A stretch of 64,000 nucleotides of DNA from Pseudoxanthomonas suwonensis (GTDB taxonomy: Bacteria; Pseudomonadota; Gammaproteobacteria; Xanthomonadales; Xanthomonadaceae): the NCBI RefSeq assembly GCF_010093235.1, contig NZ_PDWP01000014.1:36335-100334 (forward strand), in the 5' to 3' direction. A program made the position numbers and the translations under genes. Every line of letters begins with the position of its first letter. Positions within the stretch are counted from its first letter, which is position 1. Of this stretch, positions 1 through 64,000 are shown piece by piece. Below the pieces are notes generated by a model. It did no database searches. It was not told where the DNA came from and worked only from the letters and a program-made list of their open reading frames with translations.

Positions 1-26
1 CGCGCGACAGCAGCCTGGAGCCCGGC

Positions 27-233
27 ATGACCCGTCCTTCTTCCCCGCCCGAAACGCACAGCACCCGCGACAAGCGCCCCGCCGCGGACCAGGACAAGCC
101 GCATACCCCCGACCGGTACGCCAACAACGAGGGGCGGAAGAAGGGTCCGGACATGCCGGACACCGATCCGGAGCGCAACCACGCCGTGCCCGGGGACTAC
201 GAGCGCCTGCCGCCCGACCGTCCACGGCGTTGA
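27..233 (+). CDS. Small hydrophilic protein of unknown function (68 aa)
   Basis: The reading frame opens with ATG preceded by a GGAG-like ribosome site about six bases upstream. The product is strongly hydrophilic, rich in Pro, Asp, Arg and Lys, with no membrane segment, signal peptide or cysteine. Composition resembles small disordered stress-type proteins of xanthomonads, but I do not recognise a family. Its left neighbour lies outside the window. It could be a chance frame in GC-rich DNA. Confidence 0.4.
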   Translation: MTRPSSPPETHSTRDKRPAADQDKPHTPDRYANNEGRKKGPDMPDTDPERNHAVPGDYERLPPDRPRR

Positions 234-436
234 CGGCGCTCCGCTCGCTGGTAACGCCCGGGACGCGATGCCGCCGGTGCCCGCGGGCCTTTTCCTTCAG
301 CGGCCCGGTGGCGCACACGGTGGCGATGCGTGCGACCAGCGTCCCGGCCGCCGGGCCGAAGCACCGCACGCATGTGCACCGGCCTCGAAGGTTGACCTCG
401 CGGCACGCGCCGCCCGCACCATGGAGGAGGATTCCG

Positions 437-1027
437 ATGAAAGGACCGAACGGGCTTCCGCAGGCGCTGTATCGCGCCAACCTGCAGCTGCAGGCACGCA
501 TTGCGGAGCTGCTGCAGGACGGCAGCAGGCAATGGCTGGACTTCGGCCAGCGCCTGGTCGAGGAGGGACTGCTGGAACGCGACGCCGAGCTGCGAAGCCT
601 CGGCCGCCACGACTGGCAGGCGCTTGCCGCGCTGCCGGCCGATGCGTTCTGGCGCCAGGTGCAGCAGCGCTTCGGCGACCAGCAGGCCGCGGCGCAGGTT
701 TCGGTGGCGGTCCAGGCCGCCTTCGCCCGCGGCCTGCAGGAGGCCATGCGCGAGTGGCGACGCGACACCGCCGCCGCCCTCGACGAGGCCGGCCTGGGCT
801 TCCCGGTCGACAACCCGATGTGGGGCGCGCTTTTCCAGGGCTGGGATGCGCTGCCCGGACTGGTGCCCGGCTTTCCCGGCCACGCGCCAACGGCGTCCGC
901 CACCGCTTCGCCGCCGGGAGGCACCCCGGCCGCGCCCCGCGCGCGTCCGGCCAAGAGCGCGCCGCGTGCACGCAAGGCACCGGCAACGAAGGCCAAGTCC
1001 CCGCGCCCGGGCAAGTCGCGGGCCTGA
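437..1027 (+). CDS. Phasin-like (polyhydroxyalkanoate granule-associated) protein, 196 aa
   Basis: The start is the ATG at 437, set by a very strong GGAGGAGG site at 423-430; the same frame is open further upstream but lacks such a signal. Residues 1-130 are amphipathic helix with runs such as LQLQARIAELLQDGSRQWLD, in the style of phasins that coat polyhydroxyalkanoate granules. The last 50 residues are Ala/Pro/Lys/Arg rich (AKSAPRARKAPATKAKS), like the basic tails of granule proteins that also bind DNA. No PHA synthase is visible nearby, so function rests on fold style and composition only. Confidence 0.55.
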   Translation: MKGPNGLPQALYRANLQLQARIAELLQDGSRQWLDFGQRLVEEGLLERDAELRSLGRHDWQALAALPADAFWRQVQQRFGDQQAAAQVSVAVQAAFARGLQEAMREWRRDTAAALDEAGLGFPVDNPMWGALFQGWDALPGLVPGFPGHAPTASATASPPGGTPAAPRARPAKSAPRARKAPATKAKSPRPGKSRA

Positions 1028-1132
1028 GTTCCGCCTTTCCCTCCAGGGTGGGATGCGCGGCCGCGGGCGCGAAGCGGAACCGTGGTGTGCGGTTACCTCG
1101 CATGTCGCGGGTACCCCGACCGTCTCCCCAAA

Positions 1133-1157
1133 CCCCTCCCCCCGGAAGGAGGAGGGG
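1133..1157. terminator. GC-rich hairpin between convergent genes
   Basis: CCCCTCC at 1133-1139 pairs with GGAGGGG at 1151-1157. It lies between the convergent phasin-like and deacetylase genes, so it may stop transcription from both sides. There is no clear T-tract, so it is a weak candidate. Confidence 0.35.
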
Positions 1158-1169
1158 CCGGGATCAACG

Positions 1170-1985
1170 CTACTTCTTTCCCCGCGCCTCCTGCTGGCGG
1201 CGCACCCACTGCATCTGCTCGAGGAAGGTGGTGGTCCAGTACCTGTCGCGGTTGGCGGCCAGGAAGGCGAGCAGTTCCTCGTGCGCTTCCTTGGATACCG
1301 AAAGGTAGTCGCCACCGATGCCGTGGAAGGTGAAGCCGATCATCGTGCCCTTGCGCCCGGCCTCCTCGACCAGCGCGATCAGCTGCCTGCCGGTGACCCC
1401 GTTCGGCACCGCCGCCGGCACCGCCGCCGGATCCAGCGCGTCCATGTCAGGCACCACGTCGCCGCCGACCAGCTTGATGCCGACGAAGCGGTCGGCGATG
1501 GCCTCGATGTAGTTGCCCTCGGCCACGTTGCGGTCGCCGCAGGGGGCGGTATAGGTACGCGGACCGGTGTAGCCGTCCAGCGACTGCAGGAACACGTCCG
1601 CGACCTCGACCTGCTCCCTGATCTGGGCCAGGCTCATCCGGTCCAGGTCCTGGTGCGCCGGCACCCATTCGCGACCGGGTCCGTGGGCCGAACAGGGATG
1701 GGTCAGGCTGTGGTTGCCCAGCTCATGGCCCATGCGCGCCACCTCGCGCCATTCCTCCATCCGCGCCCGGACCGGCTCTCGCGCAGGCACGATGTAGAAC
1801 GTGCCCTTGAGGCCGTACTTCTGCAGCGCCGGCACCGCATTGTCCAGCTGCGAATCCAGGGCGTCGTCGTAGGCCAGGCTCACCGCGGCCTTGCGGCCCT
1901 CCGGCCAGGCGAACTTCTCCCTCGCCGCCGCCGGCAGCGCCAGCGCGGCCAGGCAAAGTGCAAGGCAGACCTTTCCTGCTCCCAT
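1170..1985 (-). CDS. Secreted polysaccharide deacetylase (NodB-type), 271 aa
   Basis: Carbohydrate esterase 4-type protein predicted to remove N- or O-acetyl groups from a cell-envelope polysaccharide. Residues 1-21 form a signal peptide (LALCLAALALPAAA). The NodB metal site is visible: the Asp-Asp pair at residues 40-41 (LAYDDA) and the His-x-x-x-His motif NHSLTHP with His92 and His96. The expected beta strand KGTFYIV follows motif 1. The start at 1985 is chosen because GAGGGAGAAC lies just upstream and a signal peptide follows; the frame is open further upstream without either. The gene is single, convergent with the phasin-like gene, and divergent from the beta-propeller gene 140 bp away. 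Confidence 0.85.
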   Translation of the reverse strand: MGAGKVCLALCLAALALPAAAREKFAWPEGRKAAVSLAYDDALDSQLDNAVPALQKYGLKGTFYIVPAREPVRARMEEWREVARMGHELGNHSLTHPCSAHGPGREWVPAHQDLDRMSLAQIREQVEVADVFLQSLDGYTGPRTYTAPCGDRNVAEGNYIEAIADRFVGIKLVGGDVVPDMDALDPAAVPAAVPNGVTGRQLIALVEEAGRKGTMIGFTFHGIGGDYLSVSKEAHEELLAFLAANRDRYWTTTFLEQMQWVRRQQEARGKK

Positions 1986-2125
1986 GCGTTCTCCCTCGAT
2001 CGGCCGCGGCCCTCCCGCGCCTTCCGGCGCAGAGTCTAGCCGCAGCCGCCGCCCCCCTGCCCGGGCGCGCGAAGGCGGGCCGCCAGCGGGTATCCTCCCG
2101 CCGTCGCCACCCCGGAAGGCCGTCC

Positions 2126-3139
2126 ATGTCCATCCGTACGTTCCGATGCCTGCGTCCGTGGGCGCTGCTGCTCGTGCTGCCGGCACTGCCCTGCGTGGCG
2201 ACGCCGTCGCTGCCGGAACCGGCGCTGCTGTGGCAGGCCACCGGCTTCTCCGCACCCGAGTCGGTGGTGTACGACGCCGACCGCGACCTCTTCTATGTCT
2301 CCAACATGGGGACGCATGGCGAGGGTGCCGCGCCGGGCGACGGCTTCATCAGCCGGCTCGATGGCGAAGGCCGGATCCTCGACCTGCAGTGGGTGCAGGG
2401 CCTGCAGAACCCGAAGGGACTGGCGCTGGCCAATGGCCGCCTCTACGTCGGCGACGACGATGCACTGGTGGAGATCGACCTGGAGCACGGCGCCATCGTC
2501 GCACGCCGTTGGCCGCGGGATGGCGGTCCGGGGCAGTTCAACGACTGCACCGCCGATGCCGCGGGCAATGTCTATGTCTACAGCCGTCGACTGGCCACGA
2601 TCTACCGGCTCTCGCCCGAGGGCTTCACGCCCTGGGTCGAAGTCGACGTGGAGAACAGCGGCCACTTCAATGGCCTGCGCGCCGATGGCGAGCGCCTTCT
2701 GGCTGGAAGCTGGGAAGTGCCAACCACCGGCAAGGCCGGCCACCTGAGCACGTTCGATCTCGCCGATGGCCACGCCGGCCGCATCGGCGATGCCCCGATC
2801 GGGCACATCGACGGCATCGAACCGGACGGACGGGGCGGCTGGACCGTTACCGACTTCTCGCCCGGACGGCTGCTGCACGTGGCCGCGGACGGCACTGTGA
2901 CCGAACTGCTGGTGCTGATGCCCGGCACCGCCGACCCCCTCTACCTGCCGGAACGGCAGCTGCTGCGGGTGCCCCTGCTGCGCAACAACCGCCTGCTCGC
3001 CTTCCGCTGGGCCCCGGGCGAAGAGGCTTCGGACGAGGAGGCTTCGGACGAAACGGTCCCGGACGCGCCGGTCCCGGAAGAAGCAGTCCCGGAAGAAGCA
3101 GTCCCGGAAGAAGCGGCGCCCGACGACGGCGCGCCCTGA
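2126..3139 (+). CDS. Secreted SMP-30/gluconolactonase-like beta-propeller protein, 337 aa
   Basis: The ATG at 2126 follows a GGAAGG site. Residues 1-25 form a signal peptide ending near CVATPS. The body contains NHL/SMP-30-type blades (ESVVYDADRDLFYVSNMG, PKGLALANGRLYVGDDDAL, IGHIDGIEPDGRGGWTVTDF), typical of six-bladed propellers that bind divalent cations or act as lactonases. Substrate is unknown. The last ~40 residues are an acidic Glu/Pro/Ala tail encoded by 15-nt tandem repeats (PEEAVPEEAVPEEA), atypical for the family and probably disordered. The stop lies one base from the stop of convergent glgX, so the two transcripts meet with no spacer. Confidence 0.75.
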   Translation: MSIRTFRCLRPWALLLVLPALPCVATPSLPEPALLWQATGFSAPESVVYDADRDLFYVSNMGTHGEGAAPGDGFISRLDGEGRILDLQWVQGLQNPKGLALANGRLYVGDDDALVEIDLEHGAIVARRWPRDGGPGQFNDCTADAAGNVYVYSRRLATIYRLSPEGFTPWVEVDVENSGHFNGLRADGERLLAGSWEVPTTGKAGHLSTFDLADGHAGRIGDAPIGHIDGIEPDGRGGWTVTDFSPGRLLHVAADGTVTELLVLMPGTADPLYLPERQLLRVPLLRNNRLLAFRWAPGEEASDEEASDETVPDAPVPEEAVPEEAVPEEAAPDDGAP

Positions 3140-3140
3140 G

Positions 3141-5297
3141 TCAGGACGCAGGCTGTCCCGCATCCTCCGCATCGGCAGGCTGCGGCTGGTTCACGCGCAC
3201 GGCCAGCAGCACCAGAGAACGCGGCGGCAGCTGCCAGGCGCCATCCACCGGCTGCGGCAGGTCGTCCGCGCTGCTGGCCAGCAACCGCGGCGTATGCAGC
3301 TGCTCCGGCAGGCGGAATTCCTGCGGGGCATCGCCGGCATTGAACAGGAACACCAGCGAATCCTCGCGCTCGGGCTGGTGCAGGCCGCTGGTGGGCGCCT
3401 GCCCGTCCAGGCAGGCCATCAGCACCCGCCGCTCGCCGTCGTGCCAGTCGCCCTCCTCCATCGCACTGCCATCGGGACGGAACCAGCCGATGTCGTGCAG
3501 GCCGTGGGACCGGTCGTACTCGCCCATGAAGAACCGGCGGCGGCGCAGCTGCGGGTAATGCCTGCGCAGGCGCAGTAGCCGGCGCACGAAGGCCGCCTGC
3601 TGCTGCGCCGCCGGGGCGGCCGCCGCCTCCCAGTCCAGCCAGGTCAGTTCGTTGTCCTGGCAATAGGCGTTGTTGTTGCCCTGCTGGCTGTGGCCGAACT
3701 CGTCGCCTGACAGCAGCATCGGCGTGCCCTGCGACAGCAGCAGGGTGGCGAGCAGGTTGCGCATCTGCCGGGCGCGCAGGGCATTGATCTCCGGATCGTC
3801 GGTCTCGCCCTCGGCGCCGTGGTTCCAGGAGATGTTGTTGTCGCTGCCGTCGCGGCCCTCCTCGCCGTTGGCAAGGTTGTGCTTGTCGTTGTAGCTGACC
3901 AGGTCGCGCAGGGTGAAGCCGTCGTGCGCGGTGACGAAGTTCACCGACGAGTACGGCTTGCGGCCATGGTGGTCGAACAGGTCGGCCGAGCCGGTGAAGC
4001 GGGTGGCGAACTCGGCCAGCTGCCCCGGGTCGCCGCGCCACAGGGCGCGCACGTTGTCGCGGAACTTGTCGTTCCATTCCGCCCAGCCCGGGGCGAAGTT
4101 GCCCAGCTGGTAGCCGCCCGGGCCGATGTCCCAGGGCTCGGCGATCAGCTTGACGTGTGCCAGCAGCGGGTCCTGGCGCACCGCGTCGAGGAAGCTGCAG
4201 GACGCATCGAAGCCGGTGCGCTCGCGGCCGAGGATGGTTGCCAGGTCGAAGCGGAAGCCGTCGACCCGCATCTCGCGCACCCAGTAGCGCAGCGAGTCCA
4301 TCACCATGCGCAGCGCGCCGGCGTTGGTCAGGTCGAAGGTGTTGCCGGTGCCGGTGTCGTTGATGTAGTAGCGGCGGTCGTCGGCCAGCCGGTAATAGCC
4401 AGCGTTGTCGATGCCCTTGAACGACAGCGTCGGGCCCAGCTCGTTGCCCTCGGCGGTGTGGTTGTAGACCACGTCCAGGATCACCTCGATCCCGGCGTCG
4501 TGCATTCGCGCCACCATCTGCTTGAACTCGGTGATGCTGCTGCCCGACAGGTGGCGCGGGTGCGGCGCGAAGAAGCCGATGGAGTTGTAGCCCCAGTAGT
4601 TGCGCAGGCCCTTGTCCAGCAGGTACTGGTCGTCGACGAAGGCATGCACCGGCAGCAGCTCGATCGCGGTCACGCCCAGGTACTTCAGGTGCGAGATCAC
4701 CGCGTCGTGGCGCAGGCCGGCGAAGGTGCCGCGCAGCCCTTCCGGGATGGCGCCATTGCGCATGGTCAGGCCGCGCACATGGGCTTCGTAGACGACGGTC
4801 CGGTCCCAGGGAGTGGCCGGCGAGCGCTCGCGTCCCCAGGTGAAGGCCGGATCGATCACCACGCACTTGGGCATGTACGGGGCGCTGTCGCGGCGGTCGA
4901 AGCTCAGGTCCAGGTCGCGGTGGCCCAGGGTGTAGCCGAACAGGTGGGGCGCCCACTTGAGTTCGCCGCTGATCTGCTTGGCGTAGGGATCCAGCAGCAG
5001 CTTGTGCGGGTTGAAGCGGTGGCCGGCGTCCGGCTCGTACGGGCCGTGCACGCGGTAGCCGTAGCGCTGGCCGGGCCGCGCATCGGGCAGGTAGCCGTGC
5101 CAGATCTCGTCGGTGTACTCGGGCAAGGTGATGCGTTCCTGCTCGCGTCCGCGTTCGTCGAACAGGCACAGCTCCACCTTCGTGGCATGCCGCGAGTACA
5201 GGGCGAAGTTGACGCCCAGCCCATCCCAGGTCGCGCCCAGTGGGTACGGCGTGCCCTCTTCCAGCCGCGACTGGCGGCTCCATTTACGCGTCGGCAC
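3141..5297 (-). CDS. glgX: Glycogen debranching enzyme GlgX, 718 aa
   Basis: Isoamylase-type GH13 enzyme that cleaves alpha-1,6 branch points of glycogen or limit dextrin. An N-terminal CBM48-like domain (about residues 15-150) precedes the TIM barrel. The four GH13 regions are intact: DVVYNH 275-280, GFRFD 347-351 (nucleophile Asp351), IAEPWD 385-390 (acid Glu387) and VTAHDG 455-460. The start is a GTG at 5297, preceded by GAGGAGG with good spacing and overlapping the stop of the DUF2934 gene; the frame extends upstream only as a shadow of that gene. It is the last gene of the operon. Debranched chains would feed TreY and MalQ. Confidence 0.93.
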   Translation of the reverse strand: MPTRKWSRQSRLEEGTPYPLGATWDGLGVNFALYSRHATKVELCLFDERGREQERITLPEYTDEIWHGYLPDARPGQRYGYRVHGPYEPDAGHRFNPHKLLLDPYAKQISGELKWAPHLFGYTLGHRDLDLSFDRRDSAPYMPKCVVIDPAFTWGRERSPATPWDRTVVYEAHVRGLTMRNGAIPEGLRGTFAGLRHDAVISHLKYLGVTAIELLPVHAFVDDQYLLDKGLRNYWGYNSIGFFAPHPRHLSGSSITEFKQMVARMHDAGIEVILDVVYNHTAEGNELGPTLSFKGIDNAGYYRLADDRRYYINDTGTGNTFDLTNAGALRMVMDSLRYWVREMRVDGFRFDLATILGRERTGFDASCSFLDAVRQDPLLAHVKLIAEPWDIGPGGYQLGNFAPGWAEWNDKFRDNVRALWRGDPGQLAEFATRFTGSADLFDHHGRKPYSSVNFVTAHDGFTLRDLVSYNDKHNLANGEEGRDGSDNNISWNHGAEGETDDPEINALRARQMRNLLATLLLSQGTPMLLSGDEFGHSQQGNNNAYCQDNELTWLDWEAAAAPAAQQQAAFVRRLLRLRRHYPQLRRRRFFMGEYDRSHGLHDIGWFRPDGSAMEEGDWHDGERRVLMACLDGQAPTSGLHQPEREDSLVFLFNAGDAPQEFRLPEQLHTPRLLASSADDLPQPVDGAWQLPPRSLVLLAVRVNQPQPADAEDAGQPAS

Positions 5298-5499
5298 GTT
5301 CGTCCTCCTCTCCCGCGGTTCCCTGGCCGGCCTGCTGGTCCAGCGCGCGTGCGGCGATCTCGGCTTCCACCAGGCGTTCGGCCATGCCCCAGTGGCGCAG
5401 CTCCTGGCCGTCGGGGCGGCCCTCGGCCTCCCAGATCTGGCGCGCGAGTTCGCGCGTGCGGCGCTGGCGTTCGGCCGGGTCCATGGCATCGTTCCTCAT
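5284..5499 (-). CDS. DUF2934 family small protein, 71 aa
   Basis: Short charged protein with the DUF2934 signature: IWEAEGRPDGQELRHWGMAERLVEAE, shown here as IWEAEGRPDG and HWGMAERLVEAE around residues 22-47. The family is common beside trehalose and glycogen genes in proteobacteria; its function is unknown. The start ATG overlaps the treY stop by 4 nt, and its own stop overlaps the glgX GTG start region, so it is translationally coupled on both sides. The C-terminus is acidic (GEEDERADA). Confidence 0.8.
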   Translation of the reverse strand: MRNDAMDPAERQRRTRELARQIWEAEGRPDGQELRHWGMAERLVEAEIAARALDQQAGQGTAGEEDERADA

Positions 5500-8075
5500 T
5501 CAGTGATCCACACTGCCACGGGCGAGCGTGCAAACAGCGTCGACAGCGGCACGTCCCGCGGCGATTCCAGTTCCAGGCGCGCATCTCCCAGCACGTCGCG
5601 CCAGTTGCCCGCGGGCAGGCGCAGGCTGCGCGCACCCCAGTGCGTTTCGGGCACAAGCAGTCCTTCGCCTTCCACCACCGGGGCATCGCCCACCAGCGCG
5701 CCGGCCCACAGCTGCTGGCGGCCGCTGCCGCGGAGGAATGCCACCACGTCCTCGCCTGCTGGCTGCGGCGTGTAGCGCGCCTGGAACAGCCGTGGATGCG
5801 TGCTGCGCCGCGCGAGCATGGACGCCAGCAGCCGGGCCTTGACCGCACCGTCCTGCCACTGTCGCAGCAGCGCCGGCCAGTCGCGGGCGTCGTCCAGCCA
5901 GGCACGGCGCAGGGCATAGTCCACGGGGCGACGGTTGTCGGGATCGACCAGGCTCAGGTCCCAGCCCTCGGTGCCCTGGTAAGTGTCAGGCACTCCGGGC
6001 GTGGCCAGCCGCAACAGCAGCTGGGCCAGGCCCAGGCGCGCTCCGGGCACGCCCAGCGCTTCGGCTGTCCGGGCCAGCGCCTGGTGCAGGGCGTTGTCCC
6101 TCAGCGCATGGCGCACCAGCGCATCGACTGCCGCTTCGACGGCCTCGTCCGGCTCGGTCCAGCTGCTGTGCTGCTTGCCCTCGCGCAGCGCCTTGGTCGC
6201 CCAGGCGACGACCCGGTCGGCGTATGCCTTGCGCGCCCTGTTGTCCCGAAGCTGCAGCGGCCAGGCCGCGACCAGGGTCTGCCACAGCATCAGGCGGAAG
6301 GTGGCCGGCACCGCGTCGCGCAGGCGCGGCGGCGTGGCCTCCTCGAAGACGTCGATCTGTTCGCCCCACCATTGCGGGCGATGCGACAGCGCCGCCAGCC
6401 GGGCGCGTGTGTCCTCGCCGCGCTTGTGGTCATGGGTGGCGGTGGCCAGCAACGCCAGGGGATGGCGCCTGGCGCGCTCGCGGCAGGCGCGGTGGAAGCC
6501 ATCGATGCCCGGTGGTGCATGCAGCGGGTGGCTGCCGACCTCGTTGCGCGAGAGCAGCACGCCATGGCGGTAGAACGCGGTGTCCTCCACCGCCTTGGCG
6601 TTGAGCGGCGCGGTGAGCTGCTCGAAGCCGGCGCGCAGCCGCTGCAGGAGTGCGGCGGGCACGCCAGCCGCATCGGCGCCGCCCCGCAGCCAGCCGGTAA
6701 GCGCTGCCAGGGCCTGCTCCTCCGCCGGACCGAGATCGTCCCGCGCGGCAGCCGTGGCGGCATCGAGCCACGCGCCGCCTTCGGCATCCAGCCCGTCCTG
6801 GCCCGCATAGGTGCGGTAGACCGGGAATCGCACGCATAGAGCCTGCAGGGCGCGGGCCCACATCTGCGCGCTGAAATCGGCCAGCGCCGGCTCCTGCGCG
6901 GCGACCGCCAACAGCCTGTGCAGGCAACGGTTGAACTCGGCCTGCAGCGGGCCCCGCAGGACAAGCAGCCGCGCATCGCGCTCGACCGCGGCGAAGTCGC
7001 CCTCGCCACCGGCCTGCTCCCAGCGCGCACGCAGGTCCTGCAGGCCGGCGGCGTCATGCAGCACCGCGCCGGCCTGGTCCATGAAGTCGTAGCCGGTCGT
7101 GCCCTGGCTGGGCCAGGACGCCGGCAGCTGCTCGCCGGGTGCGAGGATCTTTTCCACGTACAGCAGCGCCTGTCCCGCCGCGAGGCCGCGACGCGCGCCG
7201 GCACGGTCCAGCGCCCCGCGCAGCGCCTGCACGTAGCCGGTGGGATCGGTCAGGCCGTCGACATGGTCCACGCGCACGCCGTCGATCACGCCCTCGGCCA
7301 GCAGTCGCAGCGGCAGCGCATGCACCGCCTCGAACACGTCGCGGCGTTCCACCCGCAGCGCGGCCAGCGAGGTGATGTCGAAGAAGCGGCGGTAATTGAT
7401 GCGGTCGTTGCCCGCGCGCCACCAGAGCAGCCGGTAAGCCTGGCGTTCGAGGATGCCGGCCAGCGTGCCCTCGCCGCGGCGGGCCCCGGCATTGACGCGT
7501 TCCAGCCAGGCCCCCGCGCGGGCGCCGGCAGGTGCCGGTACCGTGCCGGGACCCAGCGGCCAGGCCTGGTCGTAATGGCGCACTTGCCAGCCATCGTCCC
7601 GGCGCTCCAACTGCAACAGGCCTTCGGCCAGCGCCGCATGCAGCGGACGGTCCAGCACTGGCAGCAGCAGGCGGCCACCCGCGCCGGGCGCCTCCCAGTC
7701 GACGTCGAACCAGTCGGCATGCCGGCTGCGGGGTCCGTGCCTGAGCAGGTCCATCCACCACGCGTTGCTGGCGTGGGTGGCCATGTGGTTGGGCACGATG
7801 TCCAGCAGCAGGCCCATGCCATGTTCGCGCGCGGCCTGCGACAGGCGCAGCAGGGCCGGCTCGCCCCCCAGCTCCGGGTTCACCCGGGTCGGATCGGTGT
7901 TGTCGTAGCCATGGGTCGAGCCGGGCACCGCGGCGCCGACCGGCGACAGGTACAGGTGACTGATGCCCAGGCGGGCGAAGTAGCCGACCTGCGCCGTGGC
8001 GTCGTCCAGGGTGAAGCCTGCATGCAGCTGCAGGCGCATGGTGGCCCGGGGAGCGGGGGGCGAAGGCCGGCTCAT
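5496..8075 (-). CDS. treY: Maltooligosyl trehalose synthase TreY, 859 aa
   Basis: Intramolecular transglucosylase that turns the reducing-end alpha-1,4 bond of a maltodextrin into alpha,alpha-1,1, giving maltooligosyl trehalose for TreZ. GH13 family motifs are present: the GISHLYLSPV entry strand, HGYDNTDPTRVNPELGG typical of TreY, DIVPNHM at 92-98, GVRVDHVDGLTDP with the nucleophile Asp, YVEKIL with the acid Glu, and GTTGYDF. Length fits the family. The ATG at 8075 overlaps the malQ stop by 4 nt and gives the normal TreY N-terminus (LQLHAGFTLDDA); the longer open frame upstream is a shadow of malQ. Confidence 0.93.
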   Translation of the reverse strand: MSRPSPPAPRATMRLQLHAGFTLDDATAQVGYFARLGISHLYLSPVGAAVPGSTHGYDNTDPTRVNPELGGEPALLRLSQAAREHGMGLLLDIVPNHMATHASNAWWMDLLRHGPRSRHADWFDVDWEAPGAGGRLLLPVLDRPLHAALAEGLLQLERRDDGWQVRHYDQAWPLGPGTVPAPAGARAGAWLERVNAGARRGEGTLAGILERQAYRLLWWRAGNDRINYRRFFDITSLAALRVERRDVFEAVHALPLRLLAEGVIDGVRVDHVDGLTDPTGYVQALRGALDRAGARRGLAAGQALLYVEKILAPGEQLPASWPSQGTTGYDFMDQAGAVLHDAAGLQDLRARWEQAGGEGDFAAVERDARLLVLRGPLQAEFNRCLHRLLAVAAQEPALADFSAQMWARALQALCVRFPVYRTYAGQDGLDAEGGAWLDAATAAARDDLGPAEEQALAALTGWLRGGADAAGVPAALLQRLRAGFEQLTAPLNAKAVEDTAFYRHGVLLSRNEVGSHPLHAPPGIDGFHRACRERARRHPLALLATATHDHKRGEDTRARLAALSHRPQWWGEQIDVFEEATPPRLRDAVPATFRLMLWQTLVAAWPLQLRDNRARKAYADRVVAWATKALREGKQHSSWTEPDEAVEAAVDALVRHALRDNALHQALARTAEALGVPGARLGLAQLLLRLATPGVPDTYQGTEGWDLSLVDPDNRRPVDYALRRAWLDDARDWPALLRQWQDGAVKARLLASMLARRSTHPRLFQARYTPQPAGEDVVAFLRGSGRQQLWAGALVGDAPVVEGEGLLVPETHWGARSLRLPAGNWRDVLGDARLELESPRDVPLSTLFARSPVAVWITE

Positions 8076-10002
8076 GGCGTCGCCTCCGCCGCGTCGCTGC
8101 GGGCCTGGGCGAAGGCCTGCAGCGATGTATCCAGGACCGGCTCCGGCAGCGGATCCGGCAGGCGCCTGCGCCAGTTGGGATGGCTGTCGGTGGTCCCGGG
8201 CAGGTTGGGCTGTTCGCCCAGGCCCAGCGCGTCCTCGGCCGGCAACAGCGCAAGCACGGCCGGGGACGGGCGGTAAACCGCAAGGCATCCATGCGCAGGT
8301 CCCCGCTGTCGATGCCCTCGGTGCGGAAGGCCTTGCGCAGGCGCGCCACGTCGGCCTGCCGCTCCTGCCACTGCGGCGTGGCAAGCAGCGCTTCGGGCGT
8401 TCCCTCCTGCAGTCCCAGGCGCCAGGCGATGTCGCGCCCCTCACCCCAGCCGGCGATGCTGGGCAGGTCGTGTGTGGTGGTGGTGGCGACCGCATGGCGG
8501 CGCCAGCGCTTGGGCGGCATGAACGCGCCGCGGCGGTCGCGGGTGAACGGCAGCACGTCGATCCCCAGTACGCCGCGGCGCGCCAGCTTCGCGCGGATGC
8601 CCGGCGGTACCACGCCCAGGTCCTCGCCGATCACGATGCAGCGGTGGCGCCAGGACTCCAGCGCCAGCAGGTCGAGCAGCACATCCAGCTCGCAGCGCAG
8701 GTAAACGCCGTCGCGTGCACTGGCGCCGCGCGGCACGACCCACAGCCGCTGCAGGCCGAGGATATGGTCGATGCGCACGCCACCGCGGTCGCGCATCACC
8801 GCGCGCAGCAGCTCGATGAACGGCGCGAAGCCCGACTGCCGCAACCCGGTGGGCGAATAGCCGCTGATGCCCCAGGCCTGCCCTTCGGCATTGAATGCAT
8901 CCGGCGGCGCGCCCAGTTCCAGTCCCCGCAGCACCGCCGACGGCGAAGCCGCGGCCTCGCTGCCGGACGGGTCGAAGCCCACCGCCAGGTCCGCGACAAG
9001 GCCGATGCCCAGCCCGGCCCCGCGCGCCTGTCGCTGGCACTGCGCCCAGGCGGTGCGTGCCAGCCATTGCCCGAACAGGTGCAGCTGCGCGGCGTCCTCG
9101 TCATCGCCGGCGGTGAACGCCACATACGCGGCCACTTCCGGTGGCGGCGCGGCGGCGAAGCGCGTGAAGTCCGCCTGCAGGTCGGGGCGCAGGGCCAGGC
9201 CATGCGCATGCAGCCGGCGCAGCCAGGCCCACTTGGCAGGCCGCGCCGCGGCCCAGTCGACGAACCGCGCCGACTCCAGTTCACGCAGGCGCGGGCGCAG
9301 GCCCGGATCATCCTCCAGCGCCTGTTCCGCCACTTCGCCGAATACCTGCGACGGCGAGGCATGCAGGGGATCGAGGCAGCGCCTGTCGCTGGGTGCGTAG
9401 GGGCTGTAATAGCCCGCGCCCTCGAGCGCGGCATGTACCGGGCTCAGCGCCAGCGCGTCGCCACCGGCGGCGGCCAGCCTGCGCAGCCAGTCGCTGCAGC
9501 CTGCGGTGTCGCCAATGCCGCCATCGCCCGGGGTGCGCGCCGAGTACACCTGTAGCGCCACGCCCCAGGCGCGTCCATCCGGCACCGCATCCTCCACGCC
9601 GAAGCAACGATCCGGCGCCACGGCGACCCGGCGCGGCGCGCCGTCGCGCAAGGTCCAGTAACCCGGCGTCAGTGGCACGCGCACGCGGCCACGCGCGTCG
9701 ACCCGTGCGTCCTCGCGTTCGCCGTCCTCCGATTCCCACTGCCGCAGGCCAGGTCCGCCGCCGACCGCGATCCGGGTACCTGGACGGGCGGTCACCAGCG
9801 GCGGCTCGGCCTGCACGGCCTGCACCCGATGCAGGCTGTCGCGGCGCTGCGCCACCGTGGCCGCGGGAAGATCCATCGCCGCCAGTACCCCGTGCAGGGT
9901 GGCGTCGGACACCACCTGCGGCCGGCCGGAGACATCGGTCCATTCGCGGCACAGGCCCGCAGCCTCGGCCAGGGCGTGCAGGCTCGCGTCGTCCCCGCTC
10001 AT
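8072..10002 (-). pseudogene. malQ: 4-alpha-glucanotransferase MalQ, apparently frameshifted near its 3' end
   Basis: Amylomaltase (GH77) that transfers maltodextrin chains and would supply linear glucans to TreY. The first ~580 codons from the ATG at 10002 read cleanly (SLALSPVHA-type region, GVRIDHILGLQRLWVVP, IGEDLGVVPPGIR, TTTTHDLPSIAGW). After DSGDLRMDALRFTARP the frame leaves homology. The expected end (PAVLALLPAEDALGLGEQ, QPNLPGTTDSHPNWRRRL) lies in another frame and stops at 8072, overlapping the treY ATG. Adding one C to the C4 run (plus strand G4 at 8262-8265) restores a 643-aa enzyme. Either a real null allele or a single-base sequence error; the intact ATGA coupling at both ends favours a recent or artefactual change. 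Confidence 0.85.
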
Positions 10003-11741
10003 GGGCCCACCCTGCGCACGCGCAGCCGGTCCGGCGGCAGCTCGCCCTCCTCCATCGGCCCGGTGCGCAGCAGGTCGCGTCCCGGCGGCAGGGCGCTGGG
10101 AAGCGTGGCGCGGCCGAGGTTCAGTTCGATCCACCACTGCGCCCCGCCCAGCTGCCAGCCGGCAGCGACGGCGGACTCGCCGATCACGCGCCCACCAAGT
10201 GGCCGGGCCTGGTCCAGGTGCGGCATCAGCTCGCGGGCGCGCAGGGCGAGCAGTCCGCCGAACCAGGCCAGCCACGCCCCGGCCAGGGCATCGTCCCCGG
10301 CCGGCCAGGGCGCGCGCGAAGCCTCGAAGGTCGAGGCCGCGTTGGGATCGGGAATCGTGCGCCTGGCCTCGGCGCTGGCGAAGGCGGCGAAGTGCGCGAA
10401 CTCGCGGCGGCGGCCTTCGCGCACGGCCTCGTCCAGGGGCGCCTGGAAGTCGGTGAAGAACAGGAAGGGCTCGCGCGCCGCCCAGGGTTCGCCCATGAAG
10501 AACAGCGGCACCATCGGGGTCAGCGCGGTCAGGGCCATCGCCACGCGCAGGCGTTCCGGCGTGACCAGCACTGACAGCCGCTCGCCGCAGGCGCGGTTGC
10601 CGATCTGGTCATGGTTCTGGGCGAAGGCGACGAAGCGTTCCGGCGGCACATCCGCGCTCGACTCGCCACGGACGCGCCCCCGCGGGGTGGTCTCGCCCTG
10701 CCAGGCAAAGCCCTCTCCAAGCACGCGCGCCAGGTGCGCGGCGGCCTGCGGCGCGTAATCGCCGTAATAGCCCTCGTCCTCGCCGGTCAGCAGCACGTGC
10801 AGGGCGTTGTGGAAGTCGTCGTCCCACTGCGCGGTGAAACCCCCGCGCAGCAGGCTGGCCTGGTTGTGCTCGTTCTCCAGCACCAGGTGCACGTGGCGGT
10901 CGGCAGGCAGGGCCGCATGCACCGCCTTCCGCAGCTGGTGGAGGAAGGCGGTCGGCTCGATCGCATGCACCGCGTCCAGGCGCAGTCCGTCGAAGCGGTA
11001 TTCCTCCAGCCACATCAGCGCATTGGCGATGAAATAGCCCTGCACCGCCGGCTGCCCGAAATCGATGGCCTCGCCCCAGGGTGTGTGCGAGCCGGCGCGG
11101 AAGAACGACGAGGCATAGCTGCCCAGGTAGTTCCCGTCCGGGCCGAAGTGGTTGTAGACCACGTCCAGCAGCACCATCAGGCCCAGGCCATGGGCCTCGT
11201 CCACCAACGCCTTGAGCTCGTCCGGGGTGCCATAGGCATTGGCGGGAGCGAACGGCAGCACCCCGTCGTAGCCCCAGTTGCGGCTGCCCGGGAACTGGGC
11301 CAGCGGCATCAGCTCGATCGCGGTAATCCCCAGTGCCGCCAGCCGCGGCAGCTGCGCGCGTACCCCGACATAGCCGCCGCACGCGCCGACATGCAGTTCG
11401 TAGACCACCGCCTCGCGCCAGGGCCGGCCACGCCAGTCGTCGTGGCGCCACGTGTAATCGCCGCGGTACAGGGCGCTGGGTCCGTGCACGCCTTCGGGCT
11501 GCCAGCGCGAAGCCGGATCCGGTACCTCGTTGCCACCATCGATGCGATAGCGGTAGCGCGCGCCCTCAACGGCCGCCGTTTCGACTTCGAACCAGCCATC
11601 GCCCGCTGCCCACATCGGCACGGCCTGGCCGGCGAGCACGAGTTCCACCTGGCGCGCATCCGGAGCCCAAAAACGGAAGCGCCAGTTCCCCTCCCCGGCT
11701 GGGCAGGCGCCCGGGGGCTTGGACGCGGTGATGGCGCTCAT
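9999..11741 (-). CDS. treZ: Malto-oligosyltrehalose trehalohydrolase TreZ, 580 aa
   Basis: GH13 hydrolase that releases trehalose from the maltooligosyl trehalose made by TreY. A CBM48-like N-terminal domain ([16 protein letters not shown], about residues 20-100) is followed by the barrel. Motifs seen: [41 protein letters not shown] with the nucleophile Asp, LVLENEHN with the acid Glu, and [11 protein letters not shown], which is diagnostic for TreZ. The ATG at 11741 overlaps the glgB stop as ATGA, and the stop overlaps the malQ ATG the same way. Confidence 0.93.
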
Positions 11742-13969
11742 GCCCCGGCCTGGAGGTAAAGCGTGGCCAGCGGCGGCAACGTCAGGGCCAGCGACTGCGC
11801 GTGGCCATGCATGGGTCGCCGCACCGTCTGCAGCAGGCCGCCATTGCCGACGTTGCTGCCACCGTAATGGGCGCTGTCGGTGTTGAGCAGCTCGCGCCAG
11901 CCGCCGGCGCAGGGCACGCCTACCGAGTAGCCATGGTGCACGGCCGGGGTGAGGTTGGTCACCGCCAGCACCGGTGGCGCGCGCCCTTCCGGATCGTGGC
12001 GCAGGAAGGCGACCACGTTGTTGCGCGAGTCGTCGGCCACGCTCCACTCGAAGCTGCGCTCGTCCTGCTCGGCCACGTGCAGGGCCGGCTGCGCGCGAAG
12101 CATGCGGTTGAGGTCGCCGACCAGCCGCGCCAGCCCATCGTTGAGGGGGCGCTTCGCTTCTTCCCAGTCCAGCTGGGCATCGTGGTTCCATTCGGCCAGC
12201 TGGCCGCACTCGCCGCCCATGAACAGCAGCTTGGCCCCGGGGTGCGCCCACATCAGGGCGAAATAGGCCCGCAGGTTGGCGAAGCGCTGCCACTCGTCTC
12301 CGGGCATGCGCCGCAGCAGCGAGCCCTTGCCGTGCACCACCTCGTCATGCGACAGCGGCAGCACGAAGCGCTCGGCGAAGGCGTAGACCAGGCCGAACGT
12401 CATCTCGCTGTGGTGCCAGCCGCGATGGATCGGATCGCGCCCCATGTGCTGGAGGGTGTCGTGCATCCAGCCCATGTTCCACTTGTGGGTGAAACCCAGC
12501 CCGCCGTGTTCGGCCGGCGCGGTGACGCCCGGCCATGCGGTGGACTCCTCGGCGATCAGCATCACGTCCGGGAAGCGGCGGCGCAGCTCGCTGTTCATCC
12601 GGCGCAGGAAACCGATCGCCTGCAGGTTCTCGCGTCCGCCATGCTCGTTGGGAACCCACTCGCCCTCGGGCCGGCTGTAGTCGCGGTAGAGCATCGAGGC
12701 CACCGCGTCCACGCGCAGGCCGTCGATATGGAAGCGCTCGATCCATTCCAGCGCCGAGCCGACCAGGAAGGCCGAGACCTCGTTGCGGCCGTAGTTGTAG
12801 ATCAGGGTGTGCCAGTCGCGGTGGAAGCCCTCGCGCGGGTCCTCGTGCTCGTACAGCGCGGTGCCGTCGAAACGCTGCAGGCCGTGCGCGTCGGTCGGGA
12901 AGTGGGCACTGACCCAGTCCAGGATCACGCCGATCCCGGCGCGATGGCAGCGGTCGACGAAGCGCGCGAACGCCGCCGGTTCGCCATGGCGCGCGGTAGG
13001 CGCATAGATGCCCAGCGGCTGGTAGCCCCAGGAGCCACCGAACGGATGCTCGCTGACCGGCAGCAGCTCGATATGGGTAAAGCCCAGCGCCTGCACGTGC
13101 GGAATCAGCTCGTCGCCCAGCGCGTCCCAGTCCGGCGCGCGCCCTTCGGCATCGCGTCGCCAGGAGCCGGCATGCACCTCGTAGATCGAAAGCGGCCTGC
13201 CTTCCCAGCCACGCGAGGCCATCCATTCCTCGTCGTTCCAGGCGAACGGCGCGGGATCGGCCACCCGCGATGCGGTGGACGGCGGCAGTTCGCACTGGCG
13301 TGCGCAGGGGTCGGCCTTGTGCGGCAGGCGTGCGCCGTCCAGCCCGGTGATCTCGTACTTGTACAGGGCGCCGGCCCGCACGCGCGGCAGGAAGATCTCC
13401 CAGACGCCGGCACGATGGCGCAGGCGCATGGGGTGGCGACGCCCGTCCCAGCCGTTGAAGTCGCCCACCACGGCCACGCGCCGGGCATTGGGCGCCCATA
13501 CCGCGAAGCGCACGCCCTCGACTTCGCCCAGCCGCATGGGATGGGCGCCCAGCGCCGCGCGGCAGGCCTCGCCATCGCCGGCCGACAGGCGCTCCAGCAA
13601 CGCCTCGTCCAGCAACGCGCCGAACCCGTAGGCATCCTCGGTCTCCTCGACCCGGTCGCCCCAGTCCACCCGCAGCAGGTGCACGCCGCCGCCGTCGACC
13701 CGTGCCTCGAACACGCCGAACACCGAAGTCGGCCGCAGCGCGGGCCACTGGTCCGGGCCGGTGCCGCAGCTCACCGCAACCGCCCCCGGGAACAGGACCC
13801 GCAGGCAGAACCCGCCTTCCGGCAGCGCATGCGCGCCAAGCCAGGCGAAGGCGTCGACCGGCTCGCCCGCCGCGAGCGCCGCCAGGGCGGCGTCGCGTTC
13901 CGGATCCCCGGGGCCGCCCGGGAAGGCTGGTTCGCATTCCTGCGGCATGGCCGCCACCCCTTCGCTCAT
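11738..13969 (-). CDS. glgB: 1,4-alpha-glucan branching enzyme GlgB, 743 aa
   Basis: Introduces alpha-1,6 branches into the linear glucan made by GlgA. Two N-terminal beta-sandwich modules (about residues 25-250, including [20 protein letters not shown]) precede the catalytic barrel. Branching-enzyme motifs: [42 protein letters not shown] with the nucleophile Asp, [12 protein letters not shown] with the acid Glu, and [16 protein letters not shown]. The start overlaps the glgA stop by 4 nt; a second Met (MPQECEP) seven codons in is possible. Length is normal for long-form GlgB. Confidence 0.93.
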
Positions 13970-15537
13970 GCGGTCAGCCCCCGGGTTGCGGCGATCCCGG
14001 CCGCCTGGCGGTAGAGCGCGTGGTACTGCTGCCCGGCCGGCGTCCAGCCACCGGGGCGCAGCATGGCCGCGCGGCGCATGGCGCCCAGCAGCAGCGGACT
14101 GCGGAAGGTACGTATCGCGCGCTGCAGGCAGCGGCGCAGGCCGTCGGCGCTGGCGCCCTCGAACAGGAAGCCGGTCACGCCGTCGTCGACCGTGTCGATC
14201 AGGCCGCCGGTCGCATGCGCAACCGGCAGGCAGCCGAAGCGCTGCGCGTACATCTGGCTGAGGCCGCAGGGCTCGAAGCGCGATGGCATCAACAGGAAGT
14301 CCGCACCGGCGAACATCCGCCGGGCCAGCCCTTCCTCGAAGCCGATGAAGGCTCCTACGGCGCCGGGGAAGCGGCGCACCAGGGCGGCCACCTGCGCCTC
14401 CACCTGCGGCTCGCCGCCGCCGATGATCACCACCTGGCCGCCGGCGGCCACGATCTGCGGCGCCACCTCGCAGGTGATGTCCAGGCCCTTCTGGTGGACC
14501 AGTCGCGAGACGACCGCGAACAGCGGGCCGCCGTTGTCCGGCAGGCCGAACGCGGTGCGTACCGCGCGCGCGTTGAGATGGCGGTCGCGGCAGTCGGCAG
14601 GGCTGAAACGCGCCGGCAGGGAACGGTCGGTGGCCGGGTCCCAGCTGTCGTCGATGCCGTTGACGATCCCGCTGAGGTGGCCCTGCGCGGCCCGCCTGGC
14701 CAGCAGCTCGTGCAGGCCACAGCCCTCCTCCGGCCCCACGATCTGCGCCGCATAGCTGACGCTGACGGTGTTGATGCGGGTTGCGTTGATGATCCCGGCC
14801 TTGAGGAACGAAAGCCGGCCATGGAACTCCATGTCCTCCAGGTGCGCCTTCGGCACGCCGATGGCCTTGGCCACGCTGCGCGGGAACACGCCCTGGTAGG
14901 CGAGGTTGTGGATGGTCAGCACGCTCGGGGTGTCACCGCCGGTCCAGCGCACGTAGGCCGCGGCCATGGCCGAGGGCCAGTCGTTGAGGTGCAGCAGGGC
15001 CGGCCGCCACTTCAGTCCGCAGCCACCGGCGCCGATGCGCGCGGCGGCATGGGCGAAGGTGGCGAAGCGGATTGCATTGTCGTCCCACTCGGCGCCGGAG
15101 CCGTCCACGTAGGGCGAGCCGCTCCGCTCGAACAGTTCCGGGCACAGCAGCACGTAGACCGGCAGGCCGTCGGCCTGGTGGGTCAGGCCGATCCGGCATT
15201 CCGGCAGGCCGGCATGGGCGTCCACCCGGCCGACGATGTTCATGGCGCGGATGCGCTGCAGGACTTCCGGGTAGCCCGGGATCAGCACGCGCACGTCGCA
15301 GGCAGGGCGCAGCGCGCGCGGCAGGGCGGCGGCGACGTCGCCGAGGCCGCCGGCCTTGAGGAAGTCCGCCATCTCGGAGACGACGAAGAGCACCGGGATG
15401 CTGTGGTGGCCCGGCTGCGGCAGCACGGCTGCCGACTGGCGGCGCATGAAGCGCCCCCGTTCATCCCGTGGTGGAAGCCGCAGCGACTTCTGTTCACGTA
15501 ACGCGACAACACCGACGGAATCGGGGGCGGCTGACAT
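13966..15537 (-). CDS. glgA: Glycogen synthase GlgA (ADP-glucose), about 523 aa
   Basis: GT5 transferase that extends alpha-1,4 glucan from ADP-glucose. The KxGGL site is present as [16 protein letters not shown], with [18 protein letters not shown] and [18 protein letters not shown] in the C-terminal domain. The start is uncertain: a GTG at 15579, the ATG at 15537 used here, or the ATG at 15447 just after GGGGGC, which is closest to the conserved [17 protein letters not shown]. The N-terminal extension before that block is unlike E. coli GlgA. First gene of the operon. No glgC is in the window, so ADP-glucose must come from elsewhere. Confidence 0.92.
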
Positions 15538-15697
15538 CGCAGTGGCTCGTTGTTCTGGGGTTGACGTTTCCCGCACCACCCCTTGCAGGGGGCAGCGGAG
15601 GTTCGTTTTGGGAGGTCAACGCAGATCGTGGGGGATATGCGCGAGCTACGGCTGCAATCTACAGCGCGTTCCGATAAATACGTTGTGAATTCCAACC

Positions 15698-15711
15698 GTC
15701 ACCGGTGTGAC
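15698..15711. promoter_or_regulatory. Inverted repeat upstream of the glycogen operon
   Basis: GTCAC at 15698-15702 and GTGAC at 15707-15711 are perfect inverted arms around CGGT, about 160 bp upstream of the chosen glgA start, in a locally AT-richer stretch (15660-15720) that probably holds the operon promoter. It may be an operator; no regulator is assigned. Confidence 0.3.
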
Positions 15712-15772
15712 TTTTGCGGATTTTCCTGCGAGGTCACGTAACCCGTTCATGCGGGTGCGCCATCACACCCTC

Positions 15773-15788
15773 CATGCGCCGGCGCATG
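15773..15788. other. Perfect 16-bp palindrome after napC
   Basis: CATGCGCC followed directly by GGCGCATG, 39 bp beyond the napC stop. A smaller hairpin (ACCCG/CGGGT) lies next to it. There is no T-run, so a factor-independent terminator is uncertain. Confidence 0.3.
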
Positions 15789-15826
15789 CAACGGTCATGC
15801 AGTGGATTGCACCACGATGGGGCGAT

Positions 15827-16426
15827 TCAGCCCTGCGGCACGCCCGCCATGTCCGGCAGGCGATGGGCGATGCCCTTGTGGCAGTCGATGCAGGTCTTCT
15901 CGCCGGTGCCCAGCCACAGCTTGTGGACCTGGGCCGCGCGCGCGCCCTGGCGGGTCAGGTCCATCGAATCGAAGTCGTGGCAGTTGCGGCACTCCAGCGA
16001 GTCGTTGGCCTTCAGCCGCGCCCACTCGTGGCTGGCCAGCACCAGCCGCTCGTCAAGGAATTTCTCGCGGGTATTGATGGTGCCGAAGATCTTGCCCCAG
16101 ACCTCCTTGGAGGCCTGCATCTTGCGCGCGATCTTGTCGGTCCAGTTGTGCGGGACATGGCAGTCCGGGCAGGTGGCGCGCACGCCGGAGCGGTTGGTGT
16201 AGTGGATCGTGGTCTTCAGCTCCTCGAACACGTTGTCGCGCATCTCGTGGCAGGTGGTGCAGAAGCGCTCGGTATTGGTCGCCTCCAGCGCGGTGTTGAA
16301 CCCGCCCCAGAACAGGACGCCGGCGATGAACCCGGCCACGGTCAGGAACCCCAGGCTGTAGTAGCGGCTGGGCGAACGCAGGGTCATCCACAGCAGCGAC
16401 ACGTGGCGGCGGAGGCGGCGGAGCAT
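15827..16426 (-). CDS. napC: Tetraheme cytochrome c NapC, 199 aa
   Basis: Membrane-anchored quinol dehydrogenase that passes electrons from the quinol pool to NapAB. One N-terminal membrane anchor (about residues 24-42, [18 protein letters not shown]) is followed by four CxxCH heme sites starting at Cys56 (CTTCH), Cys86 (CPDCH), Cys146 (CRNCH) and Cys179 (CIDCH). This is the standard NapC/NirT pattern and length. The start codon directly follows the napB stop. It is the last gene of the nap operon. Confidence 0.95.
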
Positions 16427-17002
16427 TCAGTGCACCTCCGCCTGCGGGGCCGCCGGATCGGCAAGCAGGCTGTCGATGTCGCGGAAGCCGTTGGCCACCA
16501 GGGTCGGGGCATCGGTCTGGACCACGTGGCACTGCATGCAGAAGTAGCGGCGCGGCGAGATCGAGGCGAGGAACTGGTCGTCGCGGTCCATGTAGTGGGT
16601 GACGCTCACCGGCGGGGCCTGGAAGGTGGCCGCGTTGGCGCGGGCGTGGCACAGCATGCAGCGGTTGCTGTTCCGGTCGACCTGGTAGCCGTCGATCGCG
16701 TGGGGAATGGTCGGCGGCTGCATCGGATAGGCCCGCACCCGCTTGATGTCGGTGTTCTCCACCCGCGCGATCGGCGGCGGGTGGCCTTCCTGGTCCACCG
16801 GCACGCCGCGGCGGATGGCGTCGATCTGCCCGGAACCGGGGATGAAGACGGCCCGCGCGTCCACCGGCACGGATGCGGTGGCCTGCGGTTGCGGCGCCCG
16901 CGCCTCGCGCGCGCCGCGACCCAGGATCACGCCGAGGAAGAACAGCAGTGCCCCCAGCACGACGGCCAGGGCGATTGCGACCAGCGGCATCCGGTTTCGC
17001 AT
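16427..17002 (-). CDS. napB: Periplasmic nitrate reductase diheme subunit NapB, 191 aa
   Basis: Small diheme cytochrome c that relays electrons from NapC to NapA in the periplasm. An N-terminal hydrophobic export or anchor segment (residues 6-29) is followed by a Pro/Ala linker. Two CxxCH sites (RCMLCHARAN and FCMQCHVVQT) and the conserved PPTIPHAIDGYQVDRNSNRC block identify the family. It lies ten bases after napA and abuts napC. Confidence 0.95.
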   Translation of the reverse strand: MRNRMPLVAIALAVVLGALLFFLGVILGRGAREARAPQPQATASVPVDARAVFIPGSGQIDAIRRGVPVDQEGHPPPIARVENTDIKRVRAYPMQPPTIPHAIDGYQVDRNSNRCMLCHARANAATFQAPPVSVTHYMDRDDQFLASISPRRYFCMQCHVVQTDAPTLVANGFRDIDSLLADPAAPQAEVH

Positions 17003-17012
17003 GACGCGGCTC

Positions 17013-19508
17013 CTATGCGGGGAGGACCTTGACCGCGCACTTCTTGTAGTCGGTCTGCTTGGAGATGGGATCGGTGGCGTCCAGGGTGACCTTGTTGATC
17101 AGCTGGCCGGCATCGAACCAGGGCACGAACACCACCCCGCGCGGCATGCGGTTGCGGCCGCGCGTCTCGACCCGGGTGCGCATCTCGCCGCGACGCGAGG
17201 CCACCCGCACCTCGTCGCCGCGCTTGAGCCCGCGCGCGCGGGCGTCGTCGGGGTTCATGAAGCACACCGCGGCGGGGAACGCCCTGTAGAGCTCGGGGAT
17301 GCGCATGGTCATCGAGCCGGAATGCCAGTGCTCCAGCACCCGTCCGGTCACCAGCCACAGGTCGTACTCGTCGTCGGGCGCCTCGGCCGGCGGCTCGTAG
17401 GGCAGCGCCCAGATCACCGCCTTGCCGTCCTTGTTGCCGTAGAACTGGAAGCCGGTCCCGGGCTTGACGTAGGGATCGCTGCCTTCGCGGTAGCGCCAGC
17501 GGGTTTCCTTGCCGTCCACCACCGGCCAGCGCAGGCCACGCGCCCGATGGTAGGCGTCGAACGGCGCCAGGTCGTGGCCGTGGCCGCGTCCGAACTCGGC
17601 GTACTCCTCGAACAGGCCTTTTTGCACGTAGAAGCCGAAGTGCTGGGACTCCTGGTTGGCGTAGCCCTGTTCGATATCCGACAGCGGGAACGCGTCGACC
17701 TTGCCGTTGGCGAACAGCACCTCGAACAGGGTCTTGCCGCGGTAGGCCGGATTGGCGTCGAGGATCTCCTTCGGCCAGCACTCGTCGGTGGTGAAGCGCC
17801 TGGAGAACTCCATCAGCTGCCACAGGTCCGAACGGGCCTCGCCCGGGGCCTGCACCAGCTGGTGCCAGAACTGGGTGCGGCGCTCGGCATTGCCGTAGGC
17901 GCCCTCCTTCTCCACCCACATCGCCGCCGGCAGGATCAGGTCGGCGGCCTGCGCGGTGACCGTGGGATAGGCGTCGGAGACGACGATGAAGTTCGCCGGG
18001 TTGCGGTAGCCGGGCCAGGTCTCCTGCAGCAGGTTGGCGCCGGCCTGCATGTTGTTGTTGACCTGCACCCAGTAGGCATTGAGCAGGCCGTCCTTCAGCG
18101 CGCGGTTCTGCTCCACCGCGTGGTAGCCGGGCTTCGGATTCAGCAGGCCGCGCGGAAGCTTCCAGATCTCCTCGGCGTGCTGGCGGTGCTCCGGGTTGGC
18201 CACCAGCATGTCAGCCGGCAGACGGTGGCTGAAGGTGCCCACCTCGCGCGCGGTGCCGCAGGCCGAGGGCTGGCCGGTCAGCGAGAACGGGCTGTTGCCC
18301 GGGGTGGAGATCTTCCCGGTCAGCAGGTGGATGTTGTAGACCATGTTGTTGGCCCACACCCCGCGGGTGTGCTGGTTGAAGCCCATGGTCCAGAACGACA
18401 TCACCCTGACCTTCGGATCGGCGTACAGCTCGGCCAGCTGCTGCAGCCAGCCGGCCTCGACCCCGGTCATCTCTACCGCGTGCTGCAGGGTATAGGGCGC
18501 GACCAGGCGGGCGAAGTCATCGAAACTGCACGGCTCGCCGGCGCCGGGATCGGCCGCGCCGCTGGCGGCCACCTCCAGCGGATGCTCCGGGCGCAGGCCG
18601 TAGCCGATGTCGGTCGCGCCGCGCTTGAAGGTGGCGTGCTTCTCCACGAACTGCCGGTCCACCCGCCCGGTGCGGATGATGTGGTTGGCGATGTAGTTGA
18701 GGATCACCAGGTCGGTCTGCGGCTTGAACACCACCGGGATGTCGGCCAGCTCGAAGCTGCGGTGCTCGAAGGTGGACAGCACCGCCACCTTCACGTGCGG
18801 GTTGGACAGCCGGCGGTCCGTGACCCGGGTCCACAGGATCGGGTGCATCTCGGCCATGTTCGAGCCCCACAGCACGAAAGCGTCGGCCGCCTCGATGTCG
18901 TCGTAGCAGCCCATCGGCTCGTCCATGCCGAAGGTGCGCATGAAGCCATAGGCGGCCGAGGCCATGCAGTGGCGCGCGTTGGGATCCAGGTGGTTGCTGC
19001 GGAAGCCGGCGCGCATCAGCTTGGTCGCCGCATAGCCCTCCCAGACGGTCCACTGCCCGGAGCCGAACATGCCGATGCCCTCGCCGCCCTTGGTCCTGAG
19101 CACACGCTTGAACTGCTCGGCCATCACGTCGAAGGCCTCGTCCCAGGACACCGGGGTGAAGTCGCCGTCCTTGGCATAGGCGCCGTTCTTCTTGCGCAGC
19201 AGCGGCGTGGTCAGGCGGTCGGCGCCATACAGCACCTTGGACAGGAAGTAACCCTTGACGCAGTTGATGCCACGGTTGACCTCGGCATGCACGTCGCCAT
19301 GGGTGGCGACCACCCGGCCGTCGCGCACGGCCACGTTGACTCCGCAGCCGGTGCCGCAGTAGCGGCACGGCGCCTTGTCCCACTTCAGGCCGGTGCGGTC
19401 GCCTTCGGTGACCACGTTGGTGCCGCCGCCGGGTAATGGCAGCCCGGCGGCTGCGGCGGCGGTGGCCGCGGCGGCGGTGCGGATGAATTCGCGGCGCGTG
19501 GTGCTCAT
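17013..19508 (-). CDS. napA: Periplasmic nitrate reductase catalytic subunit NapA, 831 aa
   Basis: Molybdopterin enzyme reducing nitrate to nitrite in the periplasm. A twin-arginine signal ([19 protein letters not shown]) opens the protein. The [4Fe-4S] ligands are seen as [12 protein letters not shown] plus the distal Cys in [10 protein letters not shown]. The Mo-ligand Cys lies in the conserved [20 protein letters not shown] block. The C-terminal molydopterin-dinucleotide-binding region ([18 protein letters not shown]) is complete. Length is normal. The start ATG overlaps the napD stop as ATGA. Confidence 0.97.
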
Positions 19509-19804
19509 GCGGAAGCTCCACTGGCAATGGGCGGGGAAACCGGTTCGTCGAGCGCGTCCGCCGGTTCGGCATGGTGGTGCACCAGCAGCACGTTGAGCAC
19601 GCCGGGCAGCTCACGCAGGCGGTCGACCAGGTCCATCACCTGGTACCGGTCCGCGGTTTCGCAGACCACCACGCTGCGCGTGTCACTGGCGATGGCCAGC
19701 TCCAGCGCCGGCTCGGCCGCGACCGCCGCGCGCAGCGCCTGCAGCGCACCGGCGCGGTGCTGGAGCACGAAGGAGGCGATGTGGACCTCGTCCGGTGCGT
19801 TCAT
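19505..19804 (-). CDS. napD: NapA signal-peptide chaperone NapD, 99 aa
   Basis: Small cytoplasmic protein that binds the Tat signal of NapA during cofactor loading. It shows the NapD pattern: [12 protein letters not shown] near the N-terminus, a ferredoxin-like alternation, and [16 protein letters not shown] near the C-terminus. The ATG at 19804 overlaps the napF stop by 4 nt, and the stop overlaps the napA start. The C-terminal tail is Asp/Glu/Pro rich. Confidence 0.9.
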
Positions 19805-20301
19805 GCGCAGGCCTCCTCCATTCCGGCCAGCGAGATCGCACTGGCCGGGCATACGCCGACGCAGGCGCCACAACCGGTGCAACGCAGGGCATCGACGGAG
19901 GCGGCGCCGCGCCCGCCGGGTGGGACGCGGATCGCCCGCTCCGGACAGACTTCGCGGCAGCTGGCGCATACGATCCCGGAACCGGCCAGGCAGGCTCCGG
20001 CGACCGTCGCACGCAGGCCCCAGGGGGGCAGCCGCGTGCGCTGCAATGCACCGGTGCCGCAGGCCTCCACGCAGGCGCCACAGAACGTGCACTCGCCGAT
20101 GCCGGCAGCCGGGTCGAACCGGGGCAGGCCATCGGCGGCGCGCCCCAGCACACGCTCCGGACAGGCGCCGATGCACGCGTCGCAGCTGGTGCAGTATTCG
20201 ACGAACCGTGCTTCGGGGATCGCCCAGGGTGGGCGCGGGCCGCAGGGGCCGGCGCCGAACAGCAGTTTCCGTCGGGAGAGTGCGGCGCCGGCCATGGTCA
20301 T
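19801..20301 (-). CDS. napF: Ferredoxin-type protein NapF, 166 aa
   Basis: Cytoplasmic iron-sulfur protein associated with NapA maturation. It has clustered cysteines for four-iron clusters: CTSCDACIGACPERVL, CTFCGACVEAC, CASCREVCPERAI and CTGCGACVGVCPASAI. The start at 20301 (MTMAGAALSRRKLLFG) is chosen because its ATG overlaps the napE stop as ATGA. SRRKLLFG resembles the conserved N-terminal motif of NapF. Confidence 0.92.
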   Translation of the reverse strand: MTMAGAALSRRKLLFGAGPCGPRPPWAIPEARFVEYCTSCDACIGACPERVLGRAADGLPRFDPAAGIGECTFCGACVEACGTGALQRTRLPPWGLRATVAGACLAGSGIVCASCREVCPERAIRVPPGGRGAASVDALRCTGCGACVGVCPASAISLAGMEEACA

Positions 20302-20471
20302 GGACCTGTGGGCGGGCCTGCGAACAGCAGCTGCCACATCCAGACCATGAAGCCGTATCCGGCCACGATCAGGATCGCCAGCAGCGGGAACACCACCGCT
20401 GTCACCAACAGGAACGCGATGCGCTCCTGCCGCCGTGTGACCTCCATCTTGGGGCCGGCATCCTGCTCCAC
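20298..20471 (-). CDS. napE: Nitrate reductase small membrane protein NapE, 57 aa
   Basis: Single-span inner-membrane protein that heads many nap operons; its role is unknown. The product contains RRQERIAFLLVTAVVFPLLA followed by ILIVAGYGFMVWMWQLLFAG, the NapE pattern. The start used is a GTG at 20471 with AAGG seven bases upstream; an ATG at 20447 (MEVTRRQE) is the alternative. The stop overlaps the napF start. napG and napH are absent, so the operon is napEFDABC. Confidence 0.88.
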   Translation of the reverse strand: MEQDAGPKMEVTRRQERIAFLLVTAVVFPLLAILIVAGYGFMVWMWQLLFAGPPTGP

Positions 20472-20609
20472 GTGCCTACCTTTTCAGGCTGGGTCCAGTG
20501 CAGTACGCGACGGAGGCTAGCACAGCAGCAAGGCACTGGCGTGACGCACTGCGGGAGCCGCCGCGCACGCCCGCACGACCGTGACCGGACGCACGCCGGC
20601 GCACCTCTT

Positions 20610-21431
20610 TCAGGGGCGGCGAGGGAGGCGCCTGCGCGGCGGCTGCGGTTCGCGCTCGGCCATGTCGCGGACCCGCAAGCCCGCCTCGCGCACCAGGGTC
20701 GGCAGCAGCTGCGCCTCCGGCAGCAGATGCCAGTATTTCTGCGGCATCTCCTGGCGCATCATCCGGGTGTTCAGGCGCGCCGGGTTGAAGATGCTGGCGT
20801 AGTAGGTGCGCCACAGCCCGTCATGCGCATCCTCCGCCGGAACATCGGCACGCGGGCCTCCGGGACCGGCCCACAACCGTTCGCCATCCCAGCGGGCGCT
20901 GCGGTACGGGGTGACGATGGTCCAGCGCATGCCGGCGAAACGGCGCGCGAAGAACGGCGCCACCCGGTCGACGATGAAGTGCTCCGGCTCGAACCAGGCG
21001 ATGTAGGTCTCCTCCTCGCCCGGCACCGCGCGGAAGCGCACGAAGGCCTTCATCTTGTGGGTATCGCGGCGCACCGACTTTTCCAGCGCGCGGGCCCGGA
21101 CCACGTCGGCATCGGTGCTGCGCTCCAGCAGCTGGCGCTGGCCATGGCCGATGCGGCAGAGCATCCGGTACAGCAGCGCATGCCGCTGCGGGTCGCGATG
21201 GCAGAGCACGCGCGCGGCAAGATCGAGGAACGCGGCCGGGACCGCCGGCTGCGGCGGATCCGGCGCCAACGGCGCCTGGTCCAGCCCCGGCCATGGCAGC
21301 AGGCCGCCCTGGGCATCGCCGCTCCAGTCCATCTGCTCCGGCGCCAGCCCGGCGGCGAAGGCATGGCGTGCGGCGGCACGCCAGGACGCCAGGTCCCACG
21401 GCGGATCGACCCGGGCGCGGAAGCCGGTCAC
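20610..21431 (-). CDS. DUF4130/TIGR03915-type putative DNA metabolism protein, 273 aa
   Basis: Family member normally paired with the radical SAM protein encoded just upstream. Recognisable stretches include HALLYRMLCRIGHGQRQLLE, VRRDTHKMKAFVRFR, FEPEHFIVDRVAPFFARRF and the C-terminal PEAQLLPTLVREA. Some members are fused to uracil-DNA glycosylase domains, which suggests a part in DNA repair; the chemistry is not established. The start overlaps the stop of the radical SAM gene by 4 nt, so the two are co-translated. Confidence 0.85.
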   Translation of the reverse strand: MTGFRARVDPPWDLASWRAAARHAFAAGLAPEQMDWSGDAQGGLLPWPGLDQAPLAPDPPQPAVPAAFLDLAARVLCHRDPQRHALLYRMLCRIGHGQRQLLERSTDADVVRARALEKSVRRDTHKMKAFVRFRAVPGEEETYIAWFEPEHFIVDRVAPFFARRFAGMRWTIVTPYRSARWDGERLWAGPGGPRADVPAEDAHDGLWRTYYASIFNPARLNTRMMRQEMPQKYWHLLPEAQLLPTLVREAGLRVRDMAEREPQPPRRRLPRRP

Positions 21432-22684
21432 GCGAACAGGTCGGCCTGGCGCGGCCTGGGCGCCAGCTGCGCGCGCAGCCGGGCCGGATCATCCAGGCGC
21501 GTACGCGGATGGTGGTCCAGCACGCTCACGAATGGCAGCAGCTTCTTCAGCGGCGCGCGCAGGCGGGCGAGGTCGTCCAGGCGCAGCCGGCCATGGCGGC
21601 GCGCGCTCACCAGGCGGTCGACATTGCGCGCACCCAAGCCGGGCACGCGCAGCAGCATCTCGCGCGGCGCGGTGTTGAGGTCCACCGGGAAGCGTTCCGG
21701 ATTGCGCAAGGCCCAGGCCAGCTTGGGATCGATGTCCAGGTCGAGCATGCCGCCACCGTCCCCGGGGCGATCGGGCACGATCTCCTCCACGCCGAACCCG
21801 TAGAAGCGCAGCAGCCAGTCGGCCTGGTAGAGCCGGTGCTCGCGCTGCAGCGGCGGTGCGCGCGGCGGCAGCTGCGCCGAGGCATCCGGGATCGGGCTGA
21901 AGGCCGAGTAGTACACCCGCCTCATGCGGAAATCGCCGTACAGCGCGCTGCTGGTGCGCAGGATCACCGCGTCGTCGGCGCCATCGGCGCCCACGATCAT
22001 CTGCGTGCTCTGCCCGGCCGGCGCGAACCGGGGCGGCCGGCGCCGGGGCGTGGCCTTCGCGGCGCGACGCGCCTCGGCGTTCTCATCCATGCGCCAGCGC
22101 AGCTCGCCCATGGCATCGCGGATGCCGTCGGCGCGCTTTTCCGGCGCCAGTCTCGCCAGGCCCTCGACCGTCGGCAGTTCGACATTGATGCTGAGCCGGT
22201 CGGCGTAGCGCCCGGCCTTCTCCAGCAGTTCCGGCGAGGCCTCCGGAATGGTCTTGAGGTGGATGTACCCGGCGAAGTGGTGGTCCTCGCGCAGGCTGCG
22301 CGCCACCTCCACCAGCTGCTCCATGGTGTAGTCGCCATTGCGGATGATGCCGCTGGAGAGGAACAGGCCCTCGATGTAGTTGCGCTTGTAGAAGTCCAGC
22401 GTAAGCCGGACCACCTCGCCGGTGGCGAAGCGGGCGCGGCGCACGTTGCTGCTGGCCCGGTTGATGCAGTAGGCGCAGTCGTAGATGCAGAAGTTCGTCA
22501 GCAGGATCTTGAGCAGCGATACGCAGCGGCCGTCGGGCGTATACGAGTGGCAGATGCCCATGCCCTCGGTGCTGCCGACGCCCTTCGTGCCGCGCGCGTC
22601 GCGACGCCCTGCACCGCTGGAGGCGCAGGAGGCGTCGTACTTGGCCGCGTCAGCGAGGATCGCCAGCTTGTCGGTCAGCTCCAT
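21428..22684 (-). CDS. Putative DNA modification/repair radical SAM protein, 418 aa
   Basis: Radical SAM enzyme of the TIGR03916 type. The SAM cluster motif CIYDCAYC lies near residue 68, with KILLTNFC just before it. LKTIPEASPELLEKAG and RLSINVELP are family blocks. The C-terminus has a helix-hairpin-helix region (EMLLRVPGLGARNVDRLVSA) of the kind that binds DNA. Together with the downstream partner it forms a conserved two-gene module predicted to act in DNA modification or repair; the substrate is unknown. Confidence 0.88.
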   Translation of the reverse strand: MELTDKLAILADAAKYDASCASSGAGRRDARGTKGVGSTEGMGICHSYTPDGRCVSLLKILLTNFCIYDCAYCINRASSNVRRARFATGEVVRLTLDFYKRNYIEGLFLSSGIIRNGDYTMEQLVEVARSLREDHHFAGYIHLKTIPEASPELLEKAGRYADRLSINVELPTVEGLARLAPEKRADGIRDAMGELRWRMDENAEARRAAKATPRRRPPRFAPAGQSTQMIVGADGADDAVILRTSSALYGDFRMRRVYYSAFSPIPDASAQLPPRAPPLQREHRLYQADWLLRFYGFGVEEIVPDRPGDGGGMLDLDIDPKLAWALRNPERFPVDLNTAPREMLLRVPGLGARNVDRLVSARRHGRLRLDDLARLRAPLKKLLPFVSVLDHHPRTRLDDPARLRAQLAPRPRQADLFA

Positions 22685-22759
22685 GCCGGCACGTTGGCCG
22701 GCACCCGTCTCAGCGGGTGAGACGCACCTACCTTGCCGATGAACCGTTCAATGCGAGGC

Positions 22760-23035
22760 TCAGGGCAGGCTGCGCCGCACGTAGACCGGATCGCCCTGCA
22801 CGTCGGTGCGCACGGTGGTCGCGGCAGGCGCGGCGGCGGCCACCGGGGGCGTGGTCAGCAGGTCGTTGGTGCGGCGCTGCTCGGCGATCAACTGGCGCAG
22901 CAGCGGCTTGATCCCGAACACGGCAAACGGCACCAGGATCCACAGCACGGTCAGGATCAGGGCGAAGATGCCGGCGGCGATCATGAGCACATTCATGCCC
23001 GTGGCGGCGGCGTCGTTGGTGATGGTCAGCAGCAT
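22760..23035 (-). CDS. Small membrane protein of unknown function, 91 aa
   Basis: The ATG at 23035 follows AGGAG. One strong hydrophobic span at residues 13-38 (MNVLMIAAGIFALILTVLWI) is followed by a cytoplasmic-type segment (RQLIAEQRRTNDLL) and a Pro/Ala/Thr-rich tail ending in QGDPVYVRRSLP. I do not recognise a family. Confidence 0.65.
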   Translation of the reverse strand: MLLTITNDAAATGMNVLMIAAGIFALILTVLWILVPFAVFGIKPLLRQLIAEQRRTNDLLTTPPVAAAAPAATTVRTDVQGDPVYVRRSLP

Positions 23036-23238
23036 GGCCTGGCTCCTCGTCGGCCAGGCACCGCGCCCGGCATCGCGGACCATGCTTGGCCAGCCACCCG
23101 TCCATGGCCGGTGAATCCTCCGCGCACGGCCGATCCACGCGCCATGCGCAAGCTGCAGGCGCATGGACGCGGTCCCCACGCAAGGCGCGCGTCGCGACGG
23201 GATGGGACGGGATCACGCGCCCGGACGGGCGCGCCGCT

Positions 23239-23334
23239 TCAGCGGCTGCGCTCGCGGCGCAGGGCGAAGGTCGCCAGGCCGACGATGGCGGCCAGGCCGA
23301 TGGCGAGGAACACGAAGACGGGCGTCAAGGACAT
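23239..23334 (-). CDS. Tiny single-span membrane protein, 31 aa
   Basis: The ATG at 23334 has a strong site (AAGGGAG, five bases upstream). The product is almost entirely one membrane helix (PVFVFLAIGLAAIVGLATFA) ending in LRRERSR, a positive-inside cap. The signal strength and topology support a real small protein; function unknown. Confidence 0.6.
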   Translation of the reverse strand: MSLTPVFVFLAIGLAAIVGLATFALRRERSR

Positions 23335-23512
23335 GGAAGCTCCCTTTCGTTCTGGACGGGCCCGCGGCGATTGCCCGGGCAGCTACGGGATGCTGCTTCG
23401 CGACCGCCCCTTCCGGTCGCGTCCGGCCGGGGACATGCTGCGGCCGAGCCCCCTTATACCCGCCCTTACCCACGCCGCCACGCTGCACTGCACAGCAGCA
23501 CCCCCCGCCTGA

Positions 23513-24516
23513 TCAACGGGGAAAGCGCAGGTGGTCGTCCAGTTCCGGGCCGCCGCCACGGTCGCCGCTGCCGGCGGCCACGTGCACCGCTTCGTCCAGC
23601 ACCGTGGCCTGGGTGCCGTGGCGGCCGCGCGGCAACGGCGGCAGCGCGCTCCAGCGGCCGCTGCGCGGATCGTAGGCTTCCACCTCGGCGTGTGCCGGCA
23701 CCTGGCGCGCGCTTTCGCCGCCCATCACCAGCAGCCGGCCACCCAGGGCCACCGCACCGGCGCCGGCGCGCGGGGTCGGCAGCGGCGCGTCGAGCGTGCT
23801 CCAGCGCGCGGCCTCGAAGTCATACACGTCGACGGCGGTGATGGTCAGCGACAGCGTGTCGCCGGTGTCATGCGAGGTACGGCGTCCGCCCGCGGCGTAG
23901 AGCTTTCCGTCCAGCACCGCGGCGTGGAAGTGGTCTCGCGCATGCGGCGCGTCGGGCAGTTCCTCCCAGCGCCCGGTGGCCGGATCGAACGCATCCAGCC
24001 ACGGCACGTAGCCGCTCATGTGCCCGCGGGTATTGCCGCCCGCCAGGTAGATGCGGCCTCCATGCGAGACCACGCCGGCGGCACCGCGGCGGCGGTGCGC
24101 GGGGATTTCCGCGGTCTGGCTCCAGCGGTCGGCCCCGGGGTCGTAGACCAGCACATGGGTCAGCGGCTGCTCTTCCGGGTATTGGCCGGTGAATGCGCCC
24201 AGCACGTACAGGCGCCCGGCGTGGGCGACGGCCTGGAAATGGTGGATCTCCATCGGCGGTGCGGCACCCCGCGTCCAGGCCCCGGGCGCCGGATCGAAGA
24301 TGGCCCGCGGACGCCCGCCGCGTCCGCCGAGCAGGTAGAGCCGGCCATCCACGGCGACGAAGGCGTCTCGTGCCGCGCGTGCGGCGCGCCCTGCGTCGCC
24401 ACCGCTGCCGACCAGGCCGCGGGCGCGGCGGATGCCGGCATAACGGCTGCGAGCAGCGCGGTGCACAAGACGTGGATCGCGCGCGCAGGTGCGCGCCGGA
24501 ACTGCGGCTTGGTCAT
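23513..24516 (-). pseudogene. Secreted Kelch-repeat protein, apparently frameshifted after the signal peptide
   Basis: Kelch beta-propeller, likely periplasmic. At least five Kelch blades are seen (VDGRLYLLGGRGG, HAGRLYVLGAFTG, HGGRIYLAGGNTRG, LDGKLYAAGGRRT, LGGRLLVMGGESA). The signal peptide (MTKPQFRRAPARAIHVLC onward, cleaved near PASA) begins at the ATG at 24516 in a different frame. The two frames join near 24361-24370, where ...PHARHE must switch to AFVAVDGRLY. A one-base change restores a complete protein of about 334 aa. Without it, the propeller frame has no plausible secretion start. Sequence error or real decay cannot be told apart here. Confidence 0.75.
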
Positions 24517-24680
24517 GGCGGATCCCGGTGGCGGCGAGGCAGGTGCGCGCATGCGCGCGGCCAAGGTCGCCGCTATCGGCCGCCTGCGTCAATCCGCCAC
24601 GTCGTCGCCGGCTCCGTCCGCCAGCGCATGGTTGGACAGGTGACGCAACGGGAACGGTCCGCGACGCTTCGCGGTGCGGC

Positions 24681-25193
24681 TCAGCGCCCGGCCGGGCGCG
24701 GACCGGGCGCGGACAGCGGATACGGTCCCCAGCCCGGCCCCGGTCCATAGGGACCATGGAACCCGTGCGGACCGTCGTAGGTACCGATGTTCAACTGCAG
24801 GTTCATCGTCCGCGAGCCGCCGTCGTCGGTCGCGTATTCCTTGCAGTAGTTGATCGTGGCCGCCTGCCAGTTGCTGTTGCCGCCACGCTTCGAATAACCG
24901 ACCCCGGCCTCGACCGAGCCGGTGATGTCGGTCTCCTCGCCATCCGGCGAGGTCGGGCAGGCGGGTCGGCGCACGACCAGCGGGCGCTCCGGCTGCGACG
25001 GCACGCCGGAAGTGTCTCCGTACCAGGTGCCCGGCGGGTCGTTGCGGTAGCCGGCCAGCGCGGACTGCGGCAGGGCCAGGTCCAGCGCTTCGGCGCTTTC
25101 GCCCTCGCCAGCGCCCGGTTCGGCGGCGGCGGCAGGCATGGCGGCGACCAGCAGGGCCAGGCCCAGGAAGGCAGGGAACGTGATCGTGCGCAT
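24681..25193 (-). CDS. Secreted protein of unknown function, 170 aa
   Basis: Residues 1-23 form a signal peptide (FLGLALLVAAMPAAAAEPG). The mature part has GYRNDPPGTWYGDTSGVPS, a segment resembling SVEAGVGYSKRGGNSNW with NYCKEY, and a C-terminal Gly/Pro/Tyr/His-rich tail (GPHGFHGPYGPGPGWGPYP). Two cysteines could form a disulfide. The start at 25193 is the ATG that gives the signal peptide. I do not recognise the family. Confidence 0.65.
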   Translation of the reverse strand: MRTITFPAFLGLALLVAAMPAAAAEPGAGEGESAEALDLALPQSALAGYRNDPPGTWYGDTSGVPSQPERPLVVRRPACPTSPDGEETDITGSVEAGVGYSKRGGNSNWQAATINYCKEYATDDGGSRTMNLQLNIGTYDGPHGFHGPYGPGPGWGPYPLSAPGPRPAGR

Positions 25194-25274
25194 GGGACGG
25201 TTCCGGGCGCCGCCGGAAGGCGGCATGTGGACACCGTAACAGCCCCGGCTTGAACGCCGGCTTGCGACCGGCAG

Positions 25275-25315
25275 CACGACGGGCGGCAATGCCGCCCGTC
25301 GTGGGGGGGGGGGGG
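25275..25315. terminator. 13-bp perfect hairpin followed by a 13-base G run
   Basis: CACGACGGGCGGC (25275-25287) pairs with GCCGCCCGTCGTG (25291-25303) around the loop AAT. It is directly joined to an uninterrupted run of 13 Gs at 25303-25315. It lies in the gap between two leftward genes and probably separates their transcripts, though neither strand has a T-tract. A G13 run is prone to slippage and may be miscounted. Confidence 0.5.
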
Positions 25316-25328
25316 CGCGGCGCGCGGC

Positions 25329-26192
25329 TCAGTGGCGCAGGAAGTCCAGCAGGTCCTGGTTGAGCCGGTCCTTGTGGGTGTCGGTGATGCCGTGCGGGCC
25401 GCCCGGATACACGATCAGCTCCGCGCCCTTCACCAGCGCCGCCGAAGCGCGGCCGGAAAGGTCGATCGGCACCACCTGGTCGTCGTCGCCATGGATCACC
25501 AGGGTCCGCACGTCGAACTTCTTCAGGTCCTCGCGGAAGTCGGTGGCCGAGAACGCGGCGATCGAGTCGTAGGTGTTCTTGTGGCCGCCCTGCATGCCCT
25601 GCGCCCAGAACGACTGGATCAGGCCCTGGTTCGGCTTGGCGCCCGGACGGTTGAAGCCGAAGAACGGACCGGAGGCGATGTCCAGGTACAGCTGCGAGCG
25701 GTTCTCGATCGAACCCTTGCGCAGGCCGTCGAACACTTCGATCGGCAGGCCGCCCGGGTTGTCGTCGGTCTTGAGCATCAGCGGCGGAACCGACGAGACC
25801 AGCACCGCGGCCTTGACCCGCGAGGTGCCGTGGCGGCCGATGTAGCGCGCGACCTCGCCGCCGCCGGTGGAGAAGCCGACCAGGGTGGCGTCGCGCAGGT
25901 CCAGCGCCTCGATCACCGCGGCCAGGTCGTCGGCGTAGTGGTCCATGTCGTTGCCGTCCCACGGCTGGCTGGAACGGCCATGGCCGCGGCGGTCATGGGC
26001 GACGACGCGGAAGCCGTGGTCGGCCAGGAACAGCATCTGCGATTCCCAGCTGTCCGAGCTCAGCGGCCAGCCGTGGCTGAAGGTGACGACCGGGCCGTCC
26101 TTCGGGCCCCAGTCCTTGTAGTACAGCTGCACGCCATCGCGGGTGGTGACGTAGTTGGCGGTGCGGGAAACGGTCGAATTGCGGGTATCCAT
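25329..26192 (-). CDS. Alpha/beta hydrolase, non-heme chloroperoxidase-like, 287 aa
   Basis: Alpha/beta-hydrolase of the cofactor-free haloperoxidase/esterase group. The oxyanion motif is [12 protein letters not shown], the nucleophile elbow GFSTGGGE (Ser near residue 108), the acid Asp lies in [13 protein letters not shown], and the His in [12 protein letters not shown]. There is no signal peptide, so it is cytoplasmic. The start follows GGAGC. Length and motif order are normal; the natural substrate is unknown. Confidence 0.9.
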
Positions 26193-26410
26193 GACAGTGC
26201 TCCTGGGAAGGGGGAGAAGTCCCGGCGCGGTGCGCTGCCGGTGGAGTTACTGTGCGTGGAGGACGTTTCCCGGAGGTGATGCAGCGTCCGGGAAACTTCA
26301 CCGGACGTCCGGGAGGCGCTGGAAGCGGCGCTGGCGCCGTGGCAGGCGGGAGCGGACGTCCCGCCGCAGGAAGCAGGCCGCACCGGGTGGTGCCCGGTAC
26401 GGCGCGGGCG

Positions 26411-26440
26411 CGGCGCGGCGGCGGATCCCGCGCCGCGCCG
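26411..26440. terminator. GC-rich hairpin after the YbjN-domain gene
   Basis: CGGCGCGGCG (26411-26420) pairs perfectly with CGCCGCGCCG (26431-26440), nine bases beyond the stop of the leftward gene. It is positioned like a terminator but lacks a T-tract. Confidence 0.4.
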
Positions 26441-26448
26441 GCGGCGGA

Positions 26449-26922
26449 TCAGAAGTCCACGGCGTCCTTGAAGTTGACCAGCAGGGTCCGGAACATCTCG
26501 ACCTGGCTGCGCAGGTGGGCCTGGGCATCGGCGTGCAGGACCTCGAAGTCGTACTGCAGGTACGGGTCCATCTCCTCGTCCAGGAACATGCGCACGTAGC
26601 GGTACTGCTTGTTGAAGCGGTTGGCGACGAAGTACGTGGTGCCGTCGTCCAGGTCCAGCGCCGTCTCCAGCTGCAGCGAACCACAGCGGCCGTCCTTCTT
26701 GCAGTCGTAGAAGTTCAGGCGCGCGTGCAGGCCGTCGATCACGAAGTTGATCTGCGGATCGCCGACGCCATCGGTCGCCAGTTCCGGCGACAGGTCCATC
26801 GAACGCATCACCGCCAGCGCCTCCTTGCCGCTGATGCGCTCGGCCGCGGCCTCGGCGGCCAGCAGCGGCGACGCCAGCGCCAGCGCCACGCCCAGCAGGC
26901 GCATGTTGGTCTTGTTCCCCAT
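26449..26922 (-). CDS. Secreted YbjN-domain protein, 157 aa
   Basis: Signal peptide at residues 1-27 (LLGVALALASPLLAAEAAAE). The mature part fits the YbjN fold: VMRSMDLSPELATDGVGDPQ, then NFYDCKKDGRCGSLQLETAL with a Cys pair typical of secreted members, then NRFNKQYRYVRMFLDEE. YbjN proteins are linked to sensory or stress regulation in E. coli, but the exported form has no known role. The ATG follows GGGGGGAAGA. Confidence 0.8.
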   Translation of the reverse strand: MGNKTNMRLLGVALALASPLLAAEAAAERISGKEALAVMRSMDLSPELATDGVGDPQINFVIDGLHARLNFYDCKKDGRCGSLQLETALDLDDGTTYFVANRFNKQYRYVRMFLDEEMDPYLQYDFEVLHADAQAHLRSQVEMFRTLLVNFKDAVDF

Positions 26923-27064
26923 TCTTCCCCCCTGTCGAGTAGTGGCGACATGCCACCTTGCATGAATGGCGGGGCGTAGGCACCGGGGGGGCCTGGCGCC
27001 AGCGCGCCCGCCCTGTCCGGCGACTTTCCCCGGCGGAAGAATACCCCGCCGTCCCCGCGCCCGG

Positions 27065-27236
27065 TCAGCTGCGCGGGTCGTCCGGCAGGCCGAACCACTG
27101 GGCCATGACCGGCAACAGCAGCATCACCCCGGCGGCGATGCACAGCGAGATGCCGGTGTCGACGGGACACCGGCGGGATCCCGGGCACGAACGCGGCCAC
27201 GCAAAGCCCGACCGCCACCCGCACCCGCGCGCGCAT
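27065..27236 (-). pseudogene. Small two-span membrane protein broken by a palindromic insertion
   Basis: From the ATG at 27236 one frame encodes MRARVRVAVGLCVAAFVPGI, a first membrane helix. A second frame encodes DTGISLCIAAGVMLLLPVMA and ends with QWFGLPDDPRS at 27065. Removing ten bases (GCCGGTGTCC on the coding strand) joins the frames into a protein of about 53 aa. The extra bases are the reverse complement of the sequence just downstream, producing the palindrome ccggtgtc-gacgg-gacaccgg at 27151-27171 or so. No family recognised. Confidence 0.45.
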
Positions 27237-27437
27237 TGTTTCGCCCGGCTCGACCGGCGCCATGGCGGGTGCCGCATGGGGTTGGCCGGAGCGTCCAGCT
27301 CGCCCCCCGGTATCCGGGGTGCAGCGTCGCAGGGTCCCGCGCGAGTCTCCCACGGACCGCCGCCGGCCCGCCAGCTATGCTGCCGGCGACGGCGGCCCTC
27401 CGGGCGCCGCCACCCGCCAAGCCTGAGGAGCCGTTGC

Positions 27438-27629
27438 ATGACGCCACTGGACAAGCCCATCCGTCGCGAACTGGCCATAGGCGACGAGCTGTACACGCTC
27501 ACCATCAGCCCCGAGGGCCTGAAGCTGGTGCCCAAGGGCCGGCGCAAGGGCCTGGAGCTGGCCTGGAGCGACCTGGTCAGCGGCGACGCCGCGCTGGCTT
27601 CCGCGCTGCAGGCTTCGCTGGAGCGCTGA
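27438..27629 (+). CDS. Conserved-type small protein of unknown function, 63 aa
   Basis: The ATG at 27438 follows TGAGGAG at 27424-27430 with seven-base spacing. The sequence is a compact alpha/beta pattern (ELYTLTISPEGLKLVPKGRR, then LELAWSDLVSGDAAL) with no membrane segment. The 3' end overlaps the end of the convergent downstream gene by about 53 nt. Function unknown. Confidence 0.65.
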   Translation: MTPLDKPIRRELAIGDELYTLTISPEGLKLVPKGRRKGLELAWSDLVSGDAALASALQASLER

Positions 27630-27924
27630 ACCCGGCTCCGGCCGGCGGCCCTGGGACCTGTGCCGCCGCGCCCGGGTCCGGCTGCAGCTTCCGCAGCCAT
27701 GCCAGCGCGCCGGGCGCCATGCCCATGAACTTCGGCGCGTCGGCCAGCGGCGCCACCAGCAGCCGTGCCGGTCGCGCCTTCCGTTTCAGCGCGTGGTACA
27801 GCTGCGAGCGGCTGTGCGCCGAGGCCGCCAGGTACAGCCCGCCACCGAGCGGGCGCAGGCCCGGCGCCGGATCCAGTCCCGCGTCCGGTTCGACGAATAC
27901 CAGGTAGAGGATGCCGCCTTCCAT
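27577..27924 (-). CDS. Protein of unknown function, 115 aa
   Basis: The start used is the ATG at 27924 (MEGGILYLVFVEPDAGL). A globular N-terminal part (LYLAASAHSRSQLYHALKR, RLLVAPLADAPKFMGMAPGA) is followed by an Ala/Pro/Arg/Lys-rich tail (KPAARKPARRRR). The basic tail is encoded by the strand opposite the neighbouring small gene. The globular part looks like real coding sequence; function unknown. Confidence 0.55.
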   Translation of the reverse strand: MEGGILYLVFVEPDAGLDPAPGLRPLGGGLYLAASAHSRSQLYHALKRKARPARLLVAPLADAPKFMGMAPGALAWLRKLQPDPGAAAQVPGPPAGAGFSAPAKPAARKPARRRR

Positions 27925-28040
27925 GCCGCGACCATCGCAGGCAGGCGCACAGGAAGGCGTGAACCACGGCGCGGGGCGCGCCATGGGCGGCCGATGGCGG
28001 GCGCCGCGCAGGCGTTCCGCCATCGCCGCGACGCAGCGGC

Positions 28041-28394
28041 TCAGGTGCCGAGCAGCTCCACTTCGAACTTCAGGGTGGCGTTGGGCGGGATCACGCCACC
28101 GGCGCCGCGCGCGCCGTAGCCCAGTGCCGGCGGGATGACCAGGACGCGGGTGCCGCCGACCTTCATGCCGGCCACGCCCTCGTCCCAGCCCTTGATCACC
28201 ATGCCCGCGCCCAGCGGGAAGATGAAGGGCTCGTCGCGGTCCTTGCTGGAATCGAACTTGGCGCCCTGCTCGCCGTCCTGGTACAGCCAGCCGGTGTAGT
28301 GCACGGTCACGTTGCGGCCCGGCGCCGCCTCCGGGCCGTTGCCGACGACCGTGTCCTCGTACTGCAGGCCGGAGGCGGTGGTGGTGAAAGCCAT
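28041..28394 (-). CDS. FKBP-type peptidyl-prolyl cis-trans isomerase, 117 aa
   Basis: Single-domain FKBP that speeds up X-Pro isomerisation. Family motifs: [57 protein letters not shown] and [13 protein letters not shown]. There is no signal peptide, so it is cytoplasmic. The ATG at 28394 is chosen because AAGGA lies six bases upstream; an ATG two codons earlier is too close to that site. Diverged copies of this kind of 5' end are found inside the repeat array at 37455 and 37779. Confidence 0.93.
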
Positions 28395-28455
28395 TGGCAT
28401 TCCTTGTGTATGTGGCGATCCACGGGGCGCACAGTCTAGTCGGCGGCGGCCGCGG

Positions 28456-29496
28456 TCAGGCCGCCGCGACGATGCGTCCGGCGGGCGGGCGCCGGCGCAG
28501 CGCGGTTTCCGCCAGCGACGGCGGCACGTAGGCGGCCCGTTCCAGCGGGGCGATGTCCGCACCGGGCGGGACGACGGCATCGATCGCGTCCAGCAGCGCG
28601 TCGTCCAGCGTCACGGAGGCACCGGCGAGCAGGTCCTCCAGCTGTTCCATCGTGCGCGGGCCGATGATCGCGGCGGTCACCGCCGGGTGCGACACCACGA
28701 AGGCCAGCGCCATGTGCGTCAGCGACATGCCGGCCCCGGCGGCCAGCGGAAGCAGCCGCTCGACCGCCTCGAGGCTGGCGTCGTCGGTCATCGCTCCGGG
28801 GAAGAACTTCACCCGTAGCGAATCCGGCGTCTCGCGGCCCTTGCGGTACTTGCCGGTGAGCATGCCCTTGGCCAGCGGACTCCAGGCCATCACGCCCATG
28901 CCGTAGCGCTGGCAGGTCGGCAGCACCTCCCGTTCGATGGCGCGGTTGAGGATCGAATACGGCGGCTGCTCGGTGTGGAAGCGCGCCAGTCCCCTGCGTT
29001 CGGCCACCCATTGCGCCTCGACGATGTCCGCGGCGGGGAACGTGGAGGCGCCGATCGCGCGCACCTTGCCCGCGCGCACCAGGTCGGTGAGGGCCGACAG
29101 GGTCTCCTCGATGTCGGTGGCCGGGTCCGGCCGGTGCAGCTGGTAGAGGTCGATGTAGTCGGTCTGCAGCCGGCGCAGCGAATCGTCCACCGCGCGGACC
29201 AGCCAGCGGCGCGAACCACCGCGGTGGTTGGGGTCCTCGCCCATCGGCAGGGCCGCCTTGGTCGCCAGCACCACCTGGTCGCGCCGGCCCTTGAGCGCCT
29301 TGCCGACGATCACCTCCGATTCGCCCTCGCTGTAGGCATCGGCGGTGTCGATGAAGTTGATCCCCGCCTCCAGGGCCCTGTGGACCATGCGGATGCAGTC
29401 GTCGTGGTCGGGATTGGCCAGTTTCCCGAACATCATCGCGCCCAGGCAGTAGGGGCTGACATGGATGCCGGTTCGGCCGAGCGTGCGGTAGTGCAT
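28456..29496 (-). CDS. Aldo/keto reductase, 346 aa
   Basis: NADPH-dependent oxidoreductase of the AKR11/YajO-like group. The catalytic residues are in order: Asp and Tyr in [14 protein letters not shown], Lys in LATKAALPM, and His in [22 protein letters not shown] and [15 protein letters not shown] are family blocks. The ATG at 29496 has an excellent AGGAGG site. It is divergent from a TetR-type gene, with two palindromic operators in the 108-bp gap, so its expression is probably ligand-induced through that repressor. Confidence 0.92.
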
Positions 29497-29544
29497 GATT
29501 GCCTCCTGTGGCCCGGCCGCGGATGGCCAGGTATGTCGGATTGA

Positions 29545-29565
29545 AAACGGAACACGATTCCGTTT
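29545..29565. promoter_or_regulatory. Operator palindrome 1 in the AKR/TetR divergent promoter
   Basis: AAACGGAA (29545-29552) and TTCCGTTT (29558-29565) are perfect inverted arms with a 5-bp centre. It shares the GGAA/TTCC core with the second palindrome 4 bp away. It is the probable binding site of the adjacent TetR-family regulator. Confidence 0.6.
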
Positions 29566-29568
29566 ATA

Positions 29569-29583
29569 CGGAACAATGTTCCG
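29569..29583. promoter_or_regulatory. Operator palindrome 2 in the AKR/TetR divergent promoter
   Basis: CGGAACA and TGTTCCG flank a single A, a perfect 15-bp odd palindrome. Its distance from the TetR start (21 bp) fits autorepression. Confidence 0.6.
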
Positions 29584-29604
29584 CTTTGCAAACGTGGATC
29601 TGGA

Positions 29605-30210
29605 ATGGCGAAGAAAGCCGAAATCGGACAAGGGGCGGAACCGGCGCGGGGCGGCCGCCGCGCCGACGCCCAGCGCAACCTCGATGCGCTGCTGCGCGCG
29701 GGGGTGGAGGTGTTCGCCGAATCGGGCGTGGATGCGCCCATGCGCGAGATCGCGGCGCGCGCGGGGGTCGGGGTCGGCACCCTGTACCGGCACTTCCCGC
29801 AGCGCTCGGACCTGATCAAGGCGATCATCCAGCGCGAGGTCGATGCCTGCGCCAGCCACGCCGCAGCCCTCGCCGCGCGCCACGATCCGGAGCAGGCGCT
29901 TGCGGCCTGGATGCAGAAACTGGTCGACCTCGCCGCGACCAAGCGCGGCCTCGGCCCGGCCCTGCACTCCGGCGACGCGGCCTACCAGGCGCTGCCCGAC
30001 TACGTGCTCGGACAGCTCACGCCCGCGCTGGAATCCCTGCTCCAGGCGGCCGCAGCCGCTGGCGCGATCCGCGACGACGTCGATCCACGCGAGTTCCTGC
30101 TGGCCACCCTGCGCCTGGCCGCGCCGGCCAGCGAAGGCAATACCGCCGAGGCCCGGCGGATGGTGGCCCTGCTGTGCGACGGCCTGCGTTCCGGCGCGCG
30201 CGGCAACTGA
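29605..30210 (+). CDS. TetR family transcriptional regulator, 201 aa
   Basis: One-component repressor. The helix-turn-helix lies near residues 40-70 (MREIAARAGVGVGTLYRHFPQRSDLIKAI), quoted as MREIAARAGVGVG and TLYRHFPQRSDL. The remainder is an all-helical ligand domain. The start at 29605 follows the two palindromes and yields a typical basic N-terminus (MAKKAEIGQG). It is divergent from the aldo/keto reductase it likely controls. Confidence 0.93.
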   Translation: MAKKAEIGQGAEPARGGRRADAQRNLDALLRAGVEVFAESGVDAPMREIAARAGVGVGTLYRHFPQRSDLIKAIIQREVDACASHAAALAARHDPEQALAAWMQKLVDLAATKRGLGPALHSGDAAYQALPDYVLGQLTPALESLLQAAAAAGAIRDDVDPREFLLATLRLAAPASEGNTAEARRMVALLCDGLRSGARGN

Positions 30211-30265
30211 GTCCCAAGCACCAGGCGCGATCCATCACGCGCGACCACGTTGCGCGCGGGGGCGC

Positions 30266-30646
30266 TCAGCGCCGTGCCTGTCCTTCGGAGCGGGAGTTCC
30301 GCAGCAGCCAGCCCACGCGCTGCCCGAGCCACAGGCCGCAGATGCCCGCGACCCACGCATACGGAACATGCGGCGCGGACAGGCCGAGCAGGGCCAGCAT
30401 TGCCAGCGCCGGCGCCTGCGCCAGGCCGATGCGCAGGCGTCCATCGCGATGCCAGCCCAGGAACGCGTCCTGTCCGGGCCTGTGGGTGAGGTACGCCACC
30501 AGGGCCATCGCCGCCACGCCGGCCAGGTAGTAACCCAGCAGCGCGGCCGCGCCGCCGGGCTTTGCCCCCCACCCCAGCATCAGCACGGCCGCCACCGCCG
30601 TAAGCTCGATCCGGACCCCGGACCCGATGGTTTCGCGCAGCTCCAT
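30266..30646 (-). CDS. Multi-span membrane protein of unknown function, 126 aa
   Basis: About four hydrophobic segments (IELTAVAAVLMLGWG, GGAAALLGYYLAGVAAMALV, LAMLALLGLSAPHVPYAWVA, ICGLWLGQRVGWLL). The start at 30646 is preferred because GGAGG lies at the right distance upstream; an ATG four codons earlier has none. No family recognised. Confidence 0.65.
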   Translation of the reverse strand: MELRETIGSGVRIELTAVAAVLMLGWGAKPGGAAALLGYYLAGVAAMALVAYLTHRPGQDAFLGWHRDGRLRIGLAQAPALAMLALLGLSAPHVPYAWVAGICGLWLGQRVGWLLRNSRSEGQARR

Positions 30647-30758
30647 CCACGCCTCCATGTATCGAACCCCCGCGCGCCAATGCTAGCGCCAGGCGCGCCA
30701 CGCGCAAGGCGAAGCAGGTCCGGTTTCTCCGCAAGCACGGCACGCCACCCCAGGGACG

Positions 30759-31838
30759 TCAGGCCACCACCAGCGGTCGCAGTTCCTCGCCGCACCACTG
30801 CCGGAACGTGGTCGGCGTGCTGTGCTCCGCCGTGCGCGGCACCGCGTTGTCCAGGCCCTCGTTCTTGGCCCGCGCCATGTCGGTCATGCCCTGGGCCATG
30901 GCTTCGGACATGCCGCGCTGGACGAAGCCGGCCCGATAGGCCTCGAGCGGGACCTGGCGGTAGTGCACCGGCCGCCCCAGCACCTCGCCCATGATCCGCG
31001 CCATGTCGTTGGACGACAGGTCCTCCGGACCCAGCACCGGCACCTCGCGGCTGTCGTTCCAGCGGCGGTCCAGCAGCAGCCCGGAAGCCACCGCGGCGAT
31101 GTCGCGGGTGGCGACCGAAGGCATCCTGCGGTCGCCGTCGATCGCCAGGTAGAACGCGCCCTGCTCCCGGATCGCCGCCGCCTGGCGCGCGATGTTGTCC
31201 ATGAACGAAGGCATCGCCAACGCGCGCAGGGCCACGCCCGTGGCCTCGATCAGGTCGCACATGGCCAGCGAGGCAGTGACGAAGCCGGCGTTGGCCGCCA
31301 TCGGCGTGCCGCGACCCAGCGCCGAGACCGCGACCACGCGGCGCACGCCGTGGCGGCGGAGCGCGGCGCAGGCGGGACGGGTGAAATCCAGGTAGGCGGA
31401 CATCACGCTGTCGGCGCGCGGATCCGGCGGACATACCCAGAACACCGACTCCACGTCGCGGAACGCCTGGTCCACCACGGCCGGATCGGAGTGGGAGCCC
31501 TGCACCACCTCGACCTTGCCCCGCACCGCTTCGGGCAGGCGCGACCCATCGCGCACCACCACCCGCACCTTCGCGCCGGCGGCCAGCAGTTGCGCGAGCA
31601 CCTTGCCGCCGATGTTTCCGGTCGGGGTCGTGACCACGATGCGACCGCCACCCGCACCGGCCGCACCCGCTCCCGTTCCCGCCGCCGCTTCGGCCACGCG
31701 TGCCATGCCCATGCCCAGTCCTCCGGTCATGCCTGCTCCTGCGCCGGCCGCAAGCCCGCGCAGGATGCGCCTGCGCCATGCATCGGGCGCCTGTTGCACC
31801 GCTCCGCGCCGGCGGCGCGCCTCGTCATCGCGTTCCAT
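30759..31838 (-). CDS. NmrA/NAD(P)-binding atypical SDR protein, 359 aa (or 323 aa)
   Basis: Rossmann-fold protein of the NmrA/QOR2-like group. The dinucleotide motif is VTTPTGNIGGKVLAQLLAAG, followed by VRVVVRDGSRLPEAV and AMPSFMDNIARQAAAIREQG. From the ATG at 31838 the N-terminus resembles a twin-arginine signal (RRRILRGLAAGAGAGM) but overlaps the upstream hydrolase by 112 nt. The ATG at 31730 has an AGGAG site and overlaps the hydrolase stop by only 4 nt, which would give a leaderless 323-aa protein. Both starts are plausible. Confidence 0.82.
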   Translation of the reverse strand: MERDDEARRRRGAVQQAPDAWRRRILRGLAAGAGAGMTGGLGMGMARVAEAAAGTGAGAAGAGGGRIVVTTPTGNIGGKVLAQLLAAGAKVRVVVRDGSRLPEAVRGKVEVVQGSHSDPAVVDQAFRDVESVFWVCPPDPRADSVMSAYLDFTRPACAALRRHGVRRVVAVSALGRGTPMAANAGFVTASLAMCDLIEATGVALRALAMPSFMDNIARQAAAIREQGAFYLAIDGDRRMPSVATRDIAAVASGLLLDRRWNDSREVPVLGPEDLSSNDMARIMGEVLGRPVHYRQVPLEAYRAGFVQRGMSEAMAQGMTDMARAKNEGLDNAVPRTAEHSTPTTFRQWCGEELRPLVVA

Positions 31839-32866
31839 GTTTCCGTCTCCCGGTCGTTGCCAGTTCCAGCCATGGCGCAATGTTGGGAAGCCGGCGCCGG
31901 CGCATCCATGCGCATCCATCCGCGATACCTTCGCGATCGTCCAGCGACGCGTGGCGCGTCTCGGCGCGCCGACACCGTGTCGACGAAAGCCGCCAGGTCG
32001 CGGCCGAAACGCCCGGCCTCCTCCAGGAACGGCGCGTGGCCCGAGTCCGGGTACACCAGCACGCGCGCGTCCGCCTTCAGGGCGAGGGCGCGCCGGATCG
32101 ACGGCTCGGGCAGCACCAGCGCGTCCTTTCCGCCGTACAGCAGCAGCAGCGGCTTGCGCAGGCGCGGCAGTCCGCCGGCCGCATCGACCGACATGCGATG
32201 CACCGCGCGCTGCATGTGGCCGGAAGCCAGCGCCGCGTTGGCCAGCAGGCGCTGGAACGTCACTGCGTCCGGCCGGGACTGGAAGCACAGCGCCAGGAAG
32301 GCACGCTCGGCATCGAGGTGGGTGCGCAGGTCGTCCGCGGCCAGGTCCCGGTACACCTCCGGCTGCGGCGCGATCTGCCGCGGATCGAGCTCGATCACGC
32401 CACCGACGTACATCGCCGCGGCGATTGCGTCGTCGCCATGGGCGGCCAGGTAGTTGGAGATCACCGCCGCGCCCAGCGACCAGCCCACCAGCACCGGCTG
32501 CCGGGCCCCCGAGGCCGAGATCACCGCATGCAGCTCGTCGGCCCAGCGGCGGCCTTCGGTATAGGCCTCGGCCTGTTCCGGCTTTCCGGACAGTCCATGG
32601 CCGCGCATGTCGTACCTGATCAGCCGGTATCCGCGCAGCGCGGGGTCGGAGACCTGCGCCTCCCAGCTCAGGTGGCTGCCCAGCAGTCCGTGGACCAGGA
32701 CCACCGGCGGTCCGTCCGGGTCGCCGGATTCCTGTACCGCGATGGCGACGCCGTCGGGGGTGGTCACCGTATACGTCTGTGCCGCCTGGGCGATCGTGGC
32801 CAGGACCAGCAGCATCGGTCCGGCCAGCCAACGCCAACGGCGCGGCCGTGTCACTGGATGCAACAT
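31727..32866 (-). CDS. Secreted alpha/beta hydrolase, 379 aa
   Basis: Signal peptide at residues 1-29 (WLAGPMLLVLATIAQAAQ). Motifs: VLVHGLLGSHLSWE (oxyanion), VGWSLGAAV with the nucleophile Ser, LLYGGKDALVLPEPS with the acid Asp, and YPDSGHAPFLEE with the His. The fold should end near LAAFVDTVSARR. The ~75 residues that follow look like translated non-coding sequence and overlap the start of the NmrA gene, so the original stop may have been lost. The start follows AAGGAG. It is divergent from a MerR-type gene. Confidence 0.85.
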   Translation of the reverse strand: MLHPVTRPRRWRWLAGPMLLVLATIAQAAQTYTVTTPDGVAIAVQESGDPDGPPVVLVHGLLGSHLSWEAQVSDPALRGYRLIRYDMRGHGLSGKPEQAEAYTEGRRWADELHAVISASGARQPVLVGWSLGAAVISNYLAAHGDDAIAAAMYVGGVIELDPRQIAPQPEVYRDLAADDLRTHLDAERAFLALCFQSRPDAVTFQRLLANAALASGHMQRAVHRMSVDAAGGLPRLRKPLLLLYGGKDALVLPEPSIRRALALKADARVLVYPDSGHAPFLEEAGRFGRDLAAFVDTVSARRDAPRVAGRSRRYRGWMRMDAPAPASQHCAMAGTGNDRETETWNAMTRRAAGAERCNRRPMHGAGASCAGLRPAQEQA

Positions 32867-32904
32867 TGCGTGTACTCCTTCGCGTAGGGAGGTGCAGGCT
32901 AGGC

Positions 32905-32923
32905 CCTTACACTGGTGTCAAGG
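32905..32923. promoter_or_regulatory. MerR-type operator candidate
   Basis: CCTTACACTGGTGTCAAGG contains a perfect ACACTGGTGT palindrome flanked by CCTT and CAAGG, and includes a consensus TTGACA -35 element reading toward the hydrolase. The form (imperfect dyad in the gap upstream of a divergent MerR gene) fits MerR-family control. Confidence 0.45.
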
Positions 32924-32951
32924 TCAAGCACCCCAACGCGGGAGTCGCGCC

Positions 32952-33359
32952 ATGTCCACCTCCCCCCACCAGGCACCCATGCGCATCGGCGCGCTGGCCC
33001 GGGCCACCGGCGCCAGCGAGCGTTCCATCCGCCATTACGACGCCCATGGCCTGCTCGCTTCCAGTCGCGGCGCCAACGGCTACCGCCTGTTCGCGCCCCG
33101 TGCCGTGGCCCAGGTCAGGCAGATCCAGCGGCTGATCGCCGCGGGCTTCAGCATCGAGGAGATCCGCGGCTTCCCCGAGTGCATGCTCCTGGTCGAAGGC
33201 GCGCGCGCCTGTAGCGAAATCTCCGACGTGCAGCGCCGGCGACTGGAGATGCTGGACCGGCAGATCGCCGAACTCCAGCGCCGCCGCGAACGCCTGCGCA
33301 GCATGCTGCTGGAAGGCCACGGCGGCGATGGGCCGGTCCCGCAGCGGCACGTGCGCTAG
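32952..33359 (+). CDS. MerR family transcriptional regulator, 135 aa
   Basis: The N-terminal winged helix is clear: RIGALARATGASERSIRHYD, then HGLLASSRGANGYRLF. It is followed by the dimerising coiled coil (RRRLEMLDRQIAELQRRRER). The C-terminal effector part is short and lacks the metal-binding cysteine pair of CueR/MerR, so an organic ligand or other signal is likely. The ATG at 32952 is used; MRIGAL at 32979 is a possible alternative. It is divergent from the hydrolase/NmrA pair, and the AraC-type gene follows 33 bp downstream. Confidence 0.92.
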   Translation: MSTSPHQAPMRIGALARATGASERSIRHYDAHGLLASSRGANGYRLFAPRAVAQVRQIQRLIAAGFSIEEIRGFPECMLLVEGARACSEISDVQRRRLEMLDRQIAELQRRRERLRSMLLEGHGGDGPVPQRHVR

Positions 33360-33392
33360 ATTGCGACCCTCCCCCACCTGGGCCGATTGACC

Positions 33393-34367
33393 ATGGATCC
33401 GCTTTCGGACGTGCTTTCGCTGCTGAAGCCGCGCAGCTACGTGTCCGCCGGCGTCGATGCCGGTGGCGACTGGTGCCTGCGCTTCCCGGACCTGGAACGG
33501 CAGCTGAAGTGCTACGCCGTGGTGTCCGGCGAATGCCGCCTGGTGGTCGAGGGCGGACCGGCCCCCGTTCACCTGCGCCAGGGCGACTGCTTCGTACTGC
33601 CCAGCGGCCGCGCGTTCCGGATCGGCAGCGACCTGGCCCTGCCGCCCGAGCCCTCGAGCCGCTACTTCCCGCCGAGGCATCCGGGCGCGGTGGTCAGGAT
33701 CAACGACGGCGGCGGGGTGTTCCTCGTCGGCAGCCGCTTCGGCGTCAGCGGGGGCCATGCGCCGCTGCTGATGGCGATGCTTCCGCCCATCGTCCATATC
33801 CATGGCGAGGCGGAGAAGGCCGCGATGCGCTGGGCGGTGGAGCGCATGATGCAGGAGCTGCGCGAAGGCGCGCCCGGCGGCGACCTGATCGCCCGCCACC
33901 TGGCGCACATGATGCTGGTGCAGGCGCTGCGCCTGCACATGGGCCAGGCCAGTGGCTGGCTGTACGCACTCTCCGACCGCCAGCTGGGTCCTGCCATCGC
34001 CGCGGTCCACGCCGCGCCCGCGCAGCGCTGGACGCTGCAGTCGCTGGCCGCGCGCGCGCACATGTCGCGCTCGGCCTTCGCGCAGAGGTTCCGCGAAGTC
34101 ACCGGCACGGCACCGATGGAGTACGTCACCCGCTGGCGCATGCTGCTGGCCGGCGATCGCCTGGAGAACACCCGCGATCCGGTGTCGGTGGTCGCCGCCG
34201 CCCTGGGCTATGAATCCGAGAGTGCGTTCAGCACGGCCTTCAAGCGGATCATGGGCTGTCCGCCGCGCGAGTACGCGCGTCGCAATGCATCCGCCCGCGC
34301 GCAGGACGCCGACCCGGGACGAAGGACCATGGAGCGGACCGAAGCCCCGGCATCGCTACCCGTGTAA
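33393..34367 (+). CDS. AraC family transcriptional regulator, 324 aa
   Basis: The N-terminal cupin-type ligand domain (about residues 1-190, including LRQGDCFVLPSGRAFRIG) is of the AraC_binding_2/Cupin_6 kind. The C-terminal double helix-turn-helix includes WTLQSLAARAHMSRSAFAQR and ALGYESESAFSTAFKRIMG. The ATG at 33393 is chosen over a TTG two codons upstream. It may be cotranscribed with the MerR gene. Such regulators often control adjacent oxidoreductases; the target is not shown here. Confidence 0.92.
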   Translation: MDPLSDVLSLLKPRSYVSAGVDAGGDWCLRFPDLERQLKCYAVVSGECRLVVEGGPAPVHLRQGDCFVLPSGRAFRIGSDLALPPEPSSRYFPPRHPGAVVRINDGGGVFLVGSRFGVSGGHAPLLMAMLPPIVHIHGEAEKAAMRWAVERMMQELREGAPGGDLIARHLAHMMLVQALRLHMGQASGWLYALSDRQLGPAIAAVHAAPAQRWTLQSLAARAHMSRSAFAQRFREVTGTAPMEYVTRWRMLLAGDRLENTRDPVSVVAAALGYESESAFSTAFKRIMGCPPREYARRNASARAQDADPGRRTMERTEAPASLPV

Positions 34368-34481
34368 CACGAAGCCCCTGTCCCACCGGGGGCTGGGAGC
34401 GGTCGCACTCCCGCGCTCCCGCTGCACACCCCGCCCGGTCGCCAGGCCGCGCAACACGCACCCACGCGGCCCGACCTGGGC

Positions 34482-34907
34482 CTATTCCTCCCCCTCGCAC
34501 CGCGCATCGAACCGCGCCCGTGCACGCTCGATCCGCTCCAGGTTGTCCTGGGCCCAGTGCCACACGCCGCAGAACGCCTCGCCCAGGCCAAGGCCCAGGT
34601 CGGTAAGGCGGTATTCCACCCGCGGCGGCACCGTCGGATGCACCGTGCGCACGACCAGCCCCTCGCGCTCCATGGCGCGCAGCGTCTGGGTCAGCATGCG
34701 CTGGCTGATGCCAGGCACCAGCCGCGCGATGCGGGTGAAGCGCAGCTCGCCGTGCTCGGCCAGCACGTCGAGCACGATCATGGTCCACTTGTCGGCCACG
34801 CGGCCGATGATCTCGGTGACCAGCGCTTCCACGCGCGGATCGGTGGCGGCCGACTCCTCGGCCAGCTTCCGCCGTATCTCCTCGTGCCTGGCGATATCGA
34901 TCGACAT
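34482..34907 (-). CDS. HxlR family transcriptional regulator, 141 aa
   Basis: Winged-helix repressor: ADKWTMIVLDVLAEHGELRF, then LVPGISQRMLTQTLRAMERE and VEYRLTDLGLGL are canonical HxlR blocks. It lacks the reactive N-terminal Cys-Pro-x-Thr of YodB-type redox sensors; a single Cys is near residue 112 and another close to the C-terminus. It is divergent from the SDR gene. The 148-bp gap holds direct repeats GTCAGGTAAC (34921) and GTCAGTAAC (34945) that may be its binding sites. Confidence 0.92.
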   Translation of the reverse strand: MSIDIARHEEIRRKLAEESAATDPRVEALVTEIIGRVADKWTMIVLDVLAEHGELRFTRIARLVPGISQRMLTQTLRAMEREGLVVRTVHPTVPPRVEYRLTDLGLGLGEAFCGVWHWAQDNLERIERARARFDARCEGEE

Positions 34908-35055
34908 GGGCTCACTTCCCGTCAGGTAACCGGCTTATCGCCGCGTCAGTAACGCACTTTCCGGTGCCGTCTTACGCATCGGAAGCGTGCTTCCTATCCT
35001 GCATCCACGCCTCGCCACAGGCGTTTCCTCTTCCCATGCAGGCATGGAGCATCCC

Positions 35056-35913
35056 ATGAAAACCACGCATCCGATACAGCTGATGTTCGTGCTGGCCGCG
35101 TTCTGCCTGGCCGCCATCGCGCCTTCGGCCATCGCCAACGATACGCCACGATCCACGGAGAGCAACGGCATGAAACAGTCGGGCAACACCATCGTCATCA
35201 CCGGGGGCGGCTCCGGCATCGGCCGTGAACTGGCACGCCGCTTCCACGCGCTGGGCAACACCGTGGTGGTCGCCGGACGCAGCCTCGCTCCGCTGCAGGA
35301 AACCATCGGCGACCGCGCCAACATGCACGCGATGCTGCTGGACGTCACCGATCCGCACAGCATCGAGGCCTTCTCCCGCCGCCTGGTCGCCGAACATCCG
35401 CGCGCCAACGTGCTGGTCAACAACGCCGGCATCATGCGCTTCGAGGACCTCACCCGCCGCCGCGACCTGTCCGACGCCGAGGCGACCATCGCCACCAACC
35501 TGCTCGGCCCGATCCGCGTGACCGACGCGCTGGTCGAGCACCTGGGGGCCCAGCCGAACGCCGCCATCGTCAACGTGTCCTCCGGCCTGGCCTTCGTGCC
35601 CCGCACCGACGCGGCCACCTACAGCGCGACCAAGGCCGCCGTGCACTCGTACACGGTGTCGCTGCGCCACCGGCTTCGCGACCGCGTGCAGGTGATCGAG
35701 CTGGTGCCGCCGGCGGTGCAGACCGAACTGACGCCGGGCCAGTCCACGCGCGCGGGCTTCATGCCGCTGCAGCAGTTCATCGAGGAGGTGATGGTCCAGT
35801 TCGGGCGCACCCCGGTGCCGGACGAGATCCTGGTGGAGCGGGTGAACTTCCAGCGCCGCGCCGAGCTCGAGAACCGCTTCGAACAGACCGTCCAGCAGCT
35901 CAACGCGCACTGA
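35056..35913 (+). CDS. Short-chain dehydrogenase (DltE-like) with an N-terminal signal-like leader, 285 aa
   Basis: Classical SDR: TGGGSGIG cofactor loop, LLDVTDP, NNAGIM, the catalytic Ser in VNVSSGLAF and YSATK. From the ATG at 35056 (GGAG six bases upstream) the protein opens with a signal-peptide-like leader (LMFVLAAFCLAAIAPSAIA). An internal ATG at 35170 (MKQSGNTIVITGGG), with its own GGAGAGC site, matches the usual cytoplasmic start of DltE-type enzymes. One gene may therefore yield exported and cytosolic forms, or the leader may be wrongly joined. It is divergent from the HxlR gene that probably represses it. Confidence 0.88.
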   Translation: MKTTHPIQLMFVLAAFCLAAIAPSAIANDTPRSTESNGMKQSGNTIVITGGGSGIGRELARRFHALGNTVVVAGRSLAPLQETIGDRANMHAMLLDVTDPHSIEAFSRRLVAEHPRANVLVNNAGIMRFEDLTRRRDLSDAEATIATNLLGPIRVTDALVEHLGAQPNAAIVNVSSGLAFVPRTDAATYSATKAAVHSYTVSLRHRLRDRVQVIELVPPAVQTELTPGQSTRAGFMPLQQFIEEVMVQFGRTPVPDEILVERVNFQRRAELENRFEQTVQQLNAH

Positions 35914-35973
35914 GCCTGTCCGCCTGCCGGCCCCGGAGTCCCGGGGTCGGCGTTTCCCCAACGGAATCCCCCG

Positions 35974-37299
35974 ATGAATACGTTCGCGCAACGCCGCCGG
36001 CTGCAGGACCTGTTCAACCTCCGCCACGGCGAGACAGGCCCGGTGCTGCTGGCGGCCCTGTTCTTCTTCTGCATCCTCACCGCGCTGATGCTGCTGCGCC
36101 CGGCGCGCGACGCCCTGGGCATGGAACGCGGCATCGAGAGCATCCGCTGGCTGTTCGTCGGCACTGCGCTGGCGACCCTGCTGGTCAACCCGCTGTTCGG
36201 CTGGCTCGCCGGCCGGGTGCGGCGCCTGGGCCTGGTCGCGACCACCTACGGCTTCTTCGTGGCCGGACTCGTCGGTTTCTGGGCGCTGCTGGTCCTGGCA
36301 CCCGGCGCGGTGGGCGAACGCAGTGGCCAGGTGTTCTATGTCTGGTTCAGCGTGTCCAACCTGTTCATCACCATGGTGTTCTGGGCACTGATGGCCGACT
36401 GCTTCAGCAGCGACCAGGCACGCCGCCTGTTCGCGTTGATCTCCGTCGGCGGCACGCTCGGCGCCATCTGCGGTCCGTGGCTGACCTCGCGCCTGGCCGA
36501 GCCGCTGGGCACGCCCGCTTTGCTGCTGGTGGCCGGCGGCTTCCTGCTGGTGGCGGTGGCGCTGGCCTGGATGCTGATGCGCATGGCCGCCGAACGCTTC
36601 GGCTCGCAGGTGGCGTCGATGCGCGAACAGGCCAATGCGCCGCCGCTGGGCGGCACGCCCTGGGCCGGGCTGGTGGCCGTGTTCCGCTCGCGCTACCTGA
36701 CCGGCATCGCCGGCTACATCCTGCTGATGACGGTGATGGCGACCTTCGTGTACTTCACCCGCCTGCAGATGGTCGCCGAGGTGGCCGGCGACACCGATGC
36801 GCGCGCCGCGCTGATGGGCAGCATCGACATGTGGACCCAGGTCGCGGTGCTGGTGCTGCAGTTGGCCCTGACCGGCAAGATCGTGCAGCGCTTCGGGCTG
36901 GGAGTGGCGCTGGCCATCCTGCCGGTGGCCACCGCGATCGGCTTCATCGGCCTGGCGATCTACGGATCCTTCCTGGTCCTGGTGCTGCTGGAGGCGACCA
37001 ATCGCGCCGTGCAGCGCGGCATCACCCGTCCGGCGCGCGAAGCCCTGTTCACCCTGGTCGGCCGCGAGGACCGCTACAAGGCCAAGGCCTTCATCGACAC
37101 CTTCATCTACCGCGCCGGCGACGTGACCGGGGCCCAGGTCGAAGGCGTGCTCGGCCAGCTGGGCCTGGCCCTGGGCGGACTGGCCGCGGTGGTCGCGCCG
37201 CTGGCCGTGGCCTGGGCAGGCCTGGGCCTATGGCTGGGCCGCGCGCATCGCGATGCCAGGCCACAGGAAGCGGCCGCCGTGCCCGGCCGGGCCACGTAG
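35974..37299 (+). CDS. MFS-type transporter, Npt/TlcC-like, 441 aa
   Basis: Polytopic protein with about 12 hydrophobic spans (for example VLLAALFFFCILTALMLLRP, ATLLVNPLFGWLAGRV, LGVALAILPVATAIGFIGLA). LLRPARDALG near the N-terminus and ITRPAREALFTLVGREDRYK in the second half resemble the ATP/ADP-carrier-like branch of the major facilitator superfamily, which in free-living bacteria has unassigned substrates. The stop codon TAG lies inside the first copy of the CCACGTAG tandem repeat, so the coding end was touched by the repeat expansion. Confidence 0.82.
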   Translation: MNTFAQRRRLQDLFNLRHGETGPVLLAALFFFCILTALMLLRPARDALGMERGIESIRWLFVGTALATLLVNPLFGWLAGRVRRLGLVATTYGFFVAGLVGFWALLVLAPGAVGERSGQVFYVWFSVSNLFITMVFWALMADCFSSDQARRLFALISVGGTLGAICGPWLTSRLAEPLGTPALLLVAGGFLLVAVALAWMLMRMAAERFGSQVASMREQANAPPLGGTPWAGLVAVFRSRYLTGIAGYILLMTVMATFVYFTRLQMVAEVAGDTDARAALMGSIDMWTQVAVLVLQLALTGKIVQRFGLGVALAILPVATAIGFIGLAIYGSFLVLVLLEATNRAVQRGITRPAREALFTLVGREDRYKAKAFIDTFIYRAGDVTGAQVEGVLGQLGLALGGLAAVVAPLAVAWAGLGLWLGRAHRDARPQEAAAVPGRAT

Positions 37300-37347
37300 C
37301 CACGTAGCCACGTAGCCACGTAGCCACGTAGCCACGTAGCCGCGTAG
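37292..37347. repeat. Seven tandem copies of CCACGTAG
   Basis: An 8-bp unit repeated seven times (the last as CCGCGTAG) running directly into a REP that begins GTAGCCCGG. The unit carries the GTAG head of the REP. The first copy includes the stop codon of the transporter gene. Confidence 0.9.
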
Positions 37348-37454
37348 CCCGGATAAGGCCGGAGGCCGCATCCGGGACCTCCGCCACGTCCGCTAATCCG
37401 CCATCCACAACACACCCGGGCGTCCTGTCCCCGGGTGCGCTTCGCTTACCCGGG

Positions 37455-37540
37455 CTACTGCCACTGCAGGCCGGAGGCGGTGGTGGTCAAGGCCATGGTG
37501 TGTCCCGATGTGCGTGGCGATCCACGGGGCCGCACGGCGA
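37455..37540 (-). pseudogene. FKBP 5'-end remnant, copy 1
   Basis: On the minus strand the codons [13 protein letters not shown] then stop (37496 to 37455), with the upstream flank (TGGCGATCCACGGGG reading on plus), closely match the first 12 codons and leader of the FKBP gene at 28394 ([13 protein letters not shown]). It is a 14-codon fragment embedded in the REP array. Confidence 0.75.
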
Positions 37541-37778
37541 CCGCAGCGAGCTTCGCGTAGCCCGGATAAGGCCGAAGGCCGCATCGCGCCCCCGCGCGCC
37601 TGAAGTGCGACGAGGCCAGGGCCGTCGCCACGGCCCCGCGATCTCAAAGCGCGAGCTTCGCGTAGCCCGGATAAGGCCGAAGGCCGCATCCGGGACCCCC
37701 GCCACGTCCGCCATCCGCCATCCGCCATCCACAACGCACCCGGGCGTCCCGGCCCCGGGTGCGCTTCGCTTACCCGGG

Positions 37779-37864
37779 CTACTGCCACTGCAGGCCGGAG
37801 GCGGTGGTGGTCAAGGCCATGGTGTGTCCCGATGTGCGTGGCGATCCACGGGGCCGCACGGCGA
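37779..37864 (-). pseudogene. FKBP 5'-end remnant, copy 2
   Basis: Same fragment as at 37455-37540, repeated 324 bp to the right with the same flanks. This shows a tandem duplication of a ~324-bp block containing the remnant and two REP units. Confidence 0.75.
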
Positions 37865-38417
37865 CCGCAGCGAGCTTCGCGTAGCCCGGATAAGGCCGAA
37901 GGCCGCATCGCGCCCCCGCGCGCCCGAAGTGCGACGAGGCCAGGGCCGTCGCCACGGCCCCGCGACCTCGAAGCGCGAGCTTCGCGTAGCCCGGATAAGG
38001 CCGAAGGCCGCATCGCGCCCCCGCGCGCCTGAAGTGCGACGAGGCCAGGGCCGTCGCCACGGCCCCGCGACCTCGAAGCGCGAGCTTCGCGTAGCCCGGA
38101 TAAGGCCGAAGGCCGCATCGCGCCCCCGCGCGCTTGAAGCGTGGCGAGGTCCGGGCCGTCGCCACGGCCCCGCGACCTCAAAGCGCGAGCTTCGCGTAGC
38201 CCGGATAAGGCTGAAGGCCGCATCGCGCCCCCGCGCGCTTGAAGCGTGGCGAGGTCCGGGCCGTCGCCACGGCCCCGCCATCTCGAAGTGCGAGCTTCGC
38301 GTAGCCCGGATAAGGCTGAAGGCCGCATCCGGGACCCCCGCCACGTCCGCCATCCGCCATCCGCCATCCACAACGCACCCGGGCGTCCCGGCCCCGGGTG
38401 CGCTTCGCTTACCCGGG

Positions 38418-38486
38418 CTACGGTGTTGAAGGCGTGGCGTCGCCGTAACGCGGCTGCAACCGTACACCACGGATGAAATCCGCCAT
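38418..38486 (-). pseudogene. Duplicated 3' end of the adjacent hydrolase gene, copy 1
   Basis: Encodes the last 22 residues of the hydrolase (MADFIRGVRLQPRYGDATPS then TP and stop, with small differences), as at 39203-39271. It lies between a REP-b unit and the next forward REP. Confidence 0.75.
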
Positions 38487-38607
38487 CCGCTTCGCGTAGC
38501 CCGGATAAGGCCGAAGGCCGCATCCGGGGCCGCCGCCACGCATGACGGCCCGCCAACGCCCAACGCACCCGGGCGTCCCGGTCCCGGGTGCGCTTCGCTT
38601 ACCCGGG

Positions 38608-38676
38608 CTACGGTGTTGAAGGCGTGGCGTCGCCGTAACGCGGCTGCAGCCGCACACCACGGATCAAATCCGCCAT
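38608..38676 (-). pseudogene. Duplicated 3' end of the adjacent hydrolase gene, copy 2
   Basis: Same 69-bp gene end, 190 bp to the right of copy 1, in the same context (REP-b on its left, forward REP on its right). Confidence 0.75.
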
Positions 38677-39012
38677 CCGCTTCGCGTAGCCCGGATAAGG
38701 CCGAAGGCCGCATCGCGCCCCCGCGCGCCCGAAGTGCGACGAGGCCAGGGCCGTCGCCACGGCCCCGCGACGTCGAAGTGCGAGCTTCGCGTAGCCCGGA
38801 TAAGGCCGAAGGCCGCATCGCGCCCCCGCGCGCCTGAAGTGCGACGAGGCCAGGGCCGTCGCCACGGCCCCGCGACGTCGAAGTGCGAGCTTCGCGTAGC
38901 CCGGATAAGGCCGAAGGCCGCATCCGGGACCCCCGCCACGTCCGCCATCCGCCATCCGCCATCCACAACGCACCCGGGCGTCCCGGCCCCGGGTGCGCTT
39001 CGCTTACCCGGG

Positions 39013-39081
39013 CTACGGTGTTGAAGGCGTGGCGTCGCCGTAACGCGGCTGCAACCGTACACCACGGATCAAATCCGCCAT
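39013..39081 (-). pseudogene. Duplicated 3' end of the adjacent hydrolase gene, copy 3
   Basis: Same 69-bp gene end, 190 bp to the left of the native one at 39203-39271. The native copy continues into the full gene; the three extra copies stop at the ATG of MADFIRG. Confidence 0.75.
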
Positions 39082-39202
39082 CCGCTTCGCGTAGCCCGGA
39101 TAAGGCCGGAGGCCGCATCCGGGGCCTCCGCCACGCATGACGGCACGCCAACACCCGGTTCACCCAGGCATCCCGGCCCCGGGTGCGCTTCGCTTACCCG
39201 GG

Positions 39203-40518
39203 CTACGGTGTTGAAGGCGTGGCGTCGCCGTAACGCGGCTGCAACCGCACACCACGGATGAAATCCGCCATCAGGCGCAGGTAGCCATCGGGTTGGCGGG
39301 TCGAGAGCCGTTCGCCGTCGGGGGCGGTCTCGAACTCGTACATGCCGTGCTCGGCGCGGGGAAACACCGCGGTGACGATGGGCCGGCCCGCACGCTGCAG
39401 CGCGGCCAGCCGCCGCAGCGTCTCGCCCGGGGGCGCGTCGCGGTCTTCGCCGCCGAACAGCCACAGCTGCGGCACGTCCAGGGTCTCCAGCACCGGCATC
39501 GGGTCGTAGTGCGCTGGCACGCCGCGCACCAGTCCCGGTGCCTCGCGGCGGATGGTCGCCTCGTCCCGTGCGAGGAGGTAGCCGGTGAAGTTGCCACGCA
39601 CTGCCGGATACCACGGCGCGTCGCCATGCCGGGCCTTGGCCGCTTCCAGCTGCGCATAGCCTTCGCTGAATCCGCTGTCGATCAGCGCGGCAGTGGCATC
39701 GGCGATCTCCATCGCCCCGGCCAGCGCGTCGGCGCCGAAGCCGGCGCGCGCGATGTCGGCGGCGATCGCCTCGCGGTCCTCCTCCAGCGGCGAGACCGCC
39801 AGTCCGAAGCTGACGACCACGAAATCCACCGGTGCGATCCGCGCCGCCAGCGGCGCCACCCAGCCGCCCTGGCTCCCGGCCTGGTAGCCGATACGCCCGG
39901 CGCGCGCCCCGGCCAGCCGCCGCGCCTCGCGCACGGCGTGGATCGCATCGATCGCCAGGGTCAGGTAGTCCTGCGTATAGCGGCCGCCGGACGCACCAGT
40001 GCCGCGCTTGTCGTAGGCGAACACGCCAATGCCCGCCGCGGCGAACTCGCGCTGCAGCGAGTACCGCCCAAGCGCGGCATCGTGTTCGGCGCCATGCACC
40101 AGCACCACCACCGGCACGGGATCCTGGCCAGGCGGCATCGTCAGGCGCCCTGCCAGTTCGACTCCGCTGCCACGGAATCGCGTATCGGTCTGCACCAGGG
40201 CGATGCGCCCGCCGGCCACGCCGTCGAAGCGGATGCGTTCGCAGCCATCGAAGGCCACGCGGTGTCCGTCCGGGCGCCCGGTCCATCCCAGCGTGCTGGA
40301 CCAGCCGCCCCTCCCATCCGGCGCCAGCGCGCCACTGCGGCCGTCGGGCAGGCGCCAGCGCAAGGCGTCCTCGCCGGCCGGGCCGATATCAAGCACGCGC
40401 CCGTCTTCCAGGCGCCAGCTGCCGACCTCGCATCGCGGCTGCGATGCCTGCGCCGCCGTCGCGCACACATCACCGCCAGTGCGACGAGCCCGCCGGTCCA
40501 GTCCATGCGTCGCGCCAT
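39203..40518 (-). pseudogene. Secreted alpha/beta hydrolase (S9/DLH-like), apparently frameshifted in the signal peptide
   Basis: The catalytic part is complete: VVVLVHGAEHDAALGRYSLQ, YDKRGTGASGGRYTQDYL, the nucleophile elbow GYQAGSQGGWVAPL, the acid in LFGGEDRDAPPGE and the His in FPRAEHGMYEFE. It acts on an unknown ester or peptide. The signal peptide (MARRMDWTGGLVALAVMCA) starts at the ATG at 40518 with a GGAG site but is in another frame. The frames should join near 40451-40470, giving ...VMCA-TAAQASQPRC. The gene's last 22 codons have been copied three times into the REP array downstream. Confidence 0.75.
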
Positions 40519-40652
40519 GGCACGCTCCAGTTCCGAAGGATGGGACACAGGCTGGCATGCCGCGCATGCGCATGCCCAGCACTACGCGACGAAGCGCGCC
40601 CTGTGGCGACGGAAACCCCGCTGCGGCGAACGGAAGACGGCGCAGGTCAGGC

Positions 40653-40680
40653 AAAAAAAGGGAGGCGCGCTGCGCCTCCC
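40653..40680 (-). terminator. Intrinsic terminator facing left, with no obvious gene upstream
   Basis: On the minus strand, GGGAGGCGC and GCGCCTCCC form a 9-bp stem with loop AGC, followed by seven Ts (A-run 40653-40659 on plus). The only gene to its right, arr, runs the other way. It may end an unrecognised small RNA starting near 40700-40900, or insulate the hydrolase gene. Confidence 0.7.
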
Positions 40681-40776
40681 GTACTGACGTTGTACGCGCC
40701 CCCGGGGCTTGCGGCAACGCCGCCGCCGTGGTGCAGGATCGCCCGCCTGCCGCATGGCAGGACAGTGGAGGCAACG

Positions 40777-41175
40777 ATGCACGGCACTACGATCTACTAC
40801 CACGGCACCCGCGCCGGACTCGCCCCCGGCGATCTCCTCGAACCCGGTCGCCGCTCGAACTACGGCAGCCGCAGGACCTCGCGCTACATCTACCTGTCGG
40901 CGACGCTGGAAGCGGCGATCTGGGGCGCGGAACTGGCGGTGGGCGAGGCGCCGGCGCGCGTCTACATCGTCGAACCGACCGGGCCGATCGAGGACGACCC
41001 CAACCTCACCAACAAGCGCTACCCGGGCAATCCCACCCGCTCCTACCGCTCGGCGCACCCGCTGCGCGTGGTCGGCGAGGTACACGGCTGGATCGGGCAT
41101 CCGCCCGCGCGCCTGGAGCAGATGCGCGCGCACATCGCCTCGTTGGGGGCCGAGGCCGATCCGATCGAGGACTGA
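40777..41175 (+). CDS. arr: NAD+-rifampin ADP-ribosyltransferase Arr, 132 aa
   Basis: Transfers ADP-ribose from NAD+ to the 23-hydroxyl of rifamycins, inactivating them. The sequence follows Arr almost end to end: YYHGTRAGLAPGDLLEPG, SNYGSRRTSRYIYLSATLEA, WGAELAVGEAPARVYIVEPT, PNLTNKRYPGNPTRSYRSAH and HPLRVVGEVHGW. The residues equivalent to the His-Tyr-Asp site of Arr-ms fall at His9, Tyr39 and Asp74 with identical spacing. The ATG at 40777 has GGAGG five bases upstream. It is a single gene flanked by REP arrays, with no integron or IS signs next to it, so it looks like an intrinsic copy. Confidence 0.95.
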   Translation: MHGTTIYYHGTRAGLAPGDLLEPGRRSNYGSRRTSRYIYLSATLEAAIWGAELAVGEAPARVYIVEPTGPIEDDPNLTNKRYPGNPTRSYRSAHPLRVVGEVHGWIGHPPARLEQMRAHIASLGAEADPIED

Positions 41176-41257
41176 GGCTCGCCGGTTCGCCCAGCAGGAT
41201 CCGTTCCTCCGCGCATTGCCTTACCCTCACGGAAGATCCGACGGAACGGGGTGCCGG

Positions 41258-42019
41258 ATGGAACTGATGGACGTGATCCGATTCCAGGTCGACCTGCTGG
41301 CGCTCGGCGTCGACTGCGACCGCGATTTCTCCCCCGGAGGCGCCCTGCTGGGCAGCGCCGCCGAACCAAGCTTCCACGTCAACGCGTTCTACCCACTGCA
41401 TCCCGGCTTCCGCTACGACGCAGCGTTGCTGCAACGCCTGCGCGACCACCATGCAAGGCTGGGCCGCGAGGGCTACCTGGTGCGCTACGACCCGGTCGTC
41501 GCGCCTGACCACGACTGCGCGGCGATCCTCGTACCCGCCGATGCCTGCAACGGCACGACCGGGCGGGACGAACACCGCTTCGCCTGCGTCCGGACCGACG
41601 ATGCAGGCCAGTGGTGTCGCACCTACGTGGCCGGAAGCCCGTGGACGGCGCTGGCACGGCTCGAACAGACCACCACGCGGCTACGCCAGGCGTATGAGGT
41701 GCGCCTGTACCTGTTCACGGTCGATGGCGTGGCGGTGGGCGCGGGATCCCTGGTGGCGATGGGCGGCAATGCCTACATGGCCAATGGCTATTCGGTGATA
41801 CCCGAACACCGCGGCGACATCCTCGGCCGGGCGCGGCTGGTACGCATGTCGACCTCCCATGACGTCGTGGCCCTCACCAGCCGGCGCTTCGCCCGCGTGC
41901 TGGCCCGGGCCATGCCCTCGGTGTCGATGCTCGGCCGCCTCGGTTACTACCGCCTGGCCACCGCCACGGCAGACGCGGATGCAGGCCTCGATTCTCCTGC
42001 GCCGGCCCCGGCCGGCTGA
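41258..42019 (+). CDS. GNAT-like acetyltransferase of unknown substrate, 253 aa
   Basis: The ATG at 41258 follows GGAACGGGG at some distance. The C-terminal half has a GNAT-style core: EVRLYLFTVDGVAVGAGSLV, then YMANGYSVIPEHRGDILGRA, in which the PEHRGDILG segment stands in for the acetyl-CoA loop. The end RLGYYRLA also suits the fold. The N-terminal half (FSPGGALLGSAAEPSFHVNA) is unusual. Assignment is by pattern only. A C-terminal Ala/Pro tail follows. Confidence 0.6.
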   Translation: MELMDVIRFQVDLLALGVDCDRDFSPGGALLGSAAEPSFHVNAFYPLHPGFRYDAALLQRLRDHHARLGREGYLVRYDPVVAPDHDCAAILVPADACNGTTGRDEHRFACVRTDDAGQWCRTYVAGSPWTALARLEQTTTRLRQAYEVRLYLFTVDGVAVGAGSLVAMGGNAYMANGYSVIPEHRGDILGRARLVRMSTSHDVVALTSRRFARVLARAMPSVSMLGRLGYYRLATATADADAGLDSPAPAPAG

Positions 42020-42025
42020 GCGCGC

Positions 42026-42460
42026 CTACTTCCTCGGCCTGGCGTGCCACAGTGCGTTGACGATGATCCAGCGGTCGCCGAAGCGGCCCATGTGGAAGAA
42101 GTCCACGAACCAGGGGGTCTCCGCGCGCACCACCGCGGCCTCGCCGGCCACGTCCAGCACGGTGCAGGAGCGGTCCCACTGTTCCTTCGGGGTCTTCAGC
42201 ACGCCCTGGCGGGTGAGTTCGACCAGCTCGTCGCGCCCCATGCGGCGCAGGCCCAGGCGTTCGTCCGGGGTGTCGCCGAGCACCCGGCGCTTGGCCAGGT
42301 CCGGATGCAGCGAACGGGCGACGCGGTCCGGATCGCCCTCCAGCTGCCCGTCCAGGTAGTCGAAGCAGGTGGCCTCGATGGCCGCGCGCGTGGCGGCGTC
42401 GGGCGCGTGGGCGGGACCTGCGGCCGTGGCCGCGAACAGCACCAGCGAAAGCATCGACAT
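42026..42460 (-). CDS. Secreted NTF2-like (lumazine-binding-like) protein, 144 aa
   Basis: Signal peptide MSMLSLVLFAATAAGPAHA, then an NTF2 fold: IEATCFDYLDGQLEGDPDRV, SLHPDLAKRRVLGD, and the closing strands VVRAETPWFVDFFHMGRFGD with WIIVNALWHARP. This matches the putative lumazine-binding group often found as small exported proteins. No catalytic residues can be assigned. Convergent with the GNAT-like gene, 6 bp between stops. Confidence 0.82.
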   Translation of the reverse strand: MSMLSLVLFAATAAGPAHAPDAATRAAIEATCFDYLDGQLEGDPDRVARSLHPDLAKRRVLGDTPDERLGLRRMGRDELVELTRQGVLKTPKEQWDRSCTVLDVAGEAAVVRAETPWFVDFFHMGRFGDRWIIVNALWHARPRK

Positions 42461-42550
42461 GCACGTATCCGTCGGATGGAAGCGGTGCGACCTTAGGCCG
42501 CGCCACGCCCCTGCTCATGTGCCGTCAGGCAGGGGACCTTCCGGCGCGCG

Positions 42551-43222
42551 TCAATCGGCCAGCAGCATCCTGCAGGTCAGGCCCAGGCAGGCGCCGCTGG
42601 ACGGGTCGAGCACCACCGAATGACCCGGGTCGCCGCCGGGGTACGGTGCGCCTTCGCCAAGGATGAAGACCACCGCGTGCGGGCCGGTCAGCCCCTGCGG
42701 GAACTCCACCGGGCCGATGATGGTGTACAGCGACCTGTACCCCAGGTCGTCCATCCGCCGGGAAGGCATCCGCCCGGTGCTGACCGCATGGCGGTTGCGC
42801 CAGTTGTCGAACTCGGCGGGCGAGCCCGGACGCAGGACGCCGGCCCGGATCAGCACGGCCAGCCCGGCCTCGCCGTGCGGAAGGCCCGATCCCTGGACCT
42901 GGCGCGGCGCGGCAGGCGCGGCCTCGCGCGCGGCCACGGGCTGCGCTTGCACGGCGATCGCGCTCTCCCGCATGGGTGCCGGTCCAGGCGGTGCCGGCAC
43001 GGCAACCGGTGCGGCTGCCGGCGCGGCCACCGTGGGACAGGGCTCGGGCGGCGGCGGCAGCGCATCGCCGTCCACCAGCATGTAGCGGCCGTCGCCCAGC
43101 AGTTCCACTGCCTTCCCCGGATCGAGCATCGCCAGGCCGATCGCGCCCAGCAGCGCCACGACCAGCAGCCACGGCAGCACCGAAGCCGCCACGGGCGCAT
43201 TCACGGTTCCCCTGTAGTGCAT
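42551..43222 (-). CDS. Membrane-anchored protein with Pro/Ala linker, unknown function, 223 aa
   Basis: The ATG at 43222 has a GGAGG site. One membrane anchor (about residues 12-32, SVLPWLLVVALLGAIGLAML) is followed by a Pro/Ala-rich stretch (residues 55-115) and a periplasmic domain containing DLGYRSLYTIIGPVEFPQGL, HAVVFILGEGAPYPGGDPGH and two Cys near the end (GACLGLTCRML). I do not recognise the family. Confidence 0.65.
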   Translation of the reverse strand: MHYRGTVNAPVAASVLPWLLVVALLGAIGLAMLDPGKAVELLGDGRYMLVDGDALPPPPEPCPTVAAPAAAPVAVPAPPGPAPMRESAIAVQAQPVAAREAAPAAPRQVQGSGLPHGEAGLAVLIRAGVLRPGSPAEFDNWRNRHAVSTGRMPSRRMDDLGYRSLYTIIGPVEFPQGLTGPHAVVFILGEGAPYPGGDPGHSVVLDPSSGACLGLTCRMLLAD

Positions 43223-43418
43223 CCTGCCTCCCTGCGCCGCTACCCAGGCGGCCGACTTCCCCAAGTCCCCGCCACTCCGTGCGGGCGCCACTGCAAGCAG
43301 TGCCCGCATCCTCGCAAAGCCGACCCCCGGCAGCAACCGGCCCGGTCCACGCCCGTCGGCGTTCCCCGCCGCCCGTCATCCTCTAGGATCGGCCGGGCCA
43401 ATCTCCCGGGGTAAAGAC

Positions 43419-44732
43419 ATGGGCATGTTCTCGTGGACCGGAAGGTCCCCGGCCGTCCTGCGCGACGGTGGCGTCATCGCACCGGACGAGCGCCTGCCCT
43501 GGGGACAGACCGGGCTGATGGGCGTGCAGCACGTCATCGCCATGTTCGGCTCGACCGTGCTGGCGCCGATCCTGATGGGCTTCGACCCGAACCTGGCGGT
43601 GCTGATGAGCGGCATCGGCACCCTGGTCTTCTTCCTCATCACCGGCGGCAAGGTGCCCAGCTACCTCGGCTCCTCGTTCGCCTTCATCGGCGTGGTCAAC
43701 GTCGCCACCGGCTACGTCGCCAGCCAGGGCGCCAACCCCAACATCGGCCTGGCCCTCGGCGGGATCATCGCCTGCGGGCTGGTCTACACCCTGGTCGGCG
43801 TGCTGGTGCACGTAGCCGGCACCGGCTGGATCGAACGATTGATGCCGCCGGTGGTGACCGGCGCGGTGGTGGCAGTGATCGGCCTCAACCTGGCTTCGAT
43901 CCCGATCAGGAACATGGCCGCCGGCAACTTCGACGCGTGGATGCAGGCGGTGACCTTCCTGTGCGTGGCGCTGGTGGCGGTGTTCACCCGCGGCATGGTC
44001 CAGCGCCTGCTGATCCTGGTCGGCCTGGTGCTGGCCAGCCTGGTCTACGCGACGCTGACCAACGGCCTGGGCCTGGGCAAGCCGGTGGACATGTCCGCGG
44101 TGATGGCCGCGCCCTGGTTCGGGCTGCCCTCGCTGCACGCGCCGGTGTTCGATACCCGTGCGGTCACGCTCATCGTGCCGGTCGTGATCATCCTGGTGGC
44201 CGAGAACCTGGGCCACATCAAGGCGGTGACCGCGATGACCGGGCGCAACCTCGACCGCTACATGGGTCGCGCCTTCATCGGCGACGGCGTGGCGACCATG
44301 ATCTCCGGCGCGGCCGGCGGCACGGGCGTGACCACCTATGCCGAGAACATCGGGGTGATGGCCGCCACCCGCATCTACTCCACCGCGGTGTTCGTGTGCG
44401 CGGCGGTGATCGCCATCCTGCTCGGCTTCTCGCCCAAGTTCGGCGCGCTGATCCAGGCCATCCCGCTGCCGGTGATGGGCGGCGTGTCGATCGTCGTGTT
44501 CGGCCTCATCGCCGTGGCCGGCGCGCGCATCTGGGTCGACAACCGCGTCGACTTCTCCGACACGAAGAACCTGATCGTGGCCGCCATCACCCTGATCCTG
44601 GGCACCGGCGAGTTCACCCTGAAGTTCGGCGAGTTCGCCCTCGGCGGCATCGGCACCGCCACCTTCGGTGCGATCCTGCTGCATGCGCTGCTGTCGCGCG
44701 CGCGTGCCGAGCGGCCTCCTCCGCGCGCTTGA
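43419..44732 (+). CDS. uraA: Uracil/xanthine permease, NCS2 family, 437 aa
   Basis: Proton-linked nucleobase transporter of the inner membrane. Family signatures: GVQHVIAMFGSTVLAPILMG near residue 35, VPSYLGSSFAFI, ENLGHIKAVTAMTGRN with the conserved Glu, and SGAAGGTGVTTYAENIGVMA with the second Glu typical of UraA. About 14 spans. The 3' end runs straight into REP array 2. The gene symbol reflects the best family match; a RutG role is possible but no rut genes are present. Confidence 0.9.
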   Translation: MGMFSWTGRSPAVLRDGGVIAPDERLPWGQTGLMGVQHVIAMFGSTVLAPILMGFDPNLAVLMSGIGTLVFFLITGGKVPSYLGSSFAFIGVVNVATGYVASQGANPNIGLALGGIIACGLVYTLVGVLVHVAGTGWIERLMPPVVTGAVVAVIGLNLASIPIRNMAAGNFDAWMQAVTFLCVALVAVFTRGMVQRLLILVGLVLASLVYATLTNGLGLGKPVDMSAVMAAPWFGLPSLHAPVFDTRAVTLIVPVVIILVAENLGHIKAVTAMTGRNLDRYMGRAFIGDGVATMISGAAGGTGVTTYAENIGVMAATRIYSTAVFVCAAVIAILLGFSPKFGALIQAIPLPVMGGVSIVVFGLIAVAGARIWVDNRVDFSDTKNLIVAAITLILGTGEFTLKFGEFALGGIGTATFGAILLHALLSRARAERPPPRA

Positions 44733-45661
44733 AGCGCGACGCCGCCTGGACCCTCGCCACGGCCCCGCGACCTTGAAGCGCGAACTCCACGTAGCCCGGA
44801 TAAGGCCGTAGGCCGCATCGCGCCCCCGCGCGCTTGAAGCGCGGCGAGGCCTGGGCCGTCGCCACGGCCCCGCGACCTTGAAGTGCGAACTCCACGTAGC
44901 CCGGATAAGGCCGAAGGCCGCATCCGGGACCTCCGCCACGCCTGACCGCACCCCAATACCCGGCGCTCGCGGGCGTCCAGGTCCCGGGTGCGCTTCGCTT
45001 ACCCGGGCTACGCCCGTCCCGGGCGTAGCCCCGTAGCCCGGATAAGGCCGAAGGCCGCATCCGGGACCTCCGCCACGCCTGACCACGCTCCAATACCCGG
45101 CGCTCGCGGGCGTCCTGTCCCGGGTGCGCTTCGCTTACCCGGGCTACGCCCGTCCCGGGCGTAGCCCCGTAGCCCGGATAAGGCCGCAGGCCGCATCCGG
45201 GACCTCCGCCACGCCTGACCGCGCGCCAATACCCGGCGCTCGCGGGCGTCCTGGTCCCGGGTGCGCTTCGCTTACCCGGGCTACGCCCGTCCCAGGCGTA
45301 GCCCCGTAGCCCGGATAAGGCCGCAGGCCGCATCCGGGACCTCCGCCACGCCCGACGGCGCGCCAATACCCGGCGCTCGCGCGCGTCCAGCTCCCGGGTG
45401 CGCTTCGCTTACCCGGGCTACGCAGGGTCCGTCCCGGGCGTAGCCCGGATAAGGCCGTAGGCTGCATCGCGCCCCCGCGTGCTTGAAGCGCGGTGAGGCG
45501 TGGGCCGTCGCCACGGCCCTGCAACCTCGAAGCGCGAGCTTCGCGTAGCCCGGATAAGGCCGAAGGCCGCATCCGGGGCCTCCGCCACGCCCGACGGCGC
45601 GCCAATACCCGGCGCTCGTCGGCGTCCTGGTCCCGGGTGCGCTTCGCTTACCCGGGCTACA
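44733..45661. repeat. REP/REPIN array 2 (GTAG type), about 0.93 kb
   Basis: Seven forward GTAGCCCGGATAAGG units and five inverted CTTACCCGGGCTAC units, mostly paired into REPINs and tandemly repeated every ~135 bp between 44897 and 45420 (spacer CCAATACCCGGCGCTCGCG). A short GGGCGTAGCCCC linker joins some units. It begins immediately after uraA and ends 35 bp before the peptidase-like gene. Confidence 0.92.
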
Positions 45662-45695
45662 GTACCGCCCACGCCTGCCCGACGAGGACCCGCCC

Positions 45696-46796
45696 ATGCG
45701 GTCGATCCGGTTGTTCGCTGCTGCGTTTTCCATGCTCGCGCTCTTCCCGGCGACGGCCGCCGAACCCGCGACCTCCAGTCGCGGGGAATCCGTCGGCCTC
45801 ATCCGCGAGCTGCGGCGCATCGTCGCGCCCGGGGGCGTCGAGCGCTACGAGCACGTCCGCATCGGCGGCATCGACCAGTTCGTCAGCATCCGCGGCCAGG
45901 ACCGCGCCAATCCGGTGCTGCTGATCGTGCATGGCGGGCCGGGATTTCCGACCTCGGGCATCGCCTGGTGGGCCACGCGCGGCCTGGAGGAGTACTTCAC
46001 CGTGGTCCACTGGGACCAGCGCGGTGCCGGCAAGACCTTCCTGGCCAACGACCCGGCCACGGTCGCCCCGACCATGCAGCCGGAGCGCTTCATCGACGAC
46101 ACCGGCGAACTGGTGGACTGGCTGCGGCGCGAATTCCGCCAGGACAAGGTGTTCCTGCTCGGCACCTCATGGGGCAGCTACATCGGCCTGGAATACGCGC
46201 TGCGCCATCCGGAGCGGCTGCATGCCTATATCGGCATGGGCCAAGCCGTGGACAGCCCAGAGAGCGAGCGCCGTGGCTACGCGGAGGCGCTGGAGCGGGC
46301 CCGCCGCGCCGGCAACCACCAGGCCGTCGCCGAACTGGAATCCATCGCGCCGTATGCGCGCGAGGGCGAACCCATCCCGCTGGAGAAGATCATCGTGGAG
46401 CGCAGGTGGTCCGACCACTTCGGCGGGGTGATGGCCTACCGCCCCGGCCAGGTGGACGGCATCGCCGTGCGCCTGTCGCCGGAGTACAGCGACGACGAGG
46501 CCGCGCGCGCCTACGAGGGCAATGGCTGGTCGCAGGAGTTCCTGCTCAGCGACGTGCTGGGCGTGGACCTCGGCGAACGGACCCGCCTGGGCTGCCCGCT
46601 GATCGTGCTGGCCGGGCGCCACGACCGCACCGTCAACTCGCAGGTCGCGCACGAATGGTTCGAGCGGGTCGAGGCGCCGTACAAGCACTTCGAATGGTTC
46701 GAACACTCGGCCCACGAGATCCTGGCCGAGGAACCCGGCAAGCTGCTGCTCACCCTGGTGCAGCGGGCGAGGCCACTGGCGGAGGGCGCTCCATAA
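45696..46796 (+). CDS. Secreted proline iminopeptidase-like alpha/beta hydrolase, 366 aa
   Basis: Signal peptide at residues 1-22 (LFAAAFSMLALFPATAAEP). S33-type motifs: LLIVHGGPGFPTSGIAWWAT (HGGPG), VHWDQRGAGKT, the nucleophile elbow LGTSWGSYIGLEYAL, the acid in VLAGRHDRTVNS and the His in FEHSAHEILAEEP. It is predicted to release N-terminal proline or act as an esterase in the periplasm. It sits between two REP arrays. Confidence 0.9.
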   Translation: MRSIRLFAAAFSMLALFPATAAEPATSSRGESVGLIRELRRIVAPGGVERYEHVRIGGIDQFVSIRGQDRANPVLLIVHGGPGFPTSGIAWWATRGLEEYFTVVHWDQRGAGKTFLANDPATVAPTMQPERFIDDTGELVDWLRREFRQDKVFLLGTSWGSYIGLEYALRHPERLHAYIGMGQAVDSPESERRGYAEALERARRAGNHQAVAELESIAPYAREGEPIPLEKIIVERRWSDHFGGVMAYRPGQVDGIAVRLSPEYSDDEAARAYEGNGWSQEFLLSDVLGVDLGERTRLGCPLIVLAGRHDRTVNSQVAHEWFERVEAPYKHFEWFEHSAHEILAEEPGKLLLTLVQRARPLAEGAP

Positions 46797-46824
46797 CCTG
46801 GCCTTGCCCACATACGCTTCGGCC

Positions 46825-47815
46825 CATACCGCGTAGCCCGGACAAGGCCGAAGGCCGCATCGCGCCCCTGCGCGACCGAAGTGCGACGACGCCTGGGCCG
46901 TCGCCACGGCCCCGCCACCTCAAAGCGCAATCCCCGCGTAACCCGGACAAGGCCGAAGGCCGCATCGCGCCCCTGCGTGACCGAAGTGCGACGACGCCTG
47001 GCCGTCGCCACGCCCTCGCCACCTCAAAGCGCGATTCCCCGCGTAGCCCGGATAAGGCCGGAGGCCGCATCCGGGAGCCCCACCACGCCCATCACCTTCG
47101 TCCTTCCGTGGCACACATGCGCCCCGACCCCGGGTGCGCTTCGCTTACCCGGGCTACGGCACATGCGGAACGTAGCCCGGACAAGGCCGAAGGCCGCATC
47201 GCGCCCCTGCGTGACCGAAGCGCGACGACGTCTGGGCCGTCGCCACGCCCTCGCCGCCTCAAAGCGCGATTCCCCGCGTAGCCCGGATAAGGCCGGAGGC
47301 CGCATCCGGGAGCCCCACCACGCCCATCACCTTCGTCCTTCCGTGGCACACGTGCGCCCCGACCCCGGGTGCGCTTCGCTTACCCGGGCTACGGCACATG
47401 CGGAACGTAGCCCGGACAAGGCCTAAGGCCGCATCGCGCCCCTGCGTGACCGAAGCGCGACGACGCCTGGGCCGTCGCCACGCCCTCGCCACCTCAAAGC
47501 ACGATTCCCCGTGTAGCCCGGATAAGGCCGAAGGCCGCATCCGGGAGCCCCACCACGCCCATCACCTTCGTCCTTCCGTGACACACGTGCGCCCCGACGC
47601 CGGGTGCGCTTCGCTTACCCCGGGCTACGGGACTTCGGCCCATACCGCGTAGCCCGGACAAGGCCGAAGGCCGCATCGCGCCCCTGCGTGACCGAAGTGC
47701 GACGACGCCTGGGCCGTCGCTACGGCCCCGCCACCTCAAAGCGCGATTCGATTCCCCGCGTAGCCCGGATAAGGCCGAAGCCCGCATCCGGGGCCGACGC
47801 CACATGTCCTCCCGC
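46825..47815. repeat. REP/REPIN array 3, left flank of the RAYT gene
   Basis: About nine forward units, many with the variant GTAGCCCGGACAAGG, alternating with inverted TTACCCGGGCTAC units in a ~235-bp higher-order period (46935, 47173, 47407). Each period also has the half-REP spacer with GGGCCGT-CGCC-ACG and the sequence CATCACCTTCGTCCTTCCG. It ends about 15 bp before the RAYT stop codon. Confidence 0.92.
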
Positions 47816-47827
47816 CCCCCCACGCCT

Positions 47828-48328
47828 TCACTCCCCCGTGCGCAGCGAAGGCAGCTCCACGCCCTCGGTGCCCCAATCCATCGCAACAAGACCGGCACGC
47901 ACATACCGATGGAAGGTCGAGTGCGGCCAATCCACCACACGCGCCACCACGCCGTGCTTCACCGGATTGACGTGCACATACGCCACGTGCGCAGCCAGGT
48001 CACGCTCGTTGCGGATGGTGTGCTCCCAGAACCGCGACTGCCACGGCGATTGCCCGTCGTGCGCCACGCGTCGGGTGAATCCCTTCTTGATCTCGCGCCA
48101 GAGTCCCGCGTAATCGCAGCCGCCCTCGGCCATGGTGATGACCGCATGCAGGTGCTCGGGGAGCACGACCGCTGCCACCACCTGGTGCGGGTACCTTTCA
48201 TGCGCCCGTCGCCATGCGGTCCTGAGTTCGCCTACATGGCGGACAAGCAGATCGCTGTTGCGGTCACGCAGCGTGACCGTGAAGAAGTACGTGGCACCGG
48301 GCACCCGATTGCGGCGATAGCGCACCAT
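47828..48328 (-). CDS. REP-associated tyrosine transposase (RAYT, TnpA-REP family), 166 aa
   Basis: Domesticated relative of IS200/IS605 Y1 transposases that nicks and mobilises REP palindromes. The HUH motif is His59-Leu60-His61 in VVLPEHLHAVITM, and the nucleophile is Tyr117 in AYVHVNPVKHGVV. N-terminal GATYFFTVTLRDR and WREIKKGFTRR are family blocks. It is full length with no frameshift. REP arrays of one family flank it directly on both sides, as expected for its own substrates. No start-proximal ribosome site is obvious. GTAG-headed REPs with RAYTs are known from Stenotrophomonas and relatives. Confidence 0.95.
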   Translation of the reverse strand: MVRYRRNRVPGATYFFTVTLRDRNSDLLVRHVGELRTAWRRAHERYPHQVVAAVVLPEHLHAVITMAEGGCDYAGLWREIKKGFTRRVAHDGQSPWQSRFWEHTIRNERDLAAHVAYVHVNPVKHGVVARVVDWPHSTFHRYVRAGLVAMDWGTEGVELPSLRTGE

Positions 48329-48429
48329 GCCACGAGTGTTCCGGCGGTATCGCCGCCGTGGAAGCGGTGGATGCCACTCATGCGTGTCAGGCGATCCTGA
48401 CCCCTCTCATGCATTCCGGTCGCGTCGGG

Positions 48430-49060
48430 ACCCGGGTGCGCTTCGCTTACCCGGGCTACAACCGGTAGCCCGGAAGGCCGCATCGCGCCCCTGCGTGACC
48501 GAAGCACGACGACGTCTGGGCCGTTGCCACGCCCTCGCCACCTCAAAGCACGATTCCCCGTGTAGCCCGGATAAGGCCGAAGGCCGTCTCCGGGAGCCCC
48601 ACCACGCCCATCACCTTCGTCCTTCCGTGGCAACATGCGCCCCGACCCCGGGTGCGCTTCGCTTACCCGGGCTACAACCCGTAGCCCGGAAGGCCGCATC
48701 GCGCCCCTGCGTGACCGAAGTGCGACGACGCCTGGGCCGTCGCCACGCCCTCGCCACCTCAAAGCACGATTCCCCGTGTAGCCCGGATAAGGCCGGAGGC
48801 CGCATCCGGGAGCCCACCACGCCCATCACCTCCGTCCTTCCGTGGCACACGTGCGCCCCGACGCCGGGTGCGCTTCGCTTACCCGGGCTACGGGACATGC
48901 GGAACGTAGCCCGGATAAGGCCGAAGGCCGCATCGCGCCCTTGCGTGACCGAAGTGCGACGACGCCTGGGCCGTCGCCACGGCCTCGCCATCTCAAAGCG
49001 CGATTCGATTCCCCGCGTAGCCCGGATAAGGCCGGAGGCCGCATCCGGGGCCGACTCCAC
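48430..49060. repeat. REP/REPIN array 4, right flank of the RAYT gene
   Basis: Six forward units and three inverted units continue the pattern of array 3, including two shortened forward REPs (GTAGCCCGGAAGGCC at 48465 and 48680) that have lost the TAAGGCC stretch. A degenerate CCCGGGCTAC remains at 49182-49192, at the end of the ParB-domain gene. Confidence 0.9.
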
Positions 49061-49188
49061 ACCCACGAAGACCTGCGGTCGTACCCGCCTGTGCGGTCCG
49101 ACGGCAACTTCTGCAGCGCGTGGCGACGCGCCGGGCCTCGCCACCGCCCCGACGTTGCAGCGGCGCGGTGCGCGCCGCGTACCCCGGG

Positions 49189-50112
49189 CTACCCCGCCGA
49201 CTGCGCGTGGGCCTCGCGCATCCGCACCAGCTGGTTCTGCAGGGTGGCGACCTTGGAGCGCAGCTCTTCGTTCTCGCGCTCGAGCCGGGTGATGCGGCGC
49301 TGCAGGGCGCGCACGTCGGTGGCCGACTCCGCGCCCTCGCCGGTTTCCCCGCCTTCCGCGTTGGCGCCCTCGCCCGCGGACTCGGTGCGCGGACGCTTCT
49401 TGGCCTCGCGCGCACGCTTTGCGGCCTGCTTCAGCTCAGCCTTGCCGCCCTGCGCGGCGCTGCGCTGTTCTTCCACCGGCAGGCTGGCGACCGCGGCCGC
49501 GGCGCTGATGGAGATCTCGCCGGCCTTCAACGCCTCCACCACTTCCGGCGCGGCCTGGGTGTGGATGCGCTCGATCATCGCCACCTGGTTGGCGCTGAGC
49601 TTGGCCTCGCGCGCCAGTTCGGCGCGGCTGACCGGCACCGGATCCCAGGGCGGCAGGTCGTCGGACTCCGGCTTAGCCTTCAGCGCGGCCGCCGCCTCGG
49701 CGGCTTCGGCCTCGGCTGCTTCGGCGGCGGCAGTGGCGGCCTGGGCGGCGCGCAGGGCCTCCAGGTCGGCCTCGCGCTGGGCCTGCAGGCGGCGGGCGAG
49801 GATCTCGCGCTTGCGCAGGGCCAGCACGCCGCGCTGGTAGTCGGAGACGCTGCGCCGGCCCAGGTGCTGCTCGATCATCCACAGGTGCACGTCCTCCATC
49901 GACTGGAAGCGCGTGTTCTGCACCGTGTTGAAGGGGATGCCGTGCTTCTGGCAGATGCCGTAGCGATTGTGGCCGTCGACCAGGATGTCGCCCCACAGGA
50001 CCAGGGAGTCGCGGCAGCCCTCGGCCAGCAGGCTGCGCTCCAGTGCCTCGTACTCGTCGTTGGTCAGCGGATCGATATAGGCCTTGAGCTCTTCGAGTAC
50101 GACGATGTCCAT
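49189..50112 (-). CDS. ParB N-terminal domain protein, 307 aa
   Basis: The N-terminal ParB/sulfiredoxin-like nuclease fold is clear (IDPLTNDEYEALERSLLAEG, DILVDGHNRYGICQKHGIPF). It is followed by WMIEQHLGRRSVSDYQRGVL, an Ala/Glu-rich helix, and an HTH-like region (SRAELAREAKLSANQVAMIE). The C-terminus is a coiled coil (RALQRRITRLERENEELRSK). Such proteins are labelled plasmid partition-like in many xanthomonad chromosomes. No ParA is next to it, so a role in partition is not supported; regulation or DNA binding is possible. The ATG at 50112 starts the conserved domain. Confidence 0.82.
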   Translation of the reverse strand: MDIVVLEELKAYIDPLTNDEYEALERSLLAEGCRDSLVLWGDILVDGHNRYGICQKHGIPFNTVQNTRFQSMEDVHLWMIEQHLGRRSVSDYQRGVLALRKREILARRLQAQREADLEALRAAQAATAAAEAAEAEAAEAAAALKAKPESDDLPPWDPVPVSRAELAREAKLSANQVAMIERIHTQAAPEVVEALKAGEISISAAAAVASLPVEEQRSAAQGGKAELKQAAKRAREAKKRPRTESAGEGANAEGGETGEGAESATDVRALQRRITRLERENEELRSKVATLQNQLVRMREAHAQSAG

Positions 50113-50221
50113 GCACTGCTTGGGAAAACGGGGGCGCGCATTGTAGTGCCTGGTTCCCGCGTCCAGTAGCGGATTGACGGGCGCGCCGAATGGTGCGCAA
50201 CGGCGCACGCCGCAACGAGAA

Positions 50222-50245
50222 AGGCCAGGACTTGCGCCCTGGCCT
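50222..50245 (-). terminator. Intrinsic terminator of the lipoprotein gene
   Basis: AGGCCAGG (50222-50229) pairs with CCTGGCCT (50238-50245). On the minus strand the stem is followed by TTTCTCGTT, 46 bp beyond the lipoprotein stop. Confidence 0.7.
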
Positions 50246-50290
50246 CTTGCGTGGATCGGCGTTGGCGGAATCGCACTCCGAGCCCGCTTT

Positions 50291-50794
50291 TCAGCCTTCC
50301 CAGGTGCCGCCGCCCATCTGGCAGCTGGCCGGCAGCGAGGTCAGGCCGTCGCCGCTGCGCTCGTAGTAGAACGCGGTCAGTCCGGACTGGCCGAAGAGGC
50401 CCTTGCAGCTGCCCTGGTTCGGGCTGGGGCAGGCATCCATCCAGGTGATCCCGCCGGCCTTGCCGGTGCCGATCTGCGCCGAGCCTTCGGCCAGCGACTC
50501 GCACATCTTGCGGTGACTCTCCTCCGACACGCTCTCGTCGGCCTGCAGGCAGTCGCGCGAGCGGATGCGCTGGCCCATGATCTCGAACTCGCCGGCGATC
50601 ATGCAGGCGCGGGTCTTGCCGCCGGTCGCGGCCACCGGTGCAGGCGCGGCGGCCTCGCTGGGCTCAGCCTCTTCGGCCGGCGCAGCCTCGGCCTGGGCCG
50701 GTGCGCCCGCGTTGGCCGGCGTCGTGTCCTGCGCGCAGCCGGCGGCCGCCAGGGCCAGGATCATCGCGGCGGCAAGCTTTCCCCTATGCAGCAT
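50291..50794 (-). CDS. Lipoprotein of unknown function, 167 aa
   Basis: Type II signal peptide with a lipobox (ILALAAAGCAQD; lipidated Cys at residue 21). An Ala/Glu/Pro linker (about residues 24-58) leads to a Cys-rich domain (RACMIAGEFEIMGQRIRSRD, CLQADESVSEESHRKMCESL, WMDACPSPNQGSCKGLF, SLPASCQMGGG) with likely disulfides. The ATG at 50794 follows AGAGGGGAG. The family is unknown to me. Confidence 0.78.
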   Translation of the reverse strand: MLHRGKLAAAMILALAAAGCAQDTTPANAGAPAQAEAAPAEEAEPSEAAAPAPVAATGGKTRACMIAGEFEIMGQRIRSRDCLQADESVSEESHRKMCESLAEGSAQIGTGKAGGITWMDACPSPNQGSCKGLFGQSGLTAFYYERSGDGLTSLPASCQMGGGTWEG

Positions 50795-51039
50795 CGGCAC
50801 TACTCCCCTCTGGAAAGCGGGCAATCCTGCCATCACGGGTCATGGTCGCCAAGGATTTGCCGACGAGCCGCATGGCGGTCGACCGGATGCGTCCGGAGCG
50901 AGGACTCGTTCGCGTCGAAGACAGGCGCAGTGACGGTGTACTCCCGAGCCATCCCTACAGGACGACTGGAACGCGGCACATCCCCAGGCCGGCCAGGCCG
51001 GATTGCCTCGCGGCCGCCCGGGCGCAGGGGAATCACGGA

Positions 51040-51545
51040 CTCCCGGCCCTGGCCCGCAAGGCTCCAAATCCCGACCGTCGGGCTTCGAGGCTTGCACGCA
51101 AGGCTTCAGGCCTTGCACTTCGGGCCCAGAGCCTCGTGCGCAAGGCTCTCCTGCCTTGCCCGCAAGGCAAGGAGGCTTGCAACGGCAAAGCCCGGAGCCT
51201 TGTACGCAAGCCCTGGAGCTCGGATCACAAGGCTTTTTGCTTCAAGCGCAAAGCAAAAAGCCTTGCGCGCGAAGCTGGTGAGCTCCAAGCGCACGGCTCG
51301 GAGCTTCGGAAGTCGAAGCTCGGAACTCCAACTGCAAAGCTCGGAGCTCCAGGCGCAAGGCAAAAAGCTCCGGCGTTGGAGTTGCTGAGCTTCGAAGTTG
51401 GAGCTTGGAGCCTGGCGGTTGGAGCTTTTGGCCTTGTGCGCAAAGCCCGGAGCCCTGCGGATGGAGCTCTGAGCCTTGCACGCAAAGCCCAGAGCCTTGC
51501 GGTTGGAGCTCCGAGCCTTGCGCCTGGAGCTCTGGGCTTTGCGGG
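51040..51545. repeat. Degenerate 21-nt tandem repeat field, about 24 units
   Basis: The stretch is made of imperfect 21-nt units alternating AAGGCT/AAAGCC-type and GGAGCT/GAGCTC-type half-sites (for example GCAAAGCCCAGAGCCTTGCG). Because 21 is divisible by three, all six frames stay open and spell heptads such as GALSLARKAQSLAVGAPSLA. Units are partly self-complementary. Neither coding strand has a credible start, so I treat it as a DNA repeat. It fills the gap between the lipoprotein and the LPMO-like gene. Confidence 0.8.
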
Positions 51546-51689
51546 CGCCCCTCGCCTACTTCAGAGAAATTGCACGCTGACCCGGCTTTCGGAGCTGGCG
51601 CGGAACGGTTACCGGGGAAACCACGACGTGGGGCCAATGCCCGCCAGATTTGTGTAATGTCCGCATCGCCCCTTCCGAAGGAGTCGCCC

Positions 51690-52274
51690 ATGCATTCCCG
51701 GCTTTCCGCCTGCCTGCTGCTGCTCCTGACCGGTACGGTCGCGGGCGCGGCCCACGCCCACTTCGCCGTCGAAATGGGCGACACCCACGAATCGCGTTAC
51801 GGGCCCGGCGAGATCAAGTCCCCGCCCTGCGGACGCCCGGACGGGGAGCGCGGGGAGAAGGTGCATACCTACAAGCCCGGCGAGACCATCGATGTCTCCT
51901 GGGTGGAGTTCGTGGCGCACCCGGGCTACTTCCGCATCGCCTTCGACAGCGATGGCGACGACGACTTCGTGAATCCGGCCAGCATCGCCCCCGCCGGCCG
52001 CGCCTGCGCCGAAGGCGAACCCAACTGCGGCGACGGCGACTTCTACAACAACGAAACCGTGCTGCTCGACGACTTCGGCCGCCACGACGTGGCCGAGAAC
52101 GGCAGGCGCTACACCGCCCAGGTCAAGCTGCCGGACGTGGAGTGCGGGAACTGCACGCTCCAGATCATCCAGCTGATGACCGAAGAGTCGAAGGCGCCCT
52201 ATGATCCGGCCGCCGAAGACGCCGACGACATCTACTACCAGTGCGTGGACCTGCGACTGCAGGCGAACCGCTGA
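51690..52274 (+). CDS. Secreted LPMO-like protein (SCE4755-type), 194 aa
   Basis: Signal peptide of 23 residues (LLLLLTGTVAGAAHA) whose cleavage exposes His24 (HFAVEMGD) as the mature N-terminus, the hallmark of copper His-brace proteins. A second candidate ligand, His77, lies in EFVAHPGYFRIAFDSDGDDD. Four or more cysteines follow (CAEGEPNCGDGDFYNNE, VECGNCTLQIIQLMT). The protein fits the polysaccharide-monooxygenase-like family; oxidative activity is not established and copper handling is an alternative. The ATG at 51690 has GAAGGAG upstream. Confidence 0.82.
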   Translation: MHSRLSACLLLLLTGTVAGAAHAHFAVEMGDTHESRYGPGEIKSPPCGRPDGERGEKVHTYKPGETIDVSWVEFVAHPGYFRIAFDSDGDDDFVNPASIAPAGRACAEGEPNCGDGDFYNNETVLLDDFGRHDVAENGRRYTAQVKLPDVECGNCTLQIIQLMTEESKAPYDPAAEDADDIYYQCVDLRLQANR

Positions 52275-52304
52275 CCGACGATCACCCTCAACTGGATAAC
52301 GGCC

Positions 52305-52556
52305 GTGGAGAATACCGACCTCGGTGCAGCCCTCTTCGCCAGTTTGACTGCCGTGTTCATCGTGCTGCTCATGACGGCGTCCGGCCGGATGCACAGGGTC
52401 AGGAGGATCGACGAGCTGCCGCCCCCTTCCGGGAAGGTCATTTCACTCGCGAAGGAAGGCAGGAAGATCCGCGCCATCCGGGCGTACCGCAGGCAGACGT
52501 CGGCCGGACTCCTCGAAGCAGCCAAGCTCATCGAGCACACCATGCGGGCGGGTTGA
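52305..52556 (+). CDS. Membrane-anchored protein with an L7/L12 C-domain-like tail, 83 aa
   Basis: GTG start at 52305 with a weak GGATAA site. One membrane helix (residues 6-27, LGAALFASLTAVFIVLLMTA) is followed by a cytoplasmic tail GRKIRAIRAYRRQTSAGLLE-AAKLIE. The tail follows the pattern of the ribosomal L7/L12 C-terminal fold (KI-x-IK-x-x-R-x-x-T-x-x-GL-x-EAK). Proteins of this build are known in proteobacteria without assigned function. It is 30 bp downstream of the LPMO-like gene. Confidence 0.7.
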   Translation: MENTDLGAALFASLTAVFIVLLMTASGRMHRVRRIDELPPPSGKVISLAKEGRKIRAIRAYRRQTSAGLLEAAKLIEHTMRAG

Positions 52557-52706
52557 TGGAGCGCCACCGTCCTGGCGCGATGGCGCCAGGCGTCGCCATG
52601 GCCTTGCGCGGTCGAAGCGCGAGGCCGGGCTTCCATCGCGCATGATCCGGGAGGCGCTTGTCCGGGTGAGGGCGTATCTCCCCGGGGGGCGTATCGGTCC
52701 CTGTTG

Positions 52707-52811
52707 GAGAGCTGCACGCTGCAGATCACGCAGCTGATAACCGGGGAATCGCAGGCGCCCTACGACCCGGCCGCCGAGGGTGCCGACTATGTCTCCCCTG
52801 CCAGGGTGTGA
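52707..52811 (+). pseudogene. Decayed partial copy of the LPMO-like C-terminus
   Basis: The frame ESCTLQITQLITGESQAPYD then PAAEGADYVSPARV-stop parallels GNCTLQIIQLMTEESKAPYD and PAAEDADDIY of the upstream gene. No start, signal peptide or copper site remains. It is a tandem-duplication remnant about 530 bp downstream of the corresponding part of the intact gene. Confidence 0.75.
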
Positions 52812-53052
52812 ATCGGAAGCTGCAGCGAACGATGGCAGCACCGTCCGCATCCGCGCCACCCACTCCTCGATCTGGCAGCCCTCTGCGCTCGCGGCCTACC
52901 AGGAAGCTGAACGAGACAGGTTTGGCCTTGTCGCTAACTTTGGCGAAGCCGCGCTGCTGCTATCCGTGGAATGGGACCTACGGCCATTAGGACCGAAGCC
53001 CGGGGTGCGCCAAGTGCACCTCCAATCCACGTTGAAGGAGAGCAGTCAGTAA
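52780..53052 (+). CDS. Possible small protein, 90 aa, unknown
   Basis: Open frame overlapping the LPMO-like remnant and ending in TAATG with the start of the next gene. The segment RFGLVANFGEAALLLSVEWD weakly recalls the C-terminal strands of GxxExxY-family proteins, but the N-terminal part looks non-native. Probably a degenerate gene; listed with low confidence. Confidence 0.25.
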   Translation: MPTMSPLPGCESEAAANDGSTVRIRATHSSIWQPSALAAYQEAERDRFGLVANFGEAALLLSVEWDLRPLGPKPGVRQVHLQSTLKESSQ

Positions 53053-53420
53053 TGACCAATACGACGAATGTGAATGCCGCCGAGGTGCCCGCGAACCTCT
53101 CGGAGCCGGTCCACGACGGACTCGGCCACTACTTCACGGCCACGAACCAGGTCTTCGGGATTCTGGGCTTCGGTACCGGGATGTCTTGTCTCAGCCACGG
53201 ACGCCTGATCACGTGGATCGCGTTGTCCGTGCTCGCCGTTATTTGGCATAGCCATATCAAACAGTACAAGGCGTATATCGATGCTCTCCGCTCCGAGGGC
53301 GACCCAGCAGTCCGCTGGCATCGACTGCTGCGCGAGACCTATCCCGCCACCTTGGGCTTTCTATTTGTCGCGCTGATAGCAATCGGCGTCTTGGACAGCA
53401 ACGGGTTTGTCGGGTTCTAG
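53052..53420 (+). CDS. Small membrane protein of unknown function, 122 aa
   Basis: The ATG at 53052 is preceded by AAGGAG at a long spacing. Hydrophobic spans: VFGILGFGTGMSCLSHG, LITWIALSVLAVIWH and ATLGFLFVALIAIGVLDSNG, separated by a charged loop (HSHIKQYKAYIDALRSEGDP). Base composition is lower in GC than its neighbours, suggesting acquisition. No family recognised. Confidence 0.6.
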   Translation: MTNTTNVNAAEVPANLSEPVHDGLGHYFTATNQVFGILGFGTGMSCLSHGRLITWIALSVLAVIWHSHIKQYKAYIDALRSEGDPAVRWHRLLRETYPATLGFLFVALIAIGVLDSNGFVGF

Positions 53421-53550
53421 GCAAGCTTGCCAACACCCGACAGTGGTCAGCCCTTGAAATGCCGGCAGGCCACGCCTGCCGGCCCAAGCGCCGTCCAGCC
53501 ATCCATGCACGGCGTTACACGGCATGGCCGTAGCCTCCGGCTCGTAGCGA

Positions 53551-53659
53551 GTAGCCCGGATAAGGCCGCAGGCCGCATCCGGGGAGTGGTTGGCGGCGCA
53601 GGGACAGGGCGCGGTTGCTCGCCTGCGCCCCCCGGATACGCTTCGCTTATCCGGGCTAC
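53551..53659. repeat. Isolated complete REPIN, 109 bp
   Basis: A forward REP (GTAGCCCGGATAAGGCC ... ATCCGGG) and an inverted REP (CCGGATACGCTTCGCTTATC CGGGCTAC) form a single head-to-head unit with GTAG/CTAC termini. Both arms use the CCGGAT stem, so this copy may be closest to a mobile form. Confidence 0.85.
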
Positions 53660-53671
53660 GCAACGACCGCT

Positions 53672-53710
53672 GTCGGAAAACCCCTAAAAGTGGACTCTGA
53701 CCCCGGTTTT
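53672..53710. repeat. Dispersed GACCCC motif, copy a
   Basis: Contains AAAAGTGGACTCTGACCCC and ends CGGTTTT directly at the stop of the pseudouridine synthase homologue. Related copies are at 55524, 56311, 56992 and 57243. Confidence 0.6.
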
Positions 53711-54431
53711 AGAAGCGGGCGGAGGTGGGGAGGTAGCGCCAGGCGCCGACGGGCATCTTGGCCAGGGCGATGCGGCCGATGCGCAGGCGGCGGATCGAGA
53801 TCACCTGCAGGCCGACCTGGGCGCACATGTCGCGCAGCTGGCCGGGGCGCGGGCCCTTGATCGCGAAGCGCAGGCGGGTCTCGTTCTGCCAGCTGACCTT
53901 GGCCGGCGGCAGCGCGCGGCCTTCGTAGGACAGGCCGTGGTTGAGGCGGGACAGGCCCCAGGGTTCCAGCGAGCCTTCGACCTCGACAACGAACTCCTGC
54001 TCGATCGTGGCGAAGTCCTCTACCAGCCGGCGGCGCACGCGCCCGTCCTGGCTCAGCACCACCAGGCCGCTGGCCTCCGGCTCCAGCGGCACGAGCGAGG
54101 CCAGCCGCTGGAAGTTCCTGCGCAGCATGCGGATGCCGGTGGTGTCGCCGTCCCAGCGGTTGGCCGGGGGCACCAGGTCGGCGATCGCGCCGGCTGCGGC
54201 GTCCAGGTCCACGCCGGCCGGCTTGTGCAGCAGGAAGGTCGCCGGCTCGATCGCCTGCGGACGGGCGCCGGGGACGATCTCCACCACCTCGTCGGTGACC
54301 ATGTGGCCGGGCAGTTCCACCACCTGGCCGTCGACCTTCACCCAGCCACCCTCGATGCACTGCTCGGCCTCGCTGCGCGAGCATCGGACCAGTTCGGCCA
54401 CGCGTCGGGCCAGTCGGATCGGGTTGGACAT
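53709..54431 (-). CDS. S4-domain RsuA/RluF-like pseudouridine synthase homologue, 240 aa
   Basis: An N-terminal S4 RNA-binding domain (IRLARRVAELVRCSRSEAEQ, EGGWVKVDGQVVE) is followed by the catalytic domain (LLHKPAGVDLD, ASGLVVLSQDGRV, IEQEFVVEVEGSLEP, ALPPAKVSWQNETRLRFAIK). In active enzymes the loop reads GRLD-x-x-(S/T)-x-GL. Here it reads VPLEPEASGL, so the catalytic Asp is Glu117 and the Arg is lost. The rest of the fold is complete, so it may be an RNA-binding protein without synthase activity. Start is the ATG at 54431. It is divergent from the RIO kinase gene. Confidence 0.82.
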   Translation of the reverse strand: MSNPIRLARRVAELVRCSRSEAEQCIEGGWVKVDGQVVELPGHMVTDEVVEIVPGARPQAIEPATFLLHKPAGVDLDAAAGAIADLVPPANRWDGDTTGIRMLRRNFQRLASLVPLEPEASGLVVLSQDGRVRRRLVEDFATIEQEFVVEVEGSLEPWGLSRLNHGLSYEGRALPPAKVSWQNETRLRFAIKGPRPGQLRDMCAQVGLQVISIRRLRIGRIALAKMPVGAWRYLPTSARF

Positions 54432-54536
54432 GAACGGCACGCAATGGGGGTCGGGGGCGCGCAGTGTATCGTTCGCGCTCCCCGGCGCGCCGGCGCCGGT
54501 CCCCGGCCCTCGCCCGACCACTCCCCACGAGGTGCC

Positions 54537-55394
54537 ATGAAAACTCCCGCCGGACTGCAGGCGCTGATCGACGACGGCGTGATCGACGCCGTGCTGCGCC
54601 CGCTCAAAAGCGGCAAGGAGGCCTCGGTGTACGTGGTCCGCGCAGGCGACGAGATCCGCTGCGCCAAGGTCTACAAGGACATGGCCCAGCGCAGCTTCCA
54701 GCAGCGCGTGCAGTACCAGGAAGGCCGCAAGGTCCGCGGCAGCCGCGAGGCCCGCGCGATCGGCAAGGCCACGAAGTACGGGCGCAAGCAGCAGGAAACG
54801 GCCTGGAAGAACACCGAGGTCGATGCGCTGTACCAGCTGCGCGACGCCGGCGTGCGCGTACCCGAGCCGCATGGCTACGTCCACGGCGTGCTGGTGATGG
54901 AGCTGGTCGCCGATGCCGAGGGCAGTTCCGCCCCGCGCCTGGGCGAGGTCGCGCTCTCACCCGCCCAGGCGCGCGACTACCACCGCTTCCTGGTGCGGCA
55001 GATCGTGAAGATGCTCTGCACCGGTCTGGTCCACGGCGACCTCTCGCCCTACAACGTGCTGGTCGGCGCCGATGGCCCGGTGGTGATCGACTTTCCCCAG
55101 GTGGTCAGCGCCGCCGGCAACAACGCCGCCCGTACCATGCTGCTGCGCGACGTCAACAACATCACCGCGTATCTCGGCACCTCGGCTCCCGAACTGCTGG
55201 ACACCTGGTACGGCGAGGAGATGTGGGCCCTGTTCGAGGCCGGCGACCTGCACCCGGACACCGAGTTGACCGGCCACTTCGAGCACGACGAATCCATCCC
55301 CGACATCGACGGCGTACGCCACGCCATCAACGATGCCCGCGAGGAAGCGCTGATCCGCCAGCAGGGCCGCGACGCGGCGGCCGAGGCCGACTAG
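54537..55394 (+). CDS. RIO1-type serine/threonine kinase (PA4780-like), 285 aa
   Basis: Atypical protein kinase of the bacterial RIO group. The nucleotide loop and Lys are in SGKEASVYVV and CAKVYKDMAQRSF. The flexible loop GRKQQETAWKNTEVDALYQL is characteristic. Catalytic HGDLSPYNVLV carries the Asp and Asn, and the metal-binding Asp is in VVIDFPQVV. Length is normal. The ATG at 54537 follows GAGG. Substrate unknown; RIO kinases in archaea and eukaryotes act in ribosome maturation. Confidence 0.92.
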   Translation: MKTPAGLQALIDDGVIDAVLRPLKSGKEASVYVVRAGDEIRCAKVYKDMAQRSFQQRVQYQEGRKVRGSREARAIGKATKYGRKQQETAWKNTEVDALYQLRDAGVRVPEPHGYVHGVLVMELVADAEGSSAPRLGEVALSPAQARDYHRFLVRQIVKMLCTGLVHGDLSPYNVLVGADGPVVIDFPQVVSAAGNNAARTMLLRDVNNITAYLGTSAPELLDTWYGEEMWALFEAGDLHPDTELTGHFEHDESIPDIDGVRHAINDAREEALIRQQGRDAAAEAD

Positions 55395-55429
55395 AACCGG
55401 CGCCCCACGGCGCTCAACGCGAGGCGCTC

Positions 55430-55580
55430 GTAGCCCGGATAAGCCCGAAGGGCGCATCCGGGACCTCGGCCACGAGGCGACTCAATCCCCCGGCTGCGCT
55501 TCGCACACCCGAGCCACGAAACCGTCAGAAGTGAACCTGACCCCGTTAGTAGCCGATAAGCCCGACGGGCGCATCCGGGA
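55430..55580. repeat. Two isolated REP-like units with a dispersed motif between them
   Basis: GTAGCCCGGATAAGCCCGAA closing with ATCCGGG at 55430-55462, and a degenerate GTAGCCGATAAGCCCG closing with ATCCGGG at 55549-55579. The motif GAAGTGAACCTGACCCC (copy b, 55524-55548) lies directly before the second unit. Confidence 0.7.
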
Positions 55581-55620
55581 CGCCCGACGAGCAGCCCGGC
55601 TTCGGCACGCCCACATGCAC

Positions 55621-55644
55621 GCACACGGGTAGGTACCCGTGTGC
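55621..55644. terminator. Perfect 11-bp hairpin after the SHOCT gene
   Basis: GCACACGGGTA (55621-55631) pairs with TACCCGTGTGC (55634-55644) around GG. It lies 22 bp past the stop of the leftward SHOCT-domain gene. No T-tract, but the stem is perfect. Confidence 0.5.
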
Positions 55645-55666
55645 GTGGCAATCGATGAAAGAGGCG

Positions 55667-56119
55667 TCAGTGCCCCTTGGACTGAAGCAATTTTTCCTTC
55701 TCGGCATCGAACTCGGACTGACTTATCGCGCCGGAGTCCAGCAGCCCCTTGAGCCTCGCAAGGTTCTCGTAGATGTCGCCGCGATCACCTGCGGTTTGGC
55801 CACTTCCCGTGGCGGGCCCACAGGAGAAGTAGATGGTGCCTACGGCACCCTGGGCCGGCTGCGTGCCCAAGGCTCCTCCCGCTCTCCCAACCTGTGCCTC
55901 CTGCCCGGATGATTCGAGCAGATTTGCCTCGTGACCGGTCGTTCGCTGACAGAACTTGTGTGCCTGGCCCATCAAGTCCGCGACGATCTTGTCTGCGCTG
56001 CTGAAGATCGTTTTCCCCTTGTGCGTCAGCATGTACCTGCCTTCGCCGACCGCCACCGGGTCCTTCGCCTCTGCCTGGAAGACCACAACGAGCAAAACCA
56101 GAAACACTTTCCATTTCAT
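55667..56119 (-). CDS. Secreted SHOCT-domain protein, 150 aa
   Basis: Signal peptide at residues 1-18 (MKWKVFLVLLVVVFQAEA). Then YMLTHKGKTIFSSADKIVAD. The C-terminal SHOCT motif is clear: ENLARLKGLLDSGAISQSEF-DAEKEKLL. Such proteins are often small envelope factors. The ATG has GGAGAGC upstream. The base composition is less GC-rich than the surroundings. Confidence 0.82.
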   Translation of the reverse strand: MKWKVFLVLLVVVFQAEAKDPVAVGEGRYMLTHKGKTIFSSADKIVADLMGQAHKFCQRTTGHEANLLESSGQEAQVGRAGGALGTQPAQGAVGTIYFSCGPATGSGQTAGDRGDIYENLARLKGLLDSGAISQSEFDAEKEKLLQSKGH

Positions 56120-56310
56120 CTTGCTCTCCTACTTGGCCAGTGCTGGATTGCCCCCCCTACGCACCCTGATACCCGGGGCGACGGGGATGGGTAACCGAGT
56201 TTGCTCCAGGCGAAGGGCGAAATCACGGCGGTTACGCATTGGATGCCAGTAATAGACCGGCACAACCTGGGTGCGCACTCCGGCTCTACCCCAGCAAGAC
56301 GCGGCCGCCT

Positions 56311-56352
56311 GTCAGAAAATCCCCAAAACTGCACTCCGACCCCGGTTTTCGG
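56311..56352. repeat. Dispersed GACCCC motif, copy c
   Basis: GTCAGAAAATCCCCAAAACT followed by GCACTCCGACCCCGGTTTTC. It supplies the last codons and the stop of the leftward membrane protein gene that ends at 56312. Confidence 0.6.
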
Positions 56353-56845
56353 ATTTGCCGTCGCACCAGGCGCGCAGACACTGCCCAGCCAGCCAGGCGG
56401 CCTCCAGCACCAGTCCCGACAGCCCGCCAAGCAGCAGCAGCAGCGGCGTGCCCTTGAGCCCGAAGATGGCCAGGCCGAACAACGTGCTGGTGAGTGCGCA
56501 CAACCAGGCCACCACTACGACGCGCGCCCAGCCGCCGATCAGCGGCCTCAGCAGGCCCGCACAGAGGCCACCCGCTACCGCCGGGACCAGACCCAGCAGG
56601 TAGGAGGCGAGCATCAGGAAGAGCAGCAGCCCGATTCCCCGGGAACTGGATTCGATCACCAGCACACCAAGGCCCAGCATCAGCCCGCCCAGCGGGGGAC
56701 CCAACAGCCCGAAGATCAGTGCGCTTCCCAGCACCTGCCCGATGCGGAACGGGCAGCACGAACGATGCCGGAGCAACGCCACGCCGGCAACCACCAGCAG
56801 CAGCGCCAGCAGGAACACCCACTTCCACACCGAATCTGTTGCCAT
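56312..56845 (-). CDS. Multi-span membrane protein, 177 aa, 3' end inside a repeat
   Basis: The ATG at 56845 follows GGGAAGGG. About five spans (WVFLLALLLVVAGVALL, VLGSALIFGLLGPPLGGLML, IGLLLFLMLASYLLGLVPAV, VVVVAWLCALTSTLFGLAIF, LLLLLGGLSGLVLEAAW). The final residues (ENRGRSAVLGIF) are encoded by dispersed motif copy c, so the natural C-terminus may have been replaced. No family recognised. Confidence 0.65.
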   Translation of the reverse strand: MATDSVWKWVFLLALLLVVAGVALLRHRSCCPFRIGQVLGSALIFGLLGPPLGGLMLGLGVLVIESSSRGIGLLLFLMLASYLLGLVPAVAGGLCAGLLRPLIGGWARVVVVAWLCALTSTLFGLAIFGLKGTPLLLLLGGLSGLVLEAAWLAGQCLRAWCDGKSENRGRSAVLGIF

Positions 56846-57385
56846 CAGCCCTTCCCCGGGGCGGCAGCGCCTGGCCGCGATGGTGCGATTGTAGCCAGCG
56901 CGCGCGGGCATTCCGGGCCCGAACAGGGTCGGGCCCGAGCAGGGTCAGGTTGAGTTACCCAGTTGGGGACAACGCGCGAACGCTCTGCACCGAAGTGAAC
57001 CTGACCCCGTTATCGGGCGAGGAAGGCGAGGTCTTCCTGCCACTGCTCCGCCGTGAGGTCCGGAACGGAAGACTCCGCATGCGCGATTCCGCATGCCAGC
57101 AGCAGGAGGAAGAGCAGCTTCTTTATGGCTCCCTGGAAACCACCATCGCGGCCTGCGCAGTATTGCATCGACTCGCGCGGAGAACAGGCTCAGGCCGAAT
57201 ATCCCGCAGGAAGTGCCTTGTGCCCGGAACCCGTCCGCTGGAGTGAACCTACCCCCTTCAGCTGAAAGGAAACCTAACCCCGCTATTCAAAATCGGTGGC
57301 TTTTCCACCACTCGACCTCTCGATGCAAAAAGGTCAGAGCGGAAACCCGACTCTGAACCTTGCTTTCCTTTGTTGTTCTCTGAGT
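56846..57385. other. Gene-poor stretch with repeat copies and a gene fragment
   Basis: There is no intact gene here. It holds a GGGTCAGGTTGAG fragment at 56936, dispersed motif copy d (56992-57012), the 38-codon S41-like remnant, and a looser copy e at 57243-57290 (GTGAACCTACCCCC and AACCTAACCCCGC). The GC content falls toward the right, into the CBASS-like cassette. Confidence 0.6.
57010..57126 (-). pseudogene. Truncated S41-peptidase-like N-terminus
   Basis: The frame reads KKLLFLLLLACGIAHAESS then VPDLTAEQWQEDLAFLAR and stops. This is a signal peptide plus the opening WxxDLxFLAR block of secreted S41-type peptidases. Where the start should be, after GGGAGCC, the codon is ATA instead of ATG. 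The frame is cut at dispersed motif copy d, which supplies the stop. Confidence 0.5.
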
Positions 57386-57946
57386 CTAAGAGCCGCGTTT
57401 CAAATCCCTGGGGAGAAAAGCGTCAATTTCCGCCTCGGAGAAGGTCATGTCTTCCAGGCTCTGAAGCGCCCTCTGCGCTTCTCTGTAGGCCTTGTAGTTT
57501 GTGCTGGGTGCGCCGGTATAGATCGCATGGAGATCACTGAGAAGAGAGTCTCTTACTATGCGCACATCTCCTAGTGCGGAACTAGAAGAACGCAAGTCCG
57601 AGAGAAGCGAGAGATATTTTTCGCGGACTAGCCATATATCTGCTGCTGCTCTGCGATGTTTCTGGGCTATCTCACCTAGGTCGTAGTCTTTTGTGTACGA
57701 GTTAAGTGCGAGAAGTGCCGTCGAGAGCACGGCACTTATCCCCGTTGCCCATAGATCCCACTCGTCTGACAGCGTCGTGAGAATTCCGCCAGTCACAAGG
57801 GCGGACAAAATTATTTGGAGGAGCTTGATGCGTTTGTGACGCTCAAGAAGCAAGTCGGCGCACTTCTCATGAGTTTTATGTGTGTAGACGACTCGACCGT
57901 AGCACTCCCGTATCTGTCCTTCCAGGACCCTTGCGGCATCATTCAT
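57386..57946 (-). CDS. SLATT-domain membrane effector of a CBASS-like system, 186 aa
   Basis: Two adjacent membrane helices (about residues 41-58, LLQIILSALVTGGILTTL, and 65-82, LWATGISAVLSTALLALN) inside a helical protein (YTHKTHEKCADLLLERHKRI, AQKHRRAAADIWLVREKYLS) give the SLATT architecture. SLATT proteins are predicted pore-forming effectors triggered by nucleotide second messengers. The start overlaps the end of the CD-NTase gene by 8 nt, so the pair is co-translated. The GC content is clearly lower than the host average, which suggests horizontal acquisition. Confidence 0.85.
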   Translation of the reverse strand: MNDAARVLEGQIRECYGRVVYTHKTHEKCADLLLERHKRIKLLQIILSALVTGGILTTLSDEWDLWATGISAVLSTALLALNSYTKDYDLGEIAQKHRRAAADIWLVREKYLSLLSDLRSSSSALGDVRIVRDSLLSDLHAIYTGAPSTNYKAYREAQRALQSLEDMTFSEAEIDAFLPRDLKRGS

Positions 57947-59243
57947 AGTCACGTCCGTCTGCCTCGATGGGAACACGGATGCGGTCCTTGGCCACGACCA
58001 CGCCATCCTTCACGCAGTAGCACTCGACGACATGATCACCACGAAAATCGGAGCTCTCGCTCTTTGCTCGATGCCCACCGTCAGGAACGATTTGGCCTCG
58101 GATGCAATTCCGCCGCTCGGCCTCTGCGCCTCGGTTTAGCACCTTCCAATAAACGTCAAAGGGCGGGTCGACCGAAATATCCTCAATCCAGAAGTTCAGC
58201 TTCTTGTTGGAGCGGAGGGGAAGCCTGTTCCTCAAGAGATCACGCAATAAGAACTTCCGGAAGCCGTTCTGTTTTACTTCGCAATTTAGCCTCATGTGGC
58301 AGCGGATATCGATTGGGAATCGATCTTCAATGAATTCCTCGGTCTGATCCCATGTCCTCGCGGCGCGCGCCTCATCCGTGGTTGCAAGCGCAGGAAATGG
58401 TCGGCCGTAGACCTTCTTCCACTTGTCGTTGACGTTGCTGCTTCCCGCGGACTCGATGGCCTTTAGGCACAGGTCATAAGCCTTTTGTGCTTTGCGCTGA
58501 AACTTCTTTTTGACCTTCACACGCTGACGGCTACCGGGCGCTGCGTACTCGCTTTGCTCCGGGAGATCAGCAAGATACTTAAAGAAGTCGCGACCAAGCT
58601 CGTCGTAGCAACCGAAGCTCTTTGCGTCGTATGCGGCTGTCGAACTAAGAAAGTTAAACGCAAGAGTGTCGATGAGTAGACCGCCCATACTCACTCCGTG
58701 CTTGTTCTTCCACGCACGAGTCATTTTGCAAAGACGGCGTAGATTCGAGTTCTTGGCCCCGTCGAGGTCGGCGACAGCCTGCATCTCCGGCCGGGGCTTT
58801 GTAATTTTCCAGCTGCCGCCGTTCTTCGTATCGGGATACCTGTAACTTTGGTCTTCCTGTTCAAAGACAGGCTGCACTTCAACATGGAAGTTCGTGTACG
58901 TGACTGTCACGACAAGGCGATCTACGCGAATTTCGGTGGTCGGATAGCGCTTCAATATTGCGTCCCGAACATCTTGCAGCAGCTTGAGCTGACCGCCGCT
59001 TTTGTCGTAGTCAACCCATTTCGTCTTGGGCATGATGTAGAGCATGTCCAAGTCCGAGATGTCATTGATACCGGTCTTTCGGCCGAATGAACCGACTTGC
59101 AGTGTGTTTGCTTCCTTTGATTCGGTTTCGCGGAAATGACGATTCAGAGCGGATGTTAGTTCCCCGTACCTGAGGCCAATCGTTTCGGAGTTCGAAATAG
59201 TCAGATTGCTGAGGAACGCCGAGAACATTTCCGCGGTTGTCAT
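57939..59243 (-). CDS. CD-NTase (SMODS) nucleotidyltransferase with C-terminal AGS-C domain, 434 aa
   Basis: Nucleotidyltransferase of the cGAS/DncV-like class that makes a cyclic oligonucleotide alarm signal on phage infection. The active-site motif GSFGRKTGINDISDLD runs from residue 51, with Asp64 and Asp66 as metal ligands and Glu122 (HVEVQPVF) as the likely third acid. The C-terminal ~90 residues (LNFWIEDISVDPPFDVYWKV, GDHVVECYCVKDGVVVAKDR) match the AGS-C sensor domain often fused to SMODS proteins. The SLATT gene follows with an 8-nt overlap. No Cap2/Cap3-type ancillary genes are present, so it is a minimal system. Low GC suggests transfer. Confidence 0.9.
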   Translation of the reverse strand: MTTAEMFSAFLSNLTISNSETIGLRYGELTSALNRHFRETESKEANTLQVGSFGRKTGINDISDLDMLYIMPKTKWVDYDKSGGQLKLLQDVRDAILKRYPTTEIRVDRLVVTVTYTNFHVEVQPVFEQEDQSYRYPDTKNGGSWKITKPRPEMQAVADLDGAKNSNLRRLCKMTRAWKNKHGVSMGGLLIDTLAFNFLSSTAAYDAKSFGCYDELGRDFFKYLADLPEQSEYAAPGSRQRVKVKKKFQRKAQKAYDLCLKAIESAGSSNVNDKWKKVYGRPFPALATTDEARAARTWDQTEEFIEDRFPIDIRCHMRLNCEVKQNGFRKFLLRDLLRNRLPLRSNKKLNFWIEDISVDPPFDVYWKVLNRGAEAERRNCIRGQIVPDGGHRAKSESSDFRGDHVVECYCVKDGVVVAKDRIRVPIEADGRDYE

Positions 59244-59302
59244 GTCACTCAGCCCCCTGCCTGATTGAGTGGTTGATGCGTGTACCGTTGTGCGCTGGGC
59301 CT

Positions 59303-59338
59303 AAAAAAAGGGCCAGATCATTTGTGCGCCTGGCCCTT
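59303..59338 (-). terminator. Intrinsic terminator of the nrdJb transcript
   Basis: On the minus strand AGGGCCAG and CTGGCCCT form an 8-bp stem followed by seven Ts (A-run 59303-59309 on plus). It lies 22 bp past the nrdJb stop and separates the reductase genes from the CBASS-like cassette. Confidence 0.85.
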
Positions 59339-59359
59339 GGATAAGTCGTCTAGATCAAC

Positions 59360-60133
59360 TCAACCGCACTTGCTATACCCGCAGTTCAAGCAAGTCGCGC
59401 AGCCGTCCATGATCACCAGGGCCTTGGTGCTGCACTTGTGGCACATGGTGGCGCTGGGGGGAAAGCTGGTGCCTTCGCCGGTCACGGCGACGTCTTCCTC
59501 GCGGGTGGCGGCGGCGGTGCCGTTGACGGCGGCGCTGGCGCCCTTGGCGCGCTCTTCGTACTGCTTGCGCTTCTCGGCGATCAGGGCCTTGGCGTGGGCG
59601 CTCATCTCCGGGTCGTGGATCAGACCGATGGACTTCATGTGCTCCTCGACCACGGCGCCGATCTCGGCGACCAGGGAGGGCATGTACACGCCGCCGGCCT
59701 TGAAGTAGCCGCCGCGCGGGTCGAACACGGCCTTCATCTCCTCCACCAGGAAGGTCACGTCGCCGCCCTTGCGGAACACGGCGGACATGATGCGGGTCAG
59801 GGCGACGATCCACTGGAAGTGGTCCATCGACTTGGAGTTGATGAACACCTCGAACGGGCGGCGCAGCTCGTGCTCGGTGCCGGCGTTGAGCACGATGTCG
59901 TTGATGGTCACGTACATGGCGTGCTCCACCAGCGGCGACTTGATCTTGTAGGTGCTGCCGATCAGGACGTCCGGGCGCTCGATGCGCTCGTGCATGTGGA
60001 TGACGTTGTCCTTCGGCTCGCTGGCCGCTTCGCGATCGGCGACGACGGGCGCCGGCGCGGCGGTCTCGCGCGCCTTGTCGTCCGGGGTGACGACGGCGTA
60101 GCCCTTGATTTTCCTGTCGATCTTCACGGCCAT
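59360..60133 (-). CDS. nrdJb: Ribonucleotide reductase class II subunit NrdJb (TSCPD domain), 257 aa
   Basis: Separate C-terminal half of a split adenosylcobalamin-dependent ribonucleotide reductase. The TSCPD-type core includes TYKIKSPLVEHAMYVTINDI, PFEVFINSKSMDHFQWIVAL and LTRIMSAVFRKGGDVTFLVE. The C-terminus holds the Cys cluster CHKCSTKALVIMDGCATCLN then CGYSKCG, a zinc or redox site that re-reduces the active site. A basic N-terminus (VKIDRKIKGYAVVTP) is typical. It lies downstream of nrdJa, separated by the histone-H1-like gene. Confidence 0.88.
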   Translation of the reverse strand: MAVKIDRKIKGYAVVTPDDKARETAAPAPVVADREAASEPKDNVIHMHERIERPDVLIGSTYKIKSPLVEHAMYVTINDIVLNAGTEHELRRPFEVFINSKSMDHFQWIVALTRIMSAVFRKGGDVTFLVEEMKAVFDPRGGYFKAGGVYMPSLVAEIGAVVEEHMKSIGLIHDPEMSAHAKALIAEKRKQYEERAKGASAAVNGTAAATREEDVAVTGEGTSFPPSATMCHKCSTKALVIMDGCATCLNCGYSKCG

Positions 60134-60227
60134 TGGGGCGGATCCTCTGCTCTTTCGTTTCTTGTATGGGTGTCGGGTTCGCGGCGGGGCCGCTGGCTCC
60201 CCCGCCTGGACGGGGGAGCCGGATGGG

Positions 60228-61055
60228 TTACCTGGCCTTGCGGGCCGTGGCCTTCTTCACCACGGTCTTCTTCGCTGCGGCCTTCTTCGTGGCGCGGGCG
60301 GGCGCGGCCTTCTTCGCTACCGCCTTCTTCGCGACCACCTTCCTGGCCACCGCCTTCTTCGGGGCGGCCTTCTTCACGGCCTTCTTCGCGGCCTTGGCGA
60401 CCTTCCTGGCCGCCTTCTTCGTGGCAGCGGCCTTCTTCGCTGCGACGACCTTGCGGGCCACGGCCACCTTCTTGACCGCGGTCTTCTTCGCCGCGGCCTT
60501 GCGCGCGGCGCCGCGGTCGGCGATCCGGCTGCGGGCGGTGCCGGCCTCGGCCTTCGCATTCGCCTTGGCCTGCTCCAGCTTCGTCCGGGTGGTGGCCACG
60601 GCCTTCTTGGCCGCCTTCTTCGCCGTGCCACGCGCCTTGTCGGCGGCAGCCCTGGCCTTCTTCGCGGCCTCGGCGGCCTTCTTCGCGGCGGCGCTGGCCC
60701 GGGTGCCGGCCTTCTGCGCCGCGGTGCTGGCCTTGCTGCTGGCCTTCTTCGCCACGGCGGCGGCCTTCTCCTTCGCCTTGGCGGCGGCGGTGGAGGCCTT
60801 CTTCGCGACGGTCGACGCCTTCTTCGCCACCTTGGCGCGGGTGCTGGCGACGGTCTTCTTCACCCGCTCGACCACCGGGGCCTGGGCGGCGTCGGTGGGC
60901 TCGGCGGTGGCAGCCGGCTCGGCCCCGGTCAGGCTGTCGGGGGCCTGGGCCTCGGGGGTCGCCGGGGCTTCGGCCTCGACGGGGTCGGTGGAAACTTCGG
61001 GGGTCCTGGCGGCGTCCTCGGTCAGGGTCGCCGTCACACCATTGCCATTGCTCAT
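60228..61055 (-). CDS. Histone H1-like Lys/Ala-rich protein, 275 aa
   Basis: Acidic N-terminal ~60 residues (TEDAARTPEVSTDPVEAEAP) followed by ~210 residues of Lys/Ala repeats (KKASTVAKKASTAAAKAKEK, AARKAAAKKTAVKKVAVARK), the composition of AlgP/H1-type nucleoid proteins. The start at 61055 is set by AAGGAGG; an ATG eleven codons upstream has no such site. It is predicted to bind DNA nonspecifically. It sits between the two ribonucleotide reductase halves in the same orientation. The plus-strand reading of the same DNA is a long chance frame. Confidence 0.85.
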   Translation of the reverse strand: MSNGNGVTATLTEDAARTPEVSTDPVEAEAPATPEAQAPDSLTGAEPAATAEPTDAAQAPVVERVKKTVASTRAKVAKKASTVAKKASTAAAKAKEKAAAVAKKASSKASTAAQKAGTRASAAAKKAAEAAKKARAAADKARGTAKKAAKKAVATTRTKLEQAKANAKAEAGTARSRIADRGAARKAAAKKTAVKKVAVARKVVAAKKAAATKKAARKVAKAAKKAVKKAAPKKAVARKVVAKKAVAKKAAPARATKKAAAKKTVVKKATARKAR

Positions 61056-61217
61056 GGTGCCCTCCTTGGGCTCATTGGTCGTGGTCATCGGGACACTCTC
61101 ACTGGCTCCGGGCGCCGTGGGTCGGATCGGCCGTGGCGGGCGCCCGGAACAGCGCGCGCCACGGCCTTTGCCTCGACTGCCGCGCCCCTTTCTCACCCGG
61201 GGCGCGGCTTGCGTCGA

Positions 61218-63374
61218 TCAGAACTTGCCGTAATACCCTTCCTTGAGGGCGTCGAACAGGTTGGCGGCGGTGTGGGTCTCGCCGTCGTACTCGATCTCCT
61301 CGTTGCCCTTGACCTCCACCACCGAGCCGTCTTCCAGCTCGAAGCGGTACAGGGTGTTCTCCAGGTCCTTCTCCTTGACCAGCACGCCCTGGAATGCGGC
61401 GGGGTTGAAGCGGAACGTGGTGCAGCCCTTCAGGCCCTGCTGGTGGGCGTAGCGGTAGATGTCCTTGAACTGCTCGTACGGGTAGTCGGTGGGGACGTTG
61501 GCGGTCTTGGAGATGGAGCTGTCCACCCACTTCTGGGCGGCGGCCTGCACGTCCACGTGCTCCTTCGGCGAGATGTCGTCGGCGGAGATGAAGTACTCCG
61601 GCAGCTGCGCCTCCGGGTCGTCGGAGAACGGCATCGCCTTGGGGTTCACGAAGTGGCGGTAGGCCAGCAGCTCGAAGCTGTAGACGTCCACCTTCTCCTT
61701 GGACTTCTTGCCCTCGCGGATCACGTTGCGGCTGTAGTGGTGCGCGAACGAGGGCTCGATGCCGTTGGAGGCGTTGTTGGCCAGCGACAGCGAGATGGTG
61801 CCGGTCGGGGCGATCGAGCTGTGGTGGGTGAAGCGGGCGCCGGTCTCGGCCAGCTCCTCCACCAGCTCCGGGGCCACGGCGGCGATGCGCTGCATGTAGC
61901 GGCTGTAGCGCGCGTGCAGCACCTTGCCCTCGATCTCCTGGCCCACGCGCCAGCCGTCCTTCGCCATCTCCGGGCGCTGGCGCAGCATCTGCGGGGTCAC
62001 GGTGAAGCGCTCGTCCATGATCGGGGCCGGGCCCTTCTCCCTGGCCAGCGACAGGCCCACTTCCCAGCCGGCCACCGCCATGTCGCGGGCGACCTGCTCG
62101 GTGAACTCCAGGCTGTCGGCCGAGCCGTACTTCATGCGCAGCATCGTCAGGGTCGAGCCCAGGCCCAGGAAGCCCATGCCGTGGCGACGCTTGCGCATGA
62201 TCTCGTTGCGCTGCTGCTCCAGCGGCAGGCCGTTGACCTCGACCACGTTGTCGAGCATGCGGGTGAACACGCGCACCACTTCCTTGTACTCCTCCCAGTC
62301 GAAGGAGGCCTTGTCGGTAAAGGGGTCGCGCACGAACTTGGTCAGGTTGACCGAGCCCAGCAGGCAGGCGCCGTACGGCGGCAGCGGCTGCTCGCCGCAG
62401 GGGTTGGTGGCGCGGATGTTCTCGCACCACCAGTTGTTGTTCATCTCGTTGACGCGGTCGATCAGGATGAAGCCCGGCTCGGCGTAGTCGTACGTCGAGA
62501 CCATGATCATGTCCCACAGGTGGCGGGCGCGGATGTGGCCGTAGACCTTGCAGGCGACCAGGCCGTCGTCGCGGATGATGTAGGCGTCGTCGTGGGTCGG
62601 CCAGTCGCGCCAGACCACCTGGTCGGCGTTGGACAGGTCGATGTCGGCCTCTTCCTTCCTGTTGACCGGGAACACCAGCGGCCAGTCGCCGTCGGCTTCC
62701 ACCGCCTGCATGAAGCCGTCGGTGATCAGCAGCGACAGGTTGAACTGGCGCAGGCGGCCGTCCTCGCGCTTGGCGCGGATGAAGTCCTTCACGTCCGGGT
62801 GCGAGACGTCGAAGGTGCCCATCTGCGCGCCGCGGCGGCCACCGGCAGAGGACACGGTGAAGCACATCTTGTCGAAGATATCCATGAAGGACATCGGGCC
62901 GGAGGTGTAGGCGCCGGCGCCGGCCACGAACGCGCCGCGCGGGCGCAGGGTCGAGAACTCGTAGCCGATGCCGCAGCCGGCCTTCAGGGTCAGGCCCGCC
63001 TCGTGGACCTTCTGCAGGATGCCGTCCATCGAGTCGCCGATGGTGCCGGAGACGGTGCAGTTGATGGTGCTGGTGGCCGGCTTGTGTTCCTGGGCGCCGG
63101 CGTTGGAGGTGATGCGGCCGGCCGGGATGGCGCCGCGGCGCAGCGCCCACAGGAAGCGCTCGTACCAGTAGTTGCGCTTCTCCTCGGTCAGCTCGGCGTC
63201 GGCCAGGGCCCGGGCCACGCGCTGGTAGGTGCCGTCGATGTCAGCATCCAGCGGCACCCCCTGCTTGGTCTTCAGGCGGTACTTCTTGTCCCAGATGTCC
63301 AGGGAGGCTGGCTGCAGCGGGATCTCCGCCACGGGTTTGTCCGTGTTGACCACTTCGAGGCGCACCGTACTCAT
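61218..63374 (-). CDS. nrdJa: Adenosylcobalamin-dependent ribonucleotide reductase NrdJa, 718 aa
   Basis: Catalytic half of a class II reductase that makes deoxyribonucleotides with vitamin B12. Conserved blocks: RRGAIPAGRITSNAGAQEHK, STINCTVSGTIGDSMDGIL with an active-site Cys, LKAGCGIGYEFSTLRPRG, NPCGEQPLPPYGACLLGSVN and HHSSIAPTGTISLSLANNAS. The C-terminal domain typical of single-chain NrdJ is missing and is supplied by nrdJb. The ATG at 63374 follows AAGGAG at a long spacing. A NrdR-box-like palindrome is about 240 bp upstream. Confidence 0.93.
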   Translation of the reverse strand: MSTVRLEVVNTDKPVAEIPLQPASLDIWDKKYRLKTKQGVPLDADIDGTYQRVARALADAELTEEKRNYWYERFLWALRRGAIPAGRITSNAGAQEHKPATSTINCTVSGTIGDSMDGILQKVHEAGLTLKAGCGIGYEFSTLRPRGAFVAGAGAYTSGPMSFMDIFDKMCFTVSSAGGRRGAQMGTFDVSHPDVKDFIRAKREDGRLRQFNLSLLITDGFMQAVEADGDWPLVFPVNRKEEADIDLSNADQVVWRDWPTHDDAYIIRDDGLVACKVYGHIRARHLWDMIMVSTYDYAEPGFILIDRVNEMNNNWWCENIRATNPCGEQPLPPYGACLLGSVNLTKFVRDPFTDKASFDWEEYKEVVRVFTRMLDNVVEVNGLPLEQQRNEIMRKRRHGMGFLGLGSTLTMLRMKYGSADSLEFTEQVARDMAVAGWEVGLSLAREKGPAPIMDERFTVTPQMLRQRPEMAKDGWRVGQEIEGKVLHARYSRYMQRIAAVAPELVEELAETGARFTHHSSIAPTGTISLSLANNASNGIEPSFAHHYSRNVIREGKKSKEKVDVYSFELLAYRHFVNPKAMPFSDDPEAQLPEYFISADDISPKEHVDVQAAAQKWVDSSISKTANVPTDYPYEQFKDIYRYAHQQGLKGCTTFRFNPAAFQGVLVKEKDLENTLYRFELEDGSVVEVKGNEEIEYDGETHTAANLFDALKEGYYGKF

Positions 63375-63553
63375 GCTTTGAAAACTCCTTCGCACCGTAA
63401 TCCAGTTGGAGGCCGGAGGGTGCGAAGGGAACGGGAAGCCCCGGGCGACGCCATGCGCGCCGCCTGCCGGAGTCAGGCGCCGGGTTTGTCGCGGCCGGCA
63501 AGGCCGCTTCCGTACGCAGTTTCCTGTCCCATCCGCTCGCCGCTCCGGCGTTT

Positions 63554-63599
63554 TGGCCCCGCTGTTTGGCGTATTCACCAAACACCATCACTGGGGCCA
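63554..63599. promoter_or_regulatory. Nested stem-loop in the nrdJa leader
   Basis: An outer stem TGGCCCC (63554-63560) / GGGGCCA (63593-63599) encloses an inner stem GTTTGG (63564-63569) / CCAAAC (63578-63583). It lies between the NrdR-like box and nrdJa and could be a leader RNA structure or a second operator. Confidence 0.45.
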
Positions 63600-63612
63600 G
63601 CGTTGTGTTCGA

Positions 63613-63628
63613 CCGCTATATCTAGTGG
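63613..63628. promoter_or_regulatory. NrdR-box-like palindrome
   Basis: CCGCTATATCTAGTGG has the core CTATATCTAG, nine of ten positions of the NrdR consensus CwAtATaTwG. It lies upstream of nrdJa. NrdR represses ribonucleotide reductase genes when dATP is high. A second box with the usual phasing was not obvious. Confidence 0.55.
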
Positions 63629-63842
63629 CACGACAGGGGGCCCAAGCTAGGGGTAGCCCCGACCCGTGTCAACTGCGATCGCACAAACCCAGCAACGGCG
63701 GCACCCGGCTTCCGGGCGGGGGCGTACGGAACAAATGGAATGCGCAGGTCAAGGGGGACTTCACCAACGGTTTAGTGGCTTGCCCGCACACTCGTTCAGC
63801 TTGATGACGGCAGTCCCCGCCCCCATGGGAACGGGAGCCCGA

Positions 63843-63890
63843 ATGTCCCTCGCCGCAAGGAAAACCCGCATGCGCCGCGCGACCACACCC
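63843..63890 (+). CDS. Possible 5' fragment of a gene cut by the contig end
   Basis: The ATG at 63843 after GGGAGCCC begins MSLAARKTRMRRATTP, then runs into adapter sequence. A basic start like this could head an exported or small basic protein, but 16 codons are too few to assign. Any residues read beyond 63890 are adapter-derived. Confidence 0.25.
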
Positions 63891-64000
63891 GTCTCTTATA
63901 CACATCTGACGCTGCCGACGATCTACTCTGGTGAGCGCTCGGGGGTGCGCCGCTCCTTTAAAAAATAAAAAACATATCTACACAGATAAGATAGATGAGT
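63889..64000. other. Illumina Nextera adapter read-through (not genomic)
   Basis: 63891-63909 reads GTCTCTTATACACATCTGA, the Tn5 mosaic end and read-1 adapter in reverse complement, continuing to GCTGCCGACGA at 63921. Bases 63922-63929 (TCTACTCT) are the reverse complement of the i5 index AGAGTAGA. The following 29 bases are a poor match to the P5 tail, and then comes an A-rich run. The host sequence therefore ends near 63890. Confidence 0.95.

Follow-up and report, generated by a model that had tools for sequence, protein, structure and literature searches.

Does a REP-associated tyrosine transposase (RAYT) that lies among arrays of palindromic REP elements build those arrays, or have the repeats multiplied around it by other means? 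The question is raised by a 64-kb window (the whole stretch of DNA analysed) from Pseudoxanthomonas suwonensis, in which a RAYT gene stands between dense REP arrays.

The RAYT gene and its product

The gene occupies positions 47828-48328 on the minus strand, and the ORF list of the window gives an intact product of 166 aa with an HLH version of the HUH motif at residues 59-61. NCBIfam NF047646 (REP-associated tyrosine transposase) matches it with E = 2.3e-46 and 157.3 bits against a cut-off of 80, and a Pfam search at 1e-3 returned no family. Escherichia coli TnpA_REP (4er8) matches at E = 1.7e-43 with 48% identity over 154 aligned columns; the HUH motif is kept, and the presumed catalytic Tyr117 aligns with Tyr115. 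The reading of an intact enzyme in the preliminary description thus agrees with the ORF, the family match, and the structural alignment. The residues of the E. coli protein described as contacting the bulge and the GTAG head of the REP, K82, Q95, and R104 (PMC8266576), are K82, Q97, and R106 at the aligned places. D100, named in the same account (PMC8266576), is by our own count E in both the RAYT and the E. coli sequence. For the C-terminal tail (G160 and E161 in E. coli), the PDB alignment ends at residue 155; the RAYT ends in GE, as do, near their ends and seen unaligned, many of its relatives. We predict that the protein nicks folded single-stranded REPs.

Third-position GC is 0.79 in the RAYT gene and 0.90-0.95 in four other genes of the window; base composition makes only a weak case for recent horizontal gain, RAYTs of relatives often being low too.

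REP arrays on both sides of the gene

Two kinds of REP occur here, which differ mainly in the inner stem: REP-A (GTAG CCCGGAT-AA-GGCC loop GGCC-GC-ATCCGGG) and REP-B (GTAG CCCGGGT-AA-GC loop GC-GC-ACCCGGG). REP-A folds into two stems with unpaired AA and GC between them. REP-B can be drawn with the same AA/GC bulge, its minimum-energy fold having a 3-bp inner stem and a one-sided AA bulge. A third unit, the C element (105 bp; for example 38091-38195, plus strand), joins the 5′ half of REP-A to a different palindromic stretch. Exact GTAGCCCGG heads number 57 in the window, 37 forward and 20 inverted, close to the roughly 36 and about 18 first estimated. Between 44733 and 49200 there are 21 forward and 12 inverted heads, and a further 13 forward and six inverted heads lie at 37344-39206; the few others in the window are lone REPs or chance occurrences.

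The units are ordered into arrays on both sides of the gene, two on its 3′ side and one upstream. Array 1 (44791-45660), flanked by a RutG-like gene and a hydrolase gene, reads C A B′ A B′ A B′ A B′ C A B′ with an A-B′ period of 136-137 bp. Array 2 (46833-47792) extends from the hydrolase gene to the 3′ end of the RAYT gene as C C A B′ C A B′ C A B′ C A, with a C-A-B′ period of about 235 bp and a degenerate B′ at 47600-47628. Upstream of the gene, array 3 (48431-49192) reads B′ c A B′ c A B′ C A, where c marks a shortened C unit (one at 48465, the other at 48681), and ends in a degenerate B′ (49160-49192). The spacings of ~105, ~135, and ~235 bp noted earlier are real, measuring about 105 bp from C to C, 136-137 bp from A to A, and about 235 bp for C-A-B′. 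The REPs nearest to the gene, a REP-A at 47760-47792 (plus strand, 35 bp from the ORF on its 3′ side) and a REP-B at 48431-48459 (minus strand, 102 bp from the ORF on its 5′ side), form an inverted pair with their GTAG ends outward. A dense array was originally placed at 44733-49190; that part stands, and outside it, some 8.6 kb away from the RAYT gene, lies a second array of 19 strict units (six A, six B, and seven C; 37344-39206), flanked by 35974-37299 (+) and 39203-40774 (−). A lone A-B′ REPIN is found downstream at 53551-53659.

The RAYT segment is also bracketed by a 157-bp direct repeat (47648-47804 and 48905-49061, both on the plus strand) whose copies are 95% identical. Over a longer stretch, the two C-A units at this repeat are 90% alike, slightly above the 88% of other pairs. 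No Rfam family matches at its gathering score in 44500-49300.

The arrays thus show alternating REP orientation, tandem repetition, and constant spacers, as do BIME or REPIN arrays, and the gene stands between inverted REPs of kinds that have many copies genome-wide (150 plus 136 pattern matches). Groups of REPtrons have been defined with E. coli as the type of group 2, whose long REPs have an irregular or bulged zone in the stem, and Stenotrophomonas as that of group 3 (PMC8266576). Because the RAYT matches E. coli TnpA_REP and the REPs carry the AA/GC bulge, we assign the system, judging from sequence, to group 2. The kinship with Stenotrophomonas systems suggested at first is not borne out: both REP kinds are bulged rather than short perfect palindromes, and the protein is closest to the E. 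coli enzyme.

REPs across the genome and the family

In the genome of 3,424,528 bases, the REP-A/C pattern, with up to three mismatches allowed, is matched 150 times and the REP-B pattern 136 times, while the reversed controls have no match; both are more abundant than chance. The REPs are unevenly spread. They fall into 52 located clusters, the largest of which, with 30 strict units, is that of the RAYT, and the two clusters at the locus hold 49 of 275 located units within 11.7 kb. The density peak that the preliminary description expected at the RAYT is therefore found, and the whole genome holds no second RAYT of the same type whose REPs might match better. Strict C copies are concentrated at the locus, with eight of 16 in the RAYT cluster and seven in the second array. 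Arrays are also present far from the RAYT: of the 16 clusters with at least six units, 14 lie apart from the RAYT cluster and its neighbor. The head-to-head pairing of the two subtypes holds genome-wide: among A/B neighbors within 400 bp, 176 are inverted A/B, two inverted B/B, and none inverted A/A. Spacers are nearly identical within an array and different between most arrays. Groups of three or more contain 103 of 132 located REP-B units.

Among 198 sampled genomes of the family, 17 carry a close RAYT (E ≤ 1e-59). REP-A is present in all 17, compared with 28 of the 181 others, genomes being counted irrespective of kinship. We took flanking stretches from 10 of the 16 other close-RAYT genomes, and in all 10 the RAYT match is flanked on either side, at a distance of up to about 100 bp, by REPs of the A/B types. 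The linkage of RAYT and REPs holds, and the surrounding arrays are likely the cognate REPs of the RAYT. None of the 10 stretches, which come from other genera, has the neighbor genes in the order seen here.

Congeners without a RAYT

These REPs are shared by five species of the genus, of which the present one alone has the RAYT. Since the genus sample of 17 contains one RAYT-bearing species, the contrast between RAYT and arrays rests on one lineage. In the five genomes whose REPs were listed in full (the present one and four congeners), REP-B units in groups of three or more amount to 9/52, 0/41, 0/52, and 0/8 in the congeners. Three sister genomes have the neighbor genes without the RAYT.

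At 29 sites collinear with the RAYT-less sister G087, the present genome has more units at 19, the same number at four, and fewer at six (P = 0.010, Wilcoxon, 24 sites with REPs in both). All 11 matched sites with at least six units here have zero to four in G087, where an A-B′ pair with a matching spacer is often still found; several pairs that stand in long tandem arrays here correspond there to just one or two pairs. One site has seven units in 2.3 kb in G087 and one here, and the sister arrays could instead have shrunk.

A RAYT alone is insufficient for arrays. RAYT-bearing G105 has 293 REP-B; it is judged on 50 listed places, all on one strand, which comprise 46 singles and two pairs with no array. 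In G123, 38 of 95 REP-B places are in groups of three or more, the largest of seven (95 of 159 places counted; five listed on other contigs left out). G148 has 380 REP-B.

How the arrays may have grown

On balance, we consider it probable that a complete E. coli-type RAYT, lying inside its likely cognate REPs and predicted to nick them, helped single A-B′ pairs to grow in place into tandem arrays. Enzymes of the E. coli type cleave single-stranded REPs at CT and leave the inverted REP uncut. By analogy with E. coli, the enzyme would recognize GTAG plus the bulge and cut at a nearby CT; cutting and rejoining an A-B′ pair over and over on the same strand would then duplicate it in tandem together with its flanks, an effect that may be strongest near the RAYT gene. 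We infer that the RAYT drives array growth. A bolder version, in which one lineage with a working RAYT expanded lone ancestral A-B′ pairs into arrays at many sites where its RAYT-less sisters still keep single pairs, is more tentative, and we regard it as possible but somewhat doubtful. Counting against RAYT-driven growth are the 28 genomes that have REP-A and no close RAYT, and the small groups that occur also without a RAYT. Repeat junctions inspected by eye for CT cut sites give no clear reading, their flanks having diverged.

Alternatively, the RAYT spread the dispersed REPs long ago, and replication slippage or unequal recombination made the tandem arrays with the enzyme uninvolved. The locus-specific spacers and flanks are what slippage would give, and the three groups of three in RAYT-less G087 and the lack of arrays among the listed places of G105 also fit. 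Yet the same repeats form few groups in four RAYT-less congeners, and the largest of 52 clusters surrounds the RAYT; we think this account rather unlikely. Less likely still is that the common ancestor had both RAYT and arrays, the old state being kept here while gene loss and array collapse took place in the sisters. The REPs in five congeners do imply a former RAYT, and the same-spacer pairs retained in G087 are compatible with loss, but collapse would be needed in four species, the neighbor genes stand without a RAYT in three sisters, and in other genera the RAYT is at a different locus. That the REPs and the RAYT are neighbors by chance, the REPs being moved by another enzyme, is very improbable. 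Two other Y1-type genes do exist in the genome, at C6, and 17 sampled genomes have REP-A with no RAYT match at 1e-10; however, the C6 proteins are only 24%-27% identical to the RAYT, and REP-A is found in every close-RAYT genome, compared with 11 of the 35 genomes whose RAYTs are all more distant.

Comparison with known systems

The stem of E. coli REPs differs from the CCCGG-type stem of those described here. The E. coli REPtron (y, z1, and z2 REPs; group 2) is otherwise alike in its 48% identical protein with the same HUH and Tyr and in its GTAG REPs with an AA/GC bulge (PMC8266576), and it likewise pairs two kinds of REP, unlike in their inner loops, as inverted heterodimers in BIMEs, and has BIMEs beside the gene (PMC3733652, PMC2817692). 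In comparison, the tandem arrays here are longer and more numerous, and the half-REP C element is additional. The asymmetric two-stem REPIN was taken to be unusual, but REP pairs in Enterobacteriaceae are described as heterodimers with loops of different length (PMC3733652), and the A/B pair, a heterodimer like E. coli y/z, is not novel in this respect. Nor are the tandem arrays unusual in kind, as had been supposed: such REPIN arrays are described in P. fluorescens, Stenotrophomonas, and Xanthomonas, also beside RAYTs (PMC3116915, PMC2817692). The largest such cluster reported for P. fluorescens SBW25, whose RAYT is of another group, has four REPINs and an extra REP (PMC3116915), whereas clusters here reach 30 REP units. 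Stenotrophomonas SMAG/REPs share with our locus the GTAG head, a RAYT that forms part of a BIME, hybrid BIMEs that combine two kinds of REP, and locus-specific spacers, but they are of group 3, short perfect palindromes without a bulge (PMC2817692, PMC3686654). The degenerate GTAG-1 units of P. putida and P. fluorescens, joined to unrelated stem-loops, resemble the C element in combining a partial REP with another hairpin; they number in the hundreds and are terminal repeats bounding a transposase gene (PMC3733652), whereas 15 of the 16 strict copies of the C element are close to the RAYT.

A RAYT-driven route to BIME arrays has been proposed from anatomy (PMC2817692), and a second mechanism of cluster formation has been suggested (PMC3116915). 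The present case is an E. coli-type REPtron, as classed above, in the Lysobacteraceae. Less expected is that five species share the REPs with the RAYT in only one, and that REP-B grouping is high in that one alone. A genus whose members share REP pairs at matching sites but differ in RAYT and in arrays makes the RAYT-driven route testable by comparison and gene removal; if the RAYT is indeed the engine of array growth, this genus would already provide a natural experiment on the origin of BIME arrays.

The RAYT gene and its repeat units

The RAYT gene (47828-48328, minus strand) encodes an intact 166-aa protein that carries HLH (59-61) and Tyr117, as the preliminary description had it, and matches the NCBIfam profile for REP-associated tyrosine transposases at 157.3 bits (cut-off, 80); a Pfam search at 1e-3 gave no match. 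Among solved structures, we found a single relative, E. coli TnpA_REP (4er8; E 1.7e-43, 48% identity over 154 aligned columns). We found no second RAYT of the same type in the source genome (66 contigs, 3,424,528 bases; the window spans 36335-100334 of contig C5): the remaining protein matches up to E 1 are two proteins of contig C6 with 24-27% identity, both from Y1_Tnp-family genes (C6:84918-85241 and C6:91331-91657). A direct repeat of 157 bp (95%; 47648-47804 and 48905-49061) encloses the RAYT and part of its arrays, and may have arisen either when units recombined or when a segment was duplicated or inserted.

The two REP subtypes and the third, half-REP unit noticed earlier can all be distinguished. 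REP-A (GTAGCCCGGATAAGGCCGNAGGCCGCATCCGGG) has a computed fold of stem, AA/GC bulge, and inner stem, the bulge being common to E. coli REPs (PMC8266576); the inner stem of REP-B (GTAGCCCGGGTAAGCGAAGCGCACCCGGG) is much shorter. The 105-bp C unit retains the 5' half of REP-A, followed by a different palindromic stretch, and folds as RNA at -52.4 kcal/mol. For its part beyond the REP, BLAST gives at least 24 genomic matches with E <= 0.01 (40 of 53 candidates scored), 18 on contig C5 and six elsewhere; in diverged dispersed copies on contigs C6, C11, and C22, a REP-like half likewise comes first.

Distribution of REP clusters in the genome

With up to three mismatches, the whole genome holds 150 matches to REP-A/C and 136 to REP-B; reversed-control patterns gave 0 for each. 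The window and 33 stretches around listed matches locate 143 of the 150 and 132 of the 136, which, joined at 1.2 kb, form 52 clusters (sizes 30, 19, 19, 18, 16, 14, 13, 12, 12, 9, and smaller), 16 of them with at least six units. The count proposed in the preliminary description places the largest of these located clusters, with 30 units, at the RAYT. The tandem arrays reported there are borne out, but the coordinates given miss a second array with C elements (37344-39206; 19 strict units), one of the two 19-unit clusters, ∼8.6 kb from the RAYT gene. These two clusters hold 15 of the 16 strict C units. Since large arrays also lie far from the RAYT, for example on contigs C46 (19 units), C15 (18), and C22 (16), its locus is not the sole place of growth.

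Short CACGTAGC-type repeats form a run (37290-37343) immediately left of the second array, and CGGGATT heptamer runs occupy the left side at three other arrays (C5:5498, C20:30011, and C6:55959). Open frames of 593 aa (45500-47281) and 450 aa (37811-39163) cross REP arrays, where false genes may be annotated.

Among REP neighbors within 400 bp, we count 99 pairs of REP-A with inverted REP-B (A-B') that have GTAG outside and 77 that have it inside, two inverted B/B pairs, no inverted A/A pairs, and 19 same-strand A/A or B/B neighbors. Spacers are near-identical inside an array and unlike between most arrays; the exceptions, two C15 arrays (28068 and 31048) and, partly, the two C5 arrays, are 3 to 10 kb apart. 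For these reasons we read the arrays as having grown in tandem at each site, with occasional copying nearby.

Comparison with RAYT-less sister genomes

The RAYT occurs in one of 17 genus genomes, the source genome; other genus matches reach 3.5e-10 at best (24%-31% identity). REP-B, with up to two mismatches, occurs in five of the 17: 133 copies in the source genome and 52, 52, 41, and eight in G113, G087, G155, and G188. Groups of at least three units with gaps up to 450 bp take in 103 of 132 REP-B units in the source genome (largest group, nine), versus nine of 52 in G087 (largest, three) and none of the 41 in G155, 52 in G113, or eight in G188. Since the G087 assembly is a single contig, assembly can hardly account for its array contrast with the source genome.

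Collinear intervals were found in sister stretches for 30 of the 52 clusters, 29 of them in G087; sister REPs were counted under mismatch limits the same as or looser than those for the source genome. At these 29 sites the source genome has more units at 19, the same at four, and fewer at six (including C38:5545, one unit versus seven). All 11 matched sites with at least six units in the source genome hold 0-4 in G087, five further large clusters being without a matched site. Where both genomes have REPs (24 sites), 14 are larger in the source genome, four equal, and six smaller (P = 0.010, Wilcoxon). A four-pair array at C19:38166 and a six-pair array at C6:28755 correspond to one and two A-B' pairs in the sister, whose spacers are almost identical to those of the arrays.

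The RutG-like, hydrolase, and 49189-50208 genes keep their order, without the RAYT, in G087, G188, and G155, whose fetched stretches with these genes carry one to three REPs each. The gap from the RutG-like to the hydrolase gene is 963 bp, versus roughly 0.1-0.2 kb in the sisters. In G188 and G155 a lone REP directly follows the hydrolase gene, where the source genome has the first C unit of the array running to the RAYT (46833..47792). The interval from the hydrolase gene to the 49189-50208 homolog (L149:9900-12970, L150:9690-11760, L151:11320-13447) holds other genes in the sisters, those of G087 unlike those of G188 and G155, and thus looks like a variable spot.

RAYT-REP association in the family

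In 198 sampled family genomes, RAYT matches at 1e-10 occur in 52 and REP-A in 45. All 17 genomes with a close RAYT (E 1e-59 or better) have REP-A, versus 28 of the 181 without (P = 7e-13, Fisher's test, kinship not corrected). In 11 of these 28 every RAYT is more distant, and in the other 17 none matches at 1e-10; REP-A copies number up to 45. In 10 of 10 stretches from other close-RAYT genomes, the RAYT match has REPs within ∼100 bp on either side.

Origin of the arrays

RAYTs inside BIMEs, dense REPs near newly arrived RAYTs, tandem REPIN clusters, heterodimers, and REPs outliving RAYT loss are already described in earlier papers, where a RAYT role in BIME growth is also proposed (PMC3733652, PMC2817692, PMC3686654, PMC8266576, PMC3116915); the tandem arrays and two-subtype REPIN, earlier thought unusual, accordingly have precedents. 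In the open-licence PMC literature (title and text), we found no paper comparing array length at the same site between RAYT-bearing and RAYT-less sister species.

Slippage alone is a real rival account of the arrays. In its favor, the family genome G105 bears a RAYT, yet 46 singles and two pairs appear among the 50 listed of its 293 REP-B matches, so other conditions matter. In the E. coli model (PMC8266576), the enzyme would bind a folded single-stranded REP via GTAG and bulge and cut at CT nearby. We infer that tandem copies arise when the DNA around an A-B' pair is cut and rejoined, and that the RAYT probably made the arrays of this genome grow, chiefly next to its own gene, where such growth would have been strongest.
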